Shown piece by piece: positions 1 to 64,000 of a stretch of 64,000 nucleotides of DNA (its first letter is position 1; every line of letters starts with the position of its first letter). This stretch comes from Alphaproteobacteria bacterium (GTDB lineage: Bacteria; Pseudomonadota; Alphaproteobacteria; UBA8366; Aestuariispiraceae): the NCBI GenBank assembly GCA_030065235.1, contig JASJDC010000002.1, positions 210,001-274,000 on the forward strand, in the 5' to 3' direction. Both the position numbers and the translations under genes were made by a program. The notes beneath the pieces are model-generated. The model was given only the letters and a program-made list of their open reading frames with translations. It searched no databases and was not told where the DNA came from.

Positions 1-315
1 GCGCCTGAGGGTTAAAAAACCAAGCGCCGTTGAGGCGCCGCGCCTGATGGCGCGCAAGCCAAGTCGGCGGAGCCGACGCCCGGCGTTTGAGGGTTAAACA
101 AAACCGAGCGTTAGCGAGGAAGCGCCGTTGAGGCGCCGCGCCGAGTGGCGCGCAAGCCAAGTCGGCGGAGCCGACGCCCGGCGTTTGAGGGTTAAACAAA
201 ACCGAGCGTTAGCGAGGAAGCGCCGTTGAGGCGCCGCGCCAAGTGGCGCGAGAGCCAAGACCGCGGAGCGATCGCCCGGCGTTTGAGGGTTACAAAAACT
301 CCGGCGTCTGAGGGC
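1..315 (+). repeat. Tandem GC-rich rrn repeat, three units
   Basis: Three consecutive units with a period of about 98 bp; the motif CCGAGCG recurs at about 104 and 202, and the first unit is partial at the window edge. Each unit contains several short hairpins: GCGCC/GGCGC twice, then GTCGGCG/CGCCGAC or an equivalent. Each ends in a CCGGCGTTTGAGGG box. The same unit recurs inside the 23S gene and between 23S and 5S. I see no copy elsewhere in the window. It lies in the spacer before 23S; the 16S gene and spacer tRNAs would be to the left. Confidence 0.85.
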
Positions 316-645
316 GTACAAATACTTTTCCAAAGGAAGCACTTGATCCTGCTTTGGCGGGTTAGCCGGCTCTTGAGGGCTGGCGGTTGTTGTTGGACAT
401 GGTGAATAAGCGTTTAGCGAAGCACGTTAATTTAAACATGCTTGGTAGAGGTCGCCTTGCGGCCGGGGCCTTTGGGCTTTGGTTGTGGGGTGATTGATAC
501 TGGGTTTTTTGTTTGGATTAGCGGGTGTTTGCTGAAGATGCGTTGACTGAGTTTTTTTGACGTTAGTCGGCGTGACGCGGCCTTTGTTTTGGTCGTGTTA
601 TGTTGATGGCGCATAGGGCGGCTTTTGCCGCTGTGTGCGGGCGTT
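316..645 (+). other. 23S rRNA leader with processing-stem arm
   Basis: No gene is visible here. The segment 608-641 is complementary over about 32 nt, with few mismatches, to 4270-4301 beyond the 3' end of 23S rRNA; the shared core is GGCTTTTGCCGCTRTGTGCGGG. This is the long stem expected to bring the two ends of the pre-23S RNA together for RNase III cutting. A weaker match further out (around 550 with 4360) may extend the stem. Confidence 0.75.
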
Positions 646-1068
646 TTGAAGTATGAGAAGGGCGTTTGGCGAATGCCTTGGCGCATAGAGGCGATGAAGG
701 ACGTGTTAGGCTGCGAAAAGCCTGGGGGAGCCGCCAAAAGGCTTTGATCCCGGGATGTCCGAATGGGGCAACCCACCCGCAAGGGTATCCCGATCTGAAT
801 CCATAGGGTCGGGAAGCGAACCTGGGGAATTGAAACATCTTAGTACCCAGAGGAAAGGAAATCACAGAGACTCCGTTAGTAGTGGCGAGCGAACGCGGAT
901 CAGGCCAGCGCCTGTCGTTGATCAACTGGAACCGTCTGGAAAGTCGGGCCTTAGCGGGTGACAGCCCCGTACAGGTACAGGTTGACGATGGGACTTGAGT
1001 AGGGCGGGGCCCGTGAAACCCTGTCTGAACATGGGGAGACCACTCTCCAAGCCTAAGTACTCCTATGC

Positions 1069-1108
<40 letters not shown>

Positions 1109-1172
1109 CACCCCGATGAGGGGAGTGAAACAGACCCTGAAACCGAACGCCTACAATCAGTGGGAGCCCGCT

Positions 1173-1578
1173 CTCCTAAGGAGAGCGGCCCCCTTCTCTT
1201 TTGTTCCCTCAGACGCCGGGCGCGGCCTCCGGCCGCTTGGCTTTCGCCGCATAAGCGGCGGCGCTCAATCGCTTACAGACGGCCTGCGGCCGTCTGGTGG
1301 TGCGGTGTGAGCGGTCTGTGTTTTGAGGAACAAGAACTCAAGCAGCTTAGTGCGCCAACCCGAGCGAGCAGCGAGGGAAGCGCGATTGAGCGCCGCGCCG
1401 AGTGGCGCGGAAGCCAAGCAATCAGAGATTGCGCCGGCGCTTGAGGATAGAAACCTCAACCCGCGCGGATAGCGCGGGAAGCGCGACTGAGCGCCGCGCC
1501 GAGTGGCGCGGAAGCTAAGCAATCGGAGATTGCGCCGGCGTTTGAGGCTAAAAAACAGAGAAGGGCAGCCGCTCACTT
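1173..1578 (+). other. Helix-25 intervening sequence of 23S rRNA
   Basis: The conserved sequence runs to GTGGGAGCCCGCTC and resumes at GTGAGCGGGTGACCGCGTACC. In E. coli these are joined by a short hairpin. The roughly 400-nt insert has an outer stem (CCCTTCTCT near 1191 pairing with AGAGAAGGG near 1557). It contains one inverted copy (about 1206-1275) and two direct copies (about 1358-1450 and 1459-1550) of the rrn repeat. No credible ORF is present. Such inserts are normally excised by RNase III without rejoining the rRNA. Confidence 0.85.
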
Positions 1579-2082
1579 CGGTGAGCGGGTGACCGCGTAC
1601 CTTTTGTATAATGGGTCAGCGACTTAATTTAACGAGCGAGCTTAAGCCGGTAGGTGTAGGCGCAGCGAAAGCGAGTCTTAAGAGGGCGTTTAGTTCGTTG
1701 GATTAGACCCGAAGCCGAGTGATCTAGCCATGGGCAGGTTGAAGATGCGGTAACACGCCTTGGAGGACCGAACCCGAGAATGTTGAAAAATTCCGGGATG
1801 ACCTGTGGCTAGGGGTGAAAGGCCAATCAAACTCGGCAATAGCTGGTTCTCCGCGAAATCTATTTAGGTAGAGCGTCGTGTCTCACCCTCGGGGGTAGAG
1901 CACTGGATGGGGAAGGGGGGAGCGATCCTTACCGACTCTAACCAAACTCCGAATACCGAGAAGTGCAATCACGGCAGACAGACGGTGGGTGCTAAGGTCC
2001 ATCGTCGAGAGGGAAACAGCCCTGACCGCCAGCTAAGGTCCCTAAGTTACGGCTAAGTGGGAAAGGATGTGGGAAGGCCAAG

Positions 2083-2114
<32 letters not shown>

Positions 2115-2207
2115 TTTTAAAGAAAGCGTAATAGCTCACTGGTCTAAATAAGCCGTCCTGCGCCGAAGATGTACCGGGGCTCAAGCCGTACACCGAAGCT
2201 GCGGATT

Positions 2208-2654
2208 CCAGGTATCAGTTGCCAGGGATCAGGGATCGGATGGGAGTTCGCTTGAATGATCGGATCGTTTGAAGATCTGGAAGCGTTCAAGCGGGCGTAT
2301 CGTCTGTCCTTGGAAATACACCGGGTCAGTTTGGACTGGCCTGGGGAAGAGCAATACGGCCTTGCCGATCAGGCGCGCCGATCGTCGAAATCGATCTGCG
2401 CCAATCTGGCGGAAGGCTGGGGCAAGCAGGCGCATTCGAGGCGCGAGTTCAATCGGTTCATTTATATGGCGATTGGGTCTTGCGAGGAGATGCGTGTGTG
2501 GAGCCGATATTGTTACGATTTTGGTTATATCGATGAGGCGATCTGGTTGCGATGGAGCGACGCGTATCGTCAAATCGCCAAGATGCTTCAGGGATTATCG
2601 GGCCGTGTTTTGCGGTCTGGTTCTGATCCCTGATCCCTGACATCTGATACCTGG
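2208..2654. repeat. 32-bp inverted repeat bounding the helix-45 insert
   Basis: Left arm 2208-2239 and right arm 2623-2654 are near-perfect reverse complements, both built on CCAGGTATCAG and CAGGGATCAGGGATC. Folded, they give a long double-stranded stem replacing helix 45 tip (conserved rRNA flanks: CACCGAAGCTGCGG before, GTAGCGGAGCGTTCCGTAGGCC after) with a protein-coding loop. The stem is a likely RNase III substrate, so this 23S rRNA should be cut here. Confidence 0.9.
2256..2633 (+). CDS. Four-helix-bundle 23S rRNA intervening-sequence protein
   Basis: 125 residues, ATG with a GGGAG-type ribosome-binding site about 10 nt upstream, encoded wholly inside the 23S helix-45 insert. The N-terminus (FEDLEAFKRAYRLSLEIHR) and the central SICANLAEGWG block are typical of the 23S rRNA-IVS protein family (S23/four helix bundle), also found in Leptospira and Coxiella inserts. 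Family structures are helical oligomers with a basic surface; their role is unknown, with nucleic-acid binding suspected. The gene can only be expressed if the excised insert or the pre-rRNA is translated. The stop codon falls within the right arm of the inverted repeat. Confidence 0.9.
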   Translation: MIGSFEDLEAFKRAYRLSLEIHRVSLDWPGEEQYGLADQARRSSKSICANLAEGWGKQAHSRREFNRFIYMAIGSCEEMRVWSRYCYDFGYIDEAIWLRWSDAYRQIAKMLQGLSGRVLRSGSDP

Positions 2655-3230
2655 AGTGGTAGCGGAGCGTTCCGTAGGCCTGTGAAGGTGTGCTGCGAGG
2701 CATGCTGGAGGTATCGGAAGTGAGAATGCTGACATGAGTAGCGATAAAGAGTGTGAGAAACACTCTCGCCGAAATCCCAAGGGTTCCTGCGCAAGGCTAA
2801 TCCGCGCAGGGTAAGCCGGCCCCTAAGCCGAGGCGGAAACGCGTAGGCGATGGGAACCTGGTTAATAGTCCAGGGCCTCTCCGGAAGTGACGAATGGTGG
2901 TGATGGTTCTCCCTTATCGGATTGGGAGGGCTGTGAAGCTGTTCCAGGAAATAGCCCGGAGGTTAGACCGTACCCTAAACCGACACAGGTGGGATGGTAG
3001 AGCATACCAAGGCGCTTGAGAGAACTGCGTTGAAGGAACTCGGCAAAATACTCCCGTAAGTTCGCGAGAAGGGAGACCGCCGTCCGGGCAACCGGATGGC
3101 GGTGGCACAGACCAGGGGGTGGCGACTGTTTACTAAAAACATAGGGCTCTGCGAAGCCGCAAGGCGACGTATAGGGTCTGACGCCTGCCCGGTGCCGGAA
3201 GGTTAAAAGGAGATGTGAGAGCGTCGAATT

Positions 3231-3321
<91 letters not shown>

Positions 3322-3577
3322 CGACTGCCCCACTGTCTCCAACGCAGACTCAGCGAAATTGAATTCTCCGTGAAGATGCGGAGTACCCGCGGTCAGACGG
3401 AAAGACCCCGTGAACCTTTACTACAGCTTCGCAGTGGCGACAGAACCGTTATGTGTAGGATAGGCGGGAGACTTTGAAGCCGGGACGCCAGTCTCGGTGG
3501 AGTCATCCTTGAAATACCGCCCTTGATGCTTTTGTCGTCTAACCGCGGCCCGTGAAACCGGGTCCGGGACCCTGCGT

Positions 3578-3608
<31 letters not shown>

Positions 3609-3751
3609 CAAAGAGTAACGGAGGCGCGCGAAGGTGGGCTCAGAACGGTCGGAAATCGTTCGTGAGAGTGCAATGGCATAAGCCCGCCTGACTGTGAGGC
3701 CGACAGGCCGAACAGAGACGAAAGTCGGTCATAGTGATCCGGTGGTCCCGC

Positions 3752-3805
<54 letters not shown>

Positions 3806-3875
3806 ACCCCCCAAGAGTCCACATCGACGGGGGTGTTTGGCACCTCGATGTCGGCTCATCTCATCCTGGGGCTGG

Positions 3876-3912
<37 letters not shown>

Positions 3913-3990
3913 AGGTACGTGAGCTGGGTTTAGAACGTCGTGAGACAGTTCGGTCCCTATCTGCCGTGGGTGTACGAGAATTGAGAGGCG

Positions 3991-4022
<32 letters not shown>

Positions 4023-4258
4023 CACCTCTGGTGGACCTGTCGTCACGCCAGTGGCGCAGCAGGGTAGCTATGTGCGGACGGGATAACCGCTGAAGGCATC
4101 TAAGCGGGAAGCCCCCCTCAAAACCAGTTCTCGCTGAGAACCGTGGAAGACCACCACGTCGATAGGCTGCATGTGGAAGCGTGGCGACATGCGAAGCTAA
4201 GCAGTACTAATCGTTCGATCGGCTTCAAACACACGGCGCTTGACACCTCCAAAGGGTT

Positions 4259-4306
4259 AAAAGCGCCAACCCGCACATAGCGGCAAAAGCCGATATGCGC
4301 CAAAAC
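4259..4306 (+). other. Trailing arm of pre-23S processing stem
   Basis: The sequence around 4270-4301 is the reverse complement of the leader arm at 608-641 with only a few mismatches. Together they would form the long RNase III stem at the base of the 23S precursor. Confidence 0.75.
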
Positions 4307-4419
4307 AACAGCTCCAGGACGCGCCTGACCCGCGCATCCCGGACACCTCGCTGATGACGGCTTGAAAACTCAGCCGACCATCACAGCAAACACCAATTCT
4401 GCTTTGTTTTTGTGTACTC

Positions 4420-4682
4420 CCTCAAGCGCCGGGCGATCGCTCCGCGATCTTGGCTTCCGCCGCACTGGCGGCGGCGCTCAGTCGCTTACAGCCGGTCTGA
4501 CGACCGTCTGTTGACGATCGGCGCGAGGCGGTCCGTCGCTTAAAGCGCCAAACCCAAGCGCAGGCATGGGAAGGGCGGCCAAACCCGAGCGTAAGCGAGG
4601 GAAGCGCGACTGAGCGCCGCGCCTAATGGCGCGGAAGGCAAGGGCCCGGAGGGCCCGCCCGCCGTCTGAGGGGAACACAAAA
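4420..4682 (+). repeat. Two more rrn repeats, inverted pair, in the 23S-5S spacer
   Basis: An inverted copy (about 4420-4490, starting CCCTCAAGCGCCGGGCG) and a direct copy (about 4574-4675, ending GCCGTCTGAGGGG) of the same unit as at 1-315 and in the helix-25 insert. Facing each other, they can form a large imperfect hairpin. The remaining spacer holds no gene. Confidence 0.8.
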
Positions 4683-4699
4683 ACCCCTTTACCCATCGA

Positions 4700-4820
4700 C
4701 GGCCTGGTGGCCATGGCGGGGGAAGACCCACCCGATCCCATCCCGAACTCGGAAGTGAAAGCCCCCAGCGCCAATGGTACTTCGGCTTAAGCCGCGGGAG
4801 AGTAGGTCGCCGCCAGGCCT
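4700..4820 (+). rRNA. rrf: 5S ribosomal RNA
   Basis: Typical 5S features: GCCTGGTGGCCATGGCGGGG at the start, CCGATCCCATCCCGAACTCGG with GAAGTGAAA in the middle, GAGAGTAGG near the end, and closing GCCAGGC complementary to the 5' end. The ends are approximate by one or two bases. Confidence 0.95.
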
Positions 4821-4910
4821 TCAATGGGTAAAAACGCCAAAGCAAACACCTTCGCTAAACGCACCGCCAACCCAACACCAAACCAAACCCCCAAAACACA
4901 ACCATACAAC

Positions 4911-4987
<77 letters not shown>

Positions 4988-5020
4988 ATTTTCCTACATT
5001 AAATCAATTCTCTATAAAGA

Positions 5021-5046
5021 AAGCCCGCCCCGTACACGGCGGGCTT
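5021..5046 (+). terminator. Rho-independent terminator of the rrn operon
   Basis: Perfect stem AAGCCCGCC/GGCGGGCTT with a short loop, 33 nt after tRNA-fMet. The following T-rich run is weak (ATCTGC), but no other terminator candidate lies nearby. Confidence 0.7.
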
Positions 5047-5408
5047 ATCTGCACTCGGGTACCATATGGGTACCGTTCGAAATCAAGCTTGGGCTAGCTC
5101 TGTTTGATCCGCGATCGCTTCATCACGAACATGAAGCTGGAAACCGGTGTGGTCGTAACGAACATGCACAAGATGAAAGCCAGACAGTTATACAAAGTCA
5201 CTGTTTTCGAGTGTTGACCGACGTTTGAGCGAAGAAGCGCAACGGATTTGAATCAGATCGTTCAAAGCAATCGGTACGGGGATATCCACGAACAAACATG
5301 CCAGAATTGCAGGGTCAGCGTGACGCGCTCCACGATCCTGATGCAGAAAGGCGACCCGTGTATCCTGTTGATCCCTGGCGCCTGAATTTCTCTTGTGGCC
5401 GTGGCGCT
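5047..5408. other. Gene-free segment with paired GGGTACC repeats
   Basis: No ORF is convincing in these 362 bases. Two direct GGGTACC copies (5057-5063 and 5068-5074, period 11) lie about 70 bp after the tRNA. Such closely spaced repeats beside a tRNA 3' end resemble arm-type sites of tyrosine integrases, so this may be the scar of an attL. No integrase and no second copy of the tRNA 3' end is seen in the window. Confidence 0.35.
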
Positions 5409-6221
5409 TTATCGCGCTCCTGCGTTACATCGAACGCTTGCGAAGAATCCGTCTAACGGCGCTTTCTGAGTGATCCGCGCCGTGGCGAGTTCGAGGTTGG
5501 TTCCGTCCATCGTGATAGCGTGATCCCCCGAGCGGAACCTGAGTTCTCCCTGCAAGTTCATCAGCCCGGTGAAGATCGGCCTGAAACCATGGCCATGATT
5601 GCTTTCTGGACCGTGGCGCGAAACGCCGTCCGTGAGGGCGGCTTCGAGTGCCTTGCCTTCGTCCGGCAGCGCGGCGTAGTCCGCGCAGCGGCGCAGGCTA
5701 TTCAGGACGCCGATGCCGCGATCGGCAATGACGAACTCGAAAGCGCCGGATTCGGCCCGGAATGCGAGAATCCCCGTTTCAGGGGCGTCGGCATGTTCAT
5801 GGATATTGTTTTCGAGTTCTTCCATCGCGGCGACCAGTTGGCCGGAGACCTTAGCAGGCAATCCCGTCACGTCCTGCCCGGCGCGCTTGGCTTTCATCAG
5901 GAAGCCGGTAAGGCGGTCGTCGCTGCCCAGTCCGTACCGGACGGCTCGGATGAATCCGGTATGCCGGTCCTGCGGGGCGATCCAGCTTTCCCTGCCCTGA
6001 TCGAGAGCCGCGATCATCGGGGCCGCGCCGTTCGATGCGAGCCAGGCGCCCGGATGCGGCATGCGTTTGCCTGCGGACAGGTGCAGCAGTTCGAGAAGCG
6101 GTCCGAGCCGTTGCGGCGCATAGGTCGTGGTGAGTTTGGACCCGTCGAGTCTGCCGCGCGCCACGGCGTAAGCGAGATCGTCTACATCGCTGAACAGGAG
6201 CTGTTTTTGCGCTACTGTCAT
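5409..6221 (-). CDS. GHKL-type ATP-binding protein (histidine-kinase-like ATPase)
   Basis: 270 residues. The Bergerat fold signatures are visible: N-box EELENNIHEHA (about 134-144), G1 box IADRGIGV (about 165-172) and a Gly/His-rich lid SNHGHGF (about 207-213). There is no dimerisation/phospho-acceptor His region and no membrane segment, so it resembles anti-sigma-factor-type ATPases (SpoIIAB/RsbW class) more than a sensor kinase. The first 120 residues match no family I recognise. It is the last gene of the module; its ATG overlaps the preceding gene by 4 nt, indicating coupled translation. A STAS-like protein at the head of the same operon is the natural partner for such an ATPase (inference). 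Confidence 0.8.
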   Translation of the reverse strand: MTVAQKQLLFSDVDDLAYAVARGRLDGSKLTTTYAPQRLGPLLELLHLSAGKRMPHPGAWLASNGAAPMIAALDQGRESWIAPQDRHTGFIRAVRYGLGSDDRLTGFLMKAKRAGQDVTGLPAKVSGQLVAAMEELENNIHEHADAPETGILAFRAESGAFEFVIADRGIGVLNSLRRCADYAALPDEGKALEAALTDGVSRHGPESNHGHGFRPIFTGLMNLQGELRFRSGDHAITMDGTNLELATARITQKAPLDGFFASVRCNAGAR

Positions 6222-7372
6222 TCGGCCGCTTGCGGGACGGGCGCATTTCCGAATACCGGATCGTAGCTCCGGCTAACGACAGACCAGTTGTGCGCCAGCA
6301 GTTCGTCGACCGGCGCGTTCGGCGGCGTTGGCGACTTTTGCCATTCGATCCTGCCGGTGTCCGTTTCGATTGCCCGCTGGCGCTTGATCGCCTTCACGAA
6401 GGAATTGGTGTCGAGCACCGTCGTGTGCGCGAATGCCGAAACGAGCCCTTGTAGGACGTTTCCGTTTGCGGCGCGAACCACGAGATGCAGCGGGCGGCCG
6501 ACCTCCGCCGCCAGCCTGGCAAGCTGGTCGGCATGCCATTCGATCCTGTCGGCCCATCCTGCGCCGGTCGCGAATTCAAAGGCCACGTGGGCCACTTCGC
6601 TGCGCCGCGCGATGTATTCCGTCCAGCGGTCCCAGTCCCGTTCGGTTCGCGCGTTCAGGTGGAGCGCGGCAGGGATGCCTTCACGCAGGAATTCCTCATG
6701 TGTGATCGCGATGCGTTTGATGCTGTGCATGTCGTCCCAGCGCGGACAGTCCGTGAACAGGCTGAAATTCGGAGTCGTTACCAGTGCGACGCCGAGATCG
6801 CGCAGCCTGCGGATTGCGTCCAGCCTGCCGAGGCCGAGACTCCACCACCGCTCAAGCGGCGCATCCTTGTCCGTCCCGGTCAAAATGACCGGGGTATCCG
6901 GCCGAACCCGGAAGGCTTCGGCGGCCGCCCTTGCATCCGCGTAGCGCTCCGTGCCGCGATGCCGGGCGATGATCCTATAGAGCGGCAGGCAGACGGTCTG
7001 CGGTGCGAACGGGGCCTCCCGCCCGTTGCCGTGATACAAGAGCGGGACCACCGAAGGCACGGCCGGTTTCGGCAGCTGCGCGGCGCGCGGAACGTTATCG
7101 AGATTGAAGCCGCCGATCTCCCGTATCCGCTGCGCGAATTCGCGAGGCTTGGTCCTGCACATCGCGTCGCAGCTCTCCGGCTGGCGGCAGCAATTGTCGA
7201 GGCAATCGAAAAAGGCGCGTCCGATGCTCAGCCCGCCGCAGGTATCGCGGTCCAGGCAGGCGCCGCAGCCGAGCGAAGGCGTTTGCCTGCTGCCGTCATG
7301 CCAAAGCTTCTTTTCCAGCCGGTGATTACGGCTTTGCTTCGGTTCCTTCCTGGCGCCCGGCGCGTTCAGCAT
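6218..7372 (-). CDS. Cys-rich DUF4417-like protein
   Basis: 384 residues. The N-terminal 35-75 region holds eight cysteines (C36, C39, C45, C57, C61, C62, C68, C72), enough for a metal or Fe-S site. The middle and C-terminal part resembles DUF4417: a TPNFSLFTD block (around 205-215), then KRIAITHEEFLREGIP and an LNARTERDWDRW segment. DUF4417 proteins occur in phages and mobile DNA and have no assigned reaction. The fold looks alpha/beta and TIM-barrel-like to me (weak inference). It overlaps the upstream gene by 7 nt and the downstream ATPase by 4 nt. The family assignment is from remembered motifs, not from a search. Confidence 0.6.
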   Translation of the reverse strand: MLNAPGARKEPKQSRNHRLEKKLWHDGSRQTPSLGCGACLDRDTCGGLSIGRAFFDCLDNCCRQPESCDAMCRTKPREFAQRIREIGGFNLDNVPRAAQLPKPAVPSVVPLLYHGNGREAPFAPQTVCLPLYRIIARHRGTERYADARAAAEAFRVRPDTPVILTGTDKDAPLERWWSLGLGRLDAIRRLRDLGVALVTTPNFSLFTDCPRWDDMHSIKRIAITHEEFLREGIPAALHLNARTERDWDRWTEYIARRSEVAHVAFEFATGAGWADRIEWHADQLARLAAEVGRPLHLVVRAANGNVLQGLVSAFAHTTVLDTNSFVKAIKRQRAIETDTGRIEWQKSPTPPNAPVDELLAHNWSVVSRSYDPVFGNAPVPQAAE

Positions 7373-7713
7373 ACCGTGATCTCCGCCGTATCCGCGATCT
7401 CGTACACCTCCTGCACCGTGCCGCAGGCTTCGCCGTAGGATTCCTTAATGGCCTCGACCAACTCCGCCGGGGGCGCTTCGAATACCGCGACGATGTCCAT
7501 GCCTCGCTGCGCTACGACCTTGCCGTCATGGAACCGGACGCACAGATCTTCGCCGGGGACAAGTTTCCGGTTCGTCCGGATACTGGCCGCATAGCTGCGC
7601 CGCTCGCTGTCCGGACGGCGGGTGAACAGGTCCGGCGTACAAAGGTCGATCCGGGACTGGTCTAGCCCCTTGTGAAACGACTTCGCAGCCTTGCGAATGA
7701 AATCAACCCCCAT
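7366..7713 (-). CDS. Small conserved-looking protein of the four-gene module
   Basis: 115 residues, soluble. It begins MGVDFIRKAAKSFHKGLDQ and has a TPDLFTRRP segment and a PGEDLCVRFHDGKVVAQRG stretch that looks like a small beta barrel, ending in TAEITVC. I know no function. It starts 1 nt after the STAS-like gene ends and overlaps the DUF4417-like gene by 7 nt, so it is translated as part of the same unit. Confidence 0.7.
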   Translation of the reverse strand: MGVDFIRKAAKSFHKGLDQSRIDLCTPDLFTRRPDSERRSYAASIRTNRKLVPGEDLCVRFHDGKVVAQRGMDIVAVFEAPPAELVEAIKESYGEACGTVQEVYEIADTAEITVC

Positions 7714-7714
7714 G

Positions 7715-8281
7715 TCAGCCCCCCAGCGGCAGCGGCTTGTATCGCTTCGCCCGGCCGTGGCTCGTTTCCATCAGCAAGCCAAGCCTGCTGAGCGAAGTGA
7801 GCCTGTTGTTCCATGCGGTCTGGCCGACACCTTCGGAGCCGTTCGCGGTGCGCATGAGTTCTCCGGCGTCGGCTTCACCGAGCTTCCTTACCAGCTCGAA
7901 GGTGATCCGCTGTTTCGGTTCCAGTTCTCCGAGAAGGCGGGAGGCGCCGGGCACTCCGTCCTTGTTCAGCGTGCAAAGCATCAGCACATCCCGCTGCGGC
8001 TCCAGCAGGACCGACAGTTCCTCCGCAATCGTATCGTTCGCATTAGCGACCACCGGGTAACAGTTCGTCCAGCGCCTGCGCACGATATCCCTAAAATCCA
8101 GGACACTTTCCCGCAGAAAGCTGGCGGTGGCGACCTCGACTCCGGCGAAATCCAGATACACGGGCTCCGGCTCTTCGGGTTCCCTCTCGATTCGTTCGAG
8201 AAGGGCGCCGAGGGCTTTTCGGCCTGTCAGCGCGCCCGCTAAGACGTCGCTATCCGTGAGGTCTCGCATTCGGATGTGCAT
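7715..8281 (-). CDS. STAS-like (DUF4325-type) and winged-helix protein
   Basis: 188 residues from the ATG at 8281. The first half has the STAS-like pattern VYLDFAGVEVATASFLRE followed by a helix and a second strand (CYPVVANAND), as in DUF4325 proteins that pair with histidine-kinase-like ATPases. The second half (from about ELEPKQRITFELVRKLGEAD) looks like a winged helix with a wing near RLGLLMETSHGRAKRYKPL. The reading frame is open back to a TTG at 8326. The ATG is preferred because it has a GGTGAAG site and because a strong promoter places the transcript start near 8305. First gene of the module. Confidence 0.75.
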   Translation of the reverse strand: MHIRMRDLTDSDVLAGALTGRKALGALLERIEREPEEPEPVYLDFAGVEVATASFLRESVLDFRDIVRRRWTNCYPVVANANDTIAEELSVLLEPQRDVLMLCTLNKDGVPGASRLLGELEPKQRITFELVRKLGEADAGELMRTANGSEGVGQTAWNNRLTSLSRLGLLMETSHGRAKRYKPLPLGG

Positions 8282-8295
8282 TTCTTCACCGTTTT

Positions 8296-8310
8296 CACGT
8301 GCATCACGTG
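8296..8310 (-). promoter_or_regulatory. Palindrome at the transcription start of the four-gene module
   Basis: CACGTGCATCACGTG, two CACGTG half-sites 9 bp apart, positioned just downstream of the -10 element and overlapping the predicted +1. A repressor bound here would block initiation. The wHTH half of the first gene product is a possible binder (inference). Confidence 0.45.
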
Positions 8311-8313
8311 ACA

Positions 8314-8342
8314 ATAGTGGGATCAATTCCCTGAGTTGTCAA
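8314..8342 (-). promoter_or_regulatory. Sigma-70-type promoter of the four-gene module
   Basis: On the minus strand: TTGACA (8342-8337), 17-bp spacer, CACTAT (8319-8314). The -35 element is perfect and the spacing ideal; the -10 element is a modest match. It drives the STAS-like gene and those behind it. Confidence 0.6.
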
Positions 8343-8783
8343 GCCCTTCGTTCTTCCTGAGACTATGGGTGCTGCCGCGACTGTTCTGGGGCGCGTCCGG
8401 CCGCCGGCCGAACCGGACTCTATTGCGCTAAGGCCGCTGGTGCGGCCTAAGCTCCACGGAGCCCGCGCTCCGCGCGGTCTCCGCCCATTCGGGTAACGAT
8501 CCCTCGCGCGGGCCCGAAGCTGACGCTTCGGGATAAGGACGCCGCCCTTCGGGCGGCGAAGTCTTTTGTTGGCCTTTCCCGGAGGCGGGGGGCGGCCGGA
8601 CACTACCTTGTAGCCCCGCCGGGGCGGCCCGCAACCGCCTCGGCTCTGGATTCGTCACAGTCCGTCTTTTCGTCCTACCAAGACAGTTGCGTCCCGCCTG
8701 ATCCGGCGGGGCTCCCGGTCGCTTACCGCCCGCCCCCTTTCCGGGGAAAGGCGCGCGCGGGGGACCAGAGGGGGCCGCAACCG
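8343..8783. other. GC-rich intergenic region with hairpins
   Basis: No gene. Several stable hairpins are present: 8431-8448 (AGGCCGC/GCGGCCT) and 8541-8557 (GCCGCCC/GGGCGGC, followed by GAAGTCTTTTG, terminator-like on the plus strand). This is the boundary between the minus-strand module and the plus-strand conjugative element, and may hold regulatory RNA or origin functions that I cannot resolve. Confidence 0.4.
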
Positions 8784-9754
8784 ATGACGCCAGAAGTCGC
8801 AACCCCCAGTGCAAGCCGAAAGGGAGGACGCAGGAAGGTCCGCGCCGAAGGCACGGAAAAGCCCAGCCTCTATGACGAGGTCACGGGCCGCATCATCGCC
8901 GAGCTTGAGAAAGGCCGCGCGCCTTGGGTTCAGCCATGGGGTACGCCCGGCGCGGAAGCCGGGCTTGGCCTGCCAAAGAACGCGTTGACGGGGCGCAGCT
9001 ATTCGGGCGTCAACATCCTGATCCTGTGGCGCCAAGTCGTGCGCGCGGGCTTCGCCGCGCAAACATGGCTCACCTATCGCCAAGCCCAGGAGATGGCGGG
9101 CATGTCTTGAAGGGCGAGCGTGGCGTCACCGCCTGCCACGCGGACACGTTCATTCCGAAAACCGAGCGCGAGCGCGCCGCGCGGGATGGCGACGAGCCGG
9201 GCCGCGTCCCGTTCTTGAAGCGCTTCACCCTGTTCAATGTCGAGCAATGCGAGGGCCTCCCGGAAGACGCGTACAAGAGCACGGCTCCCTTGCCGGAAGC
9301 GGAGATCATTCCGCAGGCCGAACACCTCATCGAGGCCACCAACGCGGATTTCCGGGTCGGTGGCGCCAAGGCGTTTTACGTGCCCTCCGAGGACTTCATC
9401 CGGGTGCCACCGCAACCCGCCTTCTTCGAGCAGATTAACTACTACCGCACTTGCTTCCACGAGCTGACGCACTGGACCGGCCACAAGGACCGGCTCGCCC
9501 GCGACCTGTCGCATTCTTTCGGGTCAAAGTCCTACGCCCGCGAGGAATTGGTGGCGGAGATGGCGAGCGCCTTTGTCTGCACGAGCCTCTCCATCACGCC
9601 GACCGTGCGGCACACGGACTATATCGGGTCTTGGCTTGAAGTTCTGAGAGAGGACAACCGGGCCATCTTCCGCGCGGCGAGCCAAGCCTCGAAAGCCGCC
9701 GACTTCATCCTCGCCTTTCAGTACTCCGAGACGGCGGCGGAGGCGGTGGCATGA
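8784..9754 (+). pseudogene. ardC: Antirestriction protein ArdC, broken by a frameshift
   Basis: The first 105 codons (YDEVTGRIIAELEKGRAPWVQPW, then WLTYRQAQEM) match the ArdC N-terminal ssDNA-binding domain. The frame then ends in TGA at 9108. The remainder continues in the next frame from about 9098 (GGHVLKGERGVTACHADTF) through the metallopeptidase-like domain with the zinc motif HELTHWTGH (about 9460). A single missing G in ATGGCGGGCATG explains the break. The product would have opposed host restriction during transfer. A sequencing error cannot be excluded. Confidence 0.85.
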
Positions 9755-10014
9755 CGAACCGCCCGGAACTCCCCACCGAGACGACACCGGAAGGCGAGCA
9801 GATCGTCGCGCCCGGCGTGAAGCCGATCACGCTCAAGGACCGGCTCACGCTTCGCGCTGACCAGCCCATGGCCCCGAAGCGCAACCCGAACGCCGAACAG
9901 AAGCCCTGTGACCTCGGCCTGTTCGATATGGACGCCCGCCGCCAGATCGACCTGGCCGACTTTCTTCGCGCTGCATCGGGCGGCGCTCACCACCCAGCCA
10001 AACCAAAGGAGTAG
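9751..10014 (+). CDS. Small hypothetical protein downstream of ardC
   Basis: 87 residues, hydrophilic and Pro-rich with no membrane segment. The C-terminal half has a DLGLFDMDARRQIDLADFLR motif. It overlaps the end of ardC by 4 nt and precedes the parB-like gene by 5 nt, so it is part of the same transcript. I recognise no family. Confidence 0.65.
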   Translation: MTNRPELPTETTPEGEQIVAPGVKPITLKDRLTLRADQPMAPKRNPNAEQKPCDLGLFDMDARRQIDLADFLRAASGGAHHPAKPKE

Positions 10015-10019
10015 AAACC

Positions 10020-11741
10020 ATGCAACTCCAACACATTGAACTCGGCAAGCTGAAAGACGCCACCGTCAACATGCGCCACGCCAAGGCCGCGCCGGACGTC
10101 TCCGACATCTTGCCCAGCGTTAAGGCGCGCGGCGTCCTCATGCCGATATTGGTGCGGCCCAATGGCGACGGCGAAAGCTTCGAGATCGTCGCCGGGCGGC
10201 GGCGCTACTTCGCGGCCAAGTCTATCGTTGACGATGGCGGCGCGGTCGAGCCGCTGCCCTGCGCCGTCATGGAGCCGGGCGACGACGCGGCGGCGCTCGA
10301 AGCGTCGTTGATTGAAAACCTTGCCCGGCTCGACCCGGACGAAATGACGCAATACGAGACGTTTGTGCGCCTGCGAAAGTCCGGGAAGTCGGTCGCAGAT
10401 ATCGCGGCGACCTTCGGCACCACCGATTTGATGGTGAAGCGCCGCCTCGCTTTAGGTGAGCTTCTGCCCAAGATCAGGGAGGCCTACCGCAACGAGGATA
10501 TCGACGCTGAGACCGTCCGCCATCTGACCATGGCCACCAAGCGCCAGCAGCGCGACTGGCTCAAGCTGTTCAGTGACCCGGATGAATACGCGCCGCGCGG
10601 CTGGCAGTTGAAGCAATGGCTGTTCGGCGGCCAGCAGATTTCGACGGAAATCGCACTGTTCCCGCTCGACGCTTACAAGGGCCAGACCGTCACCGACCTG
10701 TTCGGGGAGAAGGGATACTTCGCGGACGCGGACCAGTTCTGGACTTTGCAGAATGCCGCCATAGCGGCGAAGCGCGATGCGCTCTTGGAGAACGGCTGGA
10801 CCGAGGTCGACATCCTGGAAACCGGTCAGCGCTTTCATTCATGGGACCATGAAAAGACGCCTAAGAAGGACGGCGGACGCGTCTACATCACCGTGTCACA
10901 TGGCGGCGAGGTCGAGGTCCATGAGGGCTGGCTCACGGGGAAGGAAGCGAAAGCCAAGCGCCGTTCCAAGGTGTCGAAGGACGATCCGGCCACGGACGGC
11001 AAGCCGATCCGACCCGAATTGACCAACCCGGCGCAGAACTACATCGAACTGCACCGCCACGCTGCCGTGCGACATGCCATGCTCAGCCATCCGGGCGTTG
11101 CCCTACGGCTGATGGTGGCCCACGCCATCGGCGGCTCGGCGCTCTGGCGCACCGAGGCCGATCCGCAGGCCGCGCGCAAGGAGGAAACCGCCGAGAGCGT
11201 CGCGAAATCGAAGGCAGAGACGGCGCTGGCCGAGGAACGCAAGGAAGTTTTGGAGCTGCTCGGATTGCCCGTCCACGGCCATTCCGTCGTCCGCTCGAAC
11301 GGCGACGATTATCGAGTCGTCGAGTTATTCGCGGCGCTTTTGAAACTCTCCGACGATGACGTGATGCGGGTGCTCGCTGTCGTCATGGCCGAAACCTTGG
11401 AGGCCGGAACCGCCGTTATTGAGGCGCTCGGAACACATCTCAAGCTGGATATGAGCGATCATTGGCAGGCGGACGACGCCTTCTTCGACCTTCTCCGCAA
11501 TAAGGCCGCGGTCAACGCCATGCTTCGCCATATCGGCGGGAAGGCCGTCGCCGACGCCAATGTCAGCGCCACCACCAAGGTCCAGAAGAAGATCGTCCGC
11601 GACTTGATCACTGGGGACGGCCGGAAGAAAGCCGAAGGATGGCTGCCGCGCTATATGGAGTTCCCCTTCAAGGCCTACACGAAAGCAGGCGGCGGGCGGC
11701 TCACGGAAAACACGGCCCGCATCAAATCGCTCGTTTCCTGA
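10020..11741 (+). CDS. ParB/RepB/Spo0J-family protein
   Basis: 573 residues, ATG with AAAGGAG upstream. The N-terminal ParB domain shows ILVRPNG..FEIVAGRRRYFAA (about 43-66) and the ENLARLDPDEMTQYETF box (about 100-115). A helix-turn-helix (SVADIAATFGTTDLMVKRRL, about 124-143) follows. The 400-residue C-terminal half is of unknown fold and is much longer than in chromosomal ParB. No parA lies next to it, so a role in regulation or CTP-dependent DNA binding within the element is as likely as partition. Confidence 0.85.
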   Translation: MQLQHIELGKLKDATVNMRHAKAAPDVSDILPSVKARGVLMPILVRPNGDGESFEIVAGRRRYFAAKSIVDDGGAVEPLPCAVMEPGDDAAALEASLIENLARLDPDEMTQYETFVRLRKSGKSVADIAATFGTTDLMVKRRLALGELLPKIREAYRNEDIDAETVRHLTMATKRQQRDWLKLFSDPDEYAPRGWQLKQWLFGGQQISTEIALFPLDAYKGQTVTDLFGEKGYFADADQFWTLQNAAIAAKRDALLENGWTEVDILETGQRFHSWDHEKTPKKDGGRVYITVSHGGEVEVHEGWLTGKEAKAKRRSKVSKDDPATDGKPIRPELTNPAQNYIELHRHAAVRHAMLSHPGVALRLMVAHAIGGSALWRTEADPQAARKEETAESVAKSKAETALAEERKEVLELLGLPVHGHSVVRSNGDDYRVVELFAALLKLSDDDVMRVLAVVMAETLEAGTAVIEALGTHLKLDMSDHWQADDAFFDLLRNKAAVNAMLRHIGGKAVADANVSATTKVQKKIVRDLITGDGRKKAEGWLPRYMEFPFKAYTKAGGGRLTENTARIKSLVS

Positions 11742-12456
11742 AACCGTCGGCGGAAGGCGGGAGCGACCCTCTCACCCGAACGGGAGGGCCGCGAGCGCTT
11801 TCCCCCGCTCAATCACTGCCAGCAAGACCGCCTGCGCCGGATGGCGGGGGGCGTTGTCGCGCGCTTCCGCGCGCGGATTGGCGAACCACCAAGCCAACCG
11901 GATTCTCCTGCCCGGCAGCGCTCGGATGAGCCGGTTCTGTTCGCGTGGTGAGCTTCGGGAGCGGAGAAAGTCATCGACACTGAGGCATCTTGCTGGCGCT
12001 CGCCGATGGGTTCGGACTGTCCTCCTCCGCGCTCCCTCTTTGTACCGATCATCTCGTCAGGCGTTCGTTCCCTCGCCTATACAGTCGGGCATGGATGCGG
12101 CTGCGCTGATGCTCCCAAATCTTCGAGTGCGAGTCCCTTCCACCGGTCATCTTGCGTCAAGAACATCCGCGCCGCCTGTGCCATCGCGTCTCCTGATCCA
12201 TGACCGGCGAAACGCCCATTCGCCTGCTTCTGCTTGATGGACCTATGGCGAACGGCGACCGCCTGAAACCGGCGTTTCGCACTTTTTTCCCCGCCGCTGA
12301 GCGGCTTCCTCGCGCCCGCTTCGCTCTAAAAAAGTGCGCTCCGCCGGTCCTCCGCTGCGCTTTGGCCTGACGGTTCATGCGGTCCCCGCCCGCCATGGAC
12401 GGTCCCGCGTCAGCAGGGCGATGGGCGCCCCGCGACAGCCAACAGGAGATAGAACG
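11742..12456. other. Long non-coding interval inside the element
   Basis: 715 bases without a convincing gene. The only short ORFs are low-complexity frames. It contains a dispersed-repeat copy at 12221-12354 and the ribosome-binding site of the DUF736 gene (CAGGAGATAG). A minus-strand stretch near 12100-12190 reads weakly like a short peptide (MFLTQDDRWKGLALEDLG), but I cannot support a gene. Confidence 0.4.
12221..12354 (+). repeat. Dispersed repeat, copy 1
   Basis: About 130 bp similar to 44992-45114, with shared blocks CTGCTTCTGCTTGATGGACC and CCTATGGCGAACGG at the left and AAAAAAGTGCGC then CCGCCGGTCCTCCG at the right. Internally GCACTTTTTT and AAAAAAGTGC form an inverted repeat, so the RNA would fold into a hairpin. 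One copy lies inside the conjugative element and one outside it. Confidence 0.8.
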
Positions 12457-12786
12457 ATGGCACAGGCACTTGGATATGTGACGAAGAACGAGACCGGCGG
12501 ATACGAAGGCACGCTCGCGACGATGAGCCTCAAGAAGCGCATCCGCATCCTGCCCAACGCGGCGAAGGAGACCGACGCCCAGCCGGACTTCCGGGTCTAC
12601 ACGGAGGATCGTGTGGAGATCGGCGGCGGCTGGAACCGGATCGGCAAGAACAGCGGCAACGCCTACCTTTCGCTGACCTTCTCTGCTCCCGAGTTCGGCC
12701 CGAGTAAGATCTACGCCAATCTCGGCCGCGCCGCCGGACAGGATGACGATCGTGTCATGGCGATCCTCTGGAACCCGGGCAGCTAA
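12457..12786 (+). CDS. DUF736 family protein (first copy)
   Basis: 109 residues, ATG with AGGAGATAG upstream. The DUF736 pattern is clear: an N-terminal GYVTKNETGGYEGTL, PDFRVYTEDRVEIGGGWNRIG in the middle, YLSLTFSAPEFGPSKIYANL, and a terminal ILWNP. DUF736 proteins are single-domain beta-rich proteins of unknown function nearly confined to conjugative elements. A second, diverged copy closes the trb operon at 33631-33963. Confidence 0.9.
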   Translation: MAQALGYVTKNETGGYEGTLATMSLKKRIRILPNAAKETDAQPDFRVYTEDRVEIGGGWNRIGKNSGNAYLSLTFSAPEFGPSKIYANLGRAAGQDDDRVMAILWNPGS

Positions 12787-12798
12787 CGCGGATCATTC

Positions 12799-12828
12799 GC
12801 CCCGCGCCTTCGGGCGCGGGGTCTCTTT
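12799..12828 (+). terminator. Terminator after the first DUF736 gene
   Basis: Stem CCCCGCGCC/GGCGCGGGG with a TTCG tetraloop, followed by TCTCTTTT. It is a strong rho-independent signal and separates DUF736 from the downstream traF-relaxase operon. Confidence 0.85.
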
Positions 12829-13001
12829 TCAGTGATTGGTTGGATGACGGGCGCCGACAGCTTGCTCAAACTGGACTGATGAACCTTGAAAATATGAGAA
12901 CAAAAAACGAACATTAGGATCACGATCCAAAATAGGCAAGCCCGAGGTTCATACAGGCATGAGGGGTCGAAACTGAGCCAAGAGGGCGAAGGAGCACGAC
13001 T

Positions 13002-13217
13002 ATGGCAAGTGATCAAAGCAATGCGTTTGTCGGCCCATTCCTGACCACACTCGAAGCCGCCGATTTTCTGAAACTGAAACCCAACACGCTCGAGAAGATG
13101 CGCGTCTACGGAGGCGGCCCGCAATACCGAAAGCATGGGCGCCATGTGCGGTACCACATCGAGGATCTGACGGCTTGGTCAGACATGCGGAAGAAAGACT
13201 CGACCTCCGATGACTGA
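13002..13217 (+). CDS. Helix-turn-helix (excisionase/AlpA-like) DNA-binding protein
   Basis: 71 residues with a GAAGGAGC ribosome-binding site. Nearly all of it is one MerR-like HTH domain (FLTTLEAADFLKLKPNTLEKM, then YRKHGRHVRYHIEDLTAWSD), the HTH_17 type used by excisionases and AlpA-like regulators. In conjugative elements it sits just ahead of DUF2840-traF, where it probably controls the transfer operon. The stop overlaps the next start by 8 nt. Confidence 0.85.
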   Translation: MASDQSNAFVGPFLTTLEAADFLKLKPNTLEKMRVYGGGPQYRKHGRHVRYHIEDLTAWSDMRKKDSTSDD

Positions 13218-13677
13218 GCGGTTCACGCGGGTCGAGATCGTATTTTACCCGGAACACCTGAACCACTGGCTGCGTTTCGGCGCGCCTGACGAGCAGCATG
13301 ATCTTGACCGGCGACGGTCACTTGCCTTGTTCAATCCGGGCAGTGTGTTCGGTTACGTACGTTGGCGGGCGAATGAGTATGGAACCCAGGATTGGCGGTT
13401 CCTAGTGATCCAATCCGCCGAACCATCGCGATTTCTGAGCCGTGTTGAGGGCGTCTATCCTGGCGGTGAAGTCCTTCTGCTTGCGGTCGGAAACACGAAG
13501 GTCAAGCGTACGCTCTCGGTCGTGGACGCGCTCGAAGACGCAGGTTTTGACCCTGCCGATGCATCGCCCGACTATTATCGCCACGTCCATAATCGGATCA
13601 CGGTGGGGCAGCCGGTCCGGCCCTACACGGATCAGCAGCACACCGCTCACATGGCCGCGCAACGGGTCACGTCATGA
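13210..13677 (+). CDS. DUF2840 family protein
   Basis: 155 residues. FTRVEIVFYPEHLNHWLRFG, the FGYVRWRANEYGTQDWR block and the late SPDYYRHVHNRITVG match DUF2840, a family found almost only between an HTH gene and traF in alphaproteobacterial conjugative elements. The function is unknown. It overlaps the genes on both sides, so its product is made together with TraF. Confidence 0.85.
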   Translation: MTERFTRVEIVFYPEHLNHWLRFGAPDEQHDLDRRRSLALFNPGSVFGYVRWRANEYGTQDWRFLVIQSAEPSRFLSRVEGVYPGGEVLLLAVGNTKVKRTLSVVDALEDAGFDPADASPDYYRHVHNRITVGQPVRPYTDQQHTAHMAAQRVTS

Positions 13678-14189
13678 AGCGTGCAACTCTGCTCATGACG
13701 GCTGTCCCCGTCCTGGCTTTGGGGATTGCGTCGGTGGTCAGTCTGCCGAAAAAGCTGGTCTACAACGCCTCGGAAAGCACGCCGGTCGGCTTCTATTGGC
13801 TCGATCATCGTCCGGTTGAGCGCGGCGACTATGCGCTGGTTCGCGTACCCGAACGTGTCCGACGTCTCGTCGCAGAGCGTGGCTATTTGCCGCTCGATAT
13901 CCCGCTGATCAAGCGCGTTGCGGCTGCATCGGGCGACGAAATCTGCCGTCAAAGCGATGAAATACTCATCAATGGACACCGCATCGCGACGGCTCGGAGA
14001 GTGGACGGATCAGGTCGCTCGATGCCTGTTTGGCGTGGCTGCCAGACGCTCGACGAGCGCCGCATCTTCTTGCTTCAGGACCATCCGCAGTCCTTTGACG
14101 GACGCTATTTCGGGCCCGTTGATCGGCGTCTGATCATCGGCCGTTTGACGCGTTTGCACCCGCCCTGGCGGAAAAACGATCCAAGCTGA
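13674..14189 (+). CDS. traF: TraF-type S26 signal peptidase
   Basis: 171 residues. One N-terminal membrane segment (about 5-25) is followed by the S26 catalytic serine motif NASESTPVGFYW (Ser about 35) and the lysine motif IPLIKRVAA (Lys about 80). TraF matures pilin-type proteins; in RP4 it cyclises the TrbC pilin after its C-terminus is removed. The likely substrate is the TrbC encoded at 24494. The start overlaps DUF2840 by 4 nt. Confidence 0.9.
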   Translation: MKRATLLMTAVPVLALGIASVVSLPKKLVYNASESTPVGFYWLDHRPVERGDYALVRVPERVRRLVAERGYLPLDIPLIKRVAAASGDEICRQSDEILINGHRIATARRVDGSGRSMPVWRGCQTLDERRIFLLQDHPQSFDGRYFGPVDRRLIIGRLTRLHPPWRKNDPS

Positions 14190-14429
14190 TCCAGTGTCAA
14201 GAAGGATTGAGAGCGGAAGAGGCGACTGAGGCAACGGAGGGCAAGATAAAAGGTGATGGTGCAAAGCGGCGCTTTTCCCTGTCTGCACATCGGGTTGGCC
14301 TGCACATGCGGCCGCGCCCCATGTGCAGGCGTTCAGCGCTAAAGCGCTGTTTGGAAATGCATATTGTTGGTGCAGAGACGATTACCGCGTTTGCAGTCGG
14401 CCATGCTGCGCTTATCTGCATGAGCGACC
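14190..14429. other. Short intergenic region with candidate oriT
   Basis: 240 bases between traF and the relaxase gene, holding a perfect 10-bp inverted repeat (see separate entry) and a smaller AGCGCTAAAGCGCT palindrome near 14335-14348. No ORF is supported. Confidence 0.5.
14299..14329. promoter_or_regulatory. Candidate oriT inverted repeat
   Basis: CCTGCACATG (14299-14308) and CATGTGCAGG (14320-14329) are perfect reverse complements separated by 11 bp, about 100 bp upstream of the relaxase start. Relaxases usually nick next to such a repeat near their own gene. No nic consensus is recognised, so the call rests on position and symmetry. Confidence 0.4.
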
Positions 14430-16421
14430 ATGGCTGACGATAACGAGGATATCTTCAAGCCGAAGCTCGGACGCATCCGCAGCCTCGATGGGCGCCGCGC
14501 CAAGAGCTACTTGAACCAAGTCCTCCATCAGGTCTCTGCAGCCGGCAAGTCCAGCTTCGGTATAGTACGACCGTCGCGACGCTTTTCCGGCAATCGGATC
14601 GGGCGCGGCGGCGGTGCGATGCGTCAGCGGCGGGCGGGACACCGTTTCGGACCGTCGTCGCGCCGTGTCGTCATCAAGACGCGGATCGTCAAGTTCAAGG
14701 GAGGCGGTGTCGCTGCGGCCCGCGCGCATCTGCGCTACATTCAGCGCGACGGCGTCTCGAAGGATAACGAGCCAGGCCGGCTCTACGATGCGGCGAACGA
14801 CGAGGCCGACGGCAAGGCTTTCCTCGAACGCAGCGAGGGCGACCGGCATCAATTCCGTTTCATCGTCTCACCGGAGGACGCAACCGAGCTCGCCGACTTG
14901 AAACCCTTCGTCCGCGATCTGATAGGCGCGATGGAAAAGGACCTCGGCACACGGCTAGATTGGGTCGCGGTCGACCACTTCAACACCGAGCATCCCCACA
15001 CCCATATCGTTCTGCGCGGTAGGGACGAACTTGGGAAGGATCTGGTGATCGCGCGTGATTATGTCGCCCACGGCATGCGGCAGCAGGCGAGTGAGTTGCT
15101 GACTCTGGAGCTGGGGCCGCAGACAGAACAGGAGTTGCGCCGCAAGCTGGAGCGCCAGGTCGAGCAAGATCGCTTCACCGATCTCGATCGCGGATTGCTG
15201 CGCGAGGCCGGCGACGGCGTCCTCGATTTCCGACACGCCCCGCAGGGCGATGACGCGCGCTTCCGGCGCGCCCTGCAGCTTGGGCGGCTGCGGGCGCTCG
15301 CCAAGCGCGGTCTCGCCGAAGAAACGGCGCCCGGTCAGTGGCGCCTGTCAGAACGATTGGAAGAAACATTGCGGCGGGCCGGCGAACGCGGCGACATCAT
15401 CAAAACCATGCACCGGGGCCTTGCCCGAGCCGGTCTCGACGTCGGCGCCGCCGACTATGCCGTCTACGATCCGTCCGACCCGCGTGCCCCGACCGTCGTT
15501 GGGCGGATCATCGACCGTGGGCTCCACGATGAGCTCAATGACGGCCATTACGTCATGATCGACGGCGCAGACGGTCGAGTTCATCACGTCACGCTCGATC
15601 CCAAGCAGGACATGGACGACTTGCCGATGGCCGCCGTCGTCGAGGTGCGCCCCGCGGCAGCCGGGCTCAAGCCTGCGGACCGGATCATCGCGGAGGTGGC
15701 GCGGGCCAATGGCGGGCTCTATTCGACCGACGCGCACCATGCTGCCGATCCGCAGGCCTCGGATGCCTATGTCCAAGCTCATGTGCGACGGTTGGAGGCG
15801 CTGCGCCGGGCGAACATCGCGCGGCGTTTTCCAGACGGGTCGTGGGATGTGCCCGACGACTTCGAAGACCGTGTAGAAGCGCTCGCCAGCAAGAAGGCGC
15901 GTTTTCCCGGGAGCGTCACTGCGCTGTCATTCCTGTCCCTTGAGGCTCAAGTCAAAGCCGACGGCGCGACATGGCTCGACATCCAGCTTGTCGCCAAAGA
16001 GCCGATGCCACTACGCGGCGAGCGATTCGGCGCGGCAGCCGCGGAGGCGCTGCATCAGCGTGAAGAGCAATTGATTGCGCAGGGTCTCGCCAAGCGCGAC
16101 GGGCAGGCGGTTCGCTATCAGCGGAACCTGCTCAAGCTTCTCCGGCAACGGGAATTGGCGGCGGCGGGGGAGAAGCTCTCCAAGGAGATCGGGCTAAGCT
16201 TCGTGGAAACGCAGGACGGCGACCGTATCGAAGGCATCTATCGGCGGCCAGCGCAACTCGCCAGCGGCAAGTTCGCGATCATCGAAAAATCGAAAGAGTT
16301 CACGCTCGTCCCCTGGCGGCCGGTTCTCGAACGCCAGCGCGGCCAGAGGGTCGGTGGCGTGATGCGCGGGGCGACGGCGTCCTTCGATTTCGGCAAGAAG
16401 CGGGGAATCGGAATCAGCTGA
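14430..16421 (+). CDS. VirD2-like relaxase with DUF3363
   Basis: 663 residues. An N-terminal relaxase domain has LRYIQRDG (Tyr about 103, a candidate nucleophile) and the metal-binding three-histidine motif DHFNTEHPHTHIVLRG (His 188, 190, 192). A long DUF3363 region follows and the protein ends FDFGKKRGIGIS. It would nick oriT, stay bound to the 5' end and pilot the strand to the TraG coupling protein. The gene is complete, but a diverged copy of its last 31 codons lies 1.5 kb downstream, beyond the Fic gene. Confidence 0.92.
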   Translation: MADDNEDIFKPKLGRIRSLDGRRAKSYLNQVLHQVSAAGKSSFGIVRPSRRFSGNRIGRGGGAMRQRRAGHRFGPSSRRVVIKTRIVKFKGGGVAAARAHLRYIQRDGVSKDNEPGRLYDAANDEADGKAFLERSEGDRHQFRFIVSPEDATELADLKPFVRDLIGAMEKDLGTRLDWVAVDHFNTEHPHTHIVLRGRDELGKDLVIARDYVAHGMRQQASELLTLELGPQTEQELRRKLERQVEQDRFTDLDRGLLREAGDGVLDFRHAPQGDDARFRRALQLGRLRALAKRGLAEETAPGQWRLSERLEETLRRAGERGDIIKTMHRGLARAGLDVGAADYAVYDPSDPRAPTVVGRIIDRGLHDELNDGHYVMIDGADGRVHHVTLDPKQDMDDLPMAAVVEVRPAAAGLKPADRIIAEVARANGGLYSTDAHHAADPQASDAYVQAHVRRLEALRRANIARRFPDGSWDVPDDFEDRVEALASKKARFPGSVTALSFLSLEAQVKADGATWLDIQLVAKEPMPLRGERFGAAAAEALHQREEQLIAQGLAKRDGQAVRYQRNLLKLLRQRELAAAGEKLSKEIGLSFVETQDGDRIEGIYRRPAQLASGKFAIIEKSKEFTLVPWRPVLERQRGQRVGGVMRGATASFDFGKKRGIGIS

Positions 16422-16463
16422 TCGGCGCACATCGGGCGTCCCTGAGGCCGCGGCGCGTCCGCT

Positions 16464-17633
16464 TCAGCCGCGATCAAGTTCTGTCCCGATCCGGAGTTCA
16501 TCGATGTACCGTCCGTAGGCGAAGCTACGGTCGCGTTTCTTGCCGGTCGTTTCTATCAACACATCGGCGCCGATGAGGGATTCGATGGCGCGAGTCGCCG
16601 TCGGTTTGCTGGCGCCGATCAGGGGGATCGCCGAGGACACCGTTAGGATCGGATGATTGGGCAGTTGCTCGAACAGGCGCGCCGCCGAGACGGACGACGT
16701 ATCCTGTGCAAGCACCCGCGCGCGGTCCTCGCTCACGAGGGTGAAGAGCGCGCGGGCGGAGGCAACCGCCTCATCGGCGATGGTCGCGACACCGTCGAGG
16801 AAAAAATCCGTCCATCCTTCCCAGTCGCCGTCGATGCGTACGGCCGTCAGCCGGCGGAAATACTCCTCTCGATGTCGCTTGAAGAAGAGGCTGATATAGA
16901 GCAGCGGCGCTTTCAGGAGGCCCCAATGTTCCAGCAGCAGCGCGATCAAGAGCCGGCCGATCCGACCATTGCCGTCGAGATAGGGATGGATGCTCTCGAA
17001 CTGGACATGCGCCAGCCCGATGCGCACCAGCGCCGGCAGGTCATCAGAGCCATGCAGATACTGCTCCAGATCACCGAGCAGGTCCGGCACCGTAGGTGCC
17101 GGCGGGGGAACGAAGGCTGCGTTGCCGGGACGGCTGCCGCCAATCCAATTCTGGCTGCGCCTGACTTCGCCTGGCTGCTTTCCGGCGCCGCGGGCTCCAC
17201 GCAACAAGCGCCGGTGCGCCTCGTTTAGGAGCCGCATGGAGAGCGGCAGACCATCCGCGTTCTGAAGTTCGGCACGGGCATAGGTCAGCGCATCGAGATA
17301 GTTGCAGACCTCTTCAACATCCGTGTCTAGACGCTGCGCCGTCTCAGCTTCGAAGGCCAGAAGTTCGATCAGCGTCGCCTGGGTGCCTTCGATCTGCGAC
17401 GTGATCACCGCTTCCTTGCGGACGAAGGCGTAGATGAACCAGTCAAGCGACGGCACCATGTCGCCCGCCAAGTCGAGCCGCGCGAGGGCTTGTTCGGCCG
17501 CGCGTAGCCGCTCGCCGAGCCGACCGTCGAGCGTCATTGCCGGAGCGCGGGGCGGTAAAGGCAATGGTACGAAGGCCGACACCTCCTCGCCGCCGGCGAC
17601 CGTTTGCTGATATCTGCCTGTCTTGCGCGTCAT
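16464..17633 (-). CDS. Fic-domain AMP-transferase (Fic/DOC family)
   Basis: 389 residues from the ATG at 17633, chosen over 17660 because an AGGTGGG site precedes it. The catalytic motif HPYLDGNGRIGR matches HPFx(D/E)GNGRxxR. Upstream, SQIEGT fits the inhibitory-helix motif (S/T)xxxE(G/N), so the protein appears self-inhibited (class II). The C-terminal quarter looks like a winged helix (ILTVSSAIPLIGASKPTATRAIESL). Such proteins usually AMPylate a target protein. It is antisense to all its neighbours and lies between the relaxase and the relic of a relaxase 3' end, so it is cargo. Confidence 0.9.
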   Translation of the reverse strand: MTRKTGRYQQTVAGGEEVSAFVPLPLPPRAPAMTLDGRLGERLRAAEQALARLDLAGDMVPSLDWFIYAFVRKEAVITSQIEGTQATLIELLAFEAETAQRLDTDVEEVCNYLDALTYARAELQNADGLPLSMRLLNEAHRRLLRGARGAGKQPGEVRRSQNWIGGSRPGNAAFVPPPAPTVPDLLGDLEQYLHGSDDLPALVRIGLAHVQFESIHPYLDGNGRIGRLLIALLLEHWGLLKAPLLYISLFFKRHREEYFRRLTAVRIDGDWEGWTDFFLDGVATIADEAVASARALFTLVSEDRARVLAQDTSSVSAARLFEQLPNHPILTVSSAIPLIGASKPTATRAIESLIGADVLIETTGKKRDRSFAYGRYIDELRIGTELDRG

Positions 17634-17660
17634 GCCGCCCAACCCACCTGCGCCATCCAC

Positions 17661-18050
17661 GAGCGGAAAGGCACGGTTTCGTTTCTAGCCCGAATCTCTA
17701 AGAACGATTTCTTTACTAGTGATGCGCAGAAGTCAAGAAATTGTTCCTAGCCGTGTTTGACCAATGGACGCCTACACTTGGCTTTCGGAGAGGTAAAACT
17801 CAGAGCGACCTGCCAGCCGCAAGTTCATAGCAATCGAGAAATTGAAGCAATATGCGCGGGTCCCATAACGAGCGTCTGATGATTGAACGCCCGGGCGGCC
17901 AAATGTTTGGCGACGCCATGCGGGGCGGATCGGATTCTTTCGACTTCAGAAAGAAACGAGGGATAGGAATCAGCTAAGGTCGATCGACAATCCACTTGTT
18001 TGAGCCGCGTAAACGATTTACTTGTAAAAGTGTACTAACCAAGGACTTCT
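17661..18050. other. Intergenic region with relaxase relic
   Basis: 390 bases, lower in G+C than the surroundings. It contains the relaxase C-terminal relic at 17882-17977 and the upstream region of the helicase gene (AAGGACTTCT before the ATG). Nothing else is supported. Confidence 0.6.
17882..17977 (+). pseudogene. Relic of a relaxase 3' end
   Basis: Translation gives IERPGGQMFGDAMRG then SDSFDFRKKRGIGIS and a stop. The intact relaxase ends LERQRGQRVGGVMRG then ATASFDFGKKRGIGIS. About two thirds of the residues agree while the DNA differs at many third positions. It therefore comes from a related element rather than a recent copy of the neighbouring gene. Confidence 0.85.
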
Positions 18051-20624
18051 ATGCCTTTTCGACCAGTTACTTCATCAAAGAAGACCTACGATACGCCCGT
18101 CGACGTCATTGTCGATACACGGCCGCGCACGATCGATGCGCCTTATGAGCATCAGGCAACCCTTCTGCGCACTTATGCTGCAGAGTGCGCCGCCGAGGCT
18201 GATGTGGCCATCCAGGGGGCGACAGGAAGTGGCAAGACCCTAGTAGCTCTTGCTATCGCGGAATGGCGCCGCCGTACGCGCGAAGAACGGAGCGTCTACC
18301 TCTGTCCCACTAAGCAACTTGTCCATCAGGTCTGCGCGTTCGCCAATCAGCAACTTGGTTTCAAGGCAGAGGCGTTTGTTGGGTCGCGTGCCCAATTTCT
18401 CCCCGCCGCTCAGGCTGCTTGGCGAACTGGTGAAGCAATTGGGGTTACAACCTACAGCGCACTTTTCAACACCAATCCATTCTTTGAAGCCCCACACTTC
18501 ATTGTCGTCGACGACGCCCATGCTGCTGACCAGCATATAGGTGACCATTGGTCGGTTCTCGTGACGAAACGGGAAGTGCCGGGCCTGTTTGGCGAACTCG
18601 CCGCCATCCTCGGTGCACTGCTGCCCAACGATGATGCTGCGCGGATGACCGAGACGCCACGCGCGTTGTCTGACAGTCTATGGACGCAGTTGATACCGGC
18701 ACCTTTATTGTGGCCTCATGTGGACGCAATCACGGCGGCCCTTGATGAAGCCGAAGCTGGTACGGACCTCTATTTTCGATGGTCAGTTCTCAAAGGACAG
18801 TTGCGCGCCTGCCAAGTTTTCGTCAGTCCGCATGAGATACTCTTCCGGCCCACGCTTCCGCCCACGTTTAGCCACCAGGGCTTCGATGGGGCCAATCAAC
18901 GCCTTTACGTATCCGCAACTTTGGGGCGTGGCGGCGAGTTAGAGCGCCTATCTGGACGATCAAGGATCAAACGGCTCGAAGCGGCGGAAGGATGGAACAG
19001 CCACGGCGTGGGGCGCCGGTTCTTTCTATTTCCAGATGCCTCGCTTGAGGCCGATGACGCCGCGGAGGTGGCGGACAGTCTCATTGAGGCGCAAGGTCGC
19101 GCCCTCATTCTGACCACAAAAGACCGCGAGGCGCAGGTGGTCAAAAAGCGAATCGAAACGCGTCTTCCAGAACATGTGCTGGTTAGCGCACTTGAGATCG
19201 AGGCATCAAAAGACGCTTTTGTCTGCAAAGAAAAAGCTGTCGCCATCCTCGCCAACCGCTACGACGGTATCGATTTTCCGGGCAAGGATTGTCGCATTTT
19301 AATCGTTGAGGGCCGACCTGGCGGCGCTAGCATTATGGAGCGATTCCTTGCTGACAAGCTCGGTGCTCGGGCGTTGTTTGCTGAGCGTGTCCGCACTCGA
19401 ATTGTTCAAGCGTTTGGTCGATGCACGCGCTCCGCCACTGATCACGCATTGGTCATTCCGGTCGGAGGGAAGCTGATTGATGAGCTCTACTTAAGGGAAC
19501 ACCGTGAGTTGTTCGACGCTGATATGCAGGCGGAGATAAAGTTCGGTGAAACCCAGTCGAGCAATCAGACGACCAGTGGCCTCATTGAACTAGCTGAAGC
19601 ATTCTTCGCGCAAGGCGACGTCTGGCGTAAGGCTGAGGAAGCAATAGTGGCGCTCCGCGACGACATGACAGAAATTGTTCCAGAATATCTTGACGCGCTC
19701 GCCGTAGCAGCAGAGCACGAAGTTGCTTATGTGAAGGCCATGTGGCGGGGTGATGCCGCTCGTGCCACGACATCCGCCTCACGAGTAGTCGAGGCACTAG
19801 CGGGCGGACAGGAGCTTCGTGGATACAGGGCTTATTGGGAGTATCTGTGGGGGTGTGCTTGCGCGCTTGATGCAGAAGATCGTTGCGAAGTAGCCGAGAC
19901 GGCAATGGAGCGGTTTCGCGCGGCGAAAAACGTCGGCGGCGTAAGGTGGCTTGAGCGCCTAGAGACAGCAAAGGGCGATATTAACGTGCCAGCTGACCCG
20001 GCCGAAGATACCGAGGCTATCACCGCCCTTCAGACAGAGTTGCACGATATGGGACTACGGCGGCATAGAATATTCACAACGCGAACTATGACAATCCGCG
20101 AGGGCCTTTCGAACACCGATAATGCAGATCGTTTTGAAGCCGCGCATAAGGACCTCGGGACACTTCTCGGCTTTTTGTCGGAGAATCCAACTACTGATGG
20201 TGCGCCAGATCCTTATTGGATAGTTGGGGAGCGTCTTTGTTTCGTCTTCGAGGACTATTCGGAGGCCAGCGAAGATACGGAGTTGCCGATAAAAAAGGCA
20301 CGCCAGGCGGCTCTTCATGTGAAGTGGCTCCGCGAGAACGAGGGTCGCATTAGTGCTGACACTGAAGTCATCCCGATCCTCATGACGAATGCTGTTTGCA
20401 GTGGGGACAAGGTTCGGCCATTCCTTGACGAAGTTATCGTCTGGCCACTGAGTGATTTTTTAATGTGGTCAAGTCGCGCGCTTGACGTCGTTCGCGATGT
20501 GAGAGCACGCCTTGGCGAAGAAGACGATTTGTTTTGGAGAACCGACGCGATGCGTGCTCTACGGGACGTGCAGGCGACGCCGACATCTCTTCTCGCCAAG
20601 CTGCGGGCTCTTGCGCGGCCTTGA
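18051..20624 (+). CDS. Superfamily 2 (XPD/DinG-like) DEAD-box helicase
   Basis: 857 residues. Walker A GATGSGKT (56-63), box II VVDDAHA (152-158), motif III VSAT (287-290), the XPD/DinG-like NRYDGIDFPG (402-411) and motif VI VQAFGRCTRS (452-461) are all present. I see no four-cysteine Fe-S insertion as in true XPD/DinG. The last 350 residues are of unknown fold. The gene is visibly poorer in G+C than the tra/trb genes and sits between the relaxase relic and traG, so it is acquired cargo. A role in genome defence or DNA repair is plausible but unproven. Confidence 0.85.
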   Translation: MPFRPVTSSKKTYDTPVDVIVDTRPRTIDAPYEHQATLLRTYAAECAAEADVAIQGATGSGKTLVALAIAEWRRRTREERSVYLCPTKQLVHQVCAFANQQLGFKAEAFVGSRAQFLPAAQAAWRTGEAIGVTTYSALFNTNPFFEAPHFIVVDDAHAADQHIGDHWSVLVTKREVPGLFGELAAILGALLPNDDAARMTETPRALSDSLWTQLIPAPLLWPHVDAITAALDEAEAGTDLYFRWSVLKGQLRACQVFVSPHEILFRPTLPPTFSHQGFDGANQRLYVSATLGRGGELERLSGRSRIKRLEAAEGWNSHGVGRRFFLFPDASLEADDAAEVADSLIEAQGRALILTTKDREAQVVKKRIETRLPEHVLVSALEIEASKDAFVCKEKAVAILANRYDGIDFPGKDCRILIVEGRPGGASIMERFLADKLGARALFAERVRTRIVQAFGRCTRSATDHALVIPVGGKLIDELYLREHRELFDADMQAEIKFGETQSSNQTTSGLIELAEAFFAQGDVWRKAEEAIVALRDDMTEIVPEYLDALAVAAEHEVAYVKAMWRGDAARATTSASRVVEALAGGQELRGYRAYWEYLWGCACALDAEDRCEVAETAMERFRAAKNVGGVRWLERLETAKGDINVPADPAEDTEAITALQTELHDMGLRRHRIFTTRTMTIREGLSNTDNADRFEAAHKDLGTLLGFLSENPTTDGAPDPYWIVGERLCFVFEDYSEASEDTELPIKKARQAALHVKWLRENEGRISADTEVIPILMTNAVCSGDKVRPFLDEVIVWPLSDFLMWSSRALDVVRDVRARLGEEDDLFWRTDAMRALRDVQATPTSLLAKLRALARP

Positions 20625-20905
20625 GTGTATCTCCTCCGACTAAGATACGTGATTGCATCAAGTTTGGAGTCGGCGCAAAGCGCCGTTTTCGAGTTCGTCC
20701 ACCATCATCCAAGATCATACGCTACTCATCTTAAAAAAGTAGGTCTGACGGTTTGCGATAAATCTGGATCGTTTTGGATTCACTTGCCTTCGGCTTCCAC
20801 TGTTGGATCGTATTGGAAGCAACCGCATTGAATAGACACTGATTTCAAAGCGATCTTTTGCTCGAGTTTGTATGAGCCCTTGGCTCCGACACCGGCGAAA
20901 GATCG
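20625..20905. other. Interval between helicase and traG
   Basis: 281 bases. A GTG-started frame of 68 codons (20625-20831) begins directly after the helicase stop, but I recognise nothing in it and it has no clear ribosome-binding site. The last 50 bases (from about 20855) are the traG leader. Confidence 0.35.
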
Positions 20906-22948
20906 ATGACCCCTACCAAGCTCCTCATAGGCCAAATCCTCCTCGTTTTTGGGATCGTCATTGGCGCGGTCTGGACCGCGACCCAATGGGTTGCCGGCCG
21001 CCTCGACCATCAACCGCGTCTTGGTCCCGCCTGGTTCGAGGTGGTGGATTATCCGATCTACCTTCCTTGGCGGTTGTTCGAGTGGTGGTACGCCTATGAG
21101 CCCTATGCGCCGGGGCTCTTCAACCGCGCCGGCGCCATGGCCGCGGCCGGCGGCGTCTTGGGCGTTATCGTCGCGGTCGCCGGGTCGCTTTGGCGGGCGC
21201 GGCAATCTCAGTTGGTGACGACCTATGGTTCGTCACGTTGGGCGACCAAAAGCGATGTCACAAAGTCAGGCCTCTTCGATCCGGCCGGCGTCTTTCTGGG
21301 CAGGCTGAAGGGACGCTATCTGCGCCATGACGGTCCGGAGCATGTCATGTGCTTCGCGCCGACCCGTTCGGGCAAGGGCGTGGGGCTCGTCATTCCGACG
21401 CTGCTGTCCTGGCCGCATTCGGCCGTCATCCACGACATCAAGGGCGAGAACTGGCAGCTCACCTCCGGCTGGCGATCGCAGTTCTCGCACTGCCTGCTGT
21501 TCAACCCGACCGATCCGGCGAGCGCCAAATACAATCCGCTTCTGGAGGTGCGCAAAGGCCGCTTCGAAGTGCGCGACGTCCAGAACGTCGCCGACATTCT
21601 GGTCGATCCGGAAGGCAATCTCGAACGGCGAAACCATTGGGAGAAGACCAGCCACGCGCTTCTCGTCGGCGTCATCCTGCATGTGCTCTACGCCGAGCAG
21701 GAAAAGACGCTCGCCCGGGTCGCCGCCTTCCTGTCCGACCCTTCGCGGAGCTTCGAGCGCACGCTCCGGGTCATGATGAGCACCAATCATCTCGGCTCTG
21801 AGGACCAGCCCAAGGTCCATCCCGTCGTGGCGCAGGCCGCGCGCGAACTGCTCAACAAGAGCGACAACGAGCGTTCCGGCGTGCTCTCGACCGCGATGTC
21901 CTTCCTCGGGCTTTATCGCGACCCGACGGTGGCGGAGACGACGAGTGCGTGCGACTGGCGTATCGCCGATCTGATGGAGGGGGAACGGCCGGTCTCCTTG
22001 TACCTCGTTGTTCCGCCCTCCGATATCTCACGGACCAAGCCCCTGGTGCGGCTGGTGCTCAACCAGATCGGCCGGCGGCTGACCGAGCGGCTGGAAGGAC
22101 AGGCGGGCAAGCGCAGCCGCCATCAACTCCTGATGATGCTCGACGAGTTTCCCGCGCTGGGACGGCTCGACTTCTTCGAAAGCGCACTGGCCTTCATGGC
22201 GGGCTACGGCGTCCGTAGTTTCCTGATCGCCCAGTCGCTCAACCAGATCACCAAGGCCTATGGCGAAAACAACGCGATCCTGGATAACTGCCATGTGCGG
22301 ATCGCCTTTGCGTCGAACGACGAGCGCACGGCCAAACGTATCTCGGACTCCCTTGGCACGGCGACGGAACTCCGTGCGCAGCGCAACTATGCCGGCCACA
22401 GGCTGGCGCCCTGGCTCGCCCATGTCATGGTCAGCCGCCAGGAGACCGCGCGCCCGCTGTTGACGCCCGGCGAAGTGATGCAACTGCCGGCGGACGAAGA
22501 GATCATCATGGTCTCCGGCCAACCGCCGATCCGCGCTCACAAGCTCCGCTATTACGAGGATGGCGCCTTCACGGGCCGGGTGCTCCCCCCGCCCGCGCTG
22601 GTGGCGGACGGTTCCTATGCGGACCGTCCGCTATCGCGGACCGACGATTGGTCGGGTCAGGTGCGCAAGCCCCACGCCGACCTGATCAAGCCCGGGTCGG
22701 CGCCTGTGGCGTTTGATCAAGAGGATGACGGCGGCCTCACGCGTCATCCCGCCCTGGCCGAAGAAACGCCCGAGAAACTGCAACCTGAGTGCGCGCCCGA
22801 TGCGGGCCTGCTCGATGATGACTTCGATCCCAACGACGCCAGGCGCATGGACAAGCTCGCGCGCAATGCGGCGACCGTTCGGCGCGCCCACGCCCTGAAT
22901 AACGGAATGGGCGATCAGGCCGACGACGACCTGATCCCGAGCTTTTAG
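20906..22948 (+). CDS. traG: Type IV coupling protein TraG/VirD4
   Basis: 680 residues. Two N-terminal membrane segments (about 8-28 and 78-98), Walker A FAPTRSGKGVG (about 149-159) and Walker B LMMLDEFPALGRL (about 410) define the VirD4/TraG hexameric ATPase at the inner membrane. It hands the relaxase-DNA complex to the Trb pore. The C-terminal acidic tail after about residue 590 is likely substrate-contacting. It is followed 12 nt later by a CopG-like gene. Confidence 0.95.
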   Translation: MTPTKLLIGQILLVFGIVIGAVWTATQWVAGRLDHQPRLGPAWFEVVDYPIYLPWRLFEWWYAYEPYAPGLFNRAGAMAAAGGVLGVIVAVAGSLWRARQSQLVTTYGSSRWATKSDVTKSGLFDPAGVFLGRLKGRYLRHDGPEHVMCFAPTRSGKGVGLVIPTLLSWPHSAVIHDIKGENWQLTSGWRSQFSHCLLFNPTDPASAKYNPLLEVRKGRFEVRDVQNVADILVDPEGNLERRNHWEKTSHALLVGVILHVLYAEQEKTLARVAAFLSDPSRSFERTLRVMMSTNHLGSEDQPKVHPVVAQAARELLNKSDNERSGVLSTAMSFLGLYRDPTVAETTSACDWRIADLMEGERPVSLYLVVPPSDISRTKPLVRLVLNQIGRRLTERLEGQAGKRSRHQLLMMLDEFPALGRLDFFESALAFMAGYGVRSFLIAQSLNQITKAYGENNAILDNCHVRIAFASNDERTAKRISDSLGTATELRAQRNYAGHRLAPWLAHVMVSRQETARPLLTPGEVMQLPADEEIIMVSGQPPIRAHKLRYYEDGAFTGRVLPPPALVADGSYADRPLSRTDDWSGQVRKPHADLIKPGSAPVAFDQEDDGGLTRHPALAEETPEKLQPECAPDAGLLDDDFDPNDARRMDKLARNAATVRRAHALNNGMGDQADDDLIPSF

Positions 22949-22960
22949 AGGAGCGCGCTC

Positions 22961-23501
22961 ATGAAACCCCGCCTTAATGTCCATGTCGCCCATGAACTCT
23001 TCGAGAAGGTCGAAACTGCCGCCAAACGACCGGGCGTCACCAAGGCGGCCGTGGTCGAAGCGGCGCTTCTCGGCTTCTTTTCCAAGGAGTTTGACGATCA
23101 GCGCGACGGCGCATTGATCCGGCGGCTCGATCGGATGACGCGGCAATATGATCGGCTGGAGCGTAACCTATCGATCACGACCGAGACTCTTGCGCTCTAT
23201 ATCCGCTTCTTCCTGACTGTCACGCCGCCGCTGCCGAACGTCGATCAGGACTCGGCCCGAGCGCTCGGCAAGGAACGATTCGAATATTTCACCACCCAGC
23301 TCGCCCGGCGTCTCGCCGGTGGCAAGAACATGATCCGCGATGTCCTGGAAGAGGTAAGCGCGAACGAATCCGAATTCTTCACGCAAGACGAGCTGGAAGC
23401 CCTTCGCGCCGTGAAGACCGCCGCTTCCCCAAACGGAGACAAGGGACAGGAAAGACCGAACGGGGAAGCGGCCGACCCACTCGACGGCGCGGAGGCGGAT
23501 C

Positions 23502-23509
<8 letters not shown>
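22961..23509 (+). CDS. CopG-like ribbon-helix-helix protein of the tra/trb operon
   Basis: 182 residues with a GAGGAGCG site. The first 45 residues ([23 protein letters not shown], then [15 protein letters not shown]) look like a ribbon-helix-helix DNA-binding domain. The rest is helical with an acidic C-terminus. This gene is regularly found between traG and trbB and may act at oriT or as an operon regulator. It overlaps trbB by 8 nt. Confidence 0.75.
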
Positions 23510-24482
<973 letters not shown>

Positions 24483-24493
24483 AGGAGAGGTCA

Positions 24494-24844
24494 ATGTCAT
24501 TCCCCCTGTGTTCCTATTCCCAACCCATTCGAAGGCGTCACGCCGCCCTTGCGGCGTTGACCGCCGGCGTCGCGCTCGTCGGCGCCGATCCGGCCTACGC
24601 GGCGGGCTCCGGCATGCCATGGGAGGCGCCGCTGACGGCGATCCTCGAATCGATCGAGGGCCCGGTCGCGCGCATCGTCGCCGTCATCATCATCGTCATC
24701 ACCGGCCTGTCTCTGGCGTTCGGCGAGACCTCGGGCGGTTTCCGGCGGCTGATCCAGATCGTCTTCGGCCTTTCCATCGCCTTCGCCGCCACGAGCTTCT
24801 TCCTGTCCTTCTTCTCCTTCGGCGGCGGGGCGCTCATCGCATGA
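24494..24844 (+). CDS. trbC: TrbC, pilin precursor
   Basis: 116 residues with an AAGGAGAGG site. A basic N-terminus and a hydrophobic stretch ending ADPAYAAG are followed by two membrane segments (about 55-75 and 85-110), as in VirB2/TrbC pilins. It is a likely substrate of leader peptidase and of the TraF enzyme at 13674. The same frame is open for a long way upstream, but only the ATG at 24494 has a ribosome-binding site and gives a family-like protein. The stop overlaps trbD (ATGA). Confidence 0.9.
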   Translation: MSFPLCSYSQPIRRRHAALAALTAGVALVGADPAYAAGSGMPWEAPLTAILESIEGPVARIVAVIIIVITGLSLAFGETSGGFRRLIQIVFGLSIAFAATSFFLSFFSFGGGALIA

Positions 24845-25098
24845 GTGTCGAGGGCTATGAAATCCCACTGCATCGGGCGTTGACCGAGCCCATGCTCATG
24901 GGCGGCGCACCGCGCACGGTGGCGATCGTCAACGGCACCTTGGCGGCTGCGCTCGGCTTGGGACTACAGCTCTGGCTTGCTGGGATCGTGGTCTGGATCG
25001 TCGGCCACACGGCCGCCGTCTACGCGGCGCGCAAGGATCCAGCCTTCATGGAGGTGCTGGTCCGCCACATTCGGCACAAGGGGCATCTCTCGTGCTGA
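24841..25098 (+). CDS. trbD: TrbD, VirB3-like membrane protein
   Basis: 85 residues. The N-terminal EGYEIPLHRALTEPMLMGG motif and a pair of adjacent membrane segments (about 28-60) are typical of TrbD/VirB3, an inner-membrane partner of the VirB4-type ATPase. It overlaps trbC by 4 nt and trbE by 7 nt. Confidence 0.9.
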   Translation: MSVEGYEIPLHRALTEPMLMGGAPRTVAIVNGTLAAALGLGLQLWLAGIVVWIVGHTAAVYAARKDPAFMEVLVRHIRHKGHLSC

Positions 25099-27551
25099 AC
25101 CTGGCCGAATACCGCAAGCGCCCGACGCTGCTCGCCGACTATCTGCCCTGGGCTTGCCTGGTCGCTCCCGGCGTGATCCTCAACAAGGATGGCGGCTTCC
25201 AGCGTTCCGCGCGTTTTCGCGGGCCCGACCTTGAAAGCGCGACTGAGGCCGAACTCGTCGCTGCGTGCGCGCGGATCAACAACGTGCTGAGGCGCTTTGG
25301 CTCCGGCTGGGCGCTGTTCTTCGAGGCCGACCGCCATGTCGCCCGCGACTATCCGCAGTCCGTCTTCCCCGATCCGGTCTCGCGGCTGATCGACGAGGAG
25401 CGCCGCTCGGCGTTCGAAGACTCCGAGGCGTTGTTCGAAAGCGGCTATGTGCTGACCTTCATCTATATGCCGCCGGTCGAGCAGGTTGGCCGTGCTGAGC
25501 AATTGCTGGTCGAGACCGATGGCGAACGGCGCGGGCTTGATTATCGCGACCATCTTCAGGACTTCATCCAGCGGACGGATCGGGCGCTTGACCTTCTCGG
25601 ACAGCTCATGCCCGAGGTCGCGCCCTTGTCCGACGAGGAAACGCTGACCTATCTGCACGGGTGTATTTCCAACCGCCGGCATCCGATCGCCGTGCCGGAG
25701 ACGCCGATCTATCTCGACGCCGTTCTGGTCGACACGCCGTTCACCGGCGGACTCGCGCCGATGCTGGGTGACGTGCATCTGCGCGTGCTGACGGTCCTGG
25801 GCTATCCCGGCTCGACGACGCCCGGGCTCCTTGATGCGCTCAATCATCTTGGTTTCGAGTATCGCTGGACGACCCGCTTCATACCGCTCGACAAGGCGGC
25901 GGCTGAGAAGGTCGTGCGGCGCTACCGGCGGCAATGGTTCGCCAAACGCAAGTCGATCGCCGCGATTATCAAGGAGGTGCTGACCAACGAGCAATCGGTG
26001 CTGGTCGATACCGACGCCGACAACAAGACGGCCGACGCCGACGCGGCGTTGCAGGAGCTTGGCGCCGATCTTGTCGCCTATGGCTATGTGACGACGACGA
26101 TCGCTGTTTGGGATCGCGACGAGGACGCTGCGCGGGAGAAGGTTCGGGCGGCGCAGCGCATCCTCGATGGGCGCGGCTTCGCTACCATCGATGAGAGCGC
26201 CAACGCGGTCGAGGCCTGGCTCTCCTCGCTGCCCGGCCATGTCTACGCCAATGTTCGGGCGGCGCCGGTCAACACGCTGAACCTCGCCCATATGATGCCG
26301 CTATCGGCGGCATGGGCCGGTCCGCTGCGCAATGAGCACCTGGATGCTCCGCCGCTCCTCACTGTGCGGACGAACGAGACCAGGCCATTCCGGCTCGTCA
26401 CCCATATGGGCGATGTCGGGCATACGCTGATCGTCGGGCCGACCGGCGCCGGCAAGTCGGTGCTGCTCGCGCTGATCGCCTTGCAGTTCCGACGTTACGA
26501 GAACGCCCGGATCACCATTTTCGACAAGGGCGGCTCGGCGCGCGCCGCGGTCCTCGGCATGCAGGGCGACTGGTACGATCTCGGGGCCGAGGGCGACCTC
26601 GCATTCCAGCCGCTCGCCAATATCGATCTGACAGCGGAGCGATCCTTCGCGCAGGAATGGGTGCAGAACCTGCTAGCCCATGAAGGCGTCACCGTCACGC
26701 CGGAAGTCAAGGACGCGGTCTGGTCGGCGCTCACCAATCTCGCGGCCGCGCCCGCGCCCGAACGCACGCTGACCGGGCTTACGACGCTCTTGCAGGTCAA
26801 CGCGCTTCGCCAGGCGCTCCAGCCCTACACGCTCGAAGGGCCGTATGGCCGCTTGCTCGACGCCGACGACGATCGTCTGTCGCTCGGCGCTGTCCAAGGC
26901 TTCGAGATGGAAGAACTGATGCATCAGGCGGGCGCCGCGCTGCCCGTGCTGACCTATCTTTTCCATCGCTTGGAGGCCGGGTTCGACGGGCGACCGTCGC
27001 TGCTCATTCTGGACGAGGCTTGGCTCTTTCTCGACAATCCGGCCTTCGCCGCGCGTATTCGCGAATGGCTGAAAACGCTGCGTAAGGCGAACGTCTCGGT
27101 CGTATTCGCCACGCAAGGCCTGTCTGATGTCGCCGGCAGCACCATCGCGCCGGCGATTATCGAAAGCTGCCCAAGCCGCATCTTCCTGCCCAATGACCGC
27201 GCGATCGAGCCGCAAGCCAAAGCGGTCTACGAGGCCTTCGGCCTCAATGACCGGCAGATCGAGATCATCGCCCGCGCCGCGCCCAAGCGCGACTACTACT
27301 TCCAGTCCCGCGCGGGTAACCGCCTGTTCGACCTGAGCCTCGGTCCGGTCGCGCTCGCCTTCACGGCCGCTTCCACCAAGCAAGACCACGCGCTCATGGA
27401 CGAGATCATCGCCGCTCACGGGCTGGCGGCGTTCGCCGATATCTGGCTGCGCGCCCAGGGTCTCGCCTGGGCGGCCGACCTGCTCGTCCCTGAAGCCTTA
27501 AGAGAAACAATCGGACAACCGGAGGAGGCGTGCGATGAAAAGCTCGTTTGA
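25092..27551 (+). CDS. trbE: TrbE, VirB4-type ATPase
   Basis: 819 residues. Walker A is IVGPTGAGKSVLLALIA (about 450-465) and Walker B is SLLILDEAWLFLDNP (about 636-650), with the CagE/TrbE N-terminal domain before them. It is the largest energising component of the mating pore, membrane-associated and hexameric. The length is normal for the family. The last 17 nt overlap the next gene. Confidence 0.95.
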   Translation: MLNLAEYRKRPTLLADYLPWACLVAPGVILNKDGGFQRSARFRGPDLESATEAELVAACARINNVLRRFGSGWALFFEADRHVARDYPQSVFPDPVSRLIDEERRSAFEDSEALFESGYVLTFIYMPPVEQVGRAEQLLVETDGERRGLDYRDHLQDFIQRTDRALDLLGQLMPEVAPLSDEETLTYLHGCISNRRHPIAVPETPIYLDAVLVDTPFTGGLAPMLGDVHLRVLTVLGYPGSTTPGLLDALNHLGFEYRWTTRFIPLDKAAAEKVVRRYRRQWFAKRKSIAAIIKEVLTNEQSVLVDTDADNKTADADAALQELGADLVAYGYVTTTIAVWDRDEDAAREKVRAAQRILDGRGFATIDESANAVEAWLSSLPGHVYANVRAAPVNTLNLAHMMPLSAAWAGPLRNEHLDAPPLLTVRTNETRPFRLVTHMGDVGHTLIVGPTGAGKSVLLALIALQFRRYENARITIFDKGGSARAAVLGMQGDWYDLGAEGDLAFQPLANIDLTAERSFAQEWVQNLLAHEGVTVTPEVKDAVWSALTNLAAAPAPERTLTGLTTLLQVNALRQALQPYTLEGPYGRLLDADDDRLSLGAVQGFEMEELMHQAGAALPVLTYLFHRLEAGFDGRPSLLILDEAWLFLDNPAFAARIREWLKTLRKANVSVVFATQGLSDVAGSTIAPAIIESCPSRIFLPNDRAIEPQAKAVYEAFGLNDRQIEIIARAAPKRDYYFQSRAGNRLFDLSLGPVALAFTAASTKQDHALMDEIIAAHGLAAFADIWLRAQGLAWAADLLVPEALRETIGQPEEACDEKLV

Positions 27552-28239
27552 ATGGGCGGGAGTCACCACGCTCGCCTTCCTGATCGCCGCGTCGCCGGCC
27601 ATGAGCCAGGAGGGATGGCCGCGCTGTGGACGAGAAGACGATTGTCCGAGTTTCTATCTCAGCGTGACGACGAAGCGCGGCGATGCGCGTCTGTCCGTCT
27701 CACGAGACTGCGCCGGCGCCTGGCGACATGTCTGGCGAAAGCGCGATGCCCGCGAGACGATCCGGCAATGGCTGGACCACTCGGCGGCAGGTGCCGCTGG
27801 AACGCTCTGCATCCCGCTTCATCCGGACGTCGATGAAATCCGCGTGTCCTCGATCGGCGGGCATTGCGGCGAGACCGACTTTCCGGAAATCGCCTCGGCA
27901 AACGCGCCCGGCGCCGGCGCCGTGCTCGCCCGGGGATATGGGCGCGCCGCCTCGGCGCGCTTCGAAGGCTGTCACGCGCGGATCGGGCCGGACGCTGGCG
28001 AAGGCGGCGTCGCCTATGGCGGCGTCGCGCTCGACTTTGCTGACGGCTACGTCTTCGGCGACAGCTACGCCGATGGGTATTTCTATGGCGTCTATGACGG
28101 TTTTGGCCGGGGGCGCGTCCGGCCCTTTGGCGTCGCCGTCGCCGCCATCAGCCAATTCAACACCTACCACTACCGTGTCGAAATTCTGATGAACGGGAGA
28201 AACAGATGGACCTGGGGCGACAAAGAGGGCGACGACTAA
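27535..28239 (+). CDS. Exported protein of unknown function between trbE and trbJ
   Basis: 234 residues with a clear signal peptide (about 1-25, ending SPAMSQ). The mature part has six cysteines, a repeated Gly/Tyr/Asp-rich segment (VFGDSYADGYFYGVYDGFG, about 180-200) and no membrane span. In classical trb operons trbJ follows trbE directly, so this is an insertion into the canonical order. It overlaps trbE by 17 nt and its stop shares a base with the trbJ start, so it is co-translated. Possible roles are a periplasmic accessory or lysozyme-inhibitor-like protein; I cannot assign it. Confidence 0.75.
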   Translation: MKSSFEWAGVTTLAFLIAASPAMSQEGWPRCGREDDCPSFYLSVTTKRGDARLSVSRDCAGAWRHVWRKRDARETIRQWLDHSAAGAAGTLCIPLHPDVDEIRVSSIGGHCGETDFPEIASANAPGAGAVLARGYGRAASARFEGCHARIGPDAGEGGVAYGGVALDFADGYVFGDSYADGYFYGVYDGFGRGRVRPFGVAVAAISQFNTYHYRVEILMNGRNRWTWGDKEGDD

Positions 28240-28970
28240 TGATCACGATCAGACAACAGCTTTACTCGGCCTGCGCCGCTTTGGCGCTTGGATTCGCGTC
28301 GATCACCGCAACCGCGCCGCCGGCCTATGGGATCTCGGTTTTCGACTCGGCGAATTTCAGCCAGAACCTGCTGACCGCGGTCCGCGCGCTGCAGCAGATC
28401 AATAACCAAGTCCAGCAGCTCGCCAATGAGGCGCAGATGCTGGCCAATCAGGCGCAAAATCTGACGGGTTTACCGAGCTCTGTCGCCGGCGATCTGCAGG
28501 CCTCTCTCTCCCAAATTGACGCTCTTGTCCGGAGCGCGGAAGGTCTGGTCTATGACGTGGACGCGATCGATCGGGAGTACCAACGGCTCTTCCCGGAAGC
28601 CTATGACGCGGCGGTCTCCACCTCTCGGATCGTGCAGGACGCGCGAGAGGCCTGGCGCATTGCGCGGCGCGGGTTCCAGCACAGCCTCGAAGTGCAAGCG
28701 GAGACAATCGGCCAAATCCGCGCCGACGCGGTCACGCTGGACCGGCTGATCGCCGAAAGCCAAGCGGCGGTCGGCAATCTTCAGGTCGCCCAGGCGGGCA
28801 ACCAACTCACCGCGCTGGCGACCAAGCAATCCATGCAGCTTCAGACCCTGCTTGCGGCCTCGGCGCGCGCCGACGCCCTCGAGCGGGCCCGACAGGTCGC
28901 CGCCCATGAGCAGGCTCGCGCGCGTTTTGAACGCTTCATGGGCGACAGCGCCGCCTACACAACGCGCTGA
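28239..28970 (+). CDS. trbJ: TrbJ, VirB5-like protein
   Basis: 243 residues from the ATG at 28239. A signal peptide ends near PPAYG. A long helical part, rich in Gln and Asn (QQINNQVQQLANEAQML), then follows as in TrbJ/VirB5, a periplasmic minor pilus component also linked to entry exclusion in RP4. The frame opens upstream at 28206, but this start is adjacent to the previous stop and gives the proper signal sequence. Confidence 0.92.
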   Translation: MITIRQQLYSACAALALGFASITATAPPAYGISVFDSANFSQNLLTAVRALQQINNQVQQLANEAQMLANQAQNLTGLPSSVAGDLQASLSQIDALVRSAEGLVYDVDAIDREYQRLFPEAYDAAVSTSRIVQDAREAWRIARRGFQHSLEVQAETIGQIRADAVTLDRLIAESQAAVGNLQVAQAGNQLTALATKQSMQLQTLLAASARADALERARQVAAHEQARARFERFMGDSAAYTTR

Positions 28971-28990
28971 GCAAAGAGAAGGCGGGCCCA

Positions 28991-30334
28991 ATGGACGACC
29001 TCAACGTTATCGATCAGTTCACCGAGACGTTCGTCACCTATATTGATTCAGGTTTCGGCCTGCTCGGTCCCGATGTTGCGTTCCTAACCACCATCCTCAT
29101 CGGCGTCGATATCACACTGGCGGGGCTCTTCTGGGCGCTCGCTGACGACAAAGCGGTCGTGCCGGCGCTGATCAAGAAGGTCCTCTATGTCGGCGCCTTC
29201 GCCTTCATTTTGAACAATTTCGCCGCGCTGTCGGTTACCATCTTCGGCAGCTTCGCGGGCCTCGGCCTGCGCGCGACGGGCTCGCTCATCACCACAGCCG
29301 ATCTCATGCGACCCGGTTTTGTGGCTGAAACCGGCTTTGTCGCCGCGCAACCGCTCTTGGCGGAGGCGAGCGATCTGCTCGGCCCAATCGCCTTCTTCGA
29401 AAACTTCGTTCAGATCGCCGTTCTGATGGTCGCCTGGCTCGTCGTGTTGCTCGCGTTCTTCATTCTCGCAATCCAGCTCTTCATCACCGTCCTCGAGTTC
29501 AAGCTGACCACGCTTGCCGGCTTCGTGCTGGCGCCCTTCGCGCTTTGGGGCAAGACGGCCTTCCTCGCCGAGCGCGTGCTCGGCAACGTCATCGCCGCGG
29601 GCGTCAAGCTGATGGTGCTGGCCGTTATCGTCGGCATCGGCTCCACGCTTTTTGGATCGTTCGCCGCCTCTTTCGCCGGCGGTGACATCACCATCGAACA
29701 GGCGCTTTCGACCCTACTCGGCGCACTCGCGATGTTCATGCTCGGCATCTTCGGTCCTGGCGTCGCGGCCGGCCTTGTTTCCGGCGCGCCGCAGCTCGGC
29801 GCGGGCGCGGCGGTAGGATCGGCCGCGGGCCTCGCGATTGGAGGCGGCGCTGGCGCCGGCGTCGCCCTGGGCGGTGCGCGCGCCCTCGGCGCCGGCGCCG
29901 GCGGCGCAACCAGAGCCGCGGCGTCGGTGGCCGGCGGCGCGCAAAGCGCTTACGGGCTCGCGCGCGCAACGTCCGGCGCATCGGGCGCGACCGGTGTCGC
30001 GGCCGGGATGGCGGGGGTCGCCCGCGCCGGCGCCGGCGCTTTGGGGCAGGGCGCGCGCACCGTCGCCGAACGCGCGACAACGGGCGTGCGCACAGCCTTC
30101 GCCGATGGCCAGCGCAGCGCTTTCAGCGCCACCGGTGGCTCGTCGCCCCCTGGCGGCGGCGAATCTGCAGGCGTTCTATCGACGGCTGACGCGCGCGGCG
30201 CGCCGGACTGGGCGCAGCGTCTGCGCAAAGAACAGCGCCTGCGCGAAGGCGCCACGGTCGCCGCGCACACGATCCGCGACGGCGACCGGCCCGCCGCCGG
30301 CGAAAACCCACGCATCAGGGATGACGACGAATGA
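28991..30334 (+). CDS. trbL: TrbL, VirB6-type polytopic membrane protein
   Basis: 447 residues. Residues 1-260 contain about six hydrophobic segments (for example FAFILNNFAALSVTIFGSF and AMFMLGIFGPGVAAGLV). The C-terminal 180 residues are Ala/Gly-rich and then polar, and extend into the cytoplasm. It is the inner-membrane channel component. There is no trbK between trbJ and trbL. The stop overlaps trbF by 4 nt. Confidence 0.93.
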   Translation: MDDLNVIDQFTETFVTYIDSGFGLLGPDVAFLTTILIGVDITLAGLFWALADDKAVVPALIKKVLYVGAFAFILNNFAALSVTIFGSFAGLGLRATGSLITTADLMRPGFVAETGFVAAQPLLAEASDLLGPIAFFENFVQIAVLMVAWLVVLLAFFILAIQLFITVLEFKLTTLAGFVLAPFALWGKTAFLAERVLGNVIAAGVKLMVLAVIVGIGSTLFGSFAASFAGGDITIEQALSTLLGALAMFMLGIFGPGVAAGLVSGAPQLGAGAAVGSAAGLAIGGGAGAGVALGGARALGAGAGGATRAAASVAGGAQSAYGLARATSGASGATGVAAGMAGVARAGAGALGQGARTVAERATTGVRTAFADGQRSAFSATGGSSPPGGGESAGVLSTADARGAPDWAQRLRKEQRLREGATVAAHTIRDGDRPAAGENPRIRDDDE

Positions 30335-31029
30335 TCTTCAAGCGATCGACCACGACCTATGGCCAAACTCCGGCGCCGGAGACGCCCTATCAACGGGCGG
30401 CGCAGATTTGGGACGACCGGATCGGCGCCGCACGGGTTCAGGCGCGGAACTGGCGCTTCATGGCCTTCGGCTGCCTGGTCCTCGCGCTCGGGCTTTCCGG
30501 GGGCGTCATATGGCAGACCGGACGCAGCACCATCACTCCCTATGTGGTCGAAGTAGACACGCTTGGGGCGGTGCGTGCGATCGGCCCCGCGATCGCCGCC
30601 TATGAGCCGACCGACGCGCAGATCGCTCACCATCTCGCGCGCTTCGTCGAAAACGTCCGTTCGCTGTCGATCGACCCGATCATCGTACGCCAGAATTGGC
30701 TTCGCGCTTACGATTACGCGACCGCGCGGGCTGCGAACACGCTGAACGATTACGCCCGCGAGAAGGACCCTTTTTCACAGGTGGGATCGAAGACCGTCAC
30801 CGTGGAGGTCACCAGCATCGTGCGCGCGTCCGACGACAGCTTCGAGGTGCGCTGGCTGGAAATCACCTACGTGAACGGGTCGCGCGCTTCGAGCGCTCGT
30901 TACACCGGGGTCCTCTCGATCGTCTTGCAGCGCCCCCGCACCGAAGAGGCGCTGCGCCAAAACCCCCTGGGCGTCTATGTCCACGCGCTTAATTGGAGCC
31001 GCGACCTTATCGCAGGAGATGAAGAATGA
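30331..31029 (+). CDS. trbF: TrbF, VirB8-like protein
   Basis: 232 residues: a cytoplasmic N-terminus with NPYQRAAQ-type sequence (TPYQRAAQIWDDRIG), one membrane segment (about 48-66) and a periplasmic NTF2-like domain with QNWLRAYDYATARAANTLNDYA. VirB8 homologues bridge inner and outer parts of the channel. Overlaps of 4 nt on both sides. Confidence 0.94.
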   Translation: MIFKRSTTTYGQTPAPETPYQRAAQIWDDRIGAARVQARNWRFMAFGCLVLALGLSGGVIWQTGRSTITPYVVEVDTLGAVRAIGPAIAAYEPTDAQIAHHLARFVENVRSLSIDPIIVRQNWLRAYDYATARAANTLNDYAREKDPFSQVGSKTVTVEVTSIVRASDDSFEVRWLEITYVNGSRASSARYTGVLSIVLQRPRTEEALRQNPLGVYVHALNWSRDLIAGDEE

Positions 31030-32069
31030 AGAAGCTTGTCTTACTTATGGTTCCCGCCTTTCTTGCGGCCTGCGCCCATCGCGAGCCCCCGCCCGAGATC
31101 AGCTATGATACGGACGATTTTGCGCCCGCATCGCTCGGGGCCGAGCCGGTGCGGCCGGTCGAGATCGTCACGCTGGCGGAGCCCTTGCCGCTGCCCGGTC
31201 AATTGAAGCCGCCGCCAGCCGCCGCGCCGCCAAGAGAAAGCGACAATCGGCCACCGAAAGAACGGGTCGCCAACGCAAATGGCGCGGCGGCGGTAGAGCC
31301 GACCGCTGATGGCTATATCAACGCCATCCAAGTCTATCCGTTCACGGAAGGGGCGCTCTATCAGATCTACACGGCGCCGAGTCAGGTCAGCGATATCGCG
31401 CTGCAGCCCGGCGAGCAGATCATTGCGGTCTCCGCCGGCGACACCGTTCGCTGGGTCATCGGAGACACTGTGAGCGGGACCGGTGAGACGGCCCGCGCCC
31501 ATATATTAGTCAAACCCATCGCCGAGGATCTCAGAACCAACCTCGTCATCATTACGGACCGACGCGCCTATCATCTGGAACTGACCAGCACCGCCGAGAC
31601 CTACATGGCATCGGTGTCCTGGCGCTATCCGCAAGACGCCTTGCTCGTGCTCGAGCGACGGAACGCCGTCGCAGAGGAGAAGGCTGAGCGGATCATTGAT
31701 CGCGGTCTCGCGCTCGAGCGGCTTCGGTTCCGCTACGAGATCACCGGCGACGCGCCGCCATGGCGTCCGGTGCGTGTCTTCGACGACACACGGAAAGTCT
31801 ATATCCAGTTTCCGCGTCGTCTTGATCAGGGCGAAGCGCCGCCGCTCTTTGTCGTCGGCGCGGATGGCGAGAACCAGCTCGTCAACTACCGGGTTCGGGG
31901 CGACTACTACATTGTCGATCGACTGTTCGCCGCCGCCGAACTTCGGCTCGGGCAAGCGCCTCAGCAAGTGGTTCGCATCACCCGCACCGACGGTCACAAC
32001 CGGCGCCGCCATGGCGACGCCGTCGATGTCTCCAGCAAACGCGCCCAGGGTTGGGAGACCGGTCGATGA
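31026..32069 (+). CDS. trbG: TrbG, VirB9-like outer-channel protein
   Basis: 347 residues. It is probably a lipoprotein: the N-terminus KKLVLLMVPAFLAACAH carries a lipobox with Cys 16. A Pro-rich linker (about 45-80) and the beta-rich VirB9/CagX domain follow (VYPFTEGALYQIYTAPSQVS, then FDDTRKVYIQFPR). It forms the periplasmic and outer-membrane core with TrbI. No trbH is present. Confidence 0.94.
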   Translation: MKKLVLLMVPAFLAACAHREPPPEISYDTDDFAPASLGAEPVRPVEIVTLAEPLPLPGQLKPPPAAAPPRESDNRPPKERVANANGAAAVEPTADGYINAIQVYPFTEGALYQIYTAPSQVSDIALQPGEQIIAVSAGDTVRWVIGDTVSGTGETARAHILVKPIAEDLRTNLVIITDRRAYHLELTSTAETYMASVSWRYPQDALLVLERRNAVAEEKAERIIDRGLALERLRFRYEITGDAPPWRPVRVFDDTRKVYIQFPRRLDQGEAPPLFVVGADGENQLVNYRVRGDYYIVDRLFAAAELRLGQAPQQVVRITRTDGHNRRRHGDAVDVSSKRAQGWETGR

Positions 32070-33376
32070 CGGAATCGGTCCAGCCCGCCGTCGCCGATCC
32101 CGCAGGCGCGCGGAAGATCGATCCGGAAGAGATCGCGCTGCGCGCTCAGCCGCGCCCGGTGACTCGCATCAACCGGCGCGTCCTGATCCTGCTCTCTGGG
32201 ACGGGGCTGCTTTTGATCTTGGGCGCGACGATTGTCGCGCTGGATCCGCCCAGGCTATTCGATCGGGATGATACGGGACAGGAACTCATTCGCACCGAGA
32301 ACAATCCGACGCCTGACGGGCTTGAGGCGCTGCCGCGCCGGTATAGCGACATTCCGCAGCCGCCGGTGGCATTGGGGCCGCCGCTGCCGGGCGATGTTGG
32401 GCCGGCCGTCGTCAGCGCCGAGCGCGACCTTGGCATCGGGCCGCCGCCGAACCTTCCTTTCCGACCGAGCTCCGAGGACGATGCGGCCCGGGCCGAGCGT
32501 ATTCGCCAGGCGCGGCTCGCCCAGCAGGGTCGCGAGTCGGGCGTGTTCTTCCAGCTCGCCTCGCGCACCGCCCCACTTGGCGCGGGGGCGGGCGGCCGAC
32601 AGTCAATCGCGGAGATCGCACGCGCGGCGGGCGCGGACCGGCGCAGTCCCTTCGACATCGCGCGCGGCGAAGCGCAATCGGGGCGACTGGACCCAGGCCT
32701 CCGGAACGACCAGAACCTGCAAGGGCGCAAGCTCGACTTCCTCGACCAAGGCGTCGATCCGGATATCTACAATCCGCACGCCCTGCAGGACCCGGCGTCT
32801 CCCTATCAGGTCATGGCGGGGACGGTCATCGCGGCGAGCCTGATCACCGGCCTCAATTCCGATCTGCCGGGCCGCGTCATCGCTCAGGTCACCGAGAATG
32901 TGTATGATACGGTCTCCGGCGACTATCTGCTAATCCCGCAAGGCTCCCGCGTCATTGGCGCCTATGACAGCGTCATCGCCTTCGGTCAGGAGCGGGCGCT
33001 CGTCGTCTGGCGGCGAATCATCATGCCGGACGGCGCCTCGGTCGTGATCGAGAACCTCCCGGCGACCGACGTGGCGGGCTACGCCGGTCTCGAGGACGCA
33101 GTCGACTTCCACACTTGGCGGCTGCTCAAGGGAATTACGCTCTCGACCCTGCTCAGCGTCTCCACAGAGTTGACCTTCGGCGACGACGAAGACGACCTGG
33201 TCGAGGCGATCCGGGAGTCGACCCAGGACAACGCCAACCAGGTCGGCCAGCGCATCACCGAGCGCAATCTCAACATCCAGCCGACCATCACGGTGCGCCC
33301 CGGTTGGCCGCTTCGCATCATCGTCAACAAGGACCTGATTTTAAGACCCTATCGCGACTTGGGAGAAATCCGATGA
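32066..33376 (+). CDS. trbI: TrbI, VirB10-like channel protein
   Basis: 436 residues from the ATG at 32066, which overlaps the trbG stop (ATGA). One membrane segment (about 38-58), a Pro-rich periplasmic linker and the conserved C-terminal VirB10 domain (AGTVIAASLITGLNSDLPGR, then LLIPQGSRVIGAYDS and RPGWPLRIIVNKDL) are present. It spans inner to outer membrane and gates the pore. It is the last structural trb gene. Confidence 0.95.
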   Translation: MTESVQPAVADPAGARKIDPEEIALRAQPRPVTRINRRVLILLSGTGLLLILGATIVALDPPRLFDRDDTGQELIRTENNPTPDGLEALPRRYSDIPQPPVALGPPLPGDVGPAVVSAERDLGIGPPPNLPFRPSSEDDAARAERIRQARLAQQGRESGVFFQLASRTAPLGAGAGGRQSIAEIARAAGADRRSPFDIARGEAQSGRLDPGLRNDQNLQGRKLDFLDQGVDPDIYNPHALQDPASPYQVMAGTVIAASLITGLNSDLPGRVIAQVTENVYDTVSGDYLLIPQGSRVIGAYDSVIAFGQERALVVWRRIIMPDGASVVIENLPATDVAGYAGLEDAVDFHTWRLLKGITLSTLLSVSTELTFGDDEDDLVEAIRESTQDNANQVGQRITERNLNIQPTITVRPGWPLRIIVNKDLILRPYRDLGEIR

Positions 33377-33630
33377 CCCTGAAACTCGACAGGCTGCCCG
33401 ATCGCGAAAGCGTCAAGATCACTTTCACAGCCGACGCCGACCTCAAGGCGGCGCTCGCCGACTATGCCGAAATCTACCGCCGGACTTACGGCCAAAAGGA
33501 GGGCGTCGCCGAGTTGATCCCTTTCATGCTCGACGCCTTCATGAACGCCGATCCTGGGTTCCGACGGGCCCGCAAAGAACTCGGCGGCGCGCGCCCATCA
33601 TCACCCGCACCCAAACCACAGGAGGACTGA
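33373..33630 (+). CDS. DUF2274 family protein
   Basis: 85 residues. The pattern LDRLPDRESVKITFTADADL then LADYAEIYRRTYG and ELIPFMLDAFMNADPGFRRARK matches DUF2274, a small family found immediately after trbI. The N-terminal half resembles a ribbon-helix-helix fold, so DNA binding is possible. It overlaps trbI by 4 nt. Confidence 0.88.
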   Translation: MTLKLDRLPDRESVKITFTADADLKAALADYAEIYRRTYGQKEGVAELIPFMLDAFMNADPGFRRARKELGGARPSSPAPKPQED

Positions 33631-33963
33631 ATGGCCACCATCGGCAGTTTCACCGCCGTTCCCGACGGCTACACCGGTACGATCCGCACCCTGACCGTCA
33701 ATGTGAAAGCGAAGATCGTCGCCAACGACGCCAAGAAAAGCGAAGGCGCCCCGGACTTCCGGATCTATGCGGGCCGGGCGGAGCTCGGCGCCGCCTGGAA
33801 AGCGCAAACCAATGGTGACGAGCCAAGGGACTATCTCAGCGTCCAACTCGACGACCCGAGCTTCCCCGAACCAATCCGCGCGGCGCTGTTCGAGGATGAT
33901 GGCGGGGCGCTTCTGGTGTGGAACCGACGGGATGTCCTGAGACGGTATTCGCCTGACAGTTAG
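33631..33963 (+). CDS. DUF736 family protein (second copy)
   Basis: 110 residues, AGGAGG-type site, starting directly at the end of DUF2274. It shows the DUF736 landmarks PDFRIYAGRAELGAAWKA, DYLSVQLDDPSFPEPIRAAL and LLVWNR. It is clearly paralogous to 12457-12786 but diverged, and it carries a KIVANDAKKSEGA insertion before the PDFR motif. Function unknown. Confidence 0.9.
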   Translation: MATIGSFTAVPDGYTGTIRTLTVNVKAKIVANDAKKSEGAPDFRIYAGRAELGAAWKAQTNGDEPRDYLSVQLDDPSFPEPIRAALFEDDGGALLVWNRRDVLRRYSPDS

Positions 33964-34676
33964 GCCGCATTCGACCCGCGCTGAGATTGCGGGTCGGGTG
34001 TGGCCATGCCGCTCCTGATTGGGGTTAGGAATTGTTTTCCACGACACATCCAACCTTCAACAGGAGCAAGACATGACCACGAAGGATAAGGTAGCCCGTC
34101 GGAAACTGAGTTTGTTGGCGCTTGCGACCGATCTCGGCAATGTTTCGAAGGCCTGCAGGCTGGTGGGTTACAGTCGTCAGCAGTTCTACGAGATCCGACG
34201 GAACTCTCAGACCGCAGCCTGTCCTCGAGCCTGACTCGAGGGGCGCGCAAGGGCTGGTCGACCGGTCGCGCGACGAAGGGTTAGCGCCGAGGTGAATAAG
34301 CGGCCAGAAATGAAGCCATGCAGGCGACACTTTCACTAATCCCAGCACGCTTGTCCTACTTGGCAACAACGCCCCGCTTTTTGGAACTACTGGTTTTGGT
34401 AGAACATAGGGTGATTTTGCTTTCGTCTCCTAAAACTCGGACAGGACGTTGCGACCGAGTGCCGCAGGCCTTTCACCGGCTCCGGACAATGAGCTTTCGC
34501 CTCTTGCCGGCAGTGAGATGGGCGCAAATTGCGAAGACTCACACTAGACATGGTTTGCGTTTTATAGCTATCGTTTTGATCAGAGTTGTTTTAGACAACG
34601 CTATCTTTCTGGTGTGGATGTATTCGTACAGGCCACAATAACATCTTTTAACTGCTGGGCGCATATGGGGGTTAGA
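33964..34676. other. Junction region right of the conjugative element
   Basis: 713 bases. It holds an IS481-type transposase fragment (34074-34204). From about 34250 it holds only AT-richer non-coding sequence, including the porin upstream region with an inverted repeat GTTGT/ACAAC at 34585-34599. No copy of the tRNA-fMet 3' end, which would mark an attR, is seen. Confidence 0.5.
34074..34234 (+). mobile_element. Fragment of an IS481-type transposase gene
   Basis: The first 43 codons (TTKDKVARRKLSLLALATDL, then YSRQQFYEIRRN) match the N-terminal HTH of IS481-like transposases. After that the sequence no longer fits the family and the frame stops at 34234. No catalytic domain follows, so the insertion sequence is dead and truncated. 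It marks old rearrangement at the right edge of the conjugative block. Confidence 0.75.
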
Positions 34677-36068
34677 ATGACACTCCGTTTTTGTAGATCG
34701 GTCCTTATCGCAGTCCCAACGCTCGCGCTGGCCGCCGGTGCAAGCGCACAGACGGTGGCGGTCGACGCGGCCCTGCTGGAGCGCATGAACCAGCTCATTG
34801 AAGAACAGCAACGACGCCTGGATCAGCAATCCACTACCATCGAACGTTTGTTAGAGCGCGTTGATCAGATGGACCAGAGACTGGCCGAAACGACGGACGC
34901 CGCCGACGAGGCCCAGGAGCGGGCGGCCGTGGCCGTCGGCGTCGCCGATGAGGCGCAGGAAACCGCGGCGGAAGCGGTCGAAACGGCTCAACAAGCCGCC
35001 GAGCCGGCCAGCGACGGTGAAACCGTCATCGCTTCCGGCAATGAAAAGCTGAAATTGTCGGTGTCGGGGCAGATCAACCGCGCCGCCAACATGGTCGATG
35101 ACGGCGACGAGACGGATTCGTACTTTGTCGACAACGACGTCTCGAACACACGAATTCGGTTCGTCGGAACCGGCGACCTCGGCGATGGCACGACCTTGGG
35201 ATCGGTGTTGGAAGTCGCATTCAGCCCCAACAATTCCTATGATGTCAGTCAGGATGACGAGTCGCCGAGCGATTTCATTGATGCGCGCAAGGCGGATATC
35301 TTTGTTCGCAATGACAGCTACGGGCAGGTGTCCTTCGGGAAAGGGTCGGCGGCCGCCGACGATACGGCGGAATACGACTTGTCCCTCGTCGCCGGGCCGA
35401 TCATGTATTCCGGCGTCGCGGACGTTGTCGGCGGCATCCAGTTCACGCGGGACGGCGAATTGACCGGGACCGCTGTCGGGGATGTGTTCTTCAATTTCGA
35501 CGGAGACCGACAAAACCGAGTTCGCTACGATTCGCCCGTCTTCCTAGAAGGGCTGCAAGCTTCGGTATCCGGCGGCGACAATGGCCGTTATGAAGGGGCT
35601 CTGACCTGGGGCGGCGATTACGGTGACTGGACGGCGGTGGATATCGGGTCGGTGACGACGTTGGGCGCCATCTCGTTGCAGGAACCGAACAAGGACGACG
35701 TGGACTATCGGGTCGCCGGCTCCTTCTCCGCGCTGCATAACCCGACGGGCCTGAGCGTCACCGTGTCGAGCGGTTTTGAGGAGCGCGATGGTCTGGACAA
35801 CCCGCTGAACCTGTATGGCAAGCTAGGCTGGGATACATCCATTTTCGACTTCGGCCCGACCGGATTCGGCGTCGACTACACCTACGGCGAAGACATCGCC
35901 CGCGAAGGAGACGAAAGCGTTTCCGTCGGTCTGGCGGCGGTTCAATTGATCGAGCAATTCGGCTGGGAGGTTTACGGGCAATTCCGCTATTTCGATCTTG
36001 ATCGGGAAGGGATCGAAGATCCCGACGAAATTTACGCCGGCACTATCGGTTCACGGTTGAAATTCTGA
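34677..36068 (+). CDS. Outer-membrane porin with N-terminal coiled coil
   Basis: 463 residues from the ATG at 34677, the start that gives a proper signal peptide ending GASAQT. Residues about 30-120 form a coiled coil (LLERMNQLIEEQQRRLDQQ, then repeated DEAQE blocks), as in porins that tether to peptidoglycan. The rest alternates short strands and ends in SRLKF with a terminal Phe, the outer-membrane insertion signal. Position ahead of the arginine genes suggests it admits arginine or a related solute (inference). The stop overlaps the following lipoprotein gene (TGATG). Confidence 0.85.
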   Translation: MTLRFCRSVLIAVPTLALAAGASAQTVAVDAALLERMNQLIEEQQRRLDQQSTTIERLLERVDQMDQRLAETTDAADEAQERAAVAVGVADEAQETAAEAVETAQQAAEPASDGETVIASGNEKLKLSVSGQINRAANMVDDGDETDSYFVDNDVSNTRIRFVGTGDLGDGTTLGSVLEVAFSPNNSYDVSQDDESPSDFIDARKADIFVRNDSYGQVSFGKGSAAADDTAEYDLSLVAGPIMYSGVADVVGGIQFTRDGELTGTAVGDVFFNFDGDRQNRVRYDSPVFLEGLQASVSGGDNGRYEGALTWGGDYGDWTAVDIGSVTTLGAISLQEPNKDDVDYRVAGSFSALHNPTGLSVTVSSGFEERDGLDNPLNLYGKLGWDTSIFDFGPTGFGVDYTYGEDIAREGDESVSVGLAAVQLIEQFGWEVYGQFRYFDLDREGIEDPDEIYAGTIGSRLKF

Positions 36069-36247
36069 TGCGGGCGATAGCGTTGATCTTCTGTTGCTTG
36101 GCAGTCGCCGCCTGCGGCGCGCAGATCAAGGCCGGCGATAAGTCCTACGCCAATCGTGAGATTCGGCCAGGCCCGGGCGTTTTCTCCGGCGACGACGGCG
36201 AATTCGTCATCTTCCGGGTAGAGGATGACGCGCCGAAAAAGGAGTAG
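36068..36247 (+). CDS. Small lipoprotein after the porin
   Basis: 59 residues. MRAIALIFCCLAVAACGAQ is a lipoprotein signal with the invertase site VAAC. The mature part is about 43 residues, polar, with FVIFRVEDDAPKKE at the end. It starts within the porin stop codon, so it is translationally coupled and may assist porin assembly or anchoring. No family recognised. Confidence 0.75.
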   Translation: MRAIALIFCCLAVAACGAQIKAGDKSYANREIRPGPGVFSGDDGEFVIFRVEDDAPKKE

Positions 36248-36430
36248 GGGAAGACGTCGTCGCGGCGTTCGAACCGCGACTGGAAAACTGTAACAAAACC
36301 GCCATGGTTCTCGTTAATAATACGCGGAACGGATGGCGAAAAAAGCAGGGTCGGTTCCGAGCGTAGCGGGCGGCGTTTTGGCGTCGCCGTCGCCGCAAAA
36401 GGCTGAAACCCTGCCACATTGGGGGAAGGC

Positions 36431-37837
36431 ATGGGGTTCAAGTTTCCGACCGCATATACGATTCTGTTCGGCCTGATCATCGTCGTCGCGGCGGCCACCT
36501 GGGTCGTGCCCGCAGGCGAATATGATCGCGCCTTCAACGAGGAATTGGGCCGAGAGGTGCCGGTCCCGGGCACCTACAAACAGGTAGAGCCGAATCCGCA
36601 AGGCTTCACCGATGTCGTGCTGGCGCCGATCGCCGGCTTCTTCGATCCGGATACATATGAGGCGAACGCGGTCGATGTCGCGCTGTTCGTGCTCGTGATC
36701 GGCGGCTTCCTGGGGGTCGTCACCAAGACCGGCGCGATAGACGCGGGCATTGGCAGGGCGATGAAACGGCTTGAAGGGCGTGAGCAATGGATGATCCCGA
36801 TCCTCATGGCGCTGTTCGCGGCGGGCGGCACGATTTATGGCATGGCCGAGGAGTCGCTGGCCTTCTACGGCCTTGTCATCCCGGTCATGATCGCCGCGCG
36901 CTATGACGCGGTGACCGGCGTCGCCATCATTATGCTCGGCGCCGGAATCGGCACGCTCGGATCGACGATCAATCCCTTCGCCACTGTGATCGCATCCAAC
37001 GCCGCCAGCGTGCCTTTCACCGACGGGATTATCTTGCGCTCCGTCATTCTGCTGCTGGGCTGGCTGGCCTGCGTGGCCTATGTCATGCGCTACGCCGCGC
37101 GCGTGAAGGCCGATCCGAGCGCTTCGATCGTGGCGGATCGAAAAGAAGAAAACGAGGCGCATTTCCTGAAAAGCCACGACGAAGACGCGATTCCGGAATT
37201 CACCACGACGCGCAAAATCATCCTGACCCTCTTCGCGGCCAGTTTCGGCGTGATGATCTGGGGCGTTGCGGTCGGCGGCTGGTGGATGGCCGAAATGTCG
37301 GCCCTGTTCCTGGTCAGCTCGATTGTGGTCGGCGTCATCGCGCGGATGAGTGAATTGGAGTTCACCGATACATTCGTCGATGGCGCGCGGGAGTTGTTGG
37401 GCGTCGCGCTGGTCATCGGCATCGCCCGCGGCATCGTCGTGGTGATGGACGCCGGCAAGATGACGGATACGATTCTGTTCTGGGCCGAAGGCGCGGTCCA
37501 GGGCCTGCCGGCGATGGGCTTCATCAACACCATGTTCGGGATCGAGGTCGGCTTGTCGTTCCTGGTGCCGTCCTCGTCGGGATTGGCTGTCTTGACCATG
37601 CCGATCATGGCGCCCTTGGCCGACTTCGCCGATGTCTCGCGCGCGCTCGTGGTCACGGCCTATCAGTCGGCCAGCGGCCTGGTGAACCTGGTCAATCCGA
37701 CCTTCGCGGTGGTGATGGGCGGCTTGGCTTTGGGCCGCGTGCCGTATGACCGCTGGCTCAAATTCATGTGGCCGTTGCTGGTCATCCTGACGCTGATGAT
37801 CATGGTCCTGATCAGCGTCGGCACGCTCTTGGGCTGA
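36431..37837 (+). CDS. YfcC/DcuC-type membrane transporter
   Basis: 468 residues, ATG with GGGGAAGG upstream. About 12 hydrophobic segments are present, starting FPTAYTILFGLIIVVAAATW and followed by a short VPAGEYDR motif, both typical of the YfcC family (DcuC superfamily). Conserved Gly/Ser/Asn hairpins include GIGTLGSTINPFATVIAS and LSFLVPSSSGLAVL. In ADI operons YfcC-type proteins are often found as candidate arginine/ornithine or amino-acid exchangers; substrate here is inferred from context. Confidence 0.82.
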   Translation: MGFKFPTAYTILFGLIIVVAAATWVVPAGEYDRAFNEELGREVPVPGTYKQVEPNPQGFTDVVLAPIAGFFDPDTYEANAVDVALFVLVIGGFLGVVTKTGAIDAGIGRAMKRLEGREQWMIPILMALFAAGGTIYGMAEESLAFYGLVIPVMIAARYDAVTGVAIIMLGAGIGTLGSTINPFATVIASNAASVPFTDGIILRSVILLLGWLACVAYVMRYAARVKADPSASIVADRKEENEAHFLKSHDEDAIPEFTTTRKIILTLFAASFGVMIWGVAVGGWWMAEMSALFLVSSIVVGVIARMSELEFTDTFVDGARELLGVALVIGIARGIVVVMDAGKMTDTILFWAEGAVQGLPAMGFINTMFGIEVGLSFLVPSSSGLAVLTMPIMAPLADFADVSRALVVTAYQSASGLVNLVNPTFAVVMGGLALGRVPYDRWLKFMWPLLVILTLMIMVLISVGTLLG

Positions 37838-37868
37838 CACTGCCAGCACGGATCCCGGAGTTCGCAGG

Positions 37869-39242
37869 ATGACCATTGAGACGATCGGCTTGGCTCAGGA
37901 TAACGGGCAAACGGCCGTCAAAAGTCGGAAGCAATTGGGCTTCTGGATGTGCACCGCCTTGGTCATCGGGAACATGATCGGCTCCGGGATTTTCCTGTTG
38001 CCCGCGTCTCTGGCCGCCTTCGGGCCAATCTCCATCGTCGGGTGGATCGTGACCTCGCTCGGCGCGCTGTTCCTGGCGTTGATTTTCGGCCGGCTGGCCG
38101 GTCTCGTTCAGAAGACCGGCGGGCCGTACGCCTACACGCAGGAGGGGTTCGGCGCCTTCGCCGGTTTTCTGATCGCGTGGGGCTATTGGATCGCGCTATG
38201 GACCGGCAACGCCGCCGTCGCCGTAGCGATGGCGGGCTATGTCGGCTTCCTGATCCCGGCTATCGGCGAGTCGCAAATCTACAGCTTGGCCACCGCGCTC
38301 GGGGCGATATGGCTGCTGACCTTCATCAATATCCGCGGTGTTAAGGAGGCGGGTCTGGTCCAGGTTGCGACCACTATCCTGAAGCTGGCGCCCTTGCTGA
38401 TGATCGGCGTCTTCGGCCTGTTCTGGATCGACAGCGCCAACTTCACCCCGTTCAATCAAAGCGGTCAGGGTGAGATTGCTGCGATCTCGGCCGCTGCCGC
38501 ACTGACCCTCTGGGCGTATCTGGGCCTGGAATCGGCCACTGTGCCGTCTGGGGACGTGGTCGAGCCGGAGAAGACCATTCCGCGCGCCACCGTAACCGGC
38601 GTGTTGGTGACTGCGCTGGTCTATATTTCGGTGACCGCCGTGGCGCTGGGTGTGACGCCCTCTCGCGAGTTGGCGCAATCTACCGCGCCCCTGGCGGATG
38701 TGGCGACGGTCATGTGGGGCGCGACCGGCGCGATCCTGGTCGCGATCGGCGCCGTAATCTCGACCTTTGGGACGCTGAACGGATTCACGATGTTGACGGG
38801 TCAGGTGCCTTACGGCGCCGCGATGGACAAAGTGTTCCCGACGGCGCTGGGTCGGCTGTCGAAATACGGCACGCCGGCCAACGCCCTGATCCTGTCGAAC
38901 CTGTTGGCTTCGGCACTGATCATCCTGAATTTCGGCCAGGGTCTGGTCGATACATTCAATTTCATCATTTTGCTGGCGGTCATGGCTTCGCTTCTACCCT
39001 ATGCCCTCTGCGCGCTAGCCGAGATCATGATCGTGATCCGGCGCGGCGAGACCTTGGCCGGCCCGGATATCGTCAAGGTCGTCAGCCTCGGCATGGCGGG
39101 ATTCCTCTACTCGGTCTGGGCGATCTTTGGCGCAGGCGGGGACGTGGTGTTTTACGGGTTCCTACTGATCCTGATGGGCGTGCCGCTGCATGTCTGGATC
39201 GCATGGCGAAACAAAGACGAGAGCGCTCCAAGCGCTGAATGA
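37869..39242 (+). CDS. APC-family amino-acid antiporter (AdiC/ArcD-like)
   Basis: 457 residues with 12 predicted membrane segments. The first segment carries IGNMIGSGIFLLPASLA (about 33-49), the Gly-rich substrate-binding loop of amino acid-polyamine-organocation transporters. Length and motifs fit arginine:agmatine or arginine:ornithine exchangers. Lying 31 nt after the YfcC-type gene and 30 nt before arcA, it is the better candidate for arginine uptake coupled to ornithine export. Confidence 0.85.
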   Translation: MTIETIGLAQDNGQTAVKSRKQLGFWMCTALVIGNMIGSGIFLLPASLAAFGPISIVGWIVTSLGALFLALIFGRLAGLVQKTGGPYAYTQEGFGAFAGFLIAWGYWIALWTGNAAVAVAMAGYVGFLIPAIGESQIYSLATALGAIWLLTFINIRGVKEAGLVQVATTILKLAPLLMIGVFGLFWIDSANFTPFNQSGQGEIAAISAAAALTLWAYLGLESATVPSGDVVEPEKTIPRATVTGVLVTALVYISVTAVALGVTPSRELAQSTAPLADVATVMWGATGAILVAIGAVISTFGTLNGFTMLTGQVPYGAAMDKVFPTALGRLSKYGTPANALILSNLLASALIILNFGQGLVDTFNFIILLAVMASLLPYALCALAEIMIVIRRGETLAGPDIVKVVSLGMAGFLYSVWAIFGAGGDVVFYGFLLILMGVPLHVWIAWRNKDESAPSAE

Positions 39243-39272
39243 CAATCGAATTGTAAAGCTTGGGAGGAAACA

Positions 39273-40499
39273 ATGGAGTTCGGCGTTCATTCTGAAATAG
39301 GTAAGTTGCGGAAAGTCCTGGTCTCGCGGCCGTCCCTGGCGCATGAGCGTTTGACGCCGGCAAATTGCGACGAGCTTCTGTTCGATGACGTGCTCTGGGT
39401 GCATCAGGCGCGGGTCGCGCATAGCGACTTCTGTTTGAAAATGAAGGATCGCGGCGTCGATGTTTATGACGTGCAGGACCTGCTGGCGGAGACACTGGAA
39501 AAGGTCCCGGAATCGCGCGCCTTCATCCTCGACCGCCGCATCTCGCCGAACTATGTCGGACCGGCCCTGACGAAACTGATGCGTCCATGGCTGGACGAGA
39601 TGGCGCCGGACATACTCGCTAAACATCTGCTCGGCGGGATCACCATGGGTGACATTCCCGATACTGAGACAACTCCGTTAATCAGAAGCGCCTTGTCCGG
39701 CGGCGAGTTCATCACCGCCCCAGTGCCGAACGCAATGTTTCAGCGGGATCCGTCCTGTTGGATCTATAACGGCGTGACCTTCAATCACATGTATTGGCCG
39801 GCCCGTAAGCCGGAAACGCTGTTTCAGCGCACGGTCTTCAAATTCCATCCGATGTTCCAAGAGGCGGATTTTAATATCTGGTGGGGCGACAGCGACGAGG
39901 ATTTCGGCCAGGCCTGTATGGAAGGCGGCGACGTCATGCCGATCGGAAAGGGCGTGGTGTTGATCGGCATGGGCGAACGGACTACCCGCCAGGCGGTCTC
40001 GCAAGTCGCGTTGAAATTGTTCGAAGGCGGCGGCGCCGAACGCGTGATCGCCTGCGTGATGCCGAAAAGTCGCGCGGCGATGCATCTCGATACGGTCTTC
40101 ACCTGTCTTGATCATGACAAGGCGACCGCATTCACCGAGGTTTGTGATGCGATAACCTGTTATTCACTGCGGCCAGACGACAAGAACGGGCTGGATATCC
40201 GCCGCGAGGATGGGCATCTCTTCGACGTCTATAAAGAAGCCCTGAGCCTGTCCGATCTACTAGTCATCGGCACCGGCGGCAACGATTTCCAGCAAGAGCG
40301 CGAACAGTGGGACGACAGCAATAATGTTGTCGCGATCGAACCGGGCGTCGTCGTCGGCTATGACCGCAATACCCACACTAATACTTTGCTGCGCAAGGCG
40401 GGCGTCGAGGTGATCACGATCCCGGGCTCGGAACTGGGCCGCGGCCGTGGCGGCGGGCATTGTATGACCTGTCCAATTCTGCGCGACCCGGCGTACTGA
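39273..40499 (+). CDS. arcA: Arginine deiminase
   Basis: 408 residues, GGGAGGAAAC site. It hydrolyses arginine to citrulline and ammonia. Catalytic features of the guanidino-modifying superfamily are visible: FQRDPS (substrate Asp), [17 protein letters not shown] (catalytic His) and the C-terminal GGGHCMTCP with the nucleophilic Cys. Start and length match the family. First enzyme of the ADI pathway. Confidence 0.97.
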
Positions 40500-40558
40500 C
40501 GAAAGGGCGGGCATGGAGCCCGTCGAGCACAACACTCAAGCACACAGGAAACGGAAAA

Positions 40559-41560
40559 ATGGCATTCAATATCAAAGGGCGGAATTTCCTGAAACTGTTG
40601 GATTTCGATCAGCGTGAGTTGAAATACCTGCTCGATCTGTCGCGCGACCTGAAGCGCGCCAAATACGCCGGGACCGAGCAGCAGCATCTGAAGGGTAAGA
40701 ATATCTGCCTCATCTTCGAGAAATCTTCGACCCGGACGATGTGCGCCTTCGAAGTCGCGGCCATGGATCAGGGCGCGGGCGTGACCTATCTCGGCCCGTC
40801 TGGATCGCAGATCGGCCATAAGGAATCGATGAAGGATACCGCCCGCGTCCTCGGGCGGATGTATGATGCGATCGAGTATCGCGGTTTCGGCCAAGATGTG
40901 GTGGAGGAACTGGGCGACTATGCCGGCGTGCCGGTCTTCAACGGCCTGACCGACGAATTTCACCCGACCCAAATGCTGGCGGACTTGATGACGATGCGCG
41001 AGTACTCCGACAAACCGTTGTCGGAAATTTCTTACGCCTTCGTCGGTGACGCCCGCAGCAATATGGGCCATTCTCTTATGATTGCAGGCTGTATTATGGG
41101 CATGGATGTCCGGCTGAGCGCGCCGAAAGCCAATTGGCCGAGCGACGAGTTTCTCGGCCCAGCGCAGGAAGCGGCTAAACGCTATGGCGCGCGGCTGACG
41201 CTGACCGAAGACCCGGTCGAAGCCGTTAAAGGATGCGACTTCATCCATACCGATGTCTGGGTCTCGATGGGCGAGCCCGACGATGTCTGGGAAGAGCGGA
41301 TCAAACTGCTGACGCCCTATCGCGTCACCTCGGAGTTGATGGCGGCGTCCGGCCTCCCCTCGACGCGGTTCATGCATTGCTTGCCGGCCTTCCACAACAC
41401 CGAAACCACGGTGGGCAAGGACATTTTCGACAAGTTCGGTATCTCGGAAATGGAAGTGTCCGATGAGGTCTTCGAATCCCCGGCGGCGATCCAATTCGAA
41501 CAGGCGGAGAACCGGATGCACACGATCAAGGCCGTTCTGGTCGCCACGATAGGGCGCTAG
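40559..41560 (+). CDS. arcB: Ornithine carbamoyltransferase (catabolic)
   Basis: 333 residues from the ATG at 40559 (CAGGAAACGG upstream). Carbamoyl-phosphate binding motif STRTMCAFE (about 56-64), HPTQMLAD and the ornithine loop [10 protein letters not shown] are present. Citrulline is split to ornithine and carbamoyl phosphate. Its place between arcA and arcC argues for the catabolic rather than the biosynthetic enzyme. Confidence 0.95.
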
Positions 41561-41562
41561 AG

Positions 41563-42492
41563 ATGAGGGTCATCGTCGCCCTGGGGGGAAACGCGCTGTT
41601 GCGCCGCGGACAGGCGCTCACCGCGGAGAACCAACGCGAGAATATCGTCATCGCGGCGAAGGCGATGGCGCCGATCGCGAAAGAACACCAACTTGTCATC
41701 TCGCACGGCAACGGACCTCAGGTTGGTTTGCTCGCCCTGCAGGGGGCCGCCTACAAACCGGATGAGGCCTATCCGCTGGACGTGCTCGGCGCCCAAACCG
41801 AGGGCATGATCGGTTATATGATCGAGCAGGAGCTGGGCAACCTGCTGCCCTTTGAAGTGCCGTTCGCGACGCTCTTGACCATGATCGAGGTCGATCCGTC
41901 GGACCCCGCCTTCAAGGACCCGACGAAGTTCATCGGTCCGGTCTATGAAGAGGCGGAGGCCAAACGTCTGGCGGCCGAGAAGGATTGGTCGATCCGCCAG
42001 GACGGCGACAAGTGGCGGCGCGTGGTGCCGTCGCCCTTGCCGAAACGCATCTTCGAGATCCGCCCCATAAAGTGGCTCTTGGAGAATGACACGGTAGTGA
42101 TCTGCGCCGGCGGCGGCGGCATCCCGACGATCTATGACGATCAGCGCAAGCTGCACGGCGTCGAGGCGGTGATCGACAAGGATCTGGCCAGCGAGTTACT
42201 GGCGCGAGAGTTGGAAGCCGATCTGTTCGTGATGGCGACCGACGCCGATGCGGTCTATCTGGACTGGAACACGCCCCAACAACGCGGCATCAAATCGGCG
42301 ACACCCGAGACGATGCGCCAGTTCGACTTCCCGGCCGGGTCGATGGGGCCGAAGGTCGAGGCGGCGTGCCAGTTCGCGGAACGGACCGGCAAGAGCGCCG
42401 CCATCGGCGCGCTGGCGGATTTGGCGGAAATCGCGACCGGCGCCGCGGGCACGACAATTCGCGTAGATGCGGGCGATATCAAGTATCATTGA
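41563..42492 (+). CDS. arcC: Carbamate kinase
   Basis: 309 residues, starting 2 nt after arcB. The amino-acid kinase fold shows [14 protein letters not shown] at the N-terminus, [19 protein letters not shown] and [10 protein letters not shown]. It transfers phosphate from carbamoyl phosphate to ADP, giving the ATP that makes the pathway worthwhile under energy limitation. Confidence 0.97.
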
Positions 42493-42533
42493 GGCTCTTA
42501 CACACGCAAACCACTCGGACAAGAGGGGCAATT

Positions 42534-42992
42534 ATGAACTCCGACGACTTCACGATACAAGAAGGACAATTCTCCGCGGAGCAGCTTCGGGAGCGGATCG
42601 CTGAACAATTACTGGAAGAAGCGAAGAAGGCTGCGGCGGAAGAGCGCCAGAAGGACAAGAGCCTAAAAGAAGCCTTTGACGCGTTCATGGCGCGCAAGCT
42701 AACGGATGATGACCGGGCGCGGTACCGCCGGATGATTGAAAGCGCAGTGCGACAAGACCTATTCGAGATTGAGCTGATCCGTTTCCCCGCCGAGTATCTG
42801 ACCGATCACGGACGGCGCATCAACAACGGCGCGTCCGACTGGCAGGTCTCGTTGACCGGGTTCGCCAAATCTCTGCATGAGAATTTCGAACTGTTGGAGC
42901 TGGGCGGCCGCGGCTTCAAATTCATCGCCCGCGTGTTGAACTATCCAAAGGGCTATATCGGCGATGTCGGCCTTTACGTTAGCTGGAAATAA
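42534..42992 (+). CDS. Hypothetical protein after arcC
   Basis: 152 residues, AGAGGGG site, 41 nt behind arcC. The N-terminal 60 residues are a charged helix (QLRERIAEQLLEEAKKAAAEE). The rest is mixed alpha/beta (LFEIELIRFPAEYLTDHGRR, then ARVLNYPKGYIGDVGLYVSW). No membrane segment. I recognise no family. The gene may be the last of the arc operon. Confidence 0.7.
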   Translation: MNSDDFTIQEGQFSAEQLRERIAEQLLEEAKKAAAEERQKDKSLKEAFDAFMARKLTDDDRARYRRMIESAVRQDLFEIELIRFPAEYLTDHGRRINNGASDWQVSLTGFAKSLHENFELLELGGRGFKFIARVLNYPKGYIGDVGLYVSWK

Positions 42993-43148
42993 CTGCGGTC
43001 TTGGATCGCGAGCTCCACGCGGGCGTGAGGTTGGAACGCGCGGACTAGACTACGTAGGCCGCTCCTAGGGGCGCTGGGGCCGATTGCGCCCTCCGCAACT
43101 GGCGGAAAAATCAAGCTCTGGAAGATCGGTGATGCTCTGGGGGGGATG

Positions 43149-44957
43149 ATGAAGCGATCCGGATTGTTGCTGGCGCTGCTGGGATTGGCGGTATTGGCGC
43201 CGAGCGCCGTTCTGGCGTCGGGCGGACATGGATCGGTCGAACCCGGCGCGTTTCCGCTTCCCCTGGACAGCTATGGCGACGCGGAGATGGAGGGCGTTTG
43301 GGCGCGTCTGGTCCATCGCGCCGAAACGGAACCATACAATGTGGTGGCGACGGCGATCTTCCTGCTCGCCATCGTCCATACGTTCCTATCATCGAAGTTC
43401 CTCGCCTTCGCCCATAAATGGCAAGCCGAGCACGCGACGTTGGTCGCGGATCGGAAGGCGCCGCGTATGTCGCAAAGCCTGCGAGCCAATTTGTTTCATT
43501 TCCTTGGCGAGGTCGAAGTGGTCTTCGGGCTTTGGGCGATCGTGCTGGGCGTCTCGATGATGGTCTATTTCGATTGGGGCACCTTCATCTTCTATGCCAC
43601 GGAGCAGGTGAATTTCACCGAGGCGATGTTTGTGGTCGTGGTCATGACGCTGGCCTCGACACGGCCGATCCTCAGGCTGTCGGAAGCCATCATGGCGCAG
43701 ATCGCGCGGCTGCTTGGCGGCGGCCTGATGGCCTGGTGGCTGACCTTGCTGACGGTCGGGCCGATCCTCGGATCCTTCATCACGGAACCCGCCGCAATCA
43801 CCATCACTGCGCTTCTGCTGGGCCGCAAATTCTATGAGCTCGAGCCTAGCAACGCGTTCAAATATGCGACGATCGGCCTGCTTTTCGTCAATATTTCAGT
43901 CGGCGGCACCCTGACCCATTTCGCCGCACCGCCGGTTCTGATGGTGGCCGAGCCCTGGGGCTGGGACATGGCGTTTATGTTGACTCATTTCGGCTGGAAG
44001 ACCGTCACCGGCATCGTGCTTGGAAATCTGATCTATCTTTTTGTTTTCCGCCGTGAGTTCGCGCGGCTGCATGACGCGTTTGTTATCCGCCAAGTAAAGC
44101 AGGAAGTGCTGAGCACGCATCTGCGCCAGGATTTGGTGCTGACCGATTTTGAGGAAATCGTTTTCAATGTCCGCGAGGAACTGCGCATCGGCGAAGCTTT
44201 CTCTGAGAAGATCGAAGAAGCCGCCGTCGCGGTGCGGGCCCGGCTGGCGCCGAAATATCTTGAGGCGGTCGCCGACCTCGGAGTCGACCGGGAGCTTGCA
44301 GAGCGCGCGTTCCAAGAACGATTTGAGGAGTTGAAGCTTGCTCGGCTCCAGGAGGCCATACCTTCTGTGCTGCCGGTGGATCAACGCCCGCCTTTCCTAG
44401 ACCCGGCCTGGGACTCGCGTGAGCATCCCGTGCCGGTTTGGATCACGGTCGTGCATATCGTGTTTCTCGGGCTGACTATCATGAACGCGCATCATCCACC
44501 GCTTTTCATCACCAACCTTCTATTCTTCCTTGGGTTTTCGGCCATCACCGCGCAATATCAGAACCGCATCAATCTGCGCGGTCCTCTTCTAGTCGGCTTT
44601 TTCCTCGCCGGCCTGGTCGTGCATGGCGGGTTGCAGGGCTGGTGGATCGAACCGGTTCTGGGCGGGCTGAGCGAAACGCCGTTGATGATCAGCGCGACGG
44701 TCCTGACCGCCTTCAACGACAACGCGGCGATCACCTTCCTCAGCACTCTCGTGCCCGGTTTCACCGATGAGTTGAAGTATGCGGTGGTGGCGGGGGCGGT
44801 GACCGGCGGCGGCCTGACAGTGATCGCGAACGCACCGAACCCGGCGGGCCAATCGATCTTGAGCCGGCATTTCGAGCATGGCGTCTCGCCGGCCAAGCTG
44901 CTCTTGGCGGCGTTGGGGCCGACTGTTCTGTTATTCCTGCTGTTCAAGTTCCTTTAG
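43149..44957 (+). CDS. Putative Na+/H+ antiporter (Na_H_antiport_2-like)
   Basis: 602 residues, second of two adjacent ATGs chosen for spacing from GGGGGG. A signal-like first segment is followed by about 10 membrane segments in two halves. They are separated by a cytoplasmic region (about 310-420, rich in Glu and Arg: AVRARLAPKYLEAVADLG). Motifs TEPAAITITALLLGRKFYEL and ATVLTAFNDNAAITFLST resemble ion-transporter-superfamily antiporters annotated as putative Na+/H+ exchangers. It probably supports salt or pH homeostasis. Confidence 0.75.
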   Translation: MKRSGLLLALLGLAVLAPSAVLASGGHGSVEPGAFPLPLDSYGDAEMEGVWARLVHRAETEPYNVVATAIFLLAIVHTFLSSKFLAFAHKWQAEHATLVADRKAPRMSQSLRANLFHFLGEVEVVFGLWAIVLGVSMMVYFDWGTFIFYATEQVNFTEAMFVVVVMTLASTRPILRLSEAIMAQIARLLGGGLMAWWLTLLTVGPILGSFITEPAAITITALLLGRKFYELEPSNAFKYATIGLLFVNISVGGTLTHFAAPPVLMVAEPWGWDMAFMLTHFGWKTVTGIVLGNLIYLFVFRREFARLHDAFVIRQVKQEVLSTHLRQDLVLTDFEEIVFNVREELRIGEAFSEKIEEAAVAVRARLAPKYLEAVADLGVDRELAERAFQERFEELKLARLQEAIPSVLPVDQRPPFLDPAWDSREHPVPVWITVVHIVFLGLTIMNAHHPPLFITNLLFFLGFSAITAQYQNRINLRGPLLVGFFLAGLVVHGGLQGWWIEPVLGGLSETPLMISATVLTAFNDNAAITFLSTLVPGFTDELKYAVVAGAVTGGGLTVIANAPNPAGQSILSRHFEHGVSPAKLLLAALGPTVLLFLLFKFL

Positions 44958-44991
44958 CGTTACCCGGCTGATCTTCGACGTGGCCCACCTG

Positions 44992-45114
44992 CGCCTGCTT
45001 CTGCTTGATGGACCTATGGCGAACGGTCGTCGCATGAAACGGCCGTTCCGCACTTTTCCCCTGCCGCTACGCAGCCCTTCGCGATGCAAAAAAGTGCGCC
45101 CCGCCGGTCCTCCG
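44992..45114 (+). repeat. Dispersed repeat, copy 2
   Basis: Counterpart of 12221-12354 with the same end blocks and the same internal CGCACTTTT / AAAAAAGTGCG inverted repeat; internal arms have drifted. In both copies the plus strand reads RLLLLDGPMANG, but no start codon or family supports a protein. Confidence 0.8.
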
Positions 45115-45241
45115 GTTCTTAGGCCTTCTCCTTCCATTCGGGTGAGAAGATTGCACCATCAAAACCTAGGATCAAACATCTAGGCCCCGGCGACGCCGCT
45201 CGAAGGGCGGCGCATTGCCGTAAGGCCCAAGCCTGTGCTTC

Positions 45242-45811
45242 CTATTCGTCTGGATGTTCGACCGATATCGCGACCGCTTGCGTATAGCGGGCGTGCACGA
45301 TGAGGTCGATCTCCAGATTGTCCATATCGACCTCATCGGGATTGACCCGCACGACCGACAGATAGCCGGTTGGTTCCCGCAATGTGACGATGTTGTTCTC
45401 CCGATCGATCGCGACAATCGCGGCGGACACGTCGACGACTTCGACAACGATGCCGCCGGGCATATCGCCTTTCTTGGCGCGGACCGCTACATGGCCCATT
45501 ACGACGCTCGGCTTCTCACTCGGGTCACCGAGGAACAGCGCCACGGACTCGACGTAATTCGCTGTCAGCGTGTCGCCAACCCGGACCTGGTCAAAGTTGT
45601 GAGCGGCGTGACCGACCTCTAGCGAGGTTACGCTGCCGTCCTCGCGCCTTAACAACAAGGTGCGGTCGACCCGGTCAATACCGACAACTTCGGCTTGCAA
45701 TACCACGACCTCGCCGGTGACGACCCCTTGCGCCGTCGCCGCCGGCGGCGCGATGAAGATCAAAAATCCCAAGAGGCGTCCTACAATGCCGAGGCGAAAC
45801 ATGGAGCGCAT
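45242..45811 (-). CDS. Exported hypothetical protein with two beta domains
   Basis: 189 residues with a signal peptide (ending PPAATAQG, about residue 29). Two similar beta-rich stretches follow: QAEVVGIDRVDRTLLLRRED and SAAIVAIDRENNIVTLREPT, each reading I-D-R..-L-R-E. They suggest an internally duplicated small barrel, as in periplasmic DUF-type copper- or lipid-related proteins; no function can be given. It stands alone on the minus strand. Confidence 0.65.
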   Translation of the reverse strand: MRSMFRLGIVGRLLGFLIFIAPPAATAQGVVTGEVVVLQAEVVGIDRVDRTLLLRREDGSVTSLEVGHAAHNFDQVRVGDTLTANYVESVALFLGDPSEKPSVVMGHVAVRAKKGDMPGGIVVEVVDVSAAIVAIDRENNIVTLREPTGYLSVVRVNPDEVDMDNLEIDLIVHARYTQAVAISVEHPDE

Positions 45812-46289
45812 CCTCTTTCCCTCCCTTTATTGAAATCCGAGTGTTTGGTTGGCCTGTTCAAGTTCGCAATGGCTTGTATATCAGGGTGAATGTCAGGAAC
45901 AATGCTGTTGATGCCGTCTTCCCAAGATGAGGCATTCTTTTTTCTATTCTGCTGCTATGGTCCTTATCTCATATGCTGCGCCCTCCTCCGATTGGTCGAA
46001 AAGCTTCGCAGGGAGTCTGGAATCGGTCGTCGTCCAGCAGGGTGCGCCAATCAAGCGGGCGTTTTCAGGATATTGAGGTTTGGCCGCATGTGTTCGGCTT
46101 TAGCAACGACCTGCGTTGCGCGCTGCAGCCGACGATGGTCGGCATTCCTGGCTCAATGGCGCTGTTGCAGATACGGTTTTTTCGGTTGAGACTGTTTTAA
46201 GCTTGTCGCGTTGGCGTCCAAAAACAAACGCCATGCGGTGACCCAGAACGCCGCAAGTGGAGCGCTCACGGCTTCGAAAGGGGGTAGAG
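45812..46289. other. Divergent intergenic region before the phosphate genes
   Basis: 478 bases. ORFs here are short, without ribosome-binding sites, and look like chance frames. The region must hold the promoters of the minus-strand exported protein and of the DUF47-PiT pair. I do not see a convincing Pho box. Confidence 0.4.
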
Positions 46290-46943
46290 ATGGTCGATAT
46301 TTTGCCTTTCAAACGCACCGGGCTGCTGATCAGCGAGATCGACGATTATTTCGACAAGGTCTCGGAAGCGGCGATGATCGTTCAGCGCACGGTCCTGCAT
46401 TATCTCGACCATGGGCCGGATGAGGAGCTCGCCAAACGGGTCGACCAGATTCGCGCCGTCGAAGACCGGGCGGACGAGGTCCGGCGCAACATCGCCAATG
46501 TGATGTATACTGAGATGCTGATGCCCGACACGCGGGGCGATGTCCTTAGCCTGCTCAACCAGGTGGACATCGCCTTGGACAATTGCGTGCATCTGGTTCT
46601 GGGACTGGCGATGGAGCGTCCCGAGCTCCCCGATCTATTCCATGACGGGTTCCGAAAAATGCTGGCGGAGGTCGACGCGGCGGCGCAGGTCATGGTGTCC
46701 GGCGCGCGGGCCTATTTCACCGAACCTCAGACCGTGCGCAACTACGTGCACAAAATCAATTTCCACAATCAGGAAGCGACCGCGATCGGCCTTCAGGGCG
46801 GCTCGTTGATCTTCGATTCCGACCTGCCGCTCGACCGCAAGCTGCAGCTGCGCGACTGGCTGATCAAAGTGCGCGACTTGGCCTCGACCGCAGACGATAT
46901 CGGCGACCAATTGGCGATCCTCGCGGTGAAGCGGTCGGTCTAG
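46290..46943 (+). CDS. DUF47/PhoU-like accessory protein of PiT transporter
   Basis: 217 residues from the ATG at 46290 (GGGGTAGAG upstream). All-helical with the PhoU-like EDRADEVRRNIANVMYTEM motif (about 63-81), repeated in the second half around VHKINFHNQEATAIG. DUF47 proteins are encoded beside PiT transporters and are thought to modulate phosphate uptake. 48 nt precede the PiT gene. Confidence 0.92.
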   Translation: MVDILPFKRTGLLISEIDDYFDKVSEAAMIVQRTVLHYLDHGPDEELAKRVDQIRAVEDRADEVRRNIANVMYTEMLMPDTRGDVLSLLNQVDIALDNCVHLVLGLAMERPELPDLFHDGFRKMLAEVDAAAQVMVSGARAYFTEPQTVRNYVHKINFHNQEATAIGLQGGSLIFDSDLPLDRKLQLRDWLIKVRDLASTADDIGDQLAILAVKRSV

Positions 46944-46991
46944 GCGACAAGTCGCACGATCGGTCGGGTTGAGGCCAAGGGGGGCGTCGCC

Positions 46992-48485
46992 ATGGAACTC
47001 ATCATTCTCGTGTTTCTCTCGAGCGGGCTGTTCCTCGGCTGGTCGCTCGGCTCGAATGACGCCGCCAACATTTTCGGCACCGCCGTTGGCAGCCGGATGA
47101 TCACCTTCACCACGGCGGCGATCATCTGCGCGGTCTTTGTCGTGCTGGGCGCGGTGTTCGGCGGGGCCGGGGCGGCGCATGGCCTCGGCAAGCTGGGGGC
47201 GGTCAATGCGATCGCCGGCTCCTTCATGGTCGCCCTGTCGGCGGCGGTCACCGTGTATGGCATGACCAAGCTGGGCCTGCCGGTTTCTACAACGCAGGCG
47301 GTGGTCGGCGGCATCATCGGCTGGAACCTGTTCGGCGGCTTCCTGACTGACATGACCACACTGTCGAAGATCGTCAGCACCTGGGTCCTTTGCCCGATCC
47401 TCGGCGCGCTGTTTGCGGCGGCGCTCTACAAGGGTACGATCGCGTTTCTGAATTGGGCCAAGTTTCATATGGTCCGGCTGGACGCCATCGTGCGCATCGC
47501 GCTGTTGCTGACCGGCGCGTTCGGCGCCTACAGCCTGGGGGCCAACAATATCGGCAATGTGATGGGCGTCTTCGTCTCGTCATCACCGTTCCAGGACGTG
47601 AGCGTCGCCGGTCTGTTCACCCTGACTTCCATTCAACAGCTCTTCCTGGTCGGCGGTCTCGCCATCGCGGTCGGGGTTTTTTATTCCAAGCCGGTGATGA
47701 TGACGGTGGGCGACTCGATTCTGCCGGTCAGCCCGGTCGGCGCCTGGGTCGTGGTGATGGCCCAGTCGATCGTGCTGTTCATCTTCTCCTCCAATGCGCT
47801 GTTGAGCTTCTGGGTCGGTCTCGGCCTGCCGGCCTACCCGCTGATCCCGGTCTCAAGTTCTCAGGCGGTGATCGGCGCGGTGATCGGCATCGGCCTGACC
47901 CACGGCCTGCGCGGGGCTCGGCAGATCAAATGGCGGGTGCTGGCGAATATCGGCTCGGGCTGGATCTCGACGCCGGTCATCGCGGCGGCGATCAGCTTCT
48001 TCTTCCTGTTCTTCCTGCAGAACGTGTTCCAGCAACAGGTCTTTCAGGAAGTCCGCTATCAGCTCTCCGCGCCCGTGATCGCGCATCTCACCGAGGAAGG
48101 CGTCGAGATGGGCCCGTTCGACGACCTACGCGACGCGGAGATCGTCTCCGCCATCGCCTTCCGGGATGCGCTGCGCGACCGGGCCGGCCTCTCGGACGCC
48201 GAGGAAGAGACCGTCATCTCATCGGCCGAAATCTATCCGATGGCCGTGTCGCCGGAGAAGCTTGCAACACTCGACGCCCGCTATCTCGGATCGGACCGGG
48301 CGTCGGCGGTGCGGGCTCTGGAGGCCCAAAGCTTCGATCACAAATGGCAGCTCAGGGAGGCGCTGACCGAAGCGTCCGGCGCCTGGCGGGCGAAAGAGCC
48401 CAGCCCCCTGACCAAGGCGTACAACAAGACGCTTGGCGATCATCTCGACTATCTCTACCGACATCTGGTGCGACCAGACGCGTAA
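46992..48485 (+). CDS. pit: PiT-family inorganic phosphate transporter
   Basis: 497 residues, about 10 membrane segments. The two PiT signatures are visible: GSNDAANIFGTAVGSR (about 24-39) and GANNIGNVMG (about 181-190), with LPVSTTQAVVGGIIG and VSSSQAVIGAVIG. It imports phosphate driven by the ion gradient. A soluble C-terminal tail of about 130 residues (from about 365) is longer than in E. coli PitA and carries no motif I know. Confidence 0.93.
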   Translation: MELIILVFLSSGLFLGWSLGSNDAANIFGTAVGSRMITFTTAAIICAVFVVLGAVFGGAGAAHGLGKLGAVNAIAGSFMVALSAAVTVYGMTKLGLPVSTTQAVVGGIIGWNLFGGFLTDMTTLSKIVSTWVLCPILGALFAAALYKGTIAFLNWAKFHMVRLDAIVRIALLLTGAFGAYSLGANNIGNVMGVFVSSSPFQDVSVAGLFTLTSIQQLFLVGGLAIAVGVFYSKPVMMTVGDSILPVSPVGAWVVVMAQSIVLFIFSSNALLSFWVGLGLPAYPLIPVSSSQAVIGAVIGIGLTHGLRGARQIKWRVLANIGSGWISTPVIAAAISFFFLFFLQNVFQQQVFQEVRYQLSAPVIAHLTEEGVEMGPFDDLRDAEIVSAIAFRDALRDRAGLSDAEEETVISSAEIYPMAVSPEKLATLDARYLGSDRASAVRALEAQSFDHKWQLREALTEASGAWRAKEPSPLTKAYNKTLGDHLDYLYRHLVRPDA

Positions 48486-48624
48486 CACAGACTTAGGTCG
48501 AAAACCGCAAGAAACCGGCCGTGGCTGCCTGCCCGGACTCCCGCCAACCTGCGCATTGGCGGCGACTGTCGTTTGAACTGCTTGCGGGACTGGGCGTGTT
48601 CGGTCCGCCGTTCGCGGTGTGTAT

Positions 48625-48670
48625 GAGTAAATTATACTCTTCAAAATTTACTCTAATAGTGGTATAATTT
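48625..48670 (+). promoter_or_regulatory. AT-rich promoter with nested inverted repeats
   Basis: TATAAT at 48663-48668 with TTCAAA 17 bp upstream is a fair sigma-70 promoter. Two inverted repeats overlap it: GAGTAAAT (48625-48632) with ATTTACTC (48646-48653), and AAATTATAC (about 48629-48637) with GTATAATTT (48662-48670). Such nesting suits a regulator operator. The local A+T content is far above that of the window. Confidence 0.55.
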
Positions 48671-48763
48671 GTCATCCTCCTTGAAATAGGGCGGGATAAC
48701 CAGACGGGCGCTGCTAGGCCTGTAGCGCTTGTTCGTTTGGGGGAAGAATTGAAAGGAAAAGGT

Positions 48764-49603
48764 ATGCGCGCTTACCTCATAAAGGCGGCAGTCCGTGTTT
48801 CGCCGGCGGTTTTCGCGGCTCTTCTCGTCGCATGCACCGACCTGAGCGCGGTGCGAGAATGGTCGACTACATCGATGGAGGCGGCCCAATTTAACGAGGT
48901 TGTGGCCACCTACGCCGACACGCCTACACGGTTATCGGTTTACGACGCGGACGCCGCCGAGAGTTGGGGAGCGCAAGCTGACCTGCGCGTCGCCCAGGCG
49001 AAAGCCTTGGAACTTCAATTATCCGTTGTCGCCGACTATATGGCCGCATTGTCGGCGCTGGCGGCGGACAGCGCTGTTAATTTCTCCGGTGACATTGATG
49101 CGCTCAGGGAGTCTCTCAACAACACCGGAAAGCTGGAGAAAAGCACGATTGACGCTTCAGCCGGCCTATTAACCACGGTCGCCAACGCCGCGGCGAATTT
49201 GTGGCGACAGCAACAGATCGGGCTCCTGATCGAGGGTGCGAACGCCCCTTTGCAACAGATTCTCAGGACAGAGTTGAGATCCATCGTCGATCAAGATTTC
49301 AGACGGGACCTCGAGATTGAGAGCGCATTTCTCGAGAGGTATTTCGAGGATCTATTGAGGACGGGCGGAGGGTCGGCGACCGCAAACGCCAGTCTGCAGG
49401 AATGGTTTGTTGTTCGGCGGGTGGAGAATCAGCGACGACAAGCTGCCGTAGATTCGTATCTTAAAGTCCTGGATAACATATCTGATGGTCATCAAAAGTT
49501 GTTCGATCAGCGAGATAACCTAGCCGCCCGACAATTGGCTCAAGACCTTTTCGCGCTGGCGAAGGAAATGAGAGACAACGTCAAGGAAATACTGAAATCG
49601 TAG
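48764..49603 (+). CDS. Lipoprotein of unknown function
   Basis: 279 residues from the ATG at 48764 (GAAAGGAAAAGG upstream). The signal AVFAALLVAC has a lipobox. The mature protein is all-helical with coiled-coil-like stretches (LRVAQAKALELQLSVVADYM) and no cysteine beyond the lipidated one. It resembles no family I know. It is followed 18 nt later by a second helical protein, forming a two-gene unit behind an AT-rich regulated promoter. Confidence 0.75.
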   Translation: MRAYLIKAAVRVSPAVFAALLVACTDLSAVREWSTTSMEAAQFNEVVATYADTPTRLSVYDADAAESWGAQADLRVAQAKALELQLSVVADYMAALSALAADSAVNFSGDIDALRESLNNTGKLEKSTIDASAGLLTTVANAAANLWRQQQIGLLIEGANAPLQQILRTELRSIVDQDFRRDLEIESAFLERYFEDLLRTGGGSATANASLQEWFVVRRVENQRRQAAVDSYLKVLDNISDGHQKLFDQRDNLAARQLAQDLFALAKEMRDNVKEILKS

Positions 49604-49621
49604 AGAAAAGGAGTACAAAGC

Positions 49622-50014
49622 ATGACCTTGACCGCGGACGACGCTCGAAAACTCGCCGACCTTTTTCTCGATACTGCGAAGAAGGTCGACAACTATCTGG
49701 ATGCACAGTGGCAAACTAAAACTATAGGCCGGGCTGAGTACGAAACCCTGAGCGAGTCTGCGAAGACGCTGTTGCGCCTTTCTTCCTTCATGACGTCCAA
49801 CGCCGTGGGCTTGTCAATCGCGCAAATGCAGGATGATTCCGCTGAACTGAAGAACGTTGTGAAAAAGGCGAACCGGTCGCTCGGCAAACTGAACAAAGTC
49901 AAAGCCGTAATCCGTTTGGTCGCAGGAGTCGCCGATCTCGCCGTGGCGATCACCGCCAAAGACGCCAAAGCGACGTGGAAAGCTGTGAAGGGGCTCGCCG
50001 ACGAATTGAAATGA
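49622..50014 (+). CDS. Helical hypothetical protein, partner of the lipoprotein
   Basis: 130 residues, AAAGGAG site. Helical throughout, with a mildly hydrophobic C-terminal helix (KAVIRLVAGVADLAVAITAK). No signal peptide. Spacing to the lipoprotein gene suggests a shared function, perhaps an envelope-associated pair. Confidence 0.7.
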   Translation: MTLTADDARKLADLFLDTAKKVDNYLDAQWQTKTIGRAEYETLSESAKTLLRLSSFMTSNAVGLSIAQMQDDSAELKNVVKKANRSLGKLNKVKAVIRLVAGVADLAVAITAKDAKATWKAVKGLADELK

Positions 50015-50139
50015 TGAAGCCGTCCCGGCTTTGTCGGCCCGCCCAAACATCCACCCGGTCTGCGCATTTGTCGCACCGGGCGCAGGGATGGCGGACTCGG
50101 TGACCCGCCCGGCGCGCTAGGGCGTACAAGCCTGAAACC

Positions 50140-51729
50140 ATGATTGGGTCAGGGCCTGTGCGGCGTTCGGTAAAACCGGCAATCAATATTTTCTGGTTCA
50201 AGCGCGACCTTCGGGTTGCGGTTAACCGGGCGCTGTCCGCCTGCGCAGCCGACGGTCTGCCCGTCCTGCCGCTCTATATGGTCGAACCGGCGCTGTGGCG
50301 GCAACCGGACGCGGCGCACCGTCACTATCGCTTTATCGAAGCGTGTTTGGCGGAGTTGCGCACGGATTTGGGCGCGGTTGGCCAGCCGCTGGTGGTGCGT
50401 GTGGGCGATGTCCCGTCGGTGCTGGGCGAGATCGCCGGGCAATTCGACATTGTGCGGCTCTACAGCCATGAAGAGACCGGGAACGCATGGAGCTACGACC
50501 GAGACAAGTTGGTCAAGCATTGGTGCACTGAGCAGGGCGTTGAATGGCGGGAATTCTGGCAGACTGGCGTCGTGCGCGGGTTGAAGGATCGCGACGGCTG
50601 GGCCGGCCGATGGAATCGCCGTATGCATGCGACCCCGCCGGAAGCGCCGACCGCGCTCACCCCTTTGCCGGTATTGGATATCGGCCCCATTCCCACGGCT
50701 GAGGAACTTGACCTCGTGGGCGATGGCTGCGTCTCGCCCCAGACCGGCGGCCGGCAAGCGGGCCTCATCGCCCTGGAAAGCTTCCTGACCCAGCGCGGCC
50801 AGAACTATCGGACCGCGATGTCCAGCCCGATGAACGCGTTCGACTCATGCTCCCGGCTGTCGCCCTATCTGGCCTATGGCGCCGTCTCGATGCAGGAAGC
50901 GGCGCAGGCGACGGCGCGGCGGCGGCTTGCGCTGAAACAGGCGCCCGCGGGAACCGGCGCTTGGCGCGGCTCGCTGTCTTCCTTCTCTGGGCGGCTGCAT
51001 TGGCACTGCCATTTCATGCAGAAGCTGGAGGACGCGCCGTCCCTGGAGTTCGAGGAGCTTCACCCCGCCTATCGCGGCGTCCGGCCCAGCGCGCCCGACC
51101 CGGCGCGGCTGGCGGCGTGGGAAAAGGGCGAGACCGGCCTGCCGTTCGTTGACGCCTGTATGCGCTGCCTGCAAGCGACCGGCTGGATGAATTTCCGCAT
51201 GCGGGCGATGCTAGTCGCCGTGGCGAGCTATCACCTCTGGCTTGATTGGCGGGCGACAGGGCGACATCTGGCGCGCCTCTTCACCGACTATGAGCCGGGG
51301 ATTCATTGGTCGCAGATGCAGATGCAATCCGGCGTCACCGGGATCAACACGGTGCGAATCTACAATCCGGTGAAACAGGGGTTGGACCAAGATCCGACGG
51401 GCGCGTTCGTCCGCCGCTGGATCCCAGAGCTGGCTGCGGTTCCGGACGCGCATATGCACCAGCCCTGGCAATGGGAAGATGCGGCGACGGTTCTGGACAA
51501 AGCCTACCCAACGCCCATCGTCGATCATCTCGCCGCCGCCAAGGAGGCAAGGCAAAAGATCTGGGCCGTGCGCAAAGGCCCAGACTATCGCGCCGAGGCG
51601 AACGCCATCCAGGCGAAGCATGGCAGCCGCCGCAGCGGGATCAAGCGTACCGGCCGGCGCGCGAAGGCCGCCTCGCCCGGATCGACCGATCAACTGTCGC
51701 TCGATCTGGGACAATCGGCCCCGTCATGA
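50140..51729 (+). CDS. Cryptochrome/DNA photolyase family protein
   Basis: 529 residues. The N-terminal photolyase antenna domain begins NIFWFKRDLRVAVNRAL. The FAD-binding helical domain shows GRLHWHCHF (about 283-291), TGLPFVDACMRCLQATGWMN (about 330-349) and HWSQMQMQSG. C-terminal residues 490-529 form a basic tail (RRSGIKRTGRRAKAA). Light-driven DNA repair or photoreception depends on FAD; the exact class is not decidable by eye. Its stop overlaps the DUF2256 gene. Confidence 0.88.
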   Translation: MIGSGPVRRSVKPAINIFWFKRDLRVAVNRALSACAADGLPVLPLYMVEPALWRQPDAAHRHYRFIEACLAELRTDLGAVGQPLVVRVGDVPSVLGEIAGQFDIVRLYSHEETGNAWSYDRDKLVKHWCTEQGVEWREFWQTGVVRGLKDRDGWAGRWNRRMHATPPEAPTALTPLPVLDIGPIPTAEELDLVGDGCVSPQTGGRQAGLIALESFLTQRGQNYRTAMSSPMNAFDSCSRLSPYLAYGAVSMQEAAQATARRRLALKQAPAGTGAWRGSLSSFSGRLHWHCHFMQKLEDAPSLEFEELHPAYRGVRPSAPDPARLAAWEKGETGLPFVDACMRCLQATGWMNFRMRAMLVAVASYHLWLDWRATGRHLARLFTDYEPGIHWSQMQMQSGVTGINTVRIYNPVKQGLDQDPTGAFVRRWIPELAAVPDAHMHQPWQWEDAATVLDKAYPTPIVDHLAAAKEARQKIWAVRKGPDYRAEANAIQAKHGSRRSGIKRTGRRAKAASPGSTDQLSLDLGQSAPS

Positions 51730-51890
51730 AAATGCGCAAAAAGGCCGATCTGCCGACAAAGATCTGCGTCGCCTGCGGCCGGCCCTTCGCCTGGCGCAAG
51801 AAATGGGCGCGCGATTGGGATCGGGTGCGCACCTGTTCAGAGCGCTGCAAAGGCGTGGCGCGCCGAACGAAGGCTGGGCGCAACCCATGA
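51726..51890 (+). CDS. DUF2256 zinc-ribbon-like protein
   Basis: 54 residues. Four cysteines in CVACGRPFAW and the later TCSERCK pattern suggest a small zinc-binding knuckle. DUF2256 genes are regularly found beside cryptochrome/photolyase genes. It overlaps the stop of the previous gene and its own stop overlaps the next start, so the three are translated as one unit. Confidence 0.88.
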   Translation: MKMRKKADLPTKICVACGRPFAWRKKWARDWDRVRTCSERCKGVARRTKAGRNP

Positions 51891-53140
51891 CCGACCCCCT
51901 GAGCGGGCCGCTCTGGCGGCCGGATCGGCGGGCGGCAGAAGCGCGGCTGGCGGCCTTCCTGCCGTCGGCCGGGCGGGCCTACGCGGCGCGGCGGAACTAT
52001 GATCTGGGACCTCAGGATCGGGACAATGTCTCCGCCCTCTCACCTTGGGTTCGGCATCGCGCCGTCACCGAAGAAGAGATCGCCGCCCAGGTGCTGCAAC
52101 GGCACAGCCTGTCCGCCGCCGAGAAATTCATTCAAGAGGTGGTCTGGCGGACCTATTGGAAGGGCTGGCTGGAGCATCGCCCGGCCGTCTGGCGAGACTA
52201 TCTGGCGGCTCTTGGTCGGTCGAAAGCCGCGCTGGCCGACGACCGGTCGCTGCGCCAACGCTATGAGGCGGCAATCGACGGCCGGACCGGAATCGACTGT
52301 TTCGACGCCTGGGCGGATGAGCTGATCGAGCATGGATGGCTGCACAACCATGCGCGCATTTGGTTCGCCAGCATCTGGATCTTCACACTCGACCTGCCTT
52401 GGGAGTTGGGCGCCGATTTCTTCTATACCCATTTGTTGGACGGCGACACGGCCTCGAACACGCTTTCATGGCGCTGGGTGGCGGGCCTTCAAACGATCGG
52501 CAAGACCTACCTGGCGCGGCCGGACAATATCGCGCGCTATACCGAAGGGCGGTTTCATCCGGTCGGTCAGTTGGCCCCCGCGGCGCCGCCGCTGGCCGGT
52601 GACGCGCATCCTGCGCCGGCGCCGCCGACGCCGCCCGATCTGGTGACGCCATCCGGCGATCTGTTCGACCGGATACCACCCAAGCTCGGCAGAGTCGGTC
52701 TGCTGGCGACGGCGGAAGATCTGAGCCCCGCGGATCATGTCCAAGGCGTGGAGGTCGCCGCGACGGCGATCCTGTCGCCGCCGCAAGACCCGGCCTATTC
52801 TGCCGGCCGGCGGACCTTTCTCGACGGCTTGCTAGCGGACGCCGCCGCGCGTATGGCGGACCGGTTCGGCGGTGTGTCTGAGAAACCCGGTTCCAGTGCG
52901 GAAGTTGTCGACTGGGCGCGCGATCTGGGCGTCGATAAAGTGCTGACGCCCTTTGCGCCGACCGGCCCCACGGCGGACAGCCTGATGGAAATCAAGGAGG
53001 CGCTGCGGGCGGCAGGCGTTGCTTTGGTCATCAGCCAGCGCCGCTGGGACCAACTGTTCTATCCGCATTCCCAGAAGGGATTCTTCAAGATGAAGGCGCA
53101 AATCCCAAAGGCGCTCGGCGCGTTAGGGCTCACACGCTAA
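51887..53140 (+). CDS. Photolyase-like FAD-binding protein with rearranged domains
   Basis: 417 residues from the ATG at 51887. The N-terminal 230 residues are a photolyase FAD-binding domain (NVSALSPWVRHRAVTEEEIA, EKFIQEVVWRTYWKGW, DGDTASNTLSWRWVAGLQ). The usual antenna domain is missing from the N-terminus. After a Pro-rich linker (about 228-255), the C-terminal 160 residues look like the missing alpha/beta domain (VGLLATAEDLSP, ALRAAGVALVISQ, QKGFFKMKAQIPKAL). The arrangement suggests a circular permutation. Function: flavin-dependent repair or sensing (inference). Confidence 0.78.
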   Translation: MTDPLSGPLWRPDRRAAEARLAAFLPSAGRAYAARRNYDLGPQDRDNVSALSPWVRHRAVTEEEIAAQVLQRHSLSAAEKFIQEVVWRTYWKGWLEHRPAVWRDYLAALGRSKAALADDRSLRQRYEAAIDGRTGIDCFDAWADELIEHGWLHNHARIWFASIWIFTLDLPWELGADFFYTHLLDGDTASNTLSWRWVAGLQTIGKTYLARPDNIARYTEGRFHPVGQLAPAAPPLAGDAHPAPAPPTPPDLVTPSGDLFDRIPPKLGRVGLLATAEDLSPADHVQGVEVAATAILSPPQDPAYSAGRRTFLDGLLADAAARMADRFGGVSEKPGSSAEVVDWARDLGVDKVLTPFAPTGPTADSLMEIKEALRAAGVALVISQRRWDQLFYPHSQKGFFKMKAQIPKALGALGLTR

Positions 53141-53222
53141 ACCCGCTCTCCGTCCTCCAGTTGCTCTAAGAAGTGCGCCGGTAAACTCGGCGACGCCCTC
53201 TTGTATCGTCCGCTATGCAGTT
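53137..53222 (-). pseudogene. Relic of a phrB-type (FeS photolyase) 3' end
   Basis: Read on the minus strand it gives KRASPSLPAHFLEQLEDGERV and a stop, with a frame change upstream (CIADDT). The intact phrB-type gene at 55158 ends ADETKAASQSSAA then RFLERLEAGERI. About 12 of the last 19 residues agree. The stop codon overlaps the stop of the convergent photolyase gene. Confidence 0.8.
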
Positions 53223-53312
53223 TCGGCCAATCATTACATCGTTCGTGTTTTGATGAAAACAAACGACGTGTGGGTCAGTTTGATAGGATAGAGGAGTCGC
53301 GATGAGAAGATG

Positions 53313-54374
53313 CTACTTGTCGGACAAGTCCATCACCAGACGGCCTTGAACGTCGCCGGCTTCGATCCGGCGATGCGCCTCGGCCGCCTCGTCGATCTTG
53401 AAGACGCCCTCCACCAACGGGTGGATCGCGCTTTCGCTAAGCATGCCGAACAGGGCTGTGAGATCTTCACGGAACCAATTCGGATTCTTTTGGCGGGTCT
53501 CTGAAATGTCGTAGAAAGCGACTCGTCCCGTTTTGCGACTGCGTGCGGCTTTGATCTTGATCGTCAGAAATTGCAATCCGAAACCGATCTTTCCGATCAG
53601 CCCCGCCAGTCCGGTGAACTGTCCCTTCGCCCGACGCAGGGCCGCGCTGAAACCGGCGGCGACAAAACGGCCCCCCGGCTTCAAACGCGCCAAGACGATC
53701 CCCAGTCGCTCACCGCGCGCGGGATCCAAGATGGCGGCGAAGCCGCCGATCTCACGCGCAATTTGATCAAGCTGTCGCGCCGCGTTCGCGTTGTCATAGG
53801 CGACGAAGCGCGCGCCATATCCACGGATGAGCGCCTCTCGTTTTGCGGATGCGACGCCAACCGCGTTGATCCCCATGGCGCGGCAAAGGTCCAGAGCCGC
53901 GAGGCCAACGCCGCCGCTTGCGCCATAGATCAAGACCGTGTCGCCACGCGCGGCCTTTCCAAATCGCAGGAGAGATTGATAGGCGGTGAGATAGCTTAGG
54001 ATCAAAGGCTCGGCCTGCACCGCATCAAGCCCGTCGGGCACGGCGACCAACCCTTCGGCCGGGCGGCAGGCATAGTCCGCATTGGCCCCTATTTGGGTGA
54101 GGTCCGCCACCCTGTCCCCCGGACTGAACGCCGTCACGCCTTCGCCAACCGCGTCGACGCGGCCAATCAGATCGTACCCCAATGTCAGCGGAAGCTTGAG
54201 CTCCATCACGGGGTAAAGGTCCCGGCGGATCAGCATATCGGTGAAAACAAGGCTGGACGCTTCGACACGGATGCGAACCTCGCCCACGCCCGGCGGTGGC
54301 GCCGACGCGTCAGTAACGACGCGGACGACTTCCGGACCTCCAAAAGCCTCCACGATCAGACGCCGGTTCTTCAT
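53313..54374 (-). CDS. MDR-superfamily (quinone/zinc-type) oxidoreductase
   Basis: 353 residues. N-terminal GroES-like domain with GYDLIGRVDAVGEGVTAFSPGDRVADL, then the nucleotide-binding Rossmann motif IYGASGGVGLAALDLCRAMG (about 159-178). It lacks the catalytic and structural zinc cysteines of alcohol dehydrogenases, so it is a quinone-oxidoreductase-like NADPH enzyme. It is transcribed divergently from the adjacent TetR gene, which probably represses it. The cassette is placed between a phrB relic and the intact phrB gene. Confidence 0.88.
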   Translation of the reverse strand: MKNRRLIVEAFGGPEVVRVVTDASAPPPGVGEVRIRVEASSLVFTDMLIRRDLYPVMELKLPLTLGYDLIGRVDAVGEGVTAFSPGDRVADLTQIGANADYACRPAEGLVAVPDGLDAVQAEPLILSYLTAYQSLLRFGKAARGDTVLIYGASGGVGLAALDLCRAMGINAVGVASAKREALIRGYGARFVAYDNANAARQLDQIAREIGGFAAILDPARGERLGIVLARLKPGGRFVAAGFSAALRRAKGQFTGLAGLIGKIGFGLQFLTIKIKAARSRKTGRVAFYDISETRQKNPNWFREDLTALFGMLSESAIHPLVEGVFKIDEAAEAHRRIEAGDVQGRLVMDLSDK

Positions 54375-54428
54375 AGTAAATCCTCTCGTTCCTTCTATCG
54401 GGGGATGATTTCCCGACGAGCTTGGTCT

Positions 54429-54483
54429 ATGTTGACGGCGACAACTTAGGAAATAGAAGGGATGTTGTCAATGTCTACATTGA
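54429..54483. promoter_or_regulatory. Probable TetR operator pair between the divergent genes
   Basis: Two 17-bp sites agree at 13 positions: GTTGTCGCCGTCAACAT on the minus strand at 54429-54445 and GTTGTCAATGTCTACAT on the plus strand at 54464-54480. The second is part of a perfect palindrome, TCAATGTCTACATTGA (54468-54483), that covers the TetR start codon. Binding there would repress both genes. Confidence 0.55.
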
Positions 54484-55082
54484 CGGAAACCAAGTCGGCC
54501 AAGCGCCCGTATCACCATGGCGACCTTCCGGCCGCTTTGCTGCGCGTCTGCCGCGACCAATTGGAGAAGGGGGGGATTGACGCGGTGTCGCTGCGGGCGG
54601 CCGCGCGCCAACTGGGCGTGTCGCACGCGGCGCCAATCAAGCACTTCCCGACGAAGACCGCTCTGCTGACGGCGATTGCGGCGCAAGGATATCGTGAGGC
54701 GCTCGACGTTCTTTCCTCGGCTTTGACCACGGGAACAACGGCGACGGCGAGAATCAGGGCGCTTTGCCAAGCCTTTTTCGACTTCGGACGACACCATCCG
54801 AACCTGTATCAGCTCATGTCGATGGCTGACCTGATCCATCTCGACGACCCAGCTTTGGAGGCGCCAAGACGCGCCTGTTTTCAGCGAATGAAAGACAGCG
54901 TGCGCGATCTCGCTCCACTGCGCGATGATGAGGCCGAAGAGCGCACGATCCTGTTATGGTCGTTTCTACACGGTTACGTGCTGCTAAGTCAGAATGGCGT
55001 GTTCTCGACCGAGAGGCCGTTCGCCGACGGGAAGCCCGGCCCTTTGACGCACCTGCTCGCCGCAATCGGGTCATCGCCCTAG
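54471..55082 (+). CDS. TetR/AcrR-family regulator
   Basis: 203 residues from the ATG at 54471; the other ATG at 54462 is only 1-2 nt from the AGAAGGG site, so it is less likely. N-terminal HTH: RPYHHGDLPAALLRVCRDQL then GIDAVSLRAAARQLGVSHAAPIKHFPTKTAL. The C-terminal domain resembles that of the WHG-type TetR regulators (DFGRHHPNLYQLM). The presumed target is the divergent oxidoreductase, plus its own promoter. Confidence 0.9.
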   Translation: MSTLTETKSAKRPYHHGDLPAALLRVCRDQLEKGGIDAVSLRAAARQLGVSHAAPIKHFPTKTALLTAIAAQGYREALDVLSSALTTGTTATARIRALCQAFFDFGRHHPNLYQLMSMADLIHLDDPALEAPRRACFQRMKDSVRDLAPLRDDEAEERTILLWSFLHGYVLLSQNGVFSTERPFADGKPGPLTHLLAAIGSSP

Positions 55083-55157
55083 GGCGGAATTCCGAAAAGC
55101 GGTCCCAATCCGCAGAACCACACAAGACCAGCGACGCTCGGCCCGTAGGTTGACGTG

Positions 55158-56702
55158 TTAGATACGCTCTCCAGCCTCAAGGCGTTCGAGGAACCGCGCC
55201 GCCGAACTCTGTGACGCCGCCTTGGTCTCGTCCGCCATACGGTCCCAGGTCCGATACATCTGCGCCATCCTTGGGTTGCCGCCCAACGTGTCGCGATTTC
55301 GCCTTAGGAAATCCCAATAGAGATAATTGAACGGGCAGGCGTCGGGTCCGGATTTCTCCTTCACCTTGTAGCGACAACCGGCGCAATAGTTGGACATCTT
55401 GTTGATATAGTTCCCGCCGGCCGCGTAGGGCTTGGAACCGAGCAGGCCGCCATCGGCGAATTGGCTCATTCCGAGCGTGTTCGGCGCTTCTACCCATTCG
55501 AACGCGTCGGCATAGACGGCCAGGTACCATTCATGCACCTGATGCGGGTCGACGCCCGCCAACATGGCGAAATTGCCGGTCACCATAAGACGCTGAATAT
55601 GATGCGCATAGGCATGCTGGATCGTCTGGCCGATCGATTGCGCCATGCAGGCCATATCCGTCTCGCCCGACCAATAGAAGTCGGGCAAGGCGCGCCGGTG
55701 GTCGAAATAGTTCTTCTCCAGATAGCCCGGCATGCTCAACCAATAAATGCCGCGCACATATTCGCGCCAACCGATGATCTGCCGAATGAAGCCTTCGACT
55801 GCATTTAGGGGCGCCGTTCCGCGCCGCCAGGCCGCCTCGACCTTGCGGCAGGTCTGTAACGGACTTAGCAAACCGGCATTGAGATAGAGCCCGGTGACCG
55901 CATGCGCCATGAACGGTTCGTCGTTGAGCATCGCATCCTGATAGTCGCCATAGCTCGGCAAAGCGTGCTCGATGAAATGGTCAAGCGCCGCTTCCGCCTC
56001 ATCGGCCGTCACGGCGTAGTCGAACCCGTCGAGAGCGCCGAACCGGTCGGGAAACCGGTCGGCGACCATCGCTAGAACTTCTTGGGTGATTGCGTCGGGC
56101 TCGACGCTTCGCCGGGCGGGCGGTCGCCATGTCTTGGGCGGCCGCTTTCGGTTCTCCGCGTCATAGTTCCACTGACCGCCGACTGGGTCATCGCCTTCCA
56201 TCAAGAGACCTGTCTGGCGGCGCCGTTCGCGATAGAAATATTCCATCCGCAACGTCTTGCGCCCGTTCGCCCAGGTTCGGAAAGTTGCGGCGTCGCAGAC
56301 GAACCGATCGTCGCCGCATATTTCGACCGTGGCCGGCAGCGTGTCGTCCAAGCGCCGCAGCATCTCCAGGACCCGCCATTCACCGGGCTCGGTGACGCGG
56401 ATATGGCGGCAACCATGGCGCGCTATCGCCGCCGCAATCTCGGTCTCGAAAGACCCGCTGTTCCCATCGGCGTCCAGCCTGACATAATCGACGCGCCAGC
56501 CGCGCGCCGTCAGTTCTTCCGCGAAATGGCGCATGGCGGAGAACAGGAAGACCAGTTTTTTCCGGTGGTGCGGAACCTGATCCGCTTCCGCCGCGACCTC
56601 CATCATCAAGACGATGCCGGTCTCGGGATCGCTCGCTTTCAGGCTGGCCAGATCGTGGCTCAATTGGTCGGCGAAGACGGGCAGCAGCGTGGGCGCAGTC
56701 AT
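55158..56702 (-). CDS. phrB: FeS-type bacterial cryptochrome / (6-4) photolyase
   Basis: 514 residues. The PhrB/FeS-BCP family is recognised by the N-terminal VFADQLSHDLASL, the PPKTWRPPAR and GWREYVRGIYW motifs, TGNFAMLAGVDPHQVHEWYL, and the iron-sulphur ligands near the C-terminus: YCAGCRYKV, then the Cys of DACPFNYLYW, with a fourth Cys expected near the TCRKVEAAW region. In Agrobacterium PhrB repairs (6-4) photoproducts using FAD, a lumazine antenna and a [4Fe-4S] cluster. It is followed by coq7 on the same strand. Confidence 0.92.
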   Translation of the reverse strand: MTAPTLLPVFADQLSHDLASLKASDPETGIVLMMEVAAEADQVPHHRKKLVFLFSAMRHFAEELTARGWRVDYVRLDADGNSGSFETEIAAAIARHGCRHIRVTEPGEWRVLEMLRRLDDTLPATVEICGDDRFVCDAATFRTWANGRKTLRMEYFYRERRRQTGLLMEGDDPVGGQWNYDAENRKRPPKTWRPPARRSVEPDAITQEVLAMVADRFPDRFGALDGFDYAVTADEAEAALDHFIEHALPSYGDYQDAMLNDEPFMAHAVTGLYLNAGLLSPLQTCRKVEAAWRRGTAPLNAVEGFIRQIIGWREYVRGIYWLSMPGYLEKNYFDHRRALPDFYWSGETDMACMAQSIGQTIQHAYAHHIQRLMVTGNFAMLAGVDPHQVHEWYLAVYADAFEWVEAPNTLGMSQFADGGLLGSKPYAAGGNYINKMSNYCAGCRYKVKEKSGPDACPFNYLYWDFLRRNRDTLGGNPRMAQMYRTWDRMADETKAASQSSAARFLERLEAGERI

Positions 56703-56712
56703 CGCGGACGCG

Positions 56713-57243
56713 TCAGAAGACCTTGGCGAGCCGGACCGCGTTCGCCGATCCGAAACTCACCAAGGCGCACCAGCCGCGGATCAGGACCGACGACCGCCCG
56801 GCCAACCGGTCCGCCGCGTCGTCGCGATGATGAACCTCTTCCTGACGATAACGCTCCAGTCGATCCCGCACCTCCGGGAACAGCGCCTCGCGGTCGAGCC
56901 GGTCGATCTGTTCCTGATAATGCCGATCGACGAAACTCTCCACCGCCTGGATCGTCCGAAAAACCGCATTCTGGCCAAGCAGGGCCGGGATCGCGCCGGT
57001 CAGGAACCCCATTATGCGCCACAGTGGGATCAACCGACTGTGGCCAGACGGGAAAATCTCGATCACACCCGCTAGATGCGTCTGCTCGGTCTCCAGATGA
57101 TCCGATGCGAAGCGCCGAACGTCCGGGTCGCGGCTGACGGCCAGGATCCCTTTATAAATCCAGACCGCGCCGGTCTCGCCCGCATGATCTGACCGAAGGT
57201 CCGCCTGCAGCCAGTCCGGATAGGTCTGAGGATCGATCCGCAT
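56713..57243 (-). CDS. coq7: Coq7-type demethoxyubiquinone hydroxylase
   Basis: 176 residues. Two copies of the ferritin-like di-iron motif: RSDHAGETGAVWIY with ASDHLETEQTHLAG in the first half, and QAVESFVDRHYQEQ with RYRQEEVHHRDDA in the second. Coq7 hydroxylates demethoxyubiquinone in ubiquinone synthesis at the membrane. It lies 10 nt upstream of phrB on the same strand, an uncommon pairing. Confidence 0.92.
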   Translation of the reverse strand: MRIDPQTYPDWLQADLRSDHAGETGAVWIYKGILAVSRDPDVRRFASDHLETEQTHLAGVIEIFPSGHSRLIPLWRIMGFLTGAIPALLGQNAVFRTIQAVESFVDRHYQEQIDRLDREALFPEVRDRLERYRQEEVHHRDDAADRLAGRSSVLIRGWCALVSFGSANAVRLAKVF

Positions 57244-57288
57244 GATGTGAGGCGGCGCGCCCGAGCGTCTGTCGGGCGGCGTACCGTC

Positions 57289-57492
57289 CTAGGCCGCTTG
57301 TCTGGCGTCGGTCTCGACGACAGCGTTCCTGGCCGCGATCATGTCGCAGTCGGCGCGGTGGTCGTCCGCCTTTGGGCACTCCCTCCGGCGGCATTCGGCG
57401 CAAACCATGTTGAGTTTCATGAATAGGTGCAAGGCTTTCGAGGCCTTCGGATCGTATTCGCGCACACAGCGACGGCAGGAACAGTCGAACAT
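57289..57492 (-). CDS. Small Cys-rich (zinc-binding-like) protein
   Basis: 67 residues from the ATG at 57492 (GGAG 8 nt upstream). Cysteines are arranged as FDCSCRRCV, then NMVCAECRRRECP and DCDM, enough for two metal sites. The frame is open further upstream (to 57912), but only this start has a ribosome-binding site and the upstream part overlaps the next gene. Function unknown. Confidence 0.6.
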   Translation of the reverse strand: MFDCSCRRCVREYDPKASKALHLFMKLNMVCAECRRRECPKADDHRADCDMIAARNAVVETDARQAA

Positions 57493-57702
57493 TTCAAACA
57501 CTCCACAATAATGACTGCTTTCAATACGTCGCATTGCCGCTACGGGACTGCGCCCAGTCGCCGCAGACGACGCTTTACGCCGTTCCGATGACGACCCGGC
57601 GATTATCCACAATCGCGGGGATGACTCTCGGTTCGATAGACTTAGATCCCTGACATGGACGCCGGCGGCGGCGACGCCGATCTTCAACGAAGGACGGATA
57701 GA

Positions 57703-58311
57703 ATGGCGCACATATTTGCAGAACTCGCTTTCACCGACGCCGTTCGGCAGGTTCAGGAAGAACAAGGGAGCCGCCGCGCCTATACGCGGATGGATGGCGG
57801 CGACCAGGACTACAACCACCTGATCAGCGAGAACGAGGCCGCGTTTATCGAGAGCCGAGATAGTTTCTACATGGCGACGATTTCCGAGACGGGGTGGCCC
57901 TATATCCAGCACCGGGGCGGCGCGCCGGGTTTCGTGAAGGCGCTAAACGAACGTCAGCTGGGTTTCCTCGACTATCGCGGAAACAGACAATATATCACCG
58001 TCGGCAATCTGCGCGGATCGGACCGGGTTTCGTTATTCTTCATGGATTACGCGCGGAAAGGCCGGCTAAAGATCCTGGGTCGTGCAAAGGTCATCGAGAC
58101 GGAAGAAGCAACGGCGCTTGGTCTGTCGATACAAGAGGGCTATCGCGCCCGCGCGGAACGGGCGGTTGTGATCGACATCGCCGGTTTCGATTGGAATTGT
58201 CCGCAACATATCACGGAGCGCTTCACGCTCGAAGAACTTCGGCCGTCCATCGAGGCGATGCAGGCGCGGATCGCCGAGCTTGAGGCGCAACTGGCGAAAG
58301 AACCTGCCTAA
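57703..58311 (+). CDS. Pyridoxamine-5'-phosphate-oxidase-like flavin-binding protein
   Basis: 202 residues from the ATG at 57703 (AAGGACGG upstream). Split-barrel FMN-binding pattern: ESRDSFYMATISETGWPYIQ, FLDYRGNRQYITVGNL, RVSLFFMDYARKGRLKILGRA. The C-terminal 25 residues are a helical tail (AMQARIAELEAQLAKEP). Members reduce or bind flavin, haem or F420; the substrate is unknown. Divergent from the Cys-rich gene. Confidence 0.85.
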   Translation: MAHIFAELAFTDAVRQVQEEQGSRRAYTRMDGGDQDYNHLISENEAAFIESRDSFYMATISETGWPYIQHRGGAPGFVKALNERQLGFLDYRGNRQYITVGNLRGSDRVSLFFMDYARKGRLKILGRAKVIETEEATALGLSIQEGYRARAERAVVIDIAGFDWNCPQHITERFTLEELRPSIEAMQARIAELEAQLAKEPA

Positions 58312-58380
58312 GACAAAGGCTAATTAGGCGAAAGGGCTTACTTGACGGGCGCGTGCGTGCGGGCCGTTTAGTGCGTGTCG

Positions 58381-59505
58381 TCACCCCGCCAGCGCCGCCC
58401 CATCGCTGAGCGCCGCAAGCTTGGCGTAGGCGATGTCCGGGTCGATGGCGCCGAAACCGGCGAAAGTGCCGAAACCGCAATCCGATCCGGCGATCACCCG
58501 GTCGGCGCCGACGATATCGGCGAAACGTTCGATGCGCTGGGCGACCAGTTCCGGATGTTCGATGAAGTTGGTGGTCGTGTCGACCACGCCGGGCGCCAGC
58601 ACTTTATCGTCCGGGATGTCGGATTTGCGGTCGCGAAAAACGGTCCATTCATGGCCGTGGCGCGGGTTCGCAGTCTCGAAAAGCAGATAGCGGGCCTTGG
58701 TCGCCATCAACGTATCGAAGACTTTCGCCATGCCGATATCGCAGCAATGCGGGCCTTCATAATTGCCCCAACAGATATGCACGCGCACCCGATCCGCGGG
58801 TATGTCCGCCAGCGCATGGTTCAGCGCCTCGACATGCAGATCGGCCACCTTCACGAAGTCCTCGTCCGACAGATCGTTGAAGAGCATATGACGGGACAGT
58901 GCGAGGTCGGGACAGTCGAGCTGTAAATCCAAACCCGCCGCCACGATGGTTTCATATTCCGCCTTCATCGCGTCGGCCAGGGCGGCGAGATAGGCCTCGC
59001 GGTCCGGGTAATGGTCGTTTTGCAGAAAAAGAGAAATGACGCCGGGGCTTGCCGCGTTCATGAAGCCATGCGCGGCGCCGTGCTCCGCCATCGCCGATTT
59101 GAGGTTGGCGATGTCCTTCTCCAACTCGCCCTGACCCTTGGACTCGACCGGGCCGACGCACATCGGCCGTGCGTATTGCGGGGTGCCGCCGGACTCCGCC
59201 AGCCTTTTCAGGAATCCGGGAAACATCTTGAGGTCCGCGGGCGCGTTGCGCGGCGAATCGCCGGCGAAACCGGTATAGCGGTCCTTCACATAGGTGGCGT
59301 AGGAGATTTTCGAGGTCTCGCCGTCCGAGACGATGTCGATGCCGGCCTCGACCTGCTTGCGCACGGTGTCGGACACCGCCGCCGTCATGCAGGCGTCGAA
59401 CGCGTCTTGGTCAAACGGCTCTTCCCGCTCGCGGGCGAAGATGAAATCGACCACGTCCTTCGTGCGCGGCAAAGAGCCGACATGGGTTGTCTTGATGCGC
59501 GCCAT
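58381..59505 (-). CDS. MetE-like (cobalamin-independent methionine synthase II family) enzyme
   Basis: 374 residues corresponding to the catalytic half of MetE only. The start IKTTHVGSLPR, GIDIVSDGE, and the zinc ligands HICWGNYEGPHCCD (His, Cys) and AGSDCGFGTF (Cys) are present. The N-terminal folate half of true MetE is absent. Short MetE-like proteins act as thiol transferases or demethylases, such as the epoxyalkane:coenzyme M transferase. In this operon a role on a methylated or sulphur-containing substrate is likely (inference). Last gene of the operon. Confidence 0.85.
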   Translation of the reverse strand: MARIKTTHVGSLPRTKDVVDFIFAREREEPFDQDAFDACMTAAVSDTVRKQVEAGIDIVSDGETSKISYATYVKDRYTGFAGDSPRNAPADLKMFPGFLKRLAESGGTPQYARPMCVGPVESKGQGELEKDIANLKSAMAEHGAAHGFMNAASPGVISLFLQNDHYPDREAYLAALADAMKAEYETIVAAGLDLQLDCPDLALSRHMLFNDLSDEDFVKVADLHVEALNHALADIPADRVRVHICWGNYEGPHCCDIGMAKVFDTLMATKARYLLFETANPRHGHEWTVFRDRKSDIPDDKVLAPGVVDTTTNFIEHPELVAQRIERFADIVGADRVIAGSDCGFGTFAGFGAIDPDIAYAKLAALSDGAALAG

Positions 59506-59523
59506 CAGAGCGCCTCCTTCTCG

Positions 59524-60489
59524 TCAGCCGGTCCAGGTCGGTCCCGCCGGATCGTCGGTGTTGCGAACCCGGTAGAGGCTGGCCTCACCGGTCATGGACG
59601 GCGCCAGCGACCGCGAGAGGCCCGGCGGGACGGCGCAGGTGTCGCCTGGGTTCAAGACCGTCTCGCCGCCTTCCCAGGACAGACGCCAATTCCCGCGCAT
59701 CGGCATCAGCACCTCGTGCCGGTCCGTTGCGTATGCATCGGTTGGGATCGAGCCCCGTGTGATGAAATCGACCTCGAAGCCCGGCCTGTCCTTCAGCAAT
59801 GCGTCGGGGCCGATCACCTTGGCCGGCTTGTCCGCCGCCAGCGCCATCAGATCCCAATAGCGCGCGACATAATCGCGGATTACGCCTTCCGGGCCAACCT
59901 TGGGGATCGCGGCGCAGGCCTCTTCGGTCAATGGTTTCATCGGGCCGACATTGTGCGGCAACGACTCGCCGATCTTCGTGTCATAGACGACGCCGTTCTC
60001 GCCCAGCACCAAACCATGCGCCTGCGCGTCCGCGATCACCTGCGGCGCCCACGTCACGCCGCCGCCCGCGTCATCGCCGCCCAGGATCGACATGATCATG
60101 CCGTAATCGTCACCGACATTTTCGAAGCCGCGAAAGATCCCGGTCGGAATGTTGAAGATATCGCCCTCATTGGCGATGAATTCGCCGTCATCGCCCCAGC
60201 GGCCCCAGAAGAAACGCCAGCGTCCCTTAAGCACGAAAAACACCTCGGCTGTGGTGTGATAGTGCAGGCTGTTCAAGCATTTGGGCGGCTGGCCCGCGGC
60301 CCCGATATTGAAGCCCGGGGTCTCGCGAATATGCACATGCTGGTGCGGGCTTTCGGTGACGCCAGCGCCGATGATGGTGAAATTCTCTTTCCTGTCAGAA
60401 CCCGGCGTGTGGGCGTCGATAAAGGCGGTGCGGCAGGGTTTCAGATCGCCATAGCGGACGATGCGAGTCTCCATATCCAGCCCTGGCAT
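59524..60489 (-). CDS. Bicupin protein
   Basis: 321 residues from the ATG at 60489 (GGGAG 8 nt upstream). Two cupin barrels: the first with LHYHTTAEVFFVLKGRWRFFW and GDIFNIPTGIFRGFENVG, the second with HEVLMPMRGNWRLSW and GDTCAVPPGLSRSL. Metal-binding histidines (two in LHYHTTAE) are present in the first barrel, while the second is poorer in histidines. A dioxygenase, lyase or isomerase role is possible; the substrate is unknown. Confidence 0.8.
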   Translation of the reverse strand: MPGLDMETRIVRYGDLKPCRTAFIDAHTPGSDRKENFTIIGAGVTESPHQHVHIRETPGFNIGAAGQPPKCLNSLHYHTTAEVFFVLKGRWRFFWGRWGDDGEFIANEGDIFNIPTGIFRGFENVGDDYGMIMSILGGDDAGGGVTWAPQVIADAQAHGLVLGENGVVYDTKIGESLPHNVGPMKPLTEEACAAIPKVGPEGVIRDYVARYWDLMALAADKPAKVIGPDALLKDRPGFEVDFITRGSIPTDAYATDRHEVLMPMRGNWRLSWEGGETVLNPGDTCAVPPGLSRSLAPSMTGEASLYRVRNTDDPAGPTWTG

Positions 60490-60529
60490 ATGCTTGCTCC
60501 CACCCAATCGATCTGCGTGCACGGCGCGC

Positions 60530-61504
60530 TCAGAGCGCGCCGGTCTGCAGCAGGATCTGTTTCCAGATCGCGGTTTCGTCATAGATCGTGTATTCGCGCC
60601 GCAGCCCCCAGGGCCCGAACTCGGCATGGGTGATCCCCAGCACATAGATCTCGGCCCCGGTCGGTGGGCCAAAGGCGCCCCAGCCGTCATGGCGGCCATG
60701 CAGGCTCCAGCGGATCGCCGCGCGCGGGCTGAGCATTGCATCCTCGCGGCCGATCTGGTGATCGATCGACAGCATCGCCGAGGGGAAGGCCGCGCGCAGC
60801 CCCATCCAGAATCGGTCCGCCGCGCCGACCCCATGATCGGTCACCCCGCCCGGATAGCCGAGATGGCAGGCGCGGTCATATTCGGTCGGGATCACGCTCA
60901 TATCGGCGTTCATGATGCGGGTGACGATGTCAGCCAACCGCGCGCCCCATTCATTCTCGTTCCCGCGCCCGGTATAGGGGCCCGGCCGGTCGGTCGCCGG
61001 CGATAGCGGCTTGACGCAGGCCTCGGGCCCGCCTTCGCGCGCGATCAGATCGGCGGCGTAGGCTTTCGGGTCGAGATCCAACTGGCGGACGATGGCGCCC
61101 TGGTCGCGCACCAGCCATTCATCATCGATGCAATTGTCCTTGGCGTGGCAATCGGCATGGATGCGGTAGATCAGCCGCTTGCCGGTCGGCGCGCCGAAGA
61201 CGCCCTCGCCCGTATGGGTCGCCGCCGAGAGGATACGGTGCGAACTCAACAGGCCGGTCTCGGGCGTTCCAGACCAGATCACATCCTCGCCCAGAAGCGT
61301 TCGGTCGGGAAATTCATGCAAGGTGGCCATGGTCGCGGCGATCACGCCCTGGTTGCCGACCACCACCGAGCCCGGTGTGCGCACCACGATGTCGGGCGCA
61401 TAATAGTCATGCAGCGTGTGGATGCCGCGGTCTTCCCAGATTTCCTTGGTGACGCCGATGATGAAGTCGGGGAAATCCCTGAATTTCGGGTCGAAGCCTT
61501 TCAT
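60530..61504 (-). CDS. Tandem SnoaL-like (NTF2-fold) protein
   Basis: 324 residues from the ATG at 61504, which overlaps the LacI stop (ATGA); an alternative ATG is at 61513. Two consecutive SnoaL-like halves: one with VTKEIWEDRGIHTLHDYYAP, the other with MGLRAAFPSAMLSIDHQIG and RWSLHGRHDGWGAFGPPTG. NTF2-fold proteins of this type are ester cyclases or hydratase-like enzymes. The operon context suggests a catabolic step. Confidence 0.75.
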   Translation of the reverse strand: MKGFDPKFRDFPDFIIGVTKEIWEDRGIHTLHDYYAPDIVVRTPGSVVVGNQGVIAATMATLHEFPDRTLLGEDVIWSGTPETGLLSSHRILSAATHTGEGVFGAPTGKRLIYRIHADCHAKDNCIDDEWLVRDQGAIVRQLDLDPKAYAADLIAREGGPEACVKPLSPATDRPGPYTGRGNENEWGARLADIVTRIMNADMSVIPTEYDRACHLGYPGGVTDHGVGAADRFWMGLRAAFPSAMLSIDHQIGREDAMLSPRAAIRWSLHGRHDGWGAFGPPTGAEIYVLGITHAEFGPWGLRREYTIYDETAIWKQILLQTGAL

Positions 61505-62532
61505 CGCGTCCATCCGTCTGGAATGCGGGCCGATCCGCGCAGGATCAGCGGCCCATCGATCGCCACCCGGCGCGGCGGCGCCGACGGGTCCTCGATCTTG
61601 CTGAACAGAATATCCACCGTCTCGGCGACCATCCGATTGGCAGGCTGACGCACCGTGGTCAGGTCATAGGCCGGCCAGGCGGCGGCGGGCACATCGTCAT
61701 AGCCGACGACCGAGACGTCCTCCGGCACTCTCAGCCCAAGCTCATGGCGCAGCGTGTCGAGCGCCGCCAAGGCCATGTGATCGTTGGCGACGAAGACGGC
61801 GTCAGGCCGTCCCGATTGAGAGGCGTCGGCGAACAGGCGCCGCGTGGCCTCCCGCGCCTGCGTCATCTCGAAATTGCCGACCGCGCGCGCGTACAGATCT
61901 CGGCCAGCGGCCCGAAGCGCGGTGACGAAGCCCGCCTCTCGGTCGCGCTGGGTCGACGCCCCTTCCCAGCCGGCTATATAGCCGATCCTGTGATGACCGC
62001 CCGCCAGCAGGAATTCGGCCGCCTTCCGGCCGCCCGCGATATTGTCCGACGTCACCGCCGACATCCGACTGTCGTCCTGGCTGCGGTTGAACAGCACCAT
62101 CGGCACGCCCGCCGCGCGGCAGCGTTCGGACAGGCCCGAGGACAGCGCCACCGAGGCGGCGATGATCCCGTCCACCTGATAGTCGAGGATTTCCTCGATG
62201 ACGTGGTCAATACTGGCCGCGTTCTTGCCGGCCATGAAGATGAGCGCGTGATAGCCGCGCGCCTGCAAGGCGTTGGACAGCTTCTCCAGCGCGTCGGGAT
62301 AGAATTGATTATCGAGATAGGCGACCACCAGGCCGATGATGCGGCTCTTACCCGAGACCATGGCGCGGGCCAGCACATTGGGCCGGTAGCCTAGTTCCAG
62401 CGCCGCCTTGCGGACCTTCTCAACGGTCTTGGGCGAGGCCGAGGCGCCGGGCGTGAAGACTCGGCTGACCGCCGACTGGCTGACGCCTGCGCGCGACGCG
62501 ACCTCCGCCGATGTGATCCTAGTTTGCGCCAT
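61501..62532 (-). CDS. LacI-family transcriptional regulator
   Basis: 343 residues. N-terminal LacI HTH ITSAEVASRAGVSQSAVSRVF with hinge ALELGYRPNVLARAM, then a periplasmic-binding-protein-like effector domain. It probably senses the operon substrate. Being inside the operon, it makes its own level follow the catabolic genes. It overlaps the SDR gene upstream and the SnoaL-like gene downstream (ATGA at each junction). Confidence 0.93.
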   Translation of the reverse strand: MAQTRITSAEVASRAGVSQSAVSRVFTPGASASPKTVEKVRKAALELGYRPNVLARAMVSGKSRIIGLVVAYLDNQFYPDALEKLSNALQARGYHALIFMAGKNAASIDHVIEEILDYQVDGIIAASVALSSGLSERCRAAGVPMVLFNRSQDDSRMSAVTSDNIAGGRKAAEFLLAGGHHRIGYIAGWEGASTQRDREAGFVTALRAAGRDLYARAVGNFEMTQAREATRRLFADASQSGRPDAVFVANDHMALAALDTLRHELGLRVPEDVSVVGYDDVPAAAWPAYDLTTVRQPANRMVAETVDILFSKIEDPSAPPRRVAIDGPLILRGSARIPDGWTR

Positions 62533-63305
62533 CACGCCGCCGTCCAACCGCCATCCACCAGCAGCGCCGTCCCGGTCACCAGGCTGGCGGCGTCGGACGC
62601 AAGATAGATCACGGCCCCCATGATGTCCTCGACCTCGCCCGGCCGCCCCAGCTTGATCGCGTCGAGTATCCAGGCGCGTTTCTCCGGATCCTCGAAGCTC
62701 GGGCGCGACAGATCGGTCAGGATGAAGGTCGGGCAGATCGTGTTCACGCGGATGCGCGCCGGGCCGAACTCGATCGCCATCGCCTTGGTGAAACCTTCGA
62801 CGGCGAATTTCGAGGCGCAATAAACCGCGCGGTCCGGCCCGCCGACATGGCCCATCTGGCTCGAGATATTGATCAGCGATCCAGGCCGCCCAGCCGCCAT
62901 CAACCCTTTCGCCACCGCCCGTGTCAGGAAGTAGGCGCCGCGCACATTGATCCCCATGACCGCGTCGAAATCCGCGATGGTCGTGTCCACCGACTTGCTG
63001 TGTCGCGCCAAGCCGGCCGAGTTGAGCAGGATGTCGAACGGCCCGCGCGCGGCCACCGCCCGCTCCGTGGCCTCGACATCCGAAACGTCCAGAGACAACG
63101 CCGCGGCCGTCCAACCCTTGTTCGCCATCGCCGCGACAAGTGCGTCGAGCCGGTCCGCACGCCGGGCCGCGAGGGTCACCTCGGCGCCATGCTCAGCAAG
63201 CGCGGCGGCGGCCGCCAGACCAATGCCGGACGAGGCGCCGGCGACCAGGGCCCGTTTCCCGGCGAGGCTAAATGAAGGCGTTTTCGGAAAGTCGACCGCG
63301 CTCAT
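62532..63305 (-). CDS. Short-chain dehydrogenase/reductase
   Basis: 257 residues. NAD(P) motif [20 protein letters not shown] (about 21-40), NSAGLARHS, catalytic YCASK with the Ser of NISSQMG. Classical SDR with a C-terminal [12 protein letters not shown]. In this operon it would act on a hydroxy/keto intermediate next to the HpsN-type enzyme. The start overlaps the preceding gene (ATGA). Confidence 0.92.
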
Positions 63306-64000
63306 TCGGCCGCCGCGCCATAAGGCACGTTCCGGCCGCCATAGCGGCGCACCCGCACATTGCATTGCTCCGCATGGCCGACAAAGCCTTCGAGCATGCA
63401 AAGGCGCGAGCCATATTCGCCGATCATGGCGGCGGCCGCGTCGGTCGTGACCTTCTGGTAGGAATGGGTCTTCAGAAACTTCCCGACCCAGAGGCCGCCC
63501 GTATAGCGACCTGCTTTCTTAGTCGGCAATGTATGGTTGGTGCCGATGACCTTGTCGCCATTGGCGACATTGGTGCGGGGCCCAAGGAAGAGCGCGCCGT
63601 AGGAGTGCATGTTCTCCAGATACCAATCGTCGCGATCGGTCATCACCTGCACATGCTCATAGGCCATGTCGTTCGCGACCTGCAGCATCTCCTCATGCGT
63701 GTCGCACAGCACCACATCGCCATAGTCGTTCCAACTGACGCGCGCGGTCTCCGCCGTCGGTAGGATGTCCAACAGACGGTCGCACTCTACGATGGTCTGC
63801 TCGGCCAGCTTCTTGGAGTTGGTGATCAGGCAAGCCGGCGAATTGTAGCCATGCTCCGCCTGCCCCAGCAGGTCCGTCGCGCAAATTTCCGCATCCACCG
63901 TATCGTCGGCGACGACCATCGTTTCGGTCGGACCAGCGAACAGGTCGATCCCGACCCTGCCGTAAAGCTGCCGCTTGGCTTCGGCGACAAAGGCGTTGCC
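63302..64000 (-). CDS. Histidinol-dehydrogenase-family enzyme, HpsN-like (partial)
   Basis: The C-terminal 232 residues are visible; the gene continues beyond 64000. Motifs [54 protein letters not shown] and [20 protein letters not shown] match histidinol-dehydrogenase homologues of the sulfopropanediol 3-dehydrogenase type (HpsN), rather than the HisD of histidine synthesis. The enzyme is a zinc- and NAD-dependent alcohol dehydrogenase. No suyAB sulphonate lyase is in view, so the substrate is inferred, not shown. Confidence 0.85.

Follow-up and report, generated by a model that had tools for sequence, protein, structure and literature searches.

A conserved four-gene operon combines CapS-like and CapK-like regulators with a predicted HIRAN-like and TGT-fold payload

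CapK is a GHKL kinase that is activated by single-stranded DNA (ssDNA) and phosphorylates CapS, a STAS-wHTH repressor of immune operons (Chambers et al. 2026, EMBO J, June 2026, PMC13373217). This mechanism has been measured experimentally (PDB 9Z71-9Z73); capS directly follows capK in 443 of the 443 reported cases, CapKS relatives control immune operons in 348/443, and the wide palindrome of CapS is TTAA-N10-TTAA (PMC13373217). A documented relative, VapKSC, holds a CapK-like kinase, a STAS protein and an effector in a single operon (PMC13373217). Our analysis of the window, i.e. the whole 64-kb stretch of DNA under study, indicates that it carries an operon in which apparent relatives of this regulatory pair bracket two further genes.

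The ORF reading of the window places the four genes on the minus strand between 5409 and 8342, at the positions given earlier (Table 1). Their tight spacing was described correctly: a 1-nt gap (7715/7713), a 7-nt overlap (7366-7372) and a 4-nt overlap (6218-6221). The STAS gene most likely starts at the ATG 8281-8279 rather than at TTG 8326, because the same Met starts the gene in the close relative L002 and because the putative operator falls between the two codons. The operon had also been credited with a strong promoter, which is not supported: the -35 box is perfect and its TTGAC recurs in 14/15 loci, but the -10 element is poor, and a consensus scan of 5050-8700 returned 0 promoter-like sites.

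Table 1. Features of the module and its tRNA neighbour in the window
Feature	Position	Strand	Basis
CapS-like STAS-wHTH putative repressor, 188 aa	7715..8281	-	DUF4325; hhalign with CapS; invariant Ser
115-aa protein, HIRAN-like barrel at residues 32-115 (predicted)	7366..7713	-	Predicted model; VIA; present in 15/15 loci
384-aa Cys8 + TGT-fold TIM-barrel protein, DUF4417-like (predicted)	6218..7372	-	Predicted model; Foldseek; VIA; 8 invariant Cys
CapK-like GHKL kinase, 270 aa, N-box E135/N139/H143, DxGxG 167-171	5409..6221	-	phrog_3364; hhalign with CapK
Promoter -35 box, TTGACA	8337..8342	-	TTGAC near the STAS gene in 14/15 loci
-10 CACTAT, weak	8314-8319	-	Read from sequence
Putative operator TCACGTGCATCACGTGA (TCAC-N9-GTGA)	8295..8311	.	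Overlaps the likely transcription start; distance to TTGAC 31 nt
tRNA-Met (CAT), neighbour, outside the module	4911..4987	+	tRNA call

The four genes form a real operon with a conserved set of genes. All 15 distinct loci, five of which were kept out of the profiles, have the STAS-wHTH gene, the small gene and the Cys8 "DUF4417" gene; the GHKL gene is present in 14, the fifteenth locus stopping at a contig end. Since the same set recurs in 15 distinct loci, it is beyond chance. Co-occurrence far outside the source genome thus stands for the set, but the order given in the preliminary description stands only in part, as the GHKL gene moves and flips: in 8 loci it closes the row on the shared strand, in 5 it is convergent to the others, and in 1 (L010) it comes first. 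Searches with the STAS and the DUF proteins independently retrieved the same 8 plasmid records, and 7/15 plasmid records held GHKL relatives without STAS and DUF. Among the viral contigs with a GHKL relative, L044 is the same contig as L011; L045 was excluded from the 15 loci, its contig beginning inside the GHKL gene, so that the neighbours cannot be judged. On L006 and L007, the genes that the annotation places after DUF4417 were rejected, being antisense to the real GHKL gene. PADLOC and NCBIfam models gave no match to the four module proteins, and neither the DUF nor the GHKL protein had a relative among the phage records.

The two outer proteins are, as judged from sequence comparison, relatives of CapS and CapK. 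The STAS-like assignment was upheld by DUF4325 (E 1.7e-5, above the Pfam cut-off), and hhalign with CapS gave E 9.1e-8 over 170 columns covering both STAS and wHTH; the STAS-wHTH architecture of CapS (about 185 aa) is found in the 188-aa window protein. Ser69 (P0001 numbering) aligns with the CapS phosphoacceptor S54 and is invariant in 10/10 aligned members. The GHKL assignment was likewise confirmed by phrog_3364 (E 2.9e-10) together with HATPase_c_2 (E 5.3e-5; 23.7 bits, which is below the 27.4-bit cut-off), and CapK itself matches phrog_3364, i.e. the same family. Here hhalign with CapK (E 7.4e-8) aligned only the 82-column GHKL part, in which N139 aligns with the active-site N218 of CapK, and this Asn is invariant in 10/10 aligned members. 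The window kinase has 270 aa versus 368 aa of CapK, and neither the N-terminal HTH and STAS domains of CapK nor its ssDNA-stacking W68 were recognised in it. The aromatic column nearest to W68 holds W in 7/10 aligned GHKL proteins, its equivalence with W68 being conjectural. The GHKL profile gave no match among PDB sequences at E<=0.1. The kinase and its STAS partner had been seen before as the halves of a partner switch. The pairing stands, but the switch is not an undescribed one: it is apparently a relative of CapK+CapS (PMC13373217).

The palindrome at the operon promoter points in the same direction. TCAC-N8/9-GTGA lies behind the promoter in 12/15 loci, versus a mean of 0.055 and a maximum of 1 in shuffles, and is absent in this form from the other 3/15; a palindrome is thus placed as for CapS, with a half-site other than TTAA and a spacing close to that of TTAA-N10-TTAA. 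The N9 form has a single match in the window, at the module promoter; in the module loci it has 10 matches in 289,784 bases, all at module promoters, and in the other loci examined 3 in 203,662 bases. The genome has 28 matches to it. The N8 spacer adds three loci and also six matches elsewhere, two of these in the window. By these counts, N9 is the specific form of the putative operator. The 6 GHKL genes with a promoter of their own showed no copy of the putative operator upstream. One would argue that the module is instead a toxin-antitoxin system with the logic documented for VapKSC (PMC13373217), in which the STAS protein would block the TIM-barrel protein directly, phosphorylation would free the toxin and DNA binding would be merely autoregulatory. 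The tight linkage of the four genes fits this. However, a complete wHTH is present in the module STAS protein and its putative operator is conserved, whereas VapS ends in a short C-terminal region (PMC13373217); moreover, a PIN domain was not found in the four module proteins, and there are two payload genes. Such a toxin-antitoxin arrangement is distinctly unlikely.

The other two genes are not among the payloads in the main text of PMC13373217. All eight cysteines reported for the larger protein proved invariant in 10/10 aligned members. Its DUF4417 name agrees with the NCBI annotation of most homologues and with the alignment to Streptomyces proteins of that name, but Pfam PF14386 is silent: 0 of 8 members (1 + 7 scanned) matched at E<=1. 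The Pfam DUF4417 profile found nothing in the 14 control genomes, but nothing in 29 relatives either, and is therefore uninformative on absence. An Azobacteroides phage protein to which its paper gives the name DUF4417 was dropped, with no Pfam match at E<=0.01. For the predicted model (mean pLDDT 69.6) the best matches by both Foldseek and VIA are tRNA-guanine transglycosylases (TGT); the VIA Z is 16.1-17.2, and 50 of the 50 matches listed are TGT chains, so the list gives no margin over other TIM barrels. In TGT enzymes the last barrel strand carries the catalytic Asp that acts as nucleophile, and three Cys and one His form a C-terminal zinc site. The module protein is predicted to share the fold of TGT and DpdA. 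The nucleophile place, assigned by strand order (D321), is taken by D in 6 of 10 module proteins and by E in the other 4, and by S in three Streptomyces/Kitasatospora proteins. The zinc cysteines are absent (no conserved Cys behind residue 72, and no Cys after residue 321 in the window protein), and an additional Cys8 cluster is found at the N-terminus. A sequence link to TGT was rejected as unconvincing (hhalign with five bacterial TGTs, E 0.32; best PDB sequence match, E 0.056). The likeness to TGT is thus a structural one only, seen in the predicted model.

The plasmid-borne DUF4417 proteins of Streptomyces belong to the same family by alignment, with 7/8 Cys, D170, E174, W177, N202 and D246 kept. 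Unlike the module, those of Streptomyces/Kitasatospora adjoin a ParB_N gene and have no STAS/GHKL genes in the stretches examined (3/34 non-module records). In phages, DUF4417 domains occur as fusions with ParB-CTPase folds (PMC12704722), and DpdA works with the ParB-like DpdB (PMC12839542). Together with the predicted TGT fold, these associations would suit a DNA-marking system of the Dpd kind, in which the TGT-fold protein would introduce a modified base into DNA under the control of the remaining module. However, a ParB-type gene is absent within the module, the nucleophile place varies, and the alignment with TGT came out empty; we regard DNA marking as very unlikely.

The small protein is predicted to form a small beta-barrel resembling the HIRAN domain. 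Its model gave a VIA Z of 9.0 to 3k2y and, over 72-87 residues, 7.0-7.2 to HamB of Hachiman, HLTF and Rad5, followed by a drop to 5.1, where any Z <8 may be chance. In contrast to these proteins, the module protein is stand-alone, and no sequence match rises above noise; PDB matches at E 0.04 to 1, among them a biofilm protein, P-II and staphylococcal nuclease, were taken as such.

The module had been placed between a tRNA and a conjugative element. The tRNA-Met is real and conjugation genes start from about 8.9 kb, but insertion at the tRNA is unsupported, because the tRNA 3' end is unique and the window holds no tyrosine integrase: no second copy of the 3' end was found in the window with up to 3 mismatches, its 25 bases occur once in the genome by exact search, and the 7 tyrosine integrase matches in the genome all lie outside the window. 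The proposed defence neighbourhood was borne out for many copies, defence-type genes flanking 9/15 loci, or 10/15 counting a toxin-antitoxin pair; other loci adjoin conjugation or metabolic genes. It could be that the operon serves plasmid or island maintenance or stress, with no role in defence, and that the proximity reflects shared islands; the loci with other neighbours agree with this, and so do the PADLOC matches that were found in control stretches as well. However, CapKS relatives mostly run immune operons (PMC13373217), and we hold a purely maintenance or stress function to be unlikely.

We therefore lean, by a modest degree, to the view that the module is a mobile, self-repressed operon released by DNA damage, for defence or stress. 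By analogy with CapKS, the CapS-like protein would dimerise on TCAC-N9-GTGA over the transcription start and keep the operon low. Phage infection or other damage would yield ssDNA, upon which the CapK-like kinase would phosphorylate the invariant serine of the STAS protein; the phosphorylated dimer would fall apart and the operon would be derepressed. The payload would then consist of the HIRAN-like protein, probably binding DNA ends, and the Cys-cluster TIM-barrel protein of predicted TGT fold, probably acting on nucleic acid, which may benefit the host against phage. A more specific version, which we consider rather unlikely, is a new immune system in which the ssDNA-activated kinase would release the STAS repressor and so switch on the TGT-fold protein as an enzyme. 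This enzyme would exchange bases in phage DNA or host tRNA, or remove them, with guidance from the HIRAN-like protein holding ssDNA ends and with Cys8 as a metal or Fe-S site, and it would be the first effector of the base-exchange type under a CapKS-type switch.

If this damage-released operon is what we describe, the CapK/CapS-type damage switch would be wider than described in gene order, operator, phyla and payload. A hypothesis would also follow for the DUF4417-type proteins beside ParB genes on Streptomyces plasmids, namely a TGT fold, a Cys cluster and a nucleic-acid target.

Compared with CapK+CapS, the module has the same partners, a GHKL kinase and a STAS-wHTH protein, with an invariant Ser at the S54 position and an invariant Asn at the N218 position, a palindromic, here putative, operator at the promoter and surroundings with defence genes. 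Contrastingly, the capS-like gene comes first and the kinase last, convergent or, in L010, first, so that the arrangement of CapKS, with capK and then capS upstream of the regulated operon, is not kept; the kinase lacks a recognisable HTH or STAS part, and the half-site is TCAC instead of TTAA. The payload lies inside the operon and is absent among the payloads in the main text of PMC13373217. The view that no system of this composition has been described must therefore give way for the switch pair, which is apparently related to CapK+CapS, but it stands for the two bracketed genes: the predicted HIRAN-like and TGT-fold proteins are a payload previously undescribed for a CapKS-type switch.

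Relatives of the Cys-rich DUF4417-like (DUF) protein were found on eight plasmid records, in three genome contigs, in one viral contig, in two of the 385 genomes of a class sample (the own genome and one additional) and in five of the 398 genomes of a phylum sample (two counted before, three additional). With three identically matching Aminobacter plasmid records counted as one locus, the distinct loci number 15 (the window, L002-L011 and L017-L020), five of which (L011, L017-L020) lie outside the profile-building set; the named hosts include Alphaproteobacteria, Nitrospinae, Polyangiaceae and Planctomycetota. Profile searches detected the STAS, small and DUF genes in all 15 loci and the GHKL gene in 14, the contig of the remaining one, L020, stopping behind the DUF gene. 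The STAS protein search returned the identical eight plasmid records as the DUF search, and the GHKL search returned these and seven others on which the STAS and DUF searches had no match: partial matches from Bradyrhizobium (five) and fragments from S. meliloti (two), one of each being inspected. The STAS, small and DUF genes are absent from the 16.6-kb stretch around the GHKL relative on the Bradyrhizobium sp. CW1 plasmid (L021); this relative may be a degraded copy or a kinase put to another use.

In the window, the ORF coordinates of the four minus-strand genes bear out the abutting and overlapping arrangement claimed in the preliminary description. The order and strand of the STAS, small and DUF genes are constant in 15/15 loci, and the GHKL gene is last on the same strand in eight (the window, L002-L005, L008, L009, L011), convergent with overlapping 3' ends (54-159 nt) in five (L006, L007, L017-L019) and first in L010. 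It moves and yet stays with the module, which suggests that it is functionally linked to the rest. In L006 and L007 the overlap between the 3' end of the real GHKL gene and the DUF4417 gene measures 159 nt. The module is present in one copy in its own 4.18-Mb genome and in no other of the 39 genomes of the relatives sample; therefore, it is accessory.

Defence-type genes occur in the examined flanks of nine of the 15 loci, or ten if the pair at L008 is counted; none was assigned at L004, L010, L011 and L019, where only few proteins were scanned, singly. In the batch PADLOC scan, the 79 flank proteins of eight loci, taken together, matched 189 families (including KwaA and KwaB), and the 89 proteins of six displaced control stretches, drawn from three of these genomes, matched 9; since the models overlap, these are not counts of proteins. 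The control stretches contain AbiD and PDC-S04, and mad3 and mad8 match in flanks and control alike. Defence genes are likely enriched around the module.

Features of the module, its flanks and comparison loci
Locus	Position (strand)	Feature	Remark
Window	8281	ATG, conserved start of first (STAS) gene	
Window	8326	TTG	within promoter region
Window	8295-8311	TCAC-N9-GTGA palindrome	sole match in 64 kb
Window	6481-6562 (+)	tRNA-Ala (GGC), ARAGORN call	antisense within Cys8 gene; probably spurious
Window	16464-17660 (-)	Fic-domain protein	inverted amid conjugation genes
Window	18051-20624 (+)	conjugative-region helicase	matches PADLOC phage-defence candidate PDC-S28, E 7e-97; 10 kb from module
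L002		type III RM	flank
L003		type ISP RM	flank
L005		DUF499-DUF1156-SNF2	flank; by annotation
L006		KwaB-like	flank; by annotation
L006 (rhizobial plasmid)	9093-9992	annotated gene behind DUF4417	antisense to real GHKL gene
L007		OLD-TOPRIM, UvrD-like helicase	flank; by annotation
L007 (rhizobial plasmid)	9072-9911	annotated gene behind DUF4417	antisense to real GHKL gene
L008		RelE/ParE pair	flank; by annotation
L009		NACHT	flank; by annotation
L017		HerA, SIR2	flank
L018		OLD-TOPRIM, PemK	flank
L020		partial PD-T4-1/TmtA match	flank; E 1e-15 to 1e-17
L021	7839-8609	GHKL relative of module	
L043 (Pseudomonas silesiensis plasmid)	3989-4534	CapS-type STAS-wHTH gene	no recognisable kinase gene directly upstream
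L052 (Streptomyces or Kitasatospora plasmid, as L053, L054)	3505-5966	ParB_N then DUF4417 gene, 4-nt overlap	adjoins replication-relaxation genes
L053	3487-5921	as L052	as L052
L054	3622-6047	as L052	as L052

A scan of the sequence ahead of each of the 15 STAS genes, covering all inverted 4-mers with a gap of 0-15, gave TCAC-N9-GTGA, a putative operator, as the best pattern (9/15 loci; no pattern exceeded three in 20 dinucleotide shuffles). Allowing a gap of 8 or 9, it is present in 12/15 loci (mean 0.055 and maximum 1 in 200 shuffles). The palindrome starts 21-34 nt behind the TTGAC element (31 nt in six of the 12) and is therefore located about the transcription start. All ten N9 matches in the 289,784 bases of the module loci are at module promoters; the own genome holds 28 matches versus 3 for the backwards-read pattern, so the pattern is not unique there. 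L006 and L007 have a different palindrome, L010 has a different half-site near the start (TTCTTAG-N9-CTAAGAA), and no such palindrome was seen upstream of the six GHKL genes with their own promoter.

The payload consists of the small protein and the DUF protein. Residues 32-115 of the former were modelled as a barrel matching 3k2y (Z 9.0) and HamB, HLTF and Rad5 (Z 7.0-7.2; next Z 5.1), and from this model the protein is rather probably HIRAN-like. The later part of the DUF model, which was built on a five-sequence alignment (mean pLDDT 69.6; below 50 for residues 1-70), is a TIM barrel. Foldseek ranked tRNA-guanine transglycosylase (TGT) first (E 2.3e-5, TM about 0.4), a second structural comparison gave Z 16.1-17.2 over 257-266 residues at 8-10% identity, all 50 listed matches being TGT chains and other TIM barrels being unlisted, and the viral matches include queuine tRNA-ribosyltransferases. 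Eight invariant cysteines at residues 36-72 fall nearly all within the poorly modelled part, and D170, E174, N202, H238, D246 and E266 are invariant (10/10). At the place of the TGT nucleophile, assigned by strand order, the module proteins have D (6/10) or E (4/10), and the TGT zinc site is absent because no cysteine follows this place. A Planctomyces member as query matched an additional 34 plasmid records (30 from Streptomyces), and a ParB_N gene directly precedes the DUF4417 gene in all three inspected; these three proteins (Streptomyces, Kitasatospora) keep seven cysteines, D170, E174, W177, N202 and D246, with Ser at 321. Published work describes phage DUF4417 domains fused to ParB-CTPase folds (PMC12704722) and a partnership of the TGT homologue DpdA with the ParB-like DpdB (PMC12839542). 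It is thus plausible that the DUF protein acts on nucleic acid.

When the STAS profile was searched against PDB sequences, the first and third hits were 9z71 (E 0.036) and 9z72 (E 0.67), both weak matches and both structures of CapS (about 185 aa). According to the main text of PMC13373217, CapS acts as a repressor of its own promoter and of the immune operon that follows; CapK, once ssDNA has activated it, phosphorylates CapS at Ser54 and so splits the dimer; and a PIN toxin is under the control of the related VapKSC. Profile-profile alignment with three CapS-type and two CapK proteins matched the module STAS profile to CapS over 170 columns covering both domains (E 9.1e-8) and the GHKL profile to CapK over 82 columns (E 7.4e-8). 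Ser54 of CapS aligns with Ser69 of the STAS protein and N218 of CapK with N139 of the GHKL protein, both invariant (10/10), and CapK and the module GHKL proteins both match the family phrog_3364. The N-terminal HTH and STAS parts of CapK have no recognised counterpart in the GHKL protein, which is therefore named CapK-like. The wide CapS palindrome TTAA-N10-TTAA has nearly the spacing of TCAC-N9-GTGA.

That main text makes no mention of DUF4417, HIRAN, transglycosylase or DUF4325, and none of the papers listed in searches of open-licence PMC showed this gene set. The preliminary description had proposed a possible sensing or defence device built on a partner switch and matching no described system; the observation itself is confirmed and the interpretation holds in part. 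The module is a variant of the CapK/CapS and VapKSC types and carries an undescribed payload.
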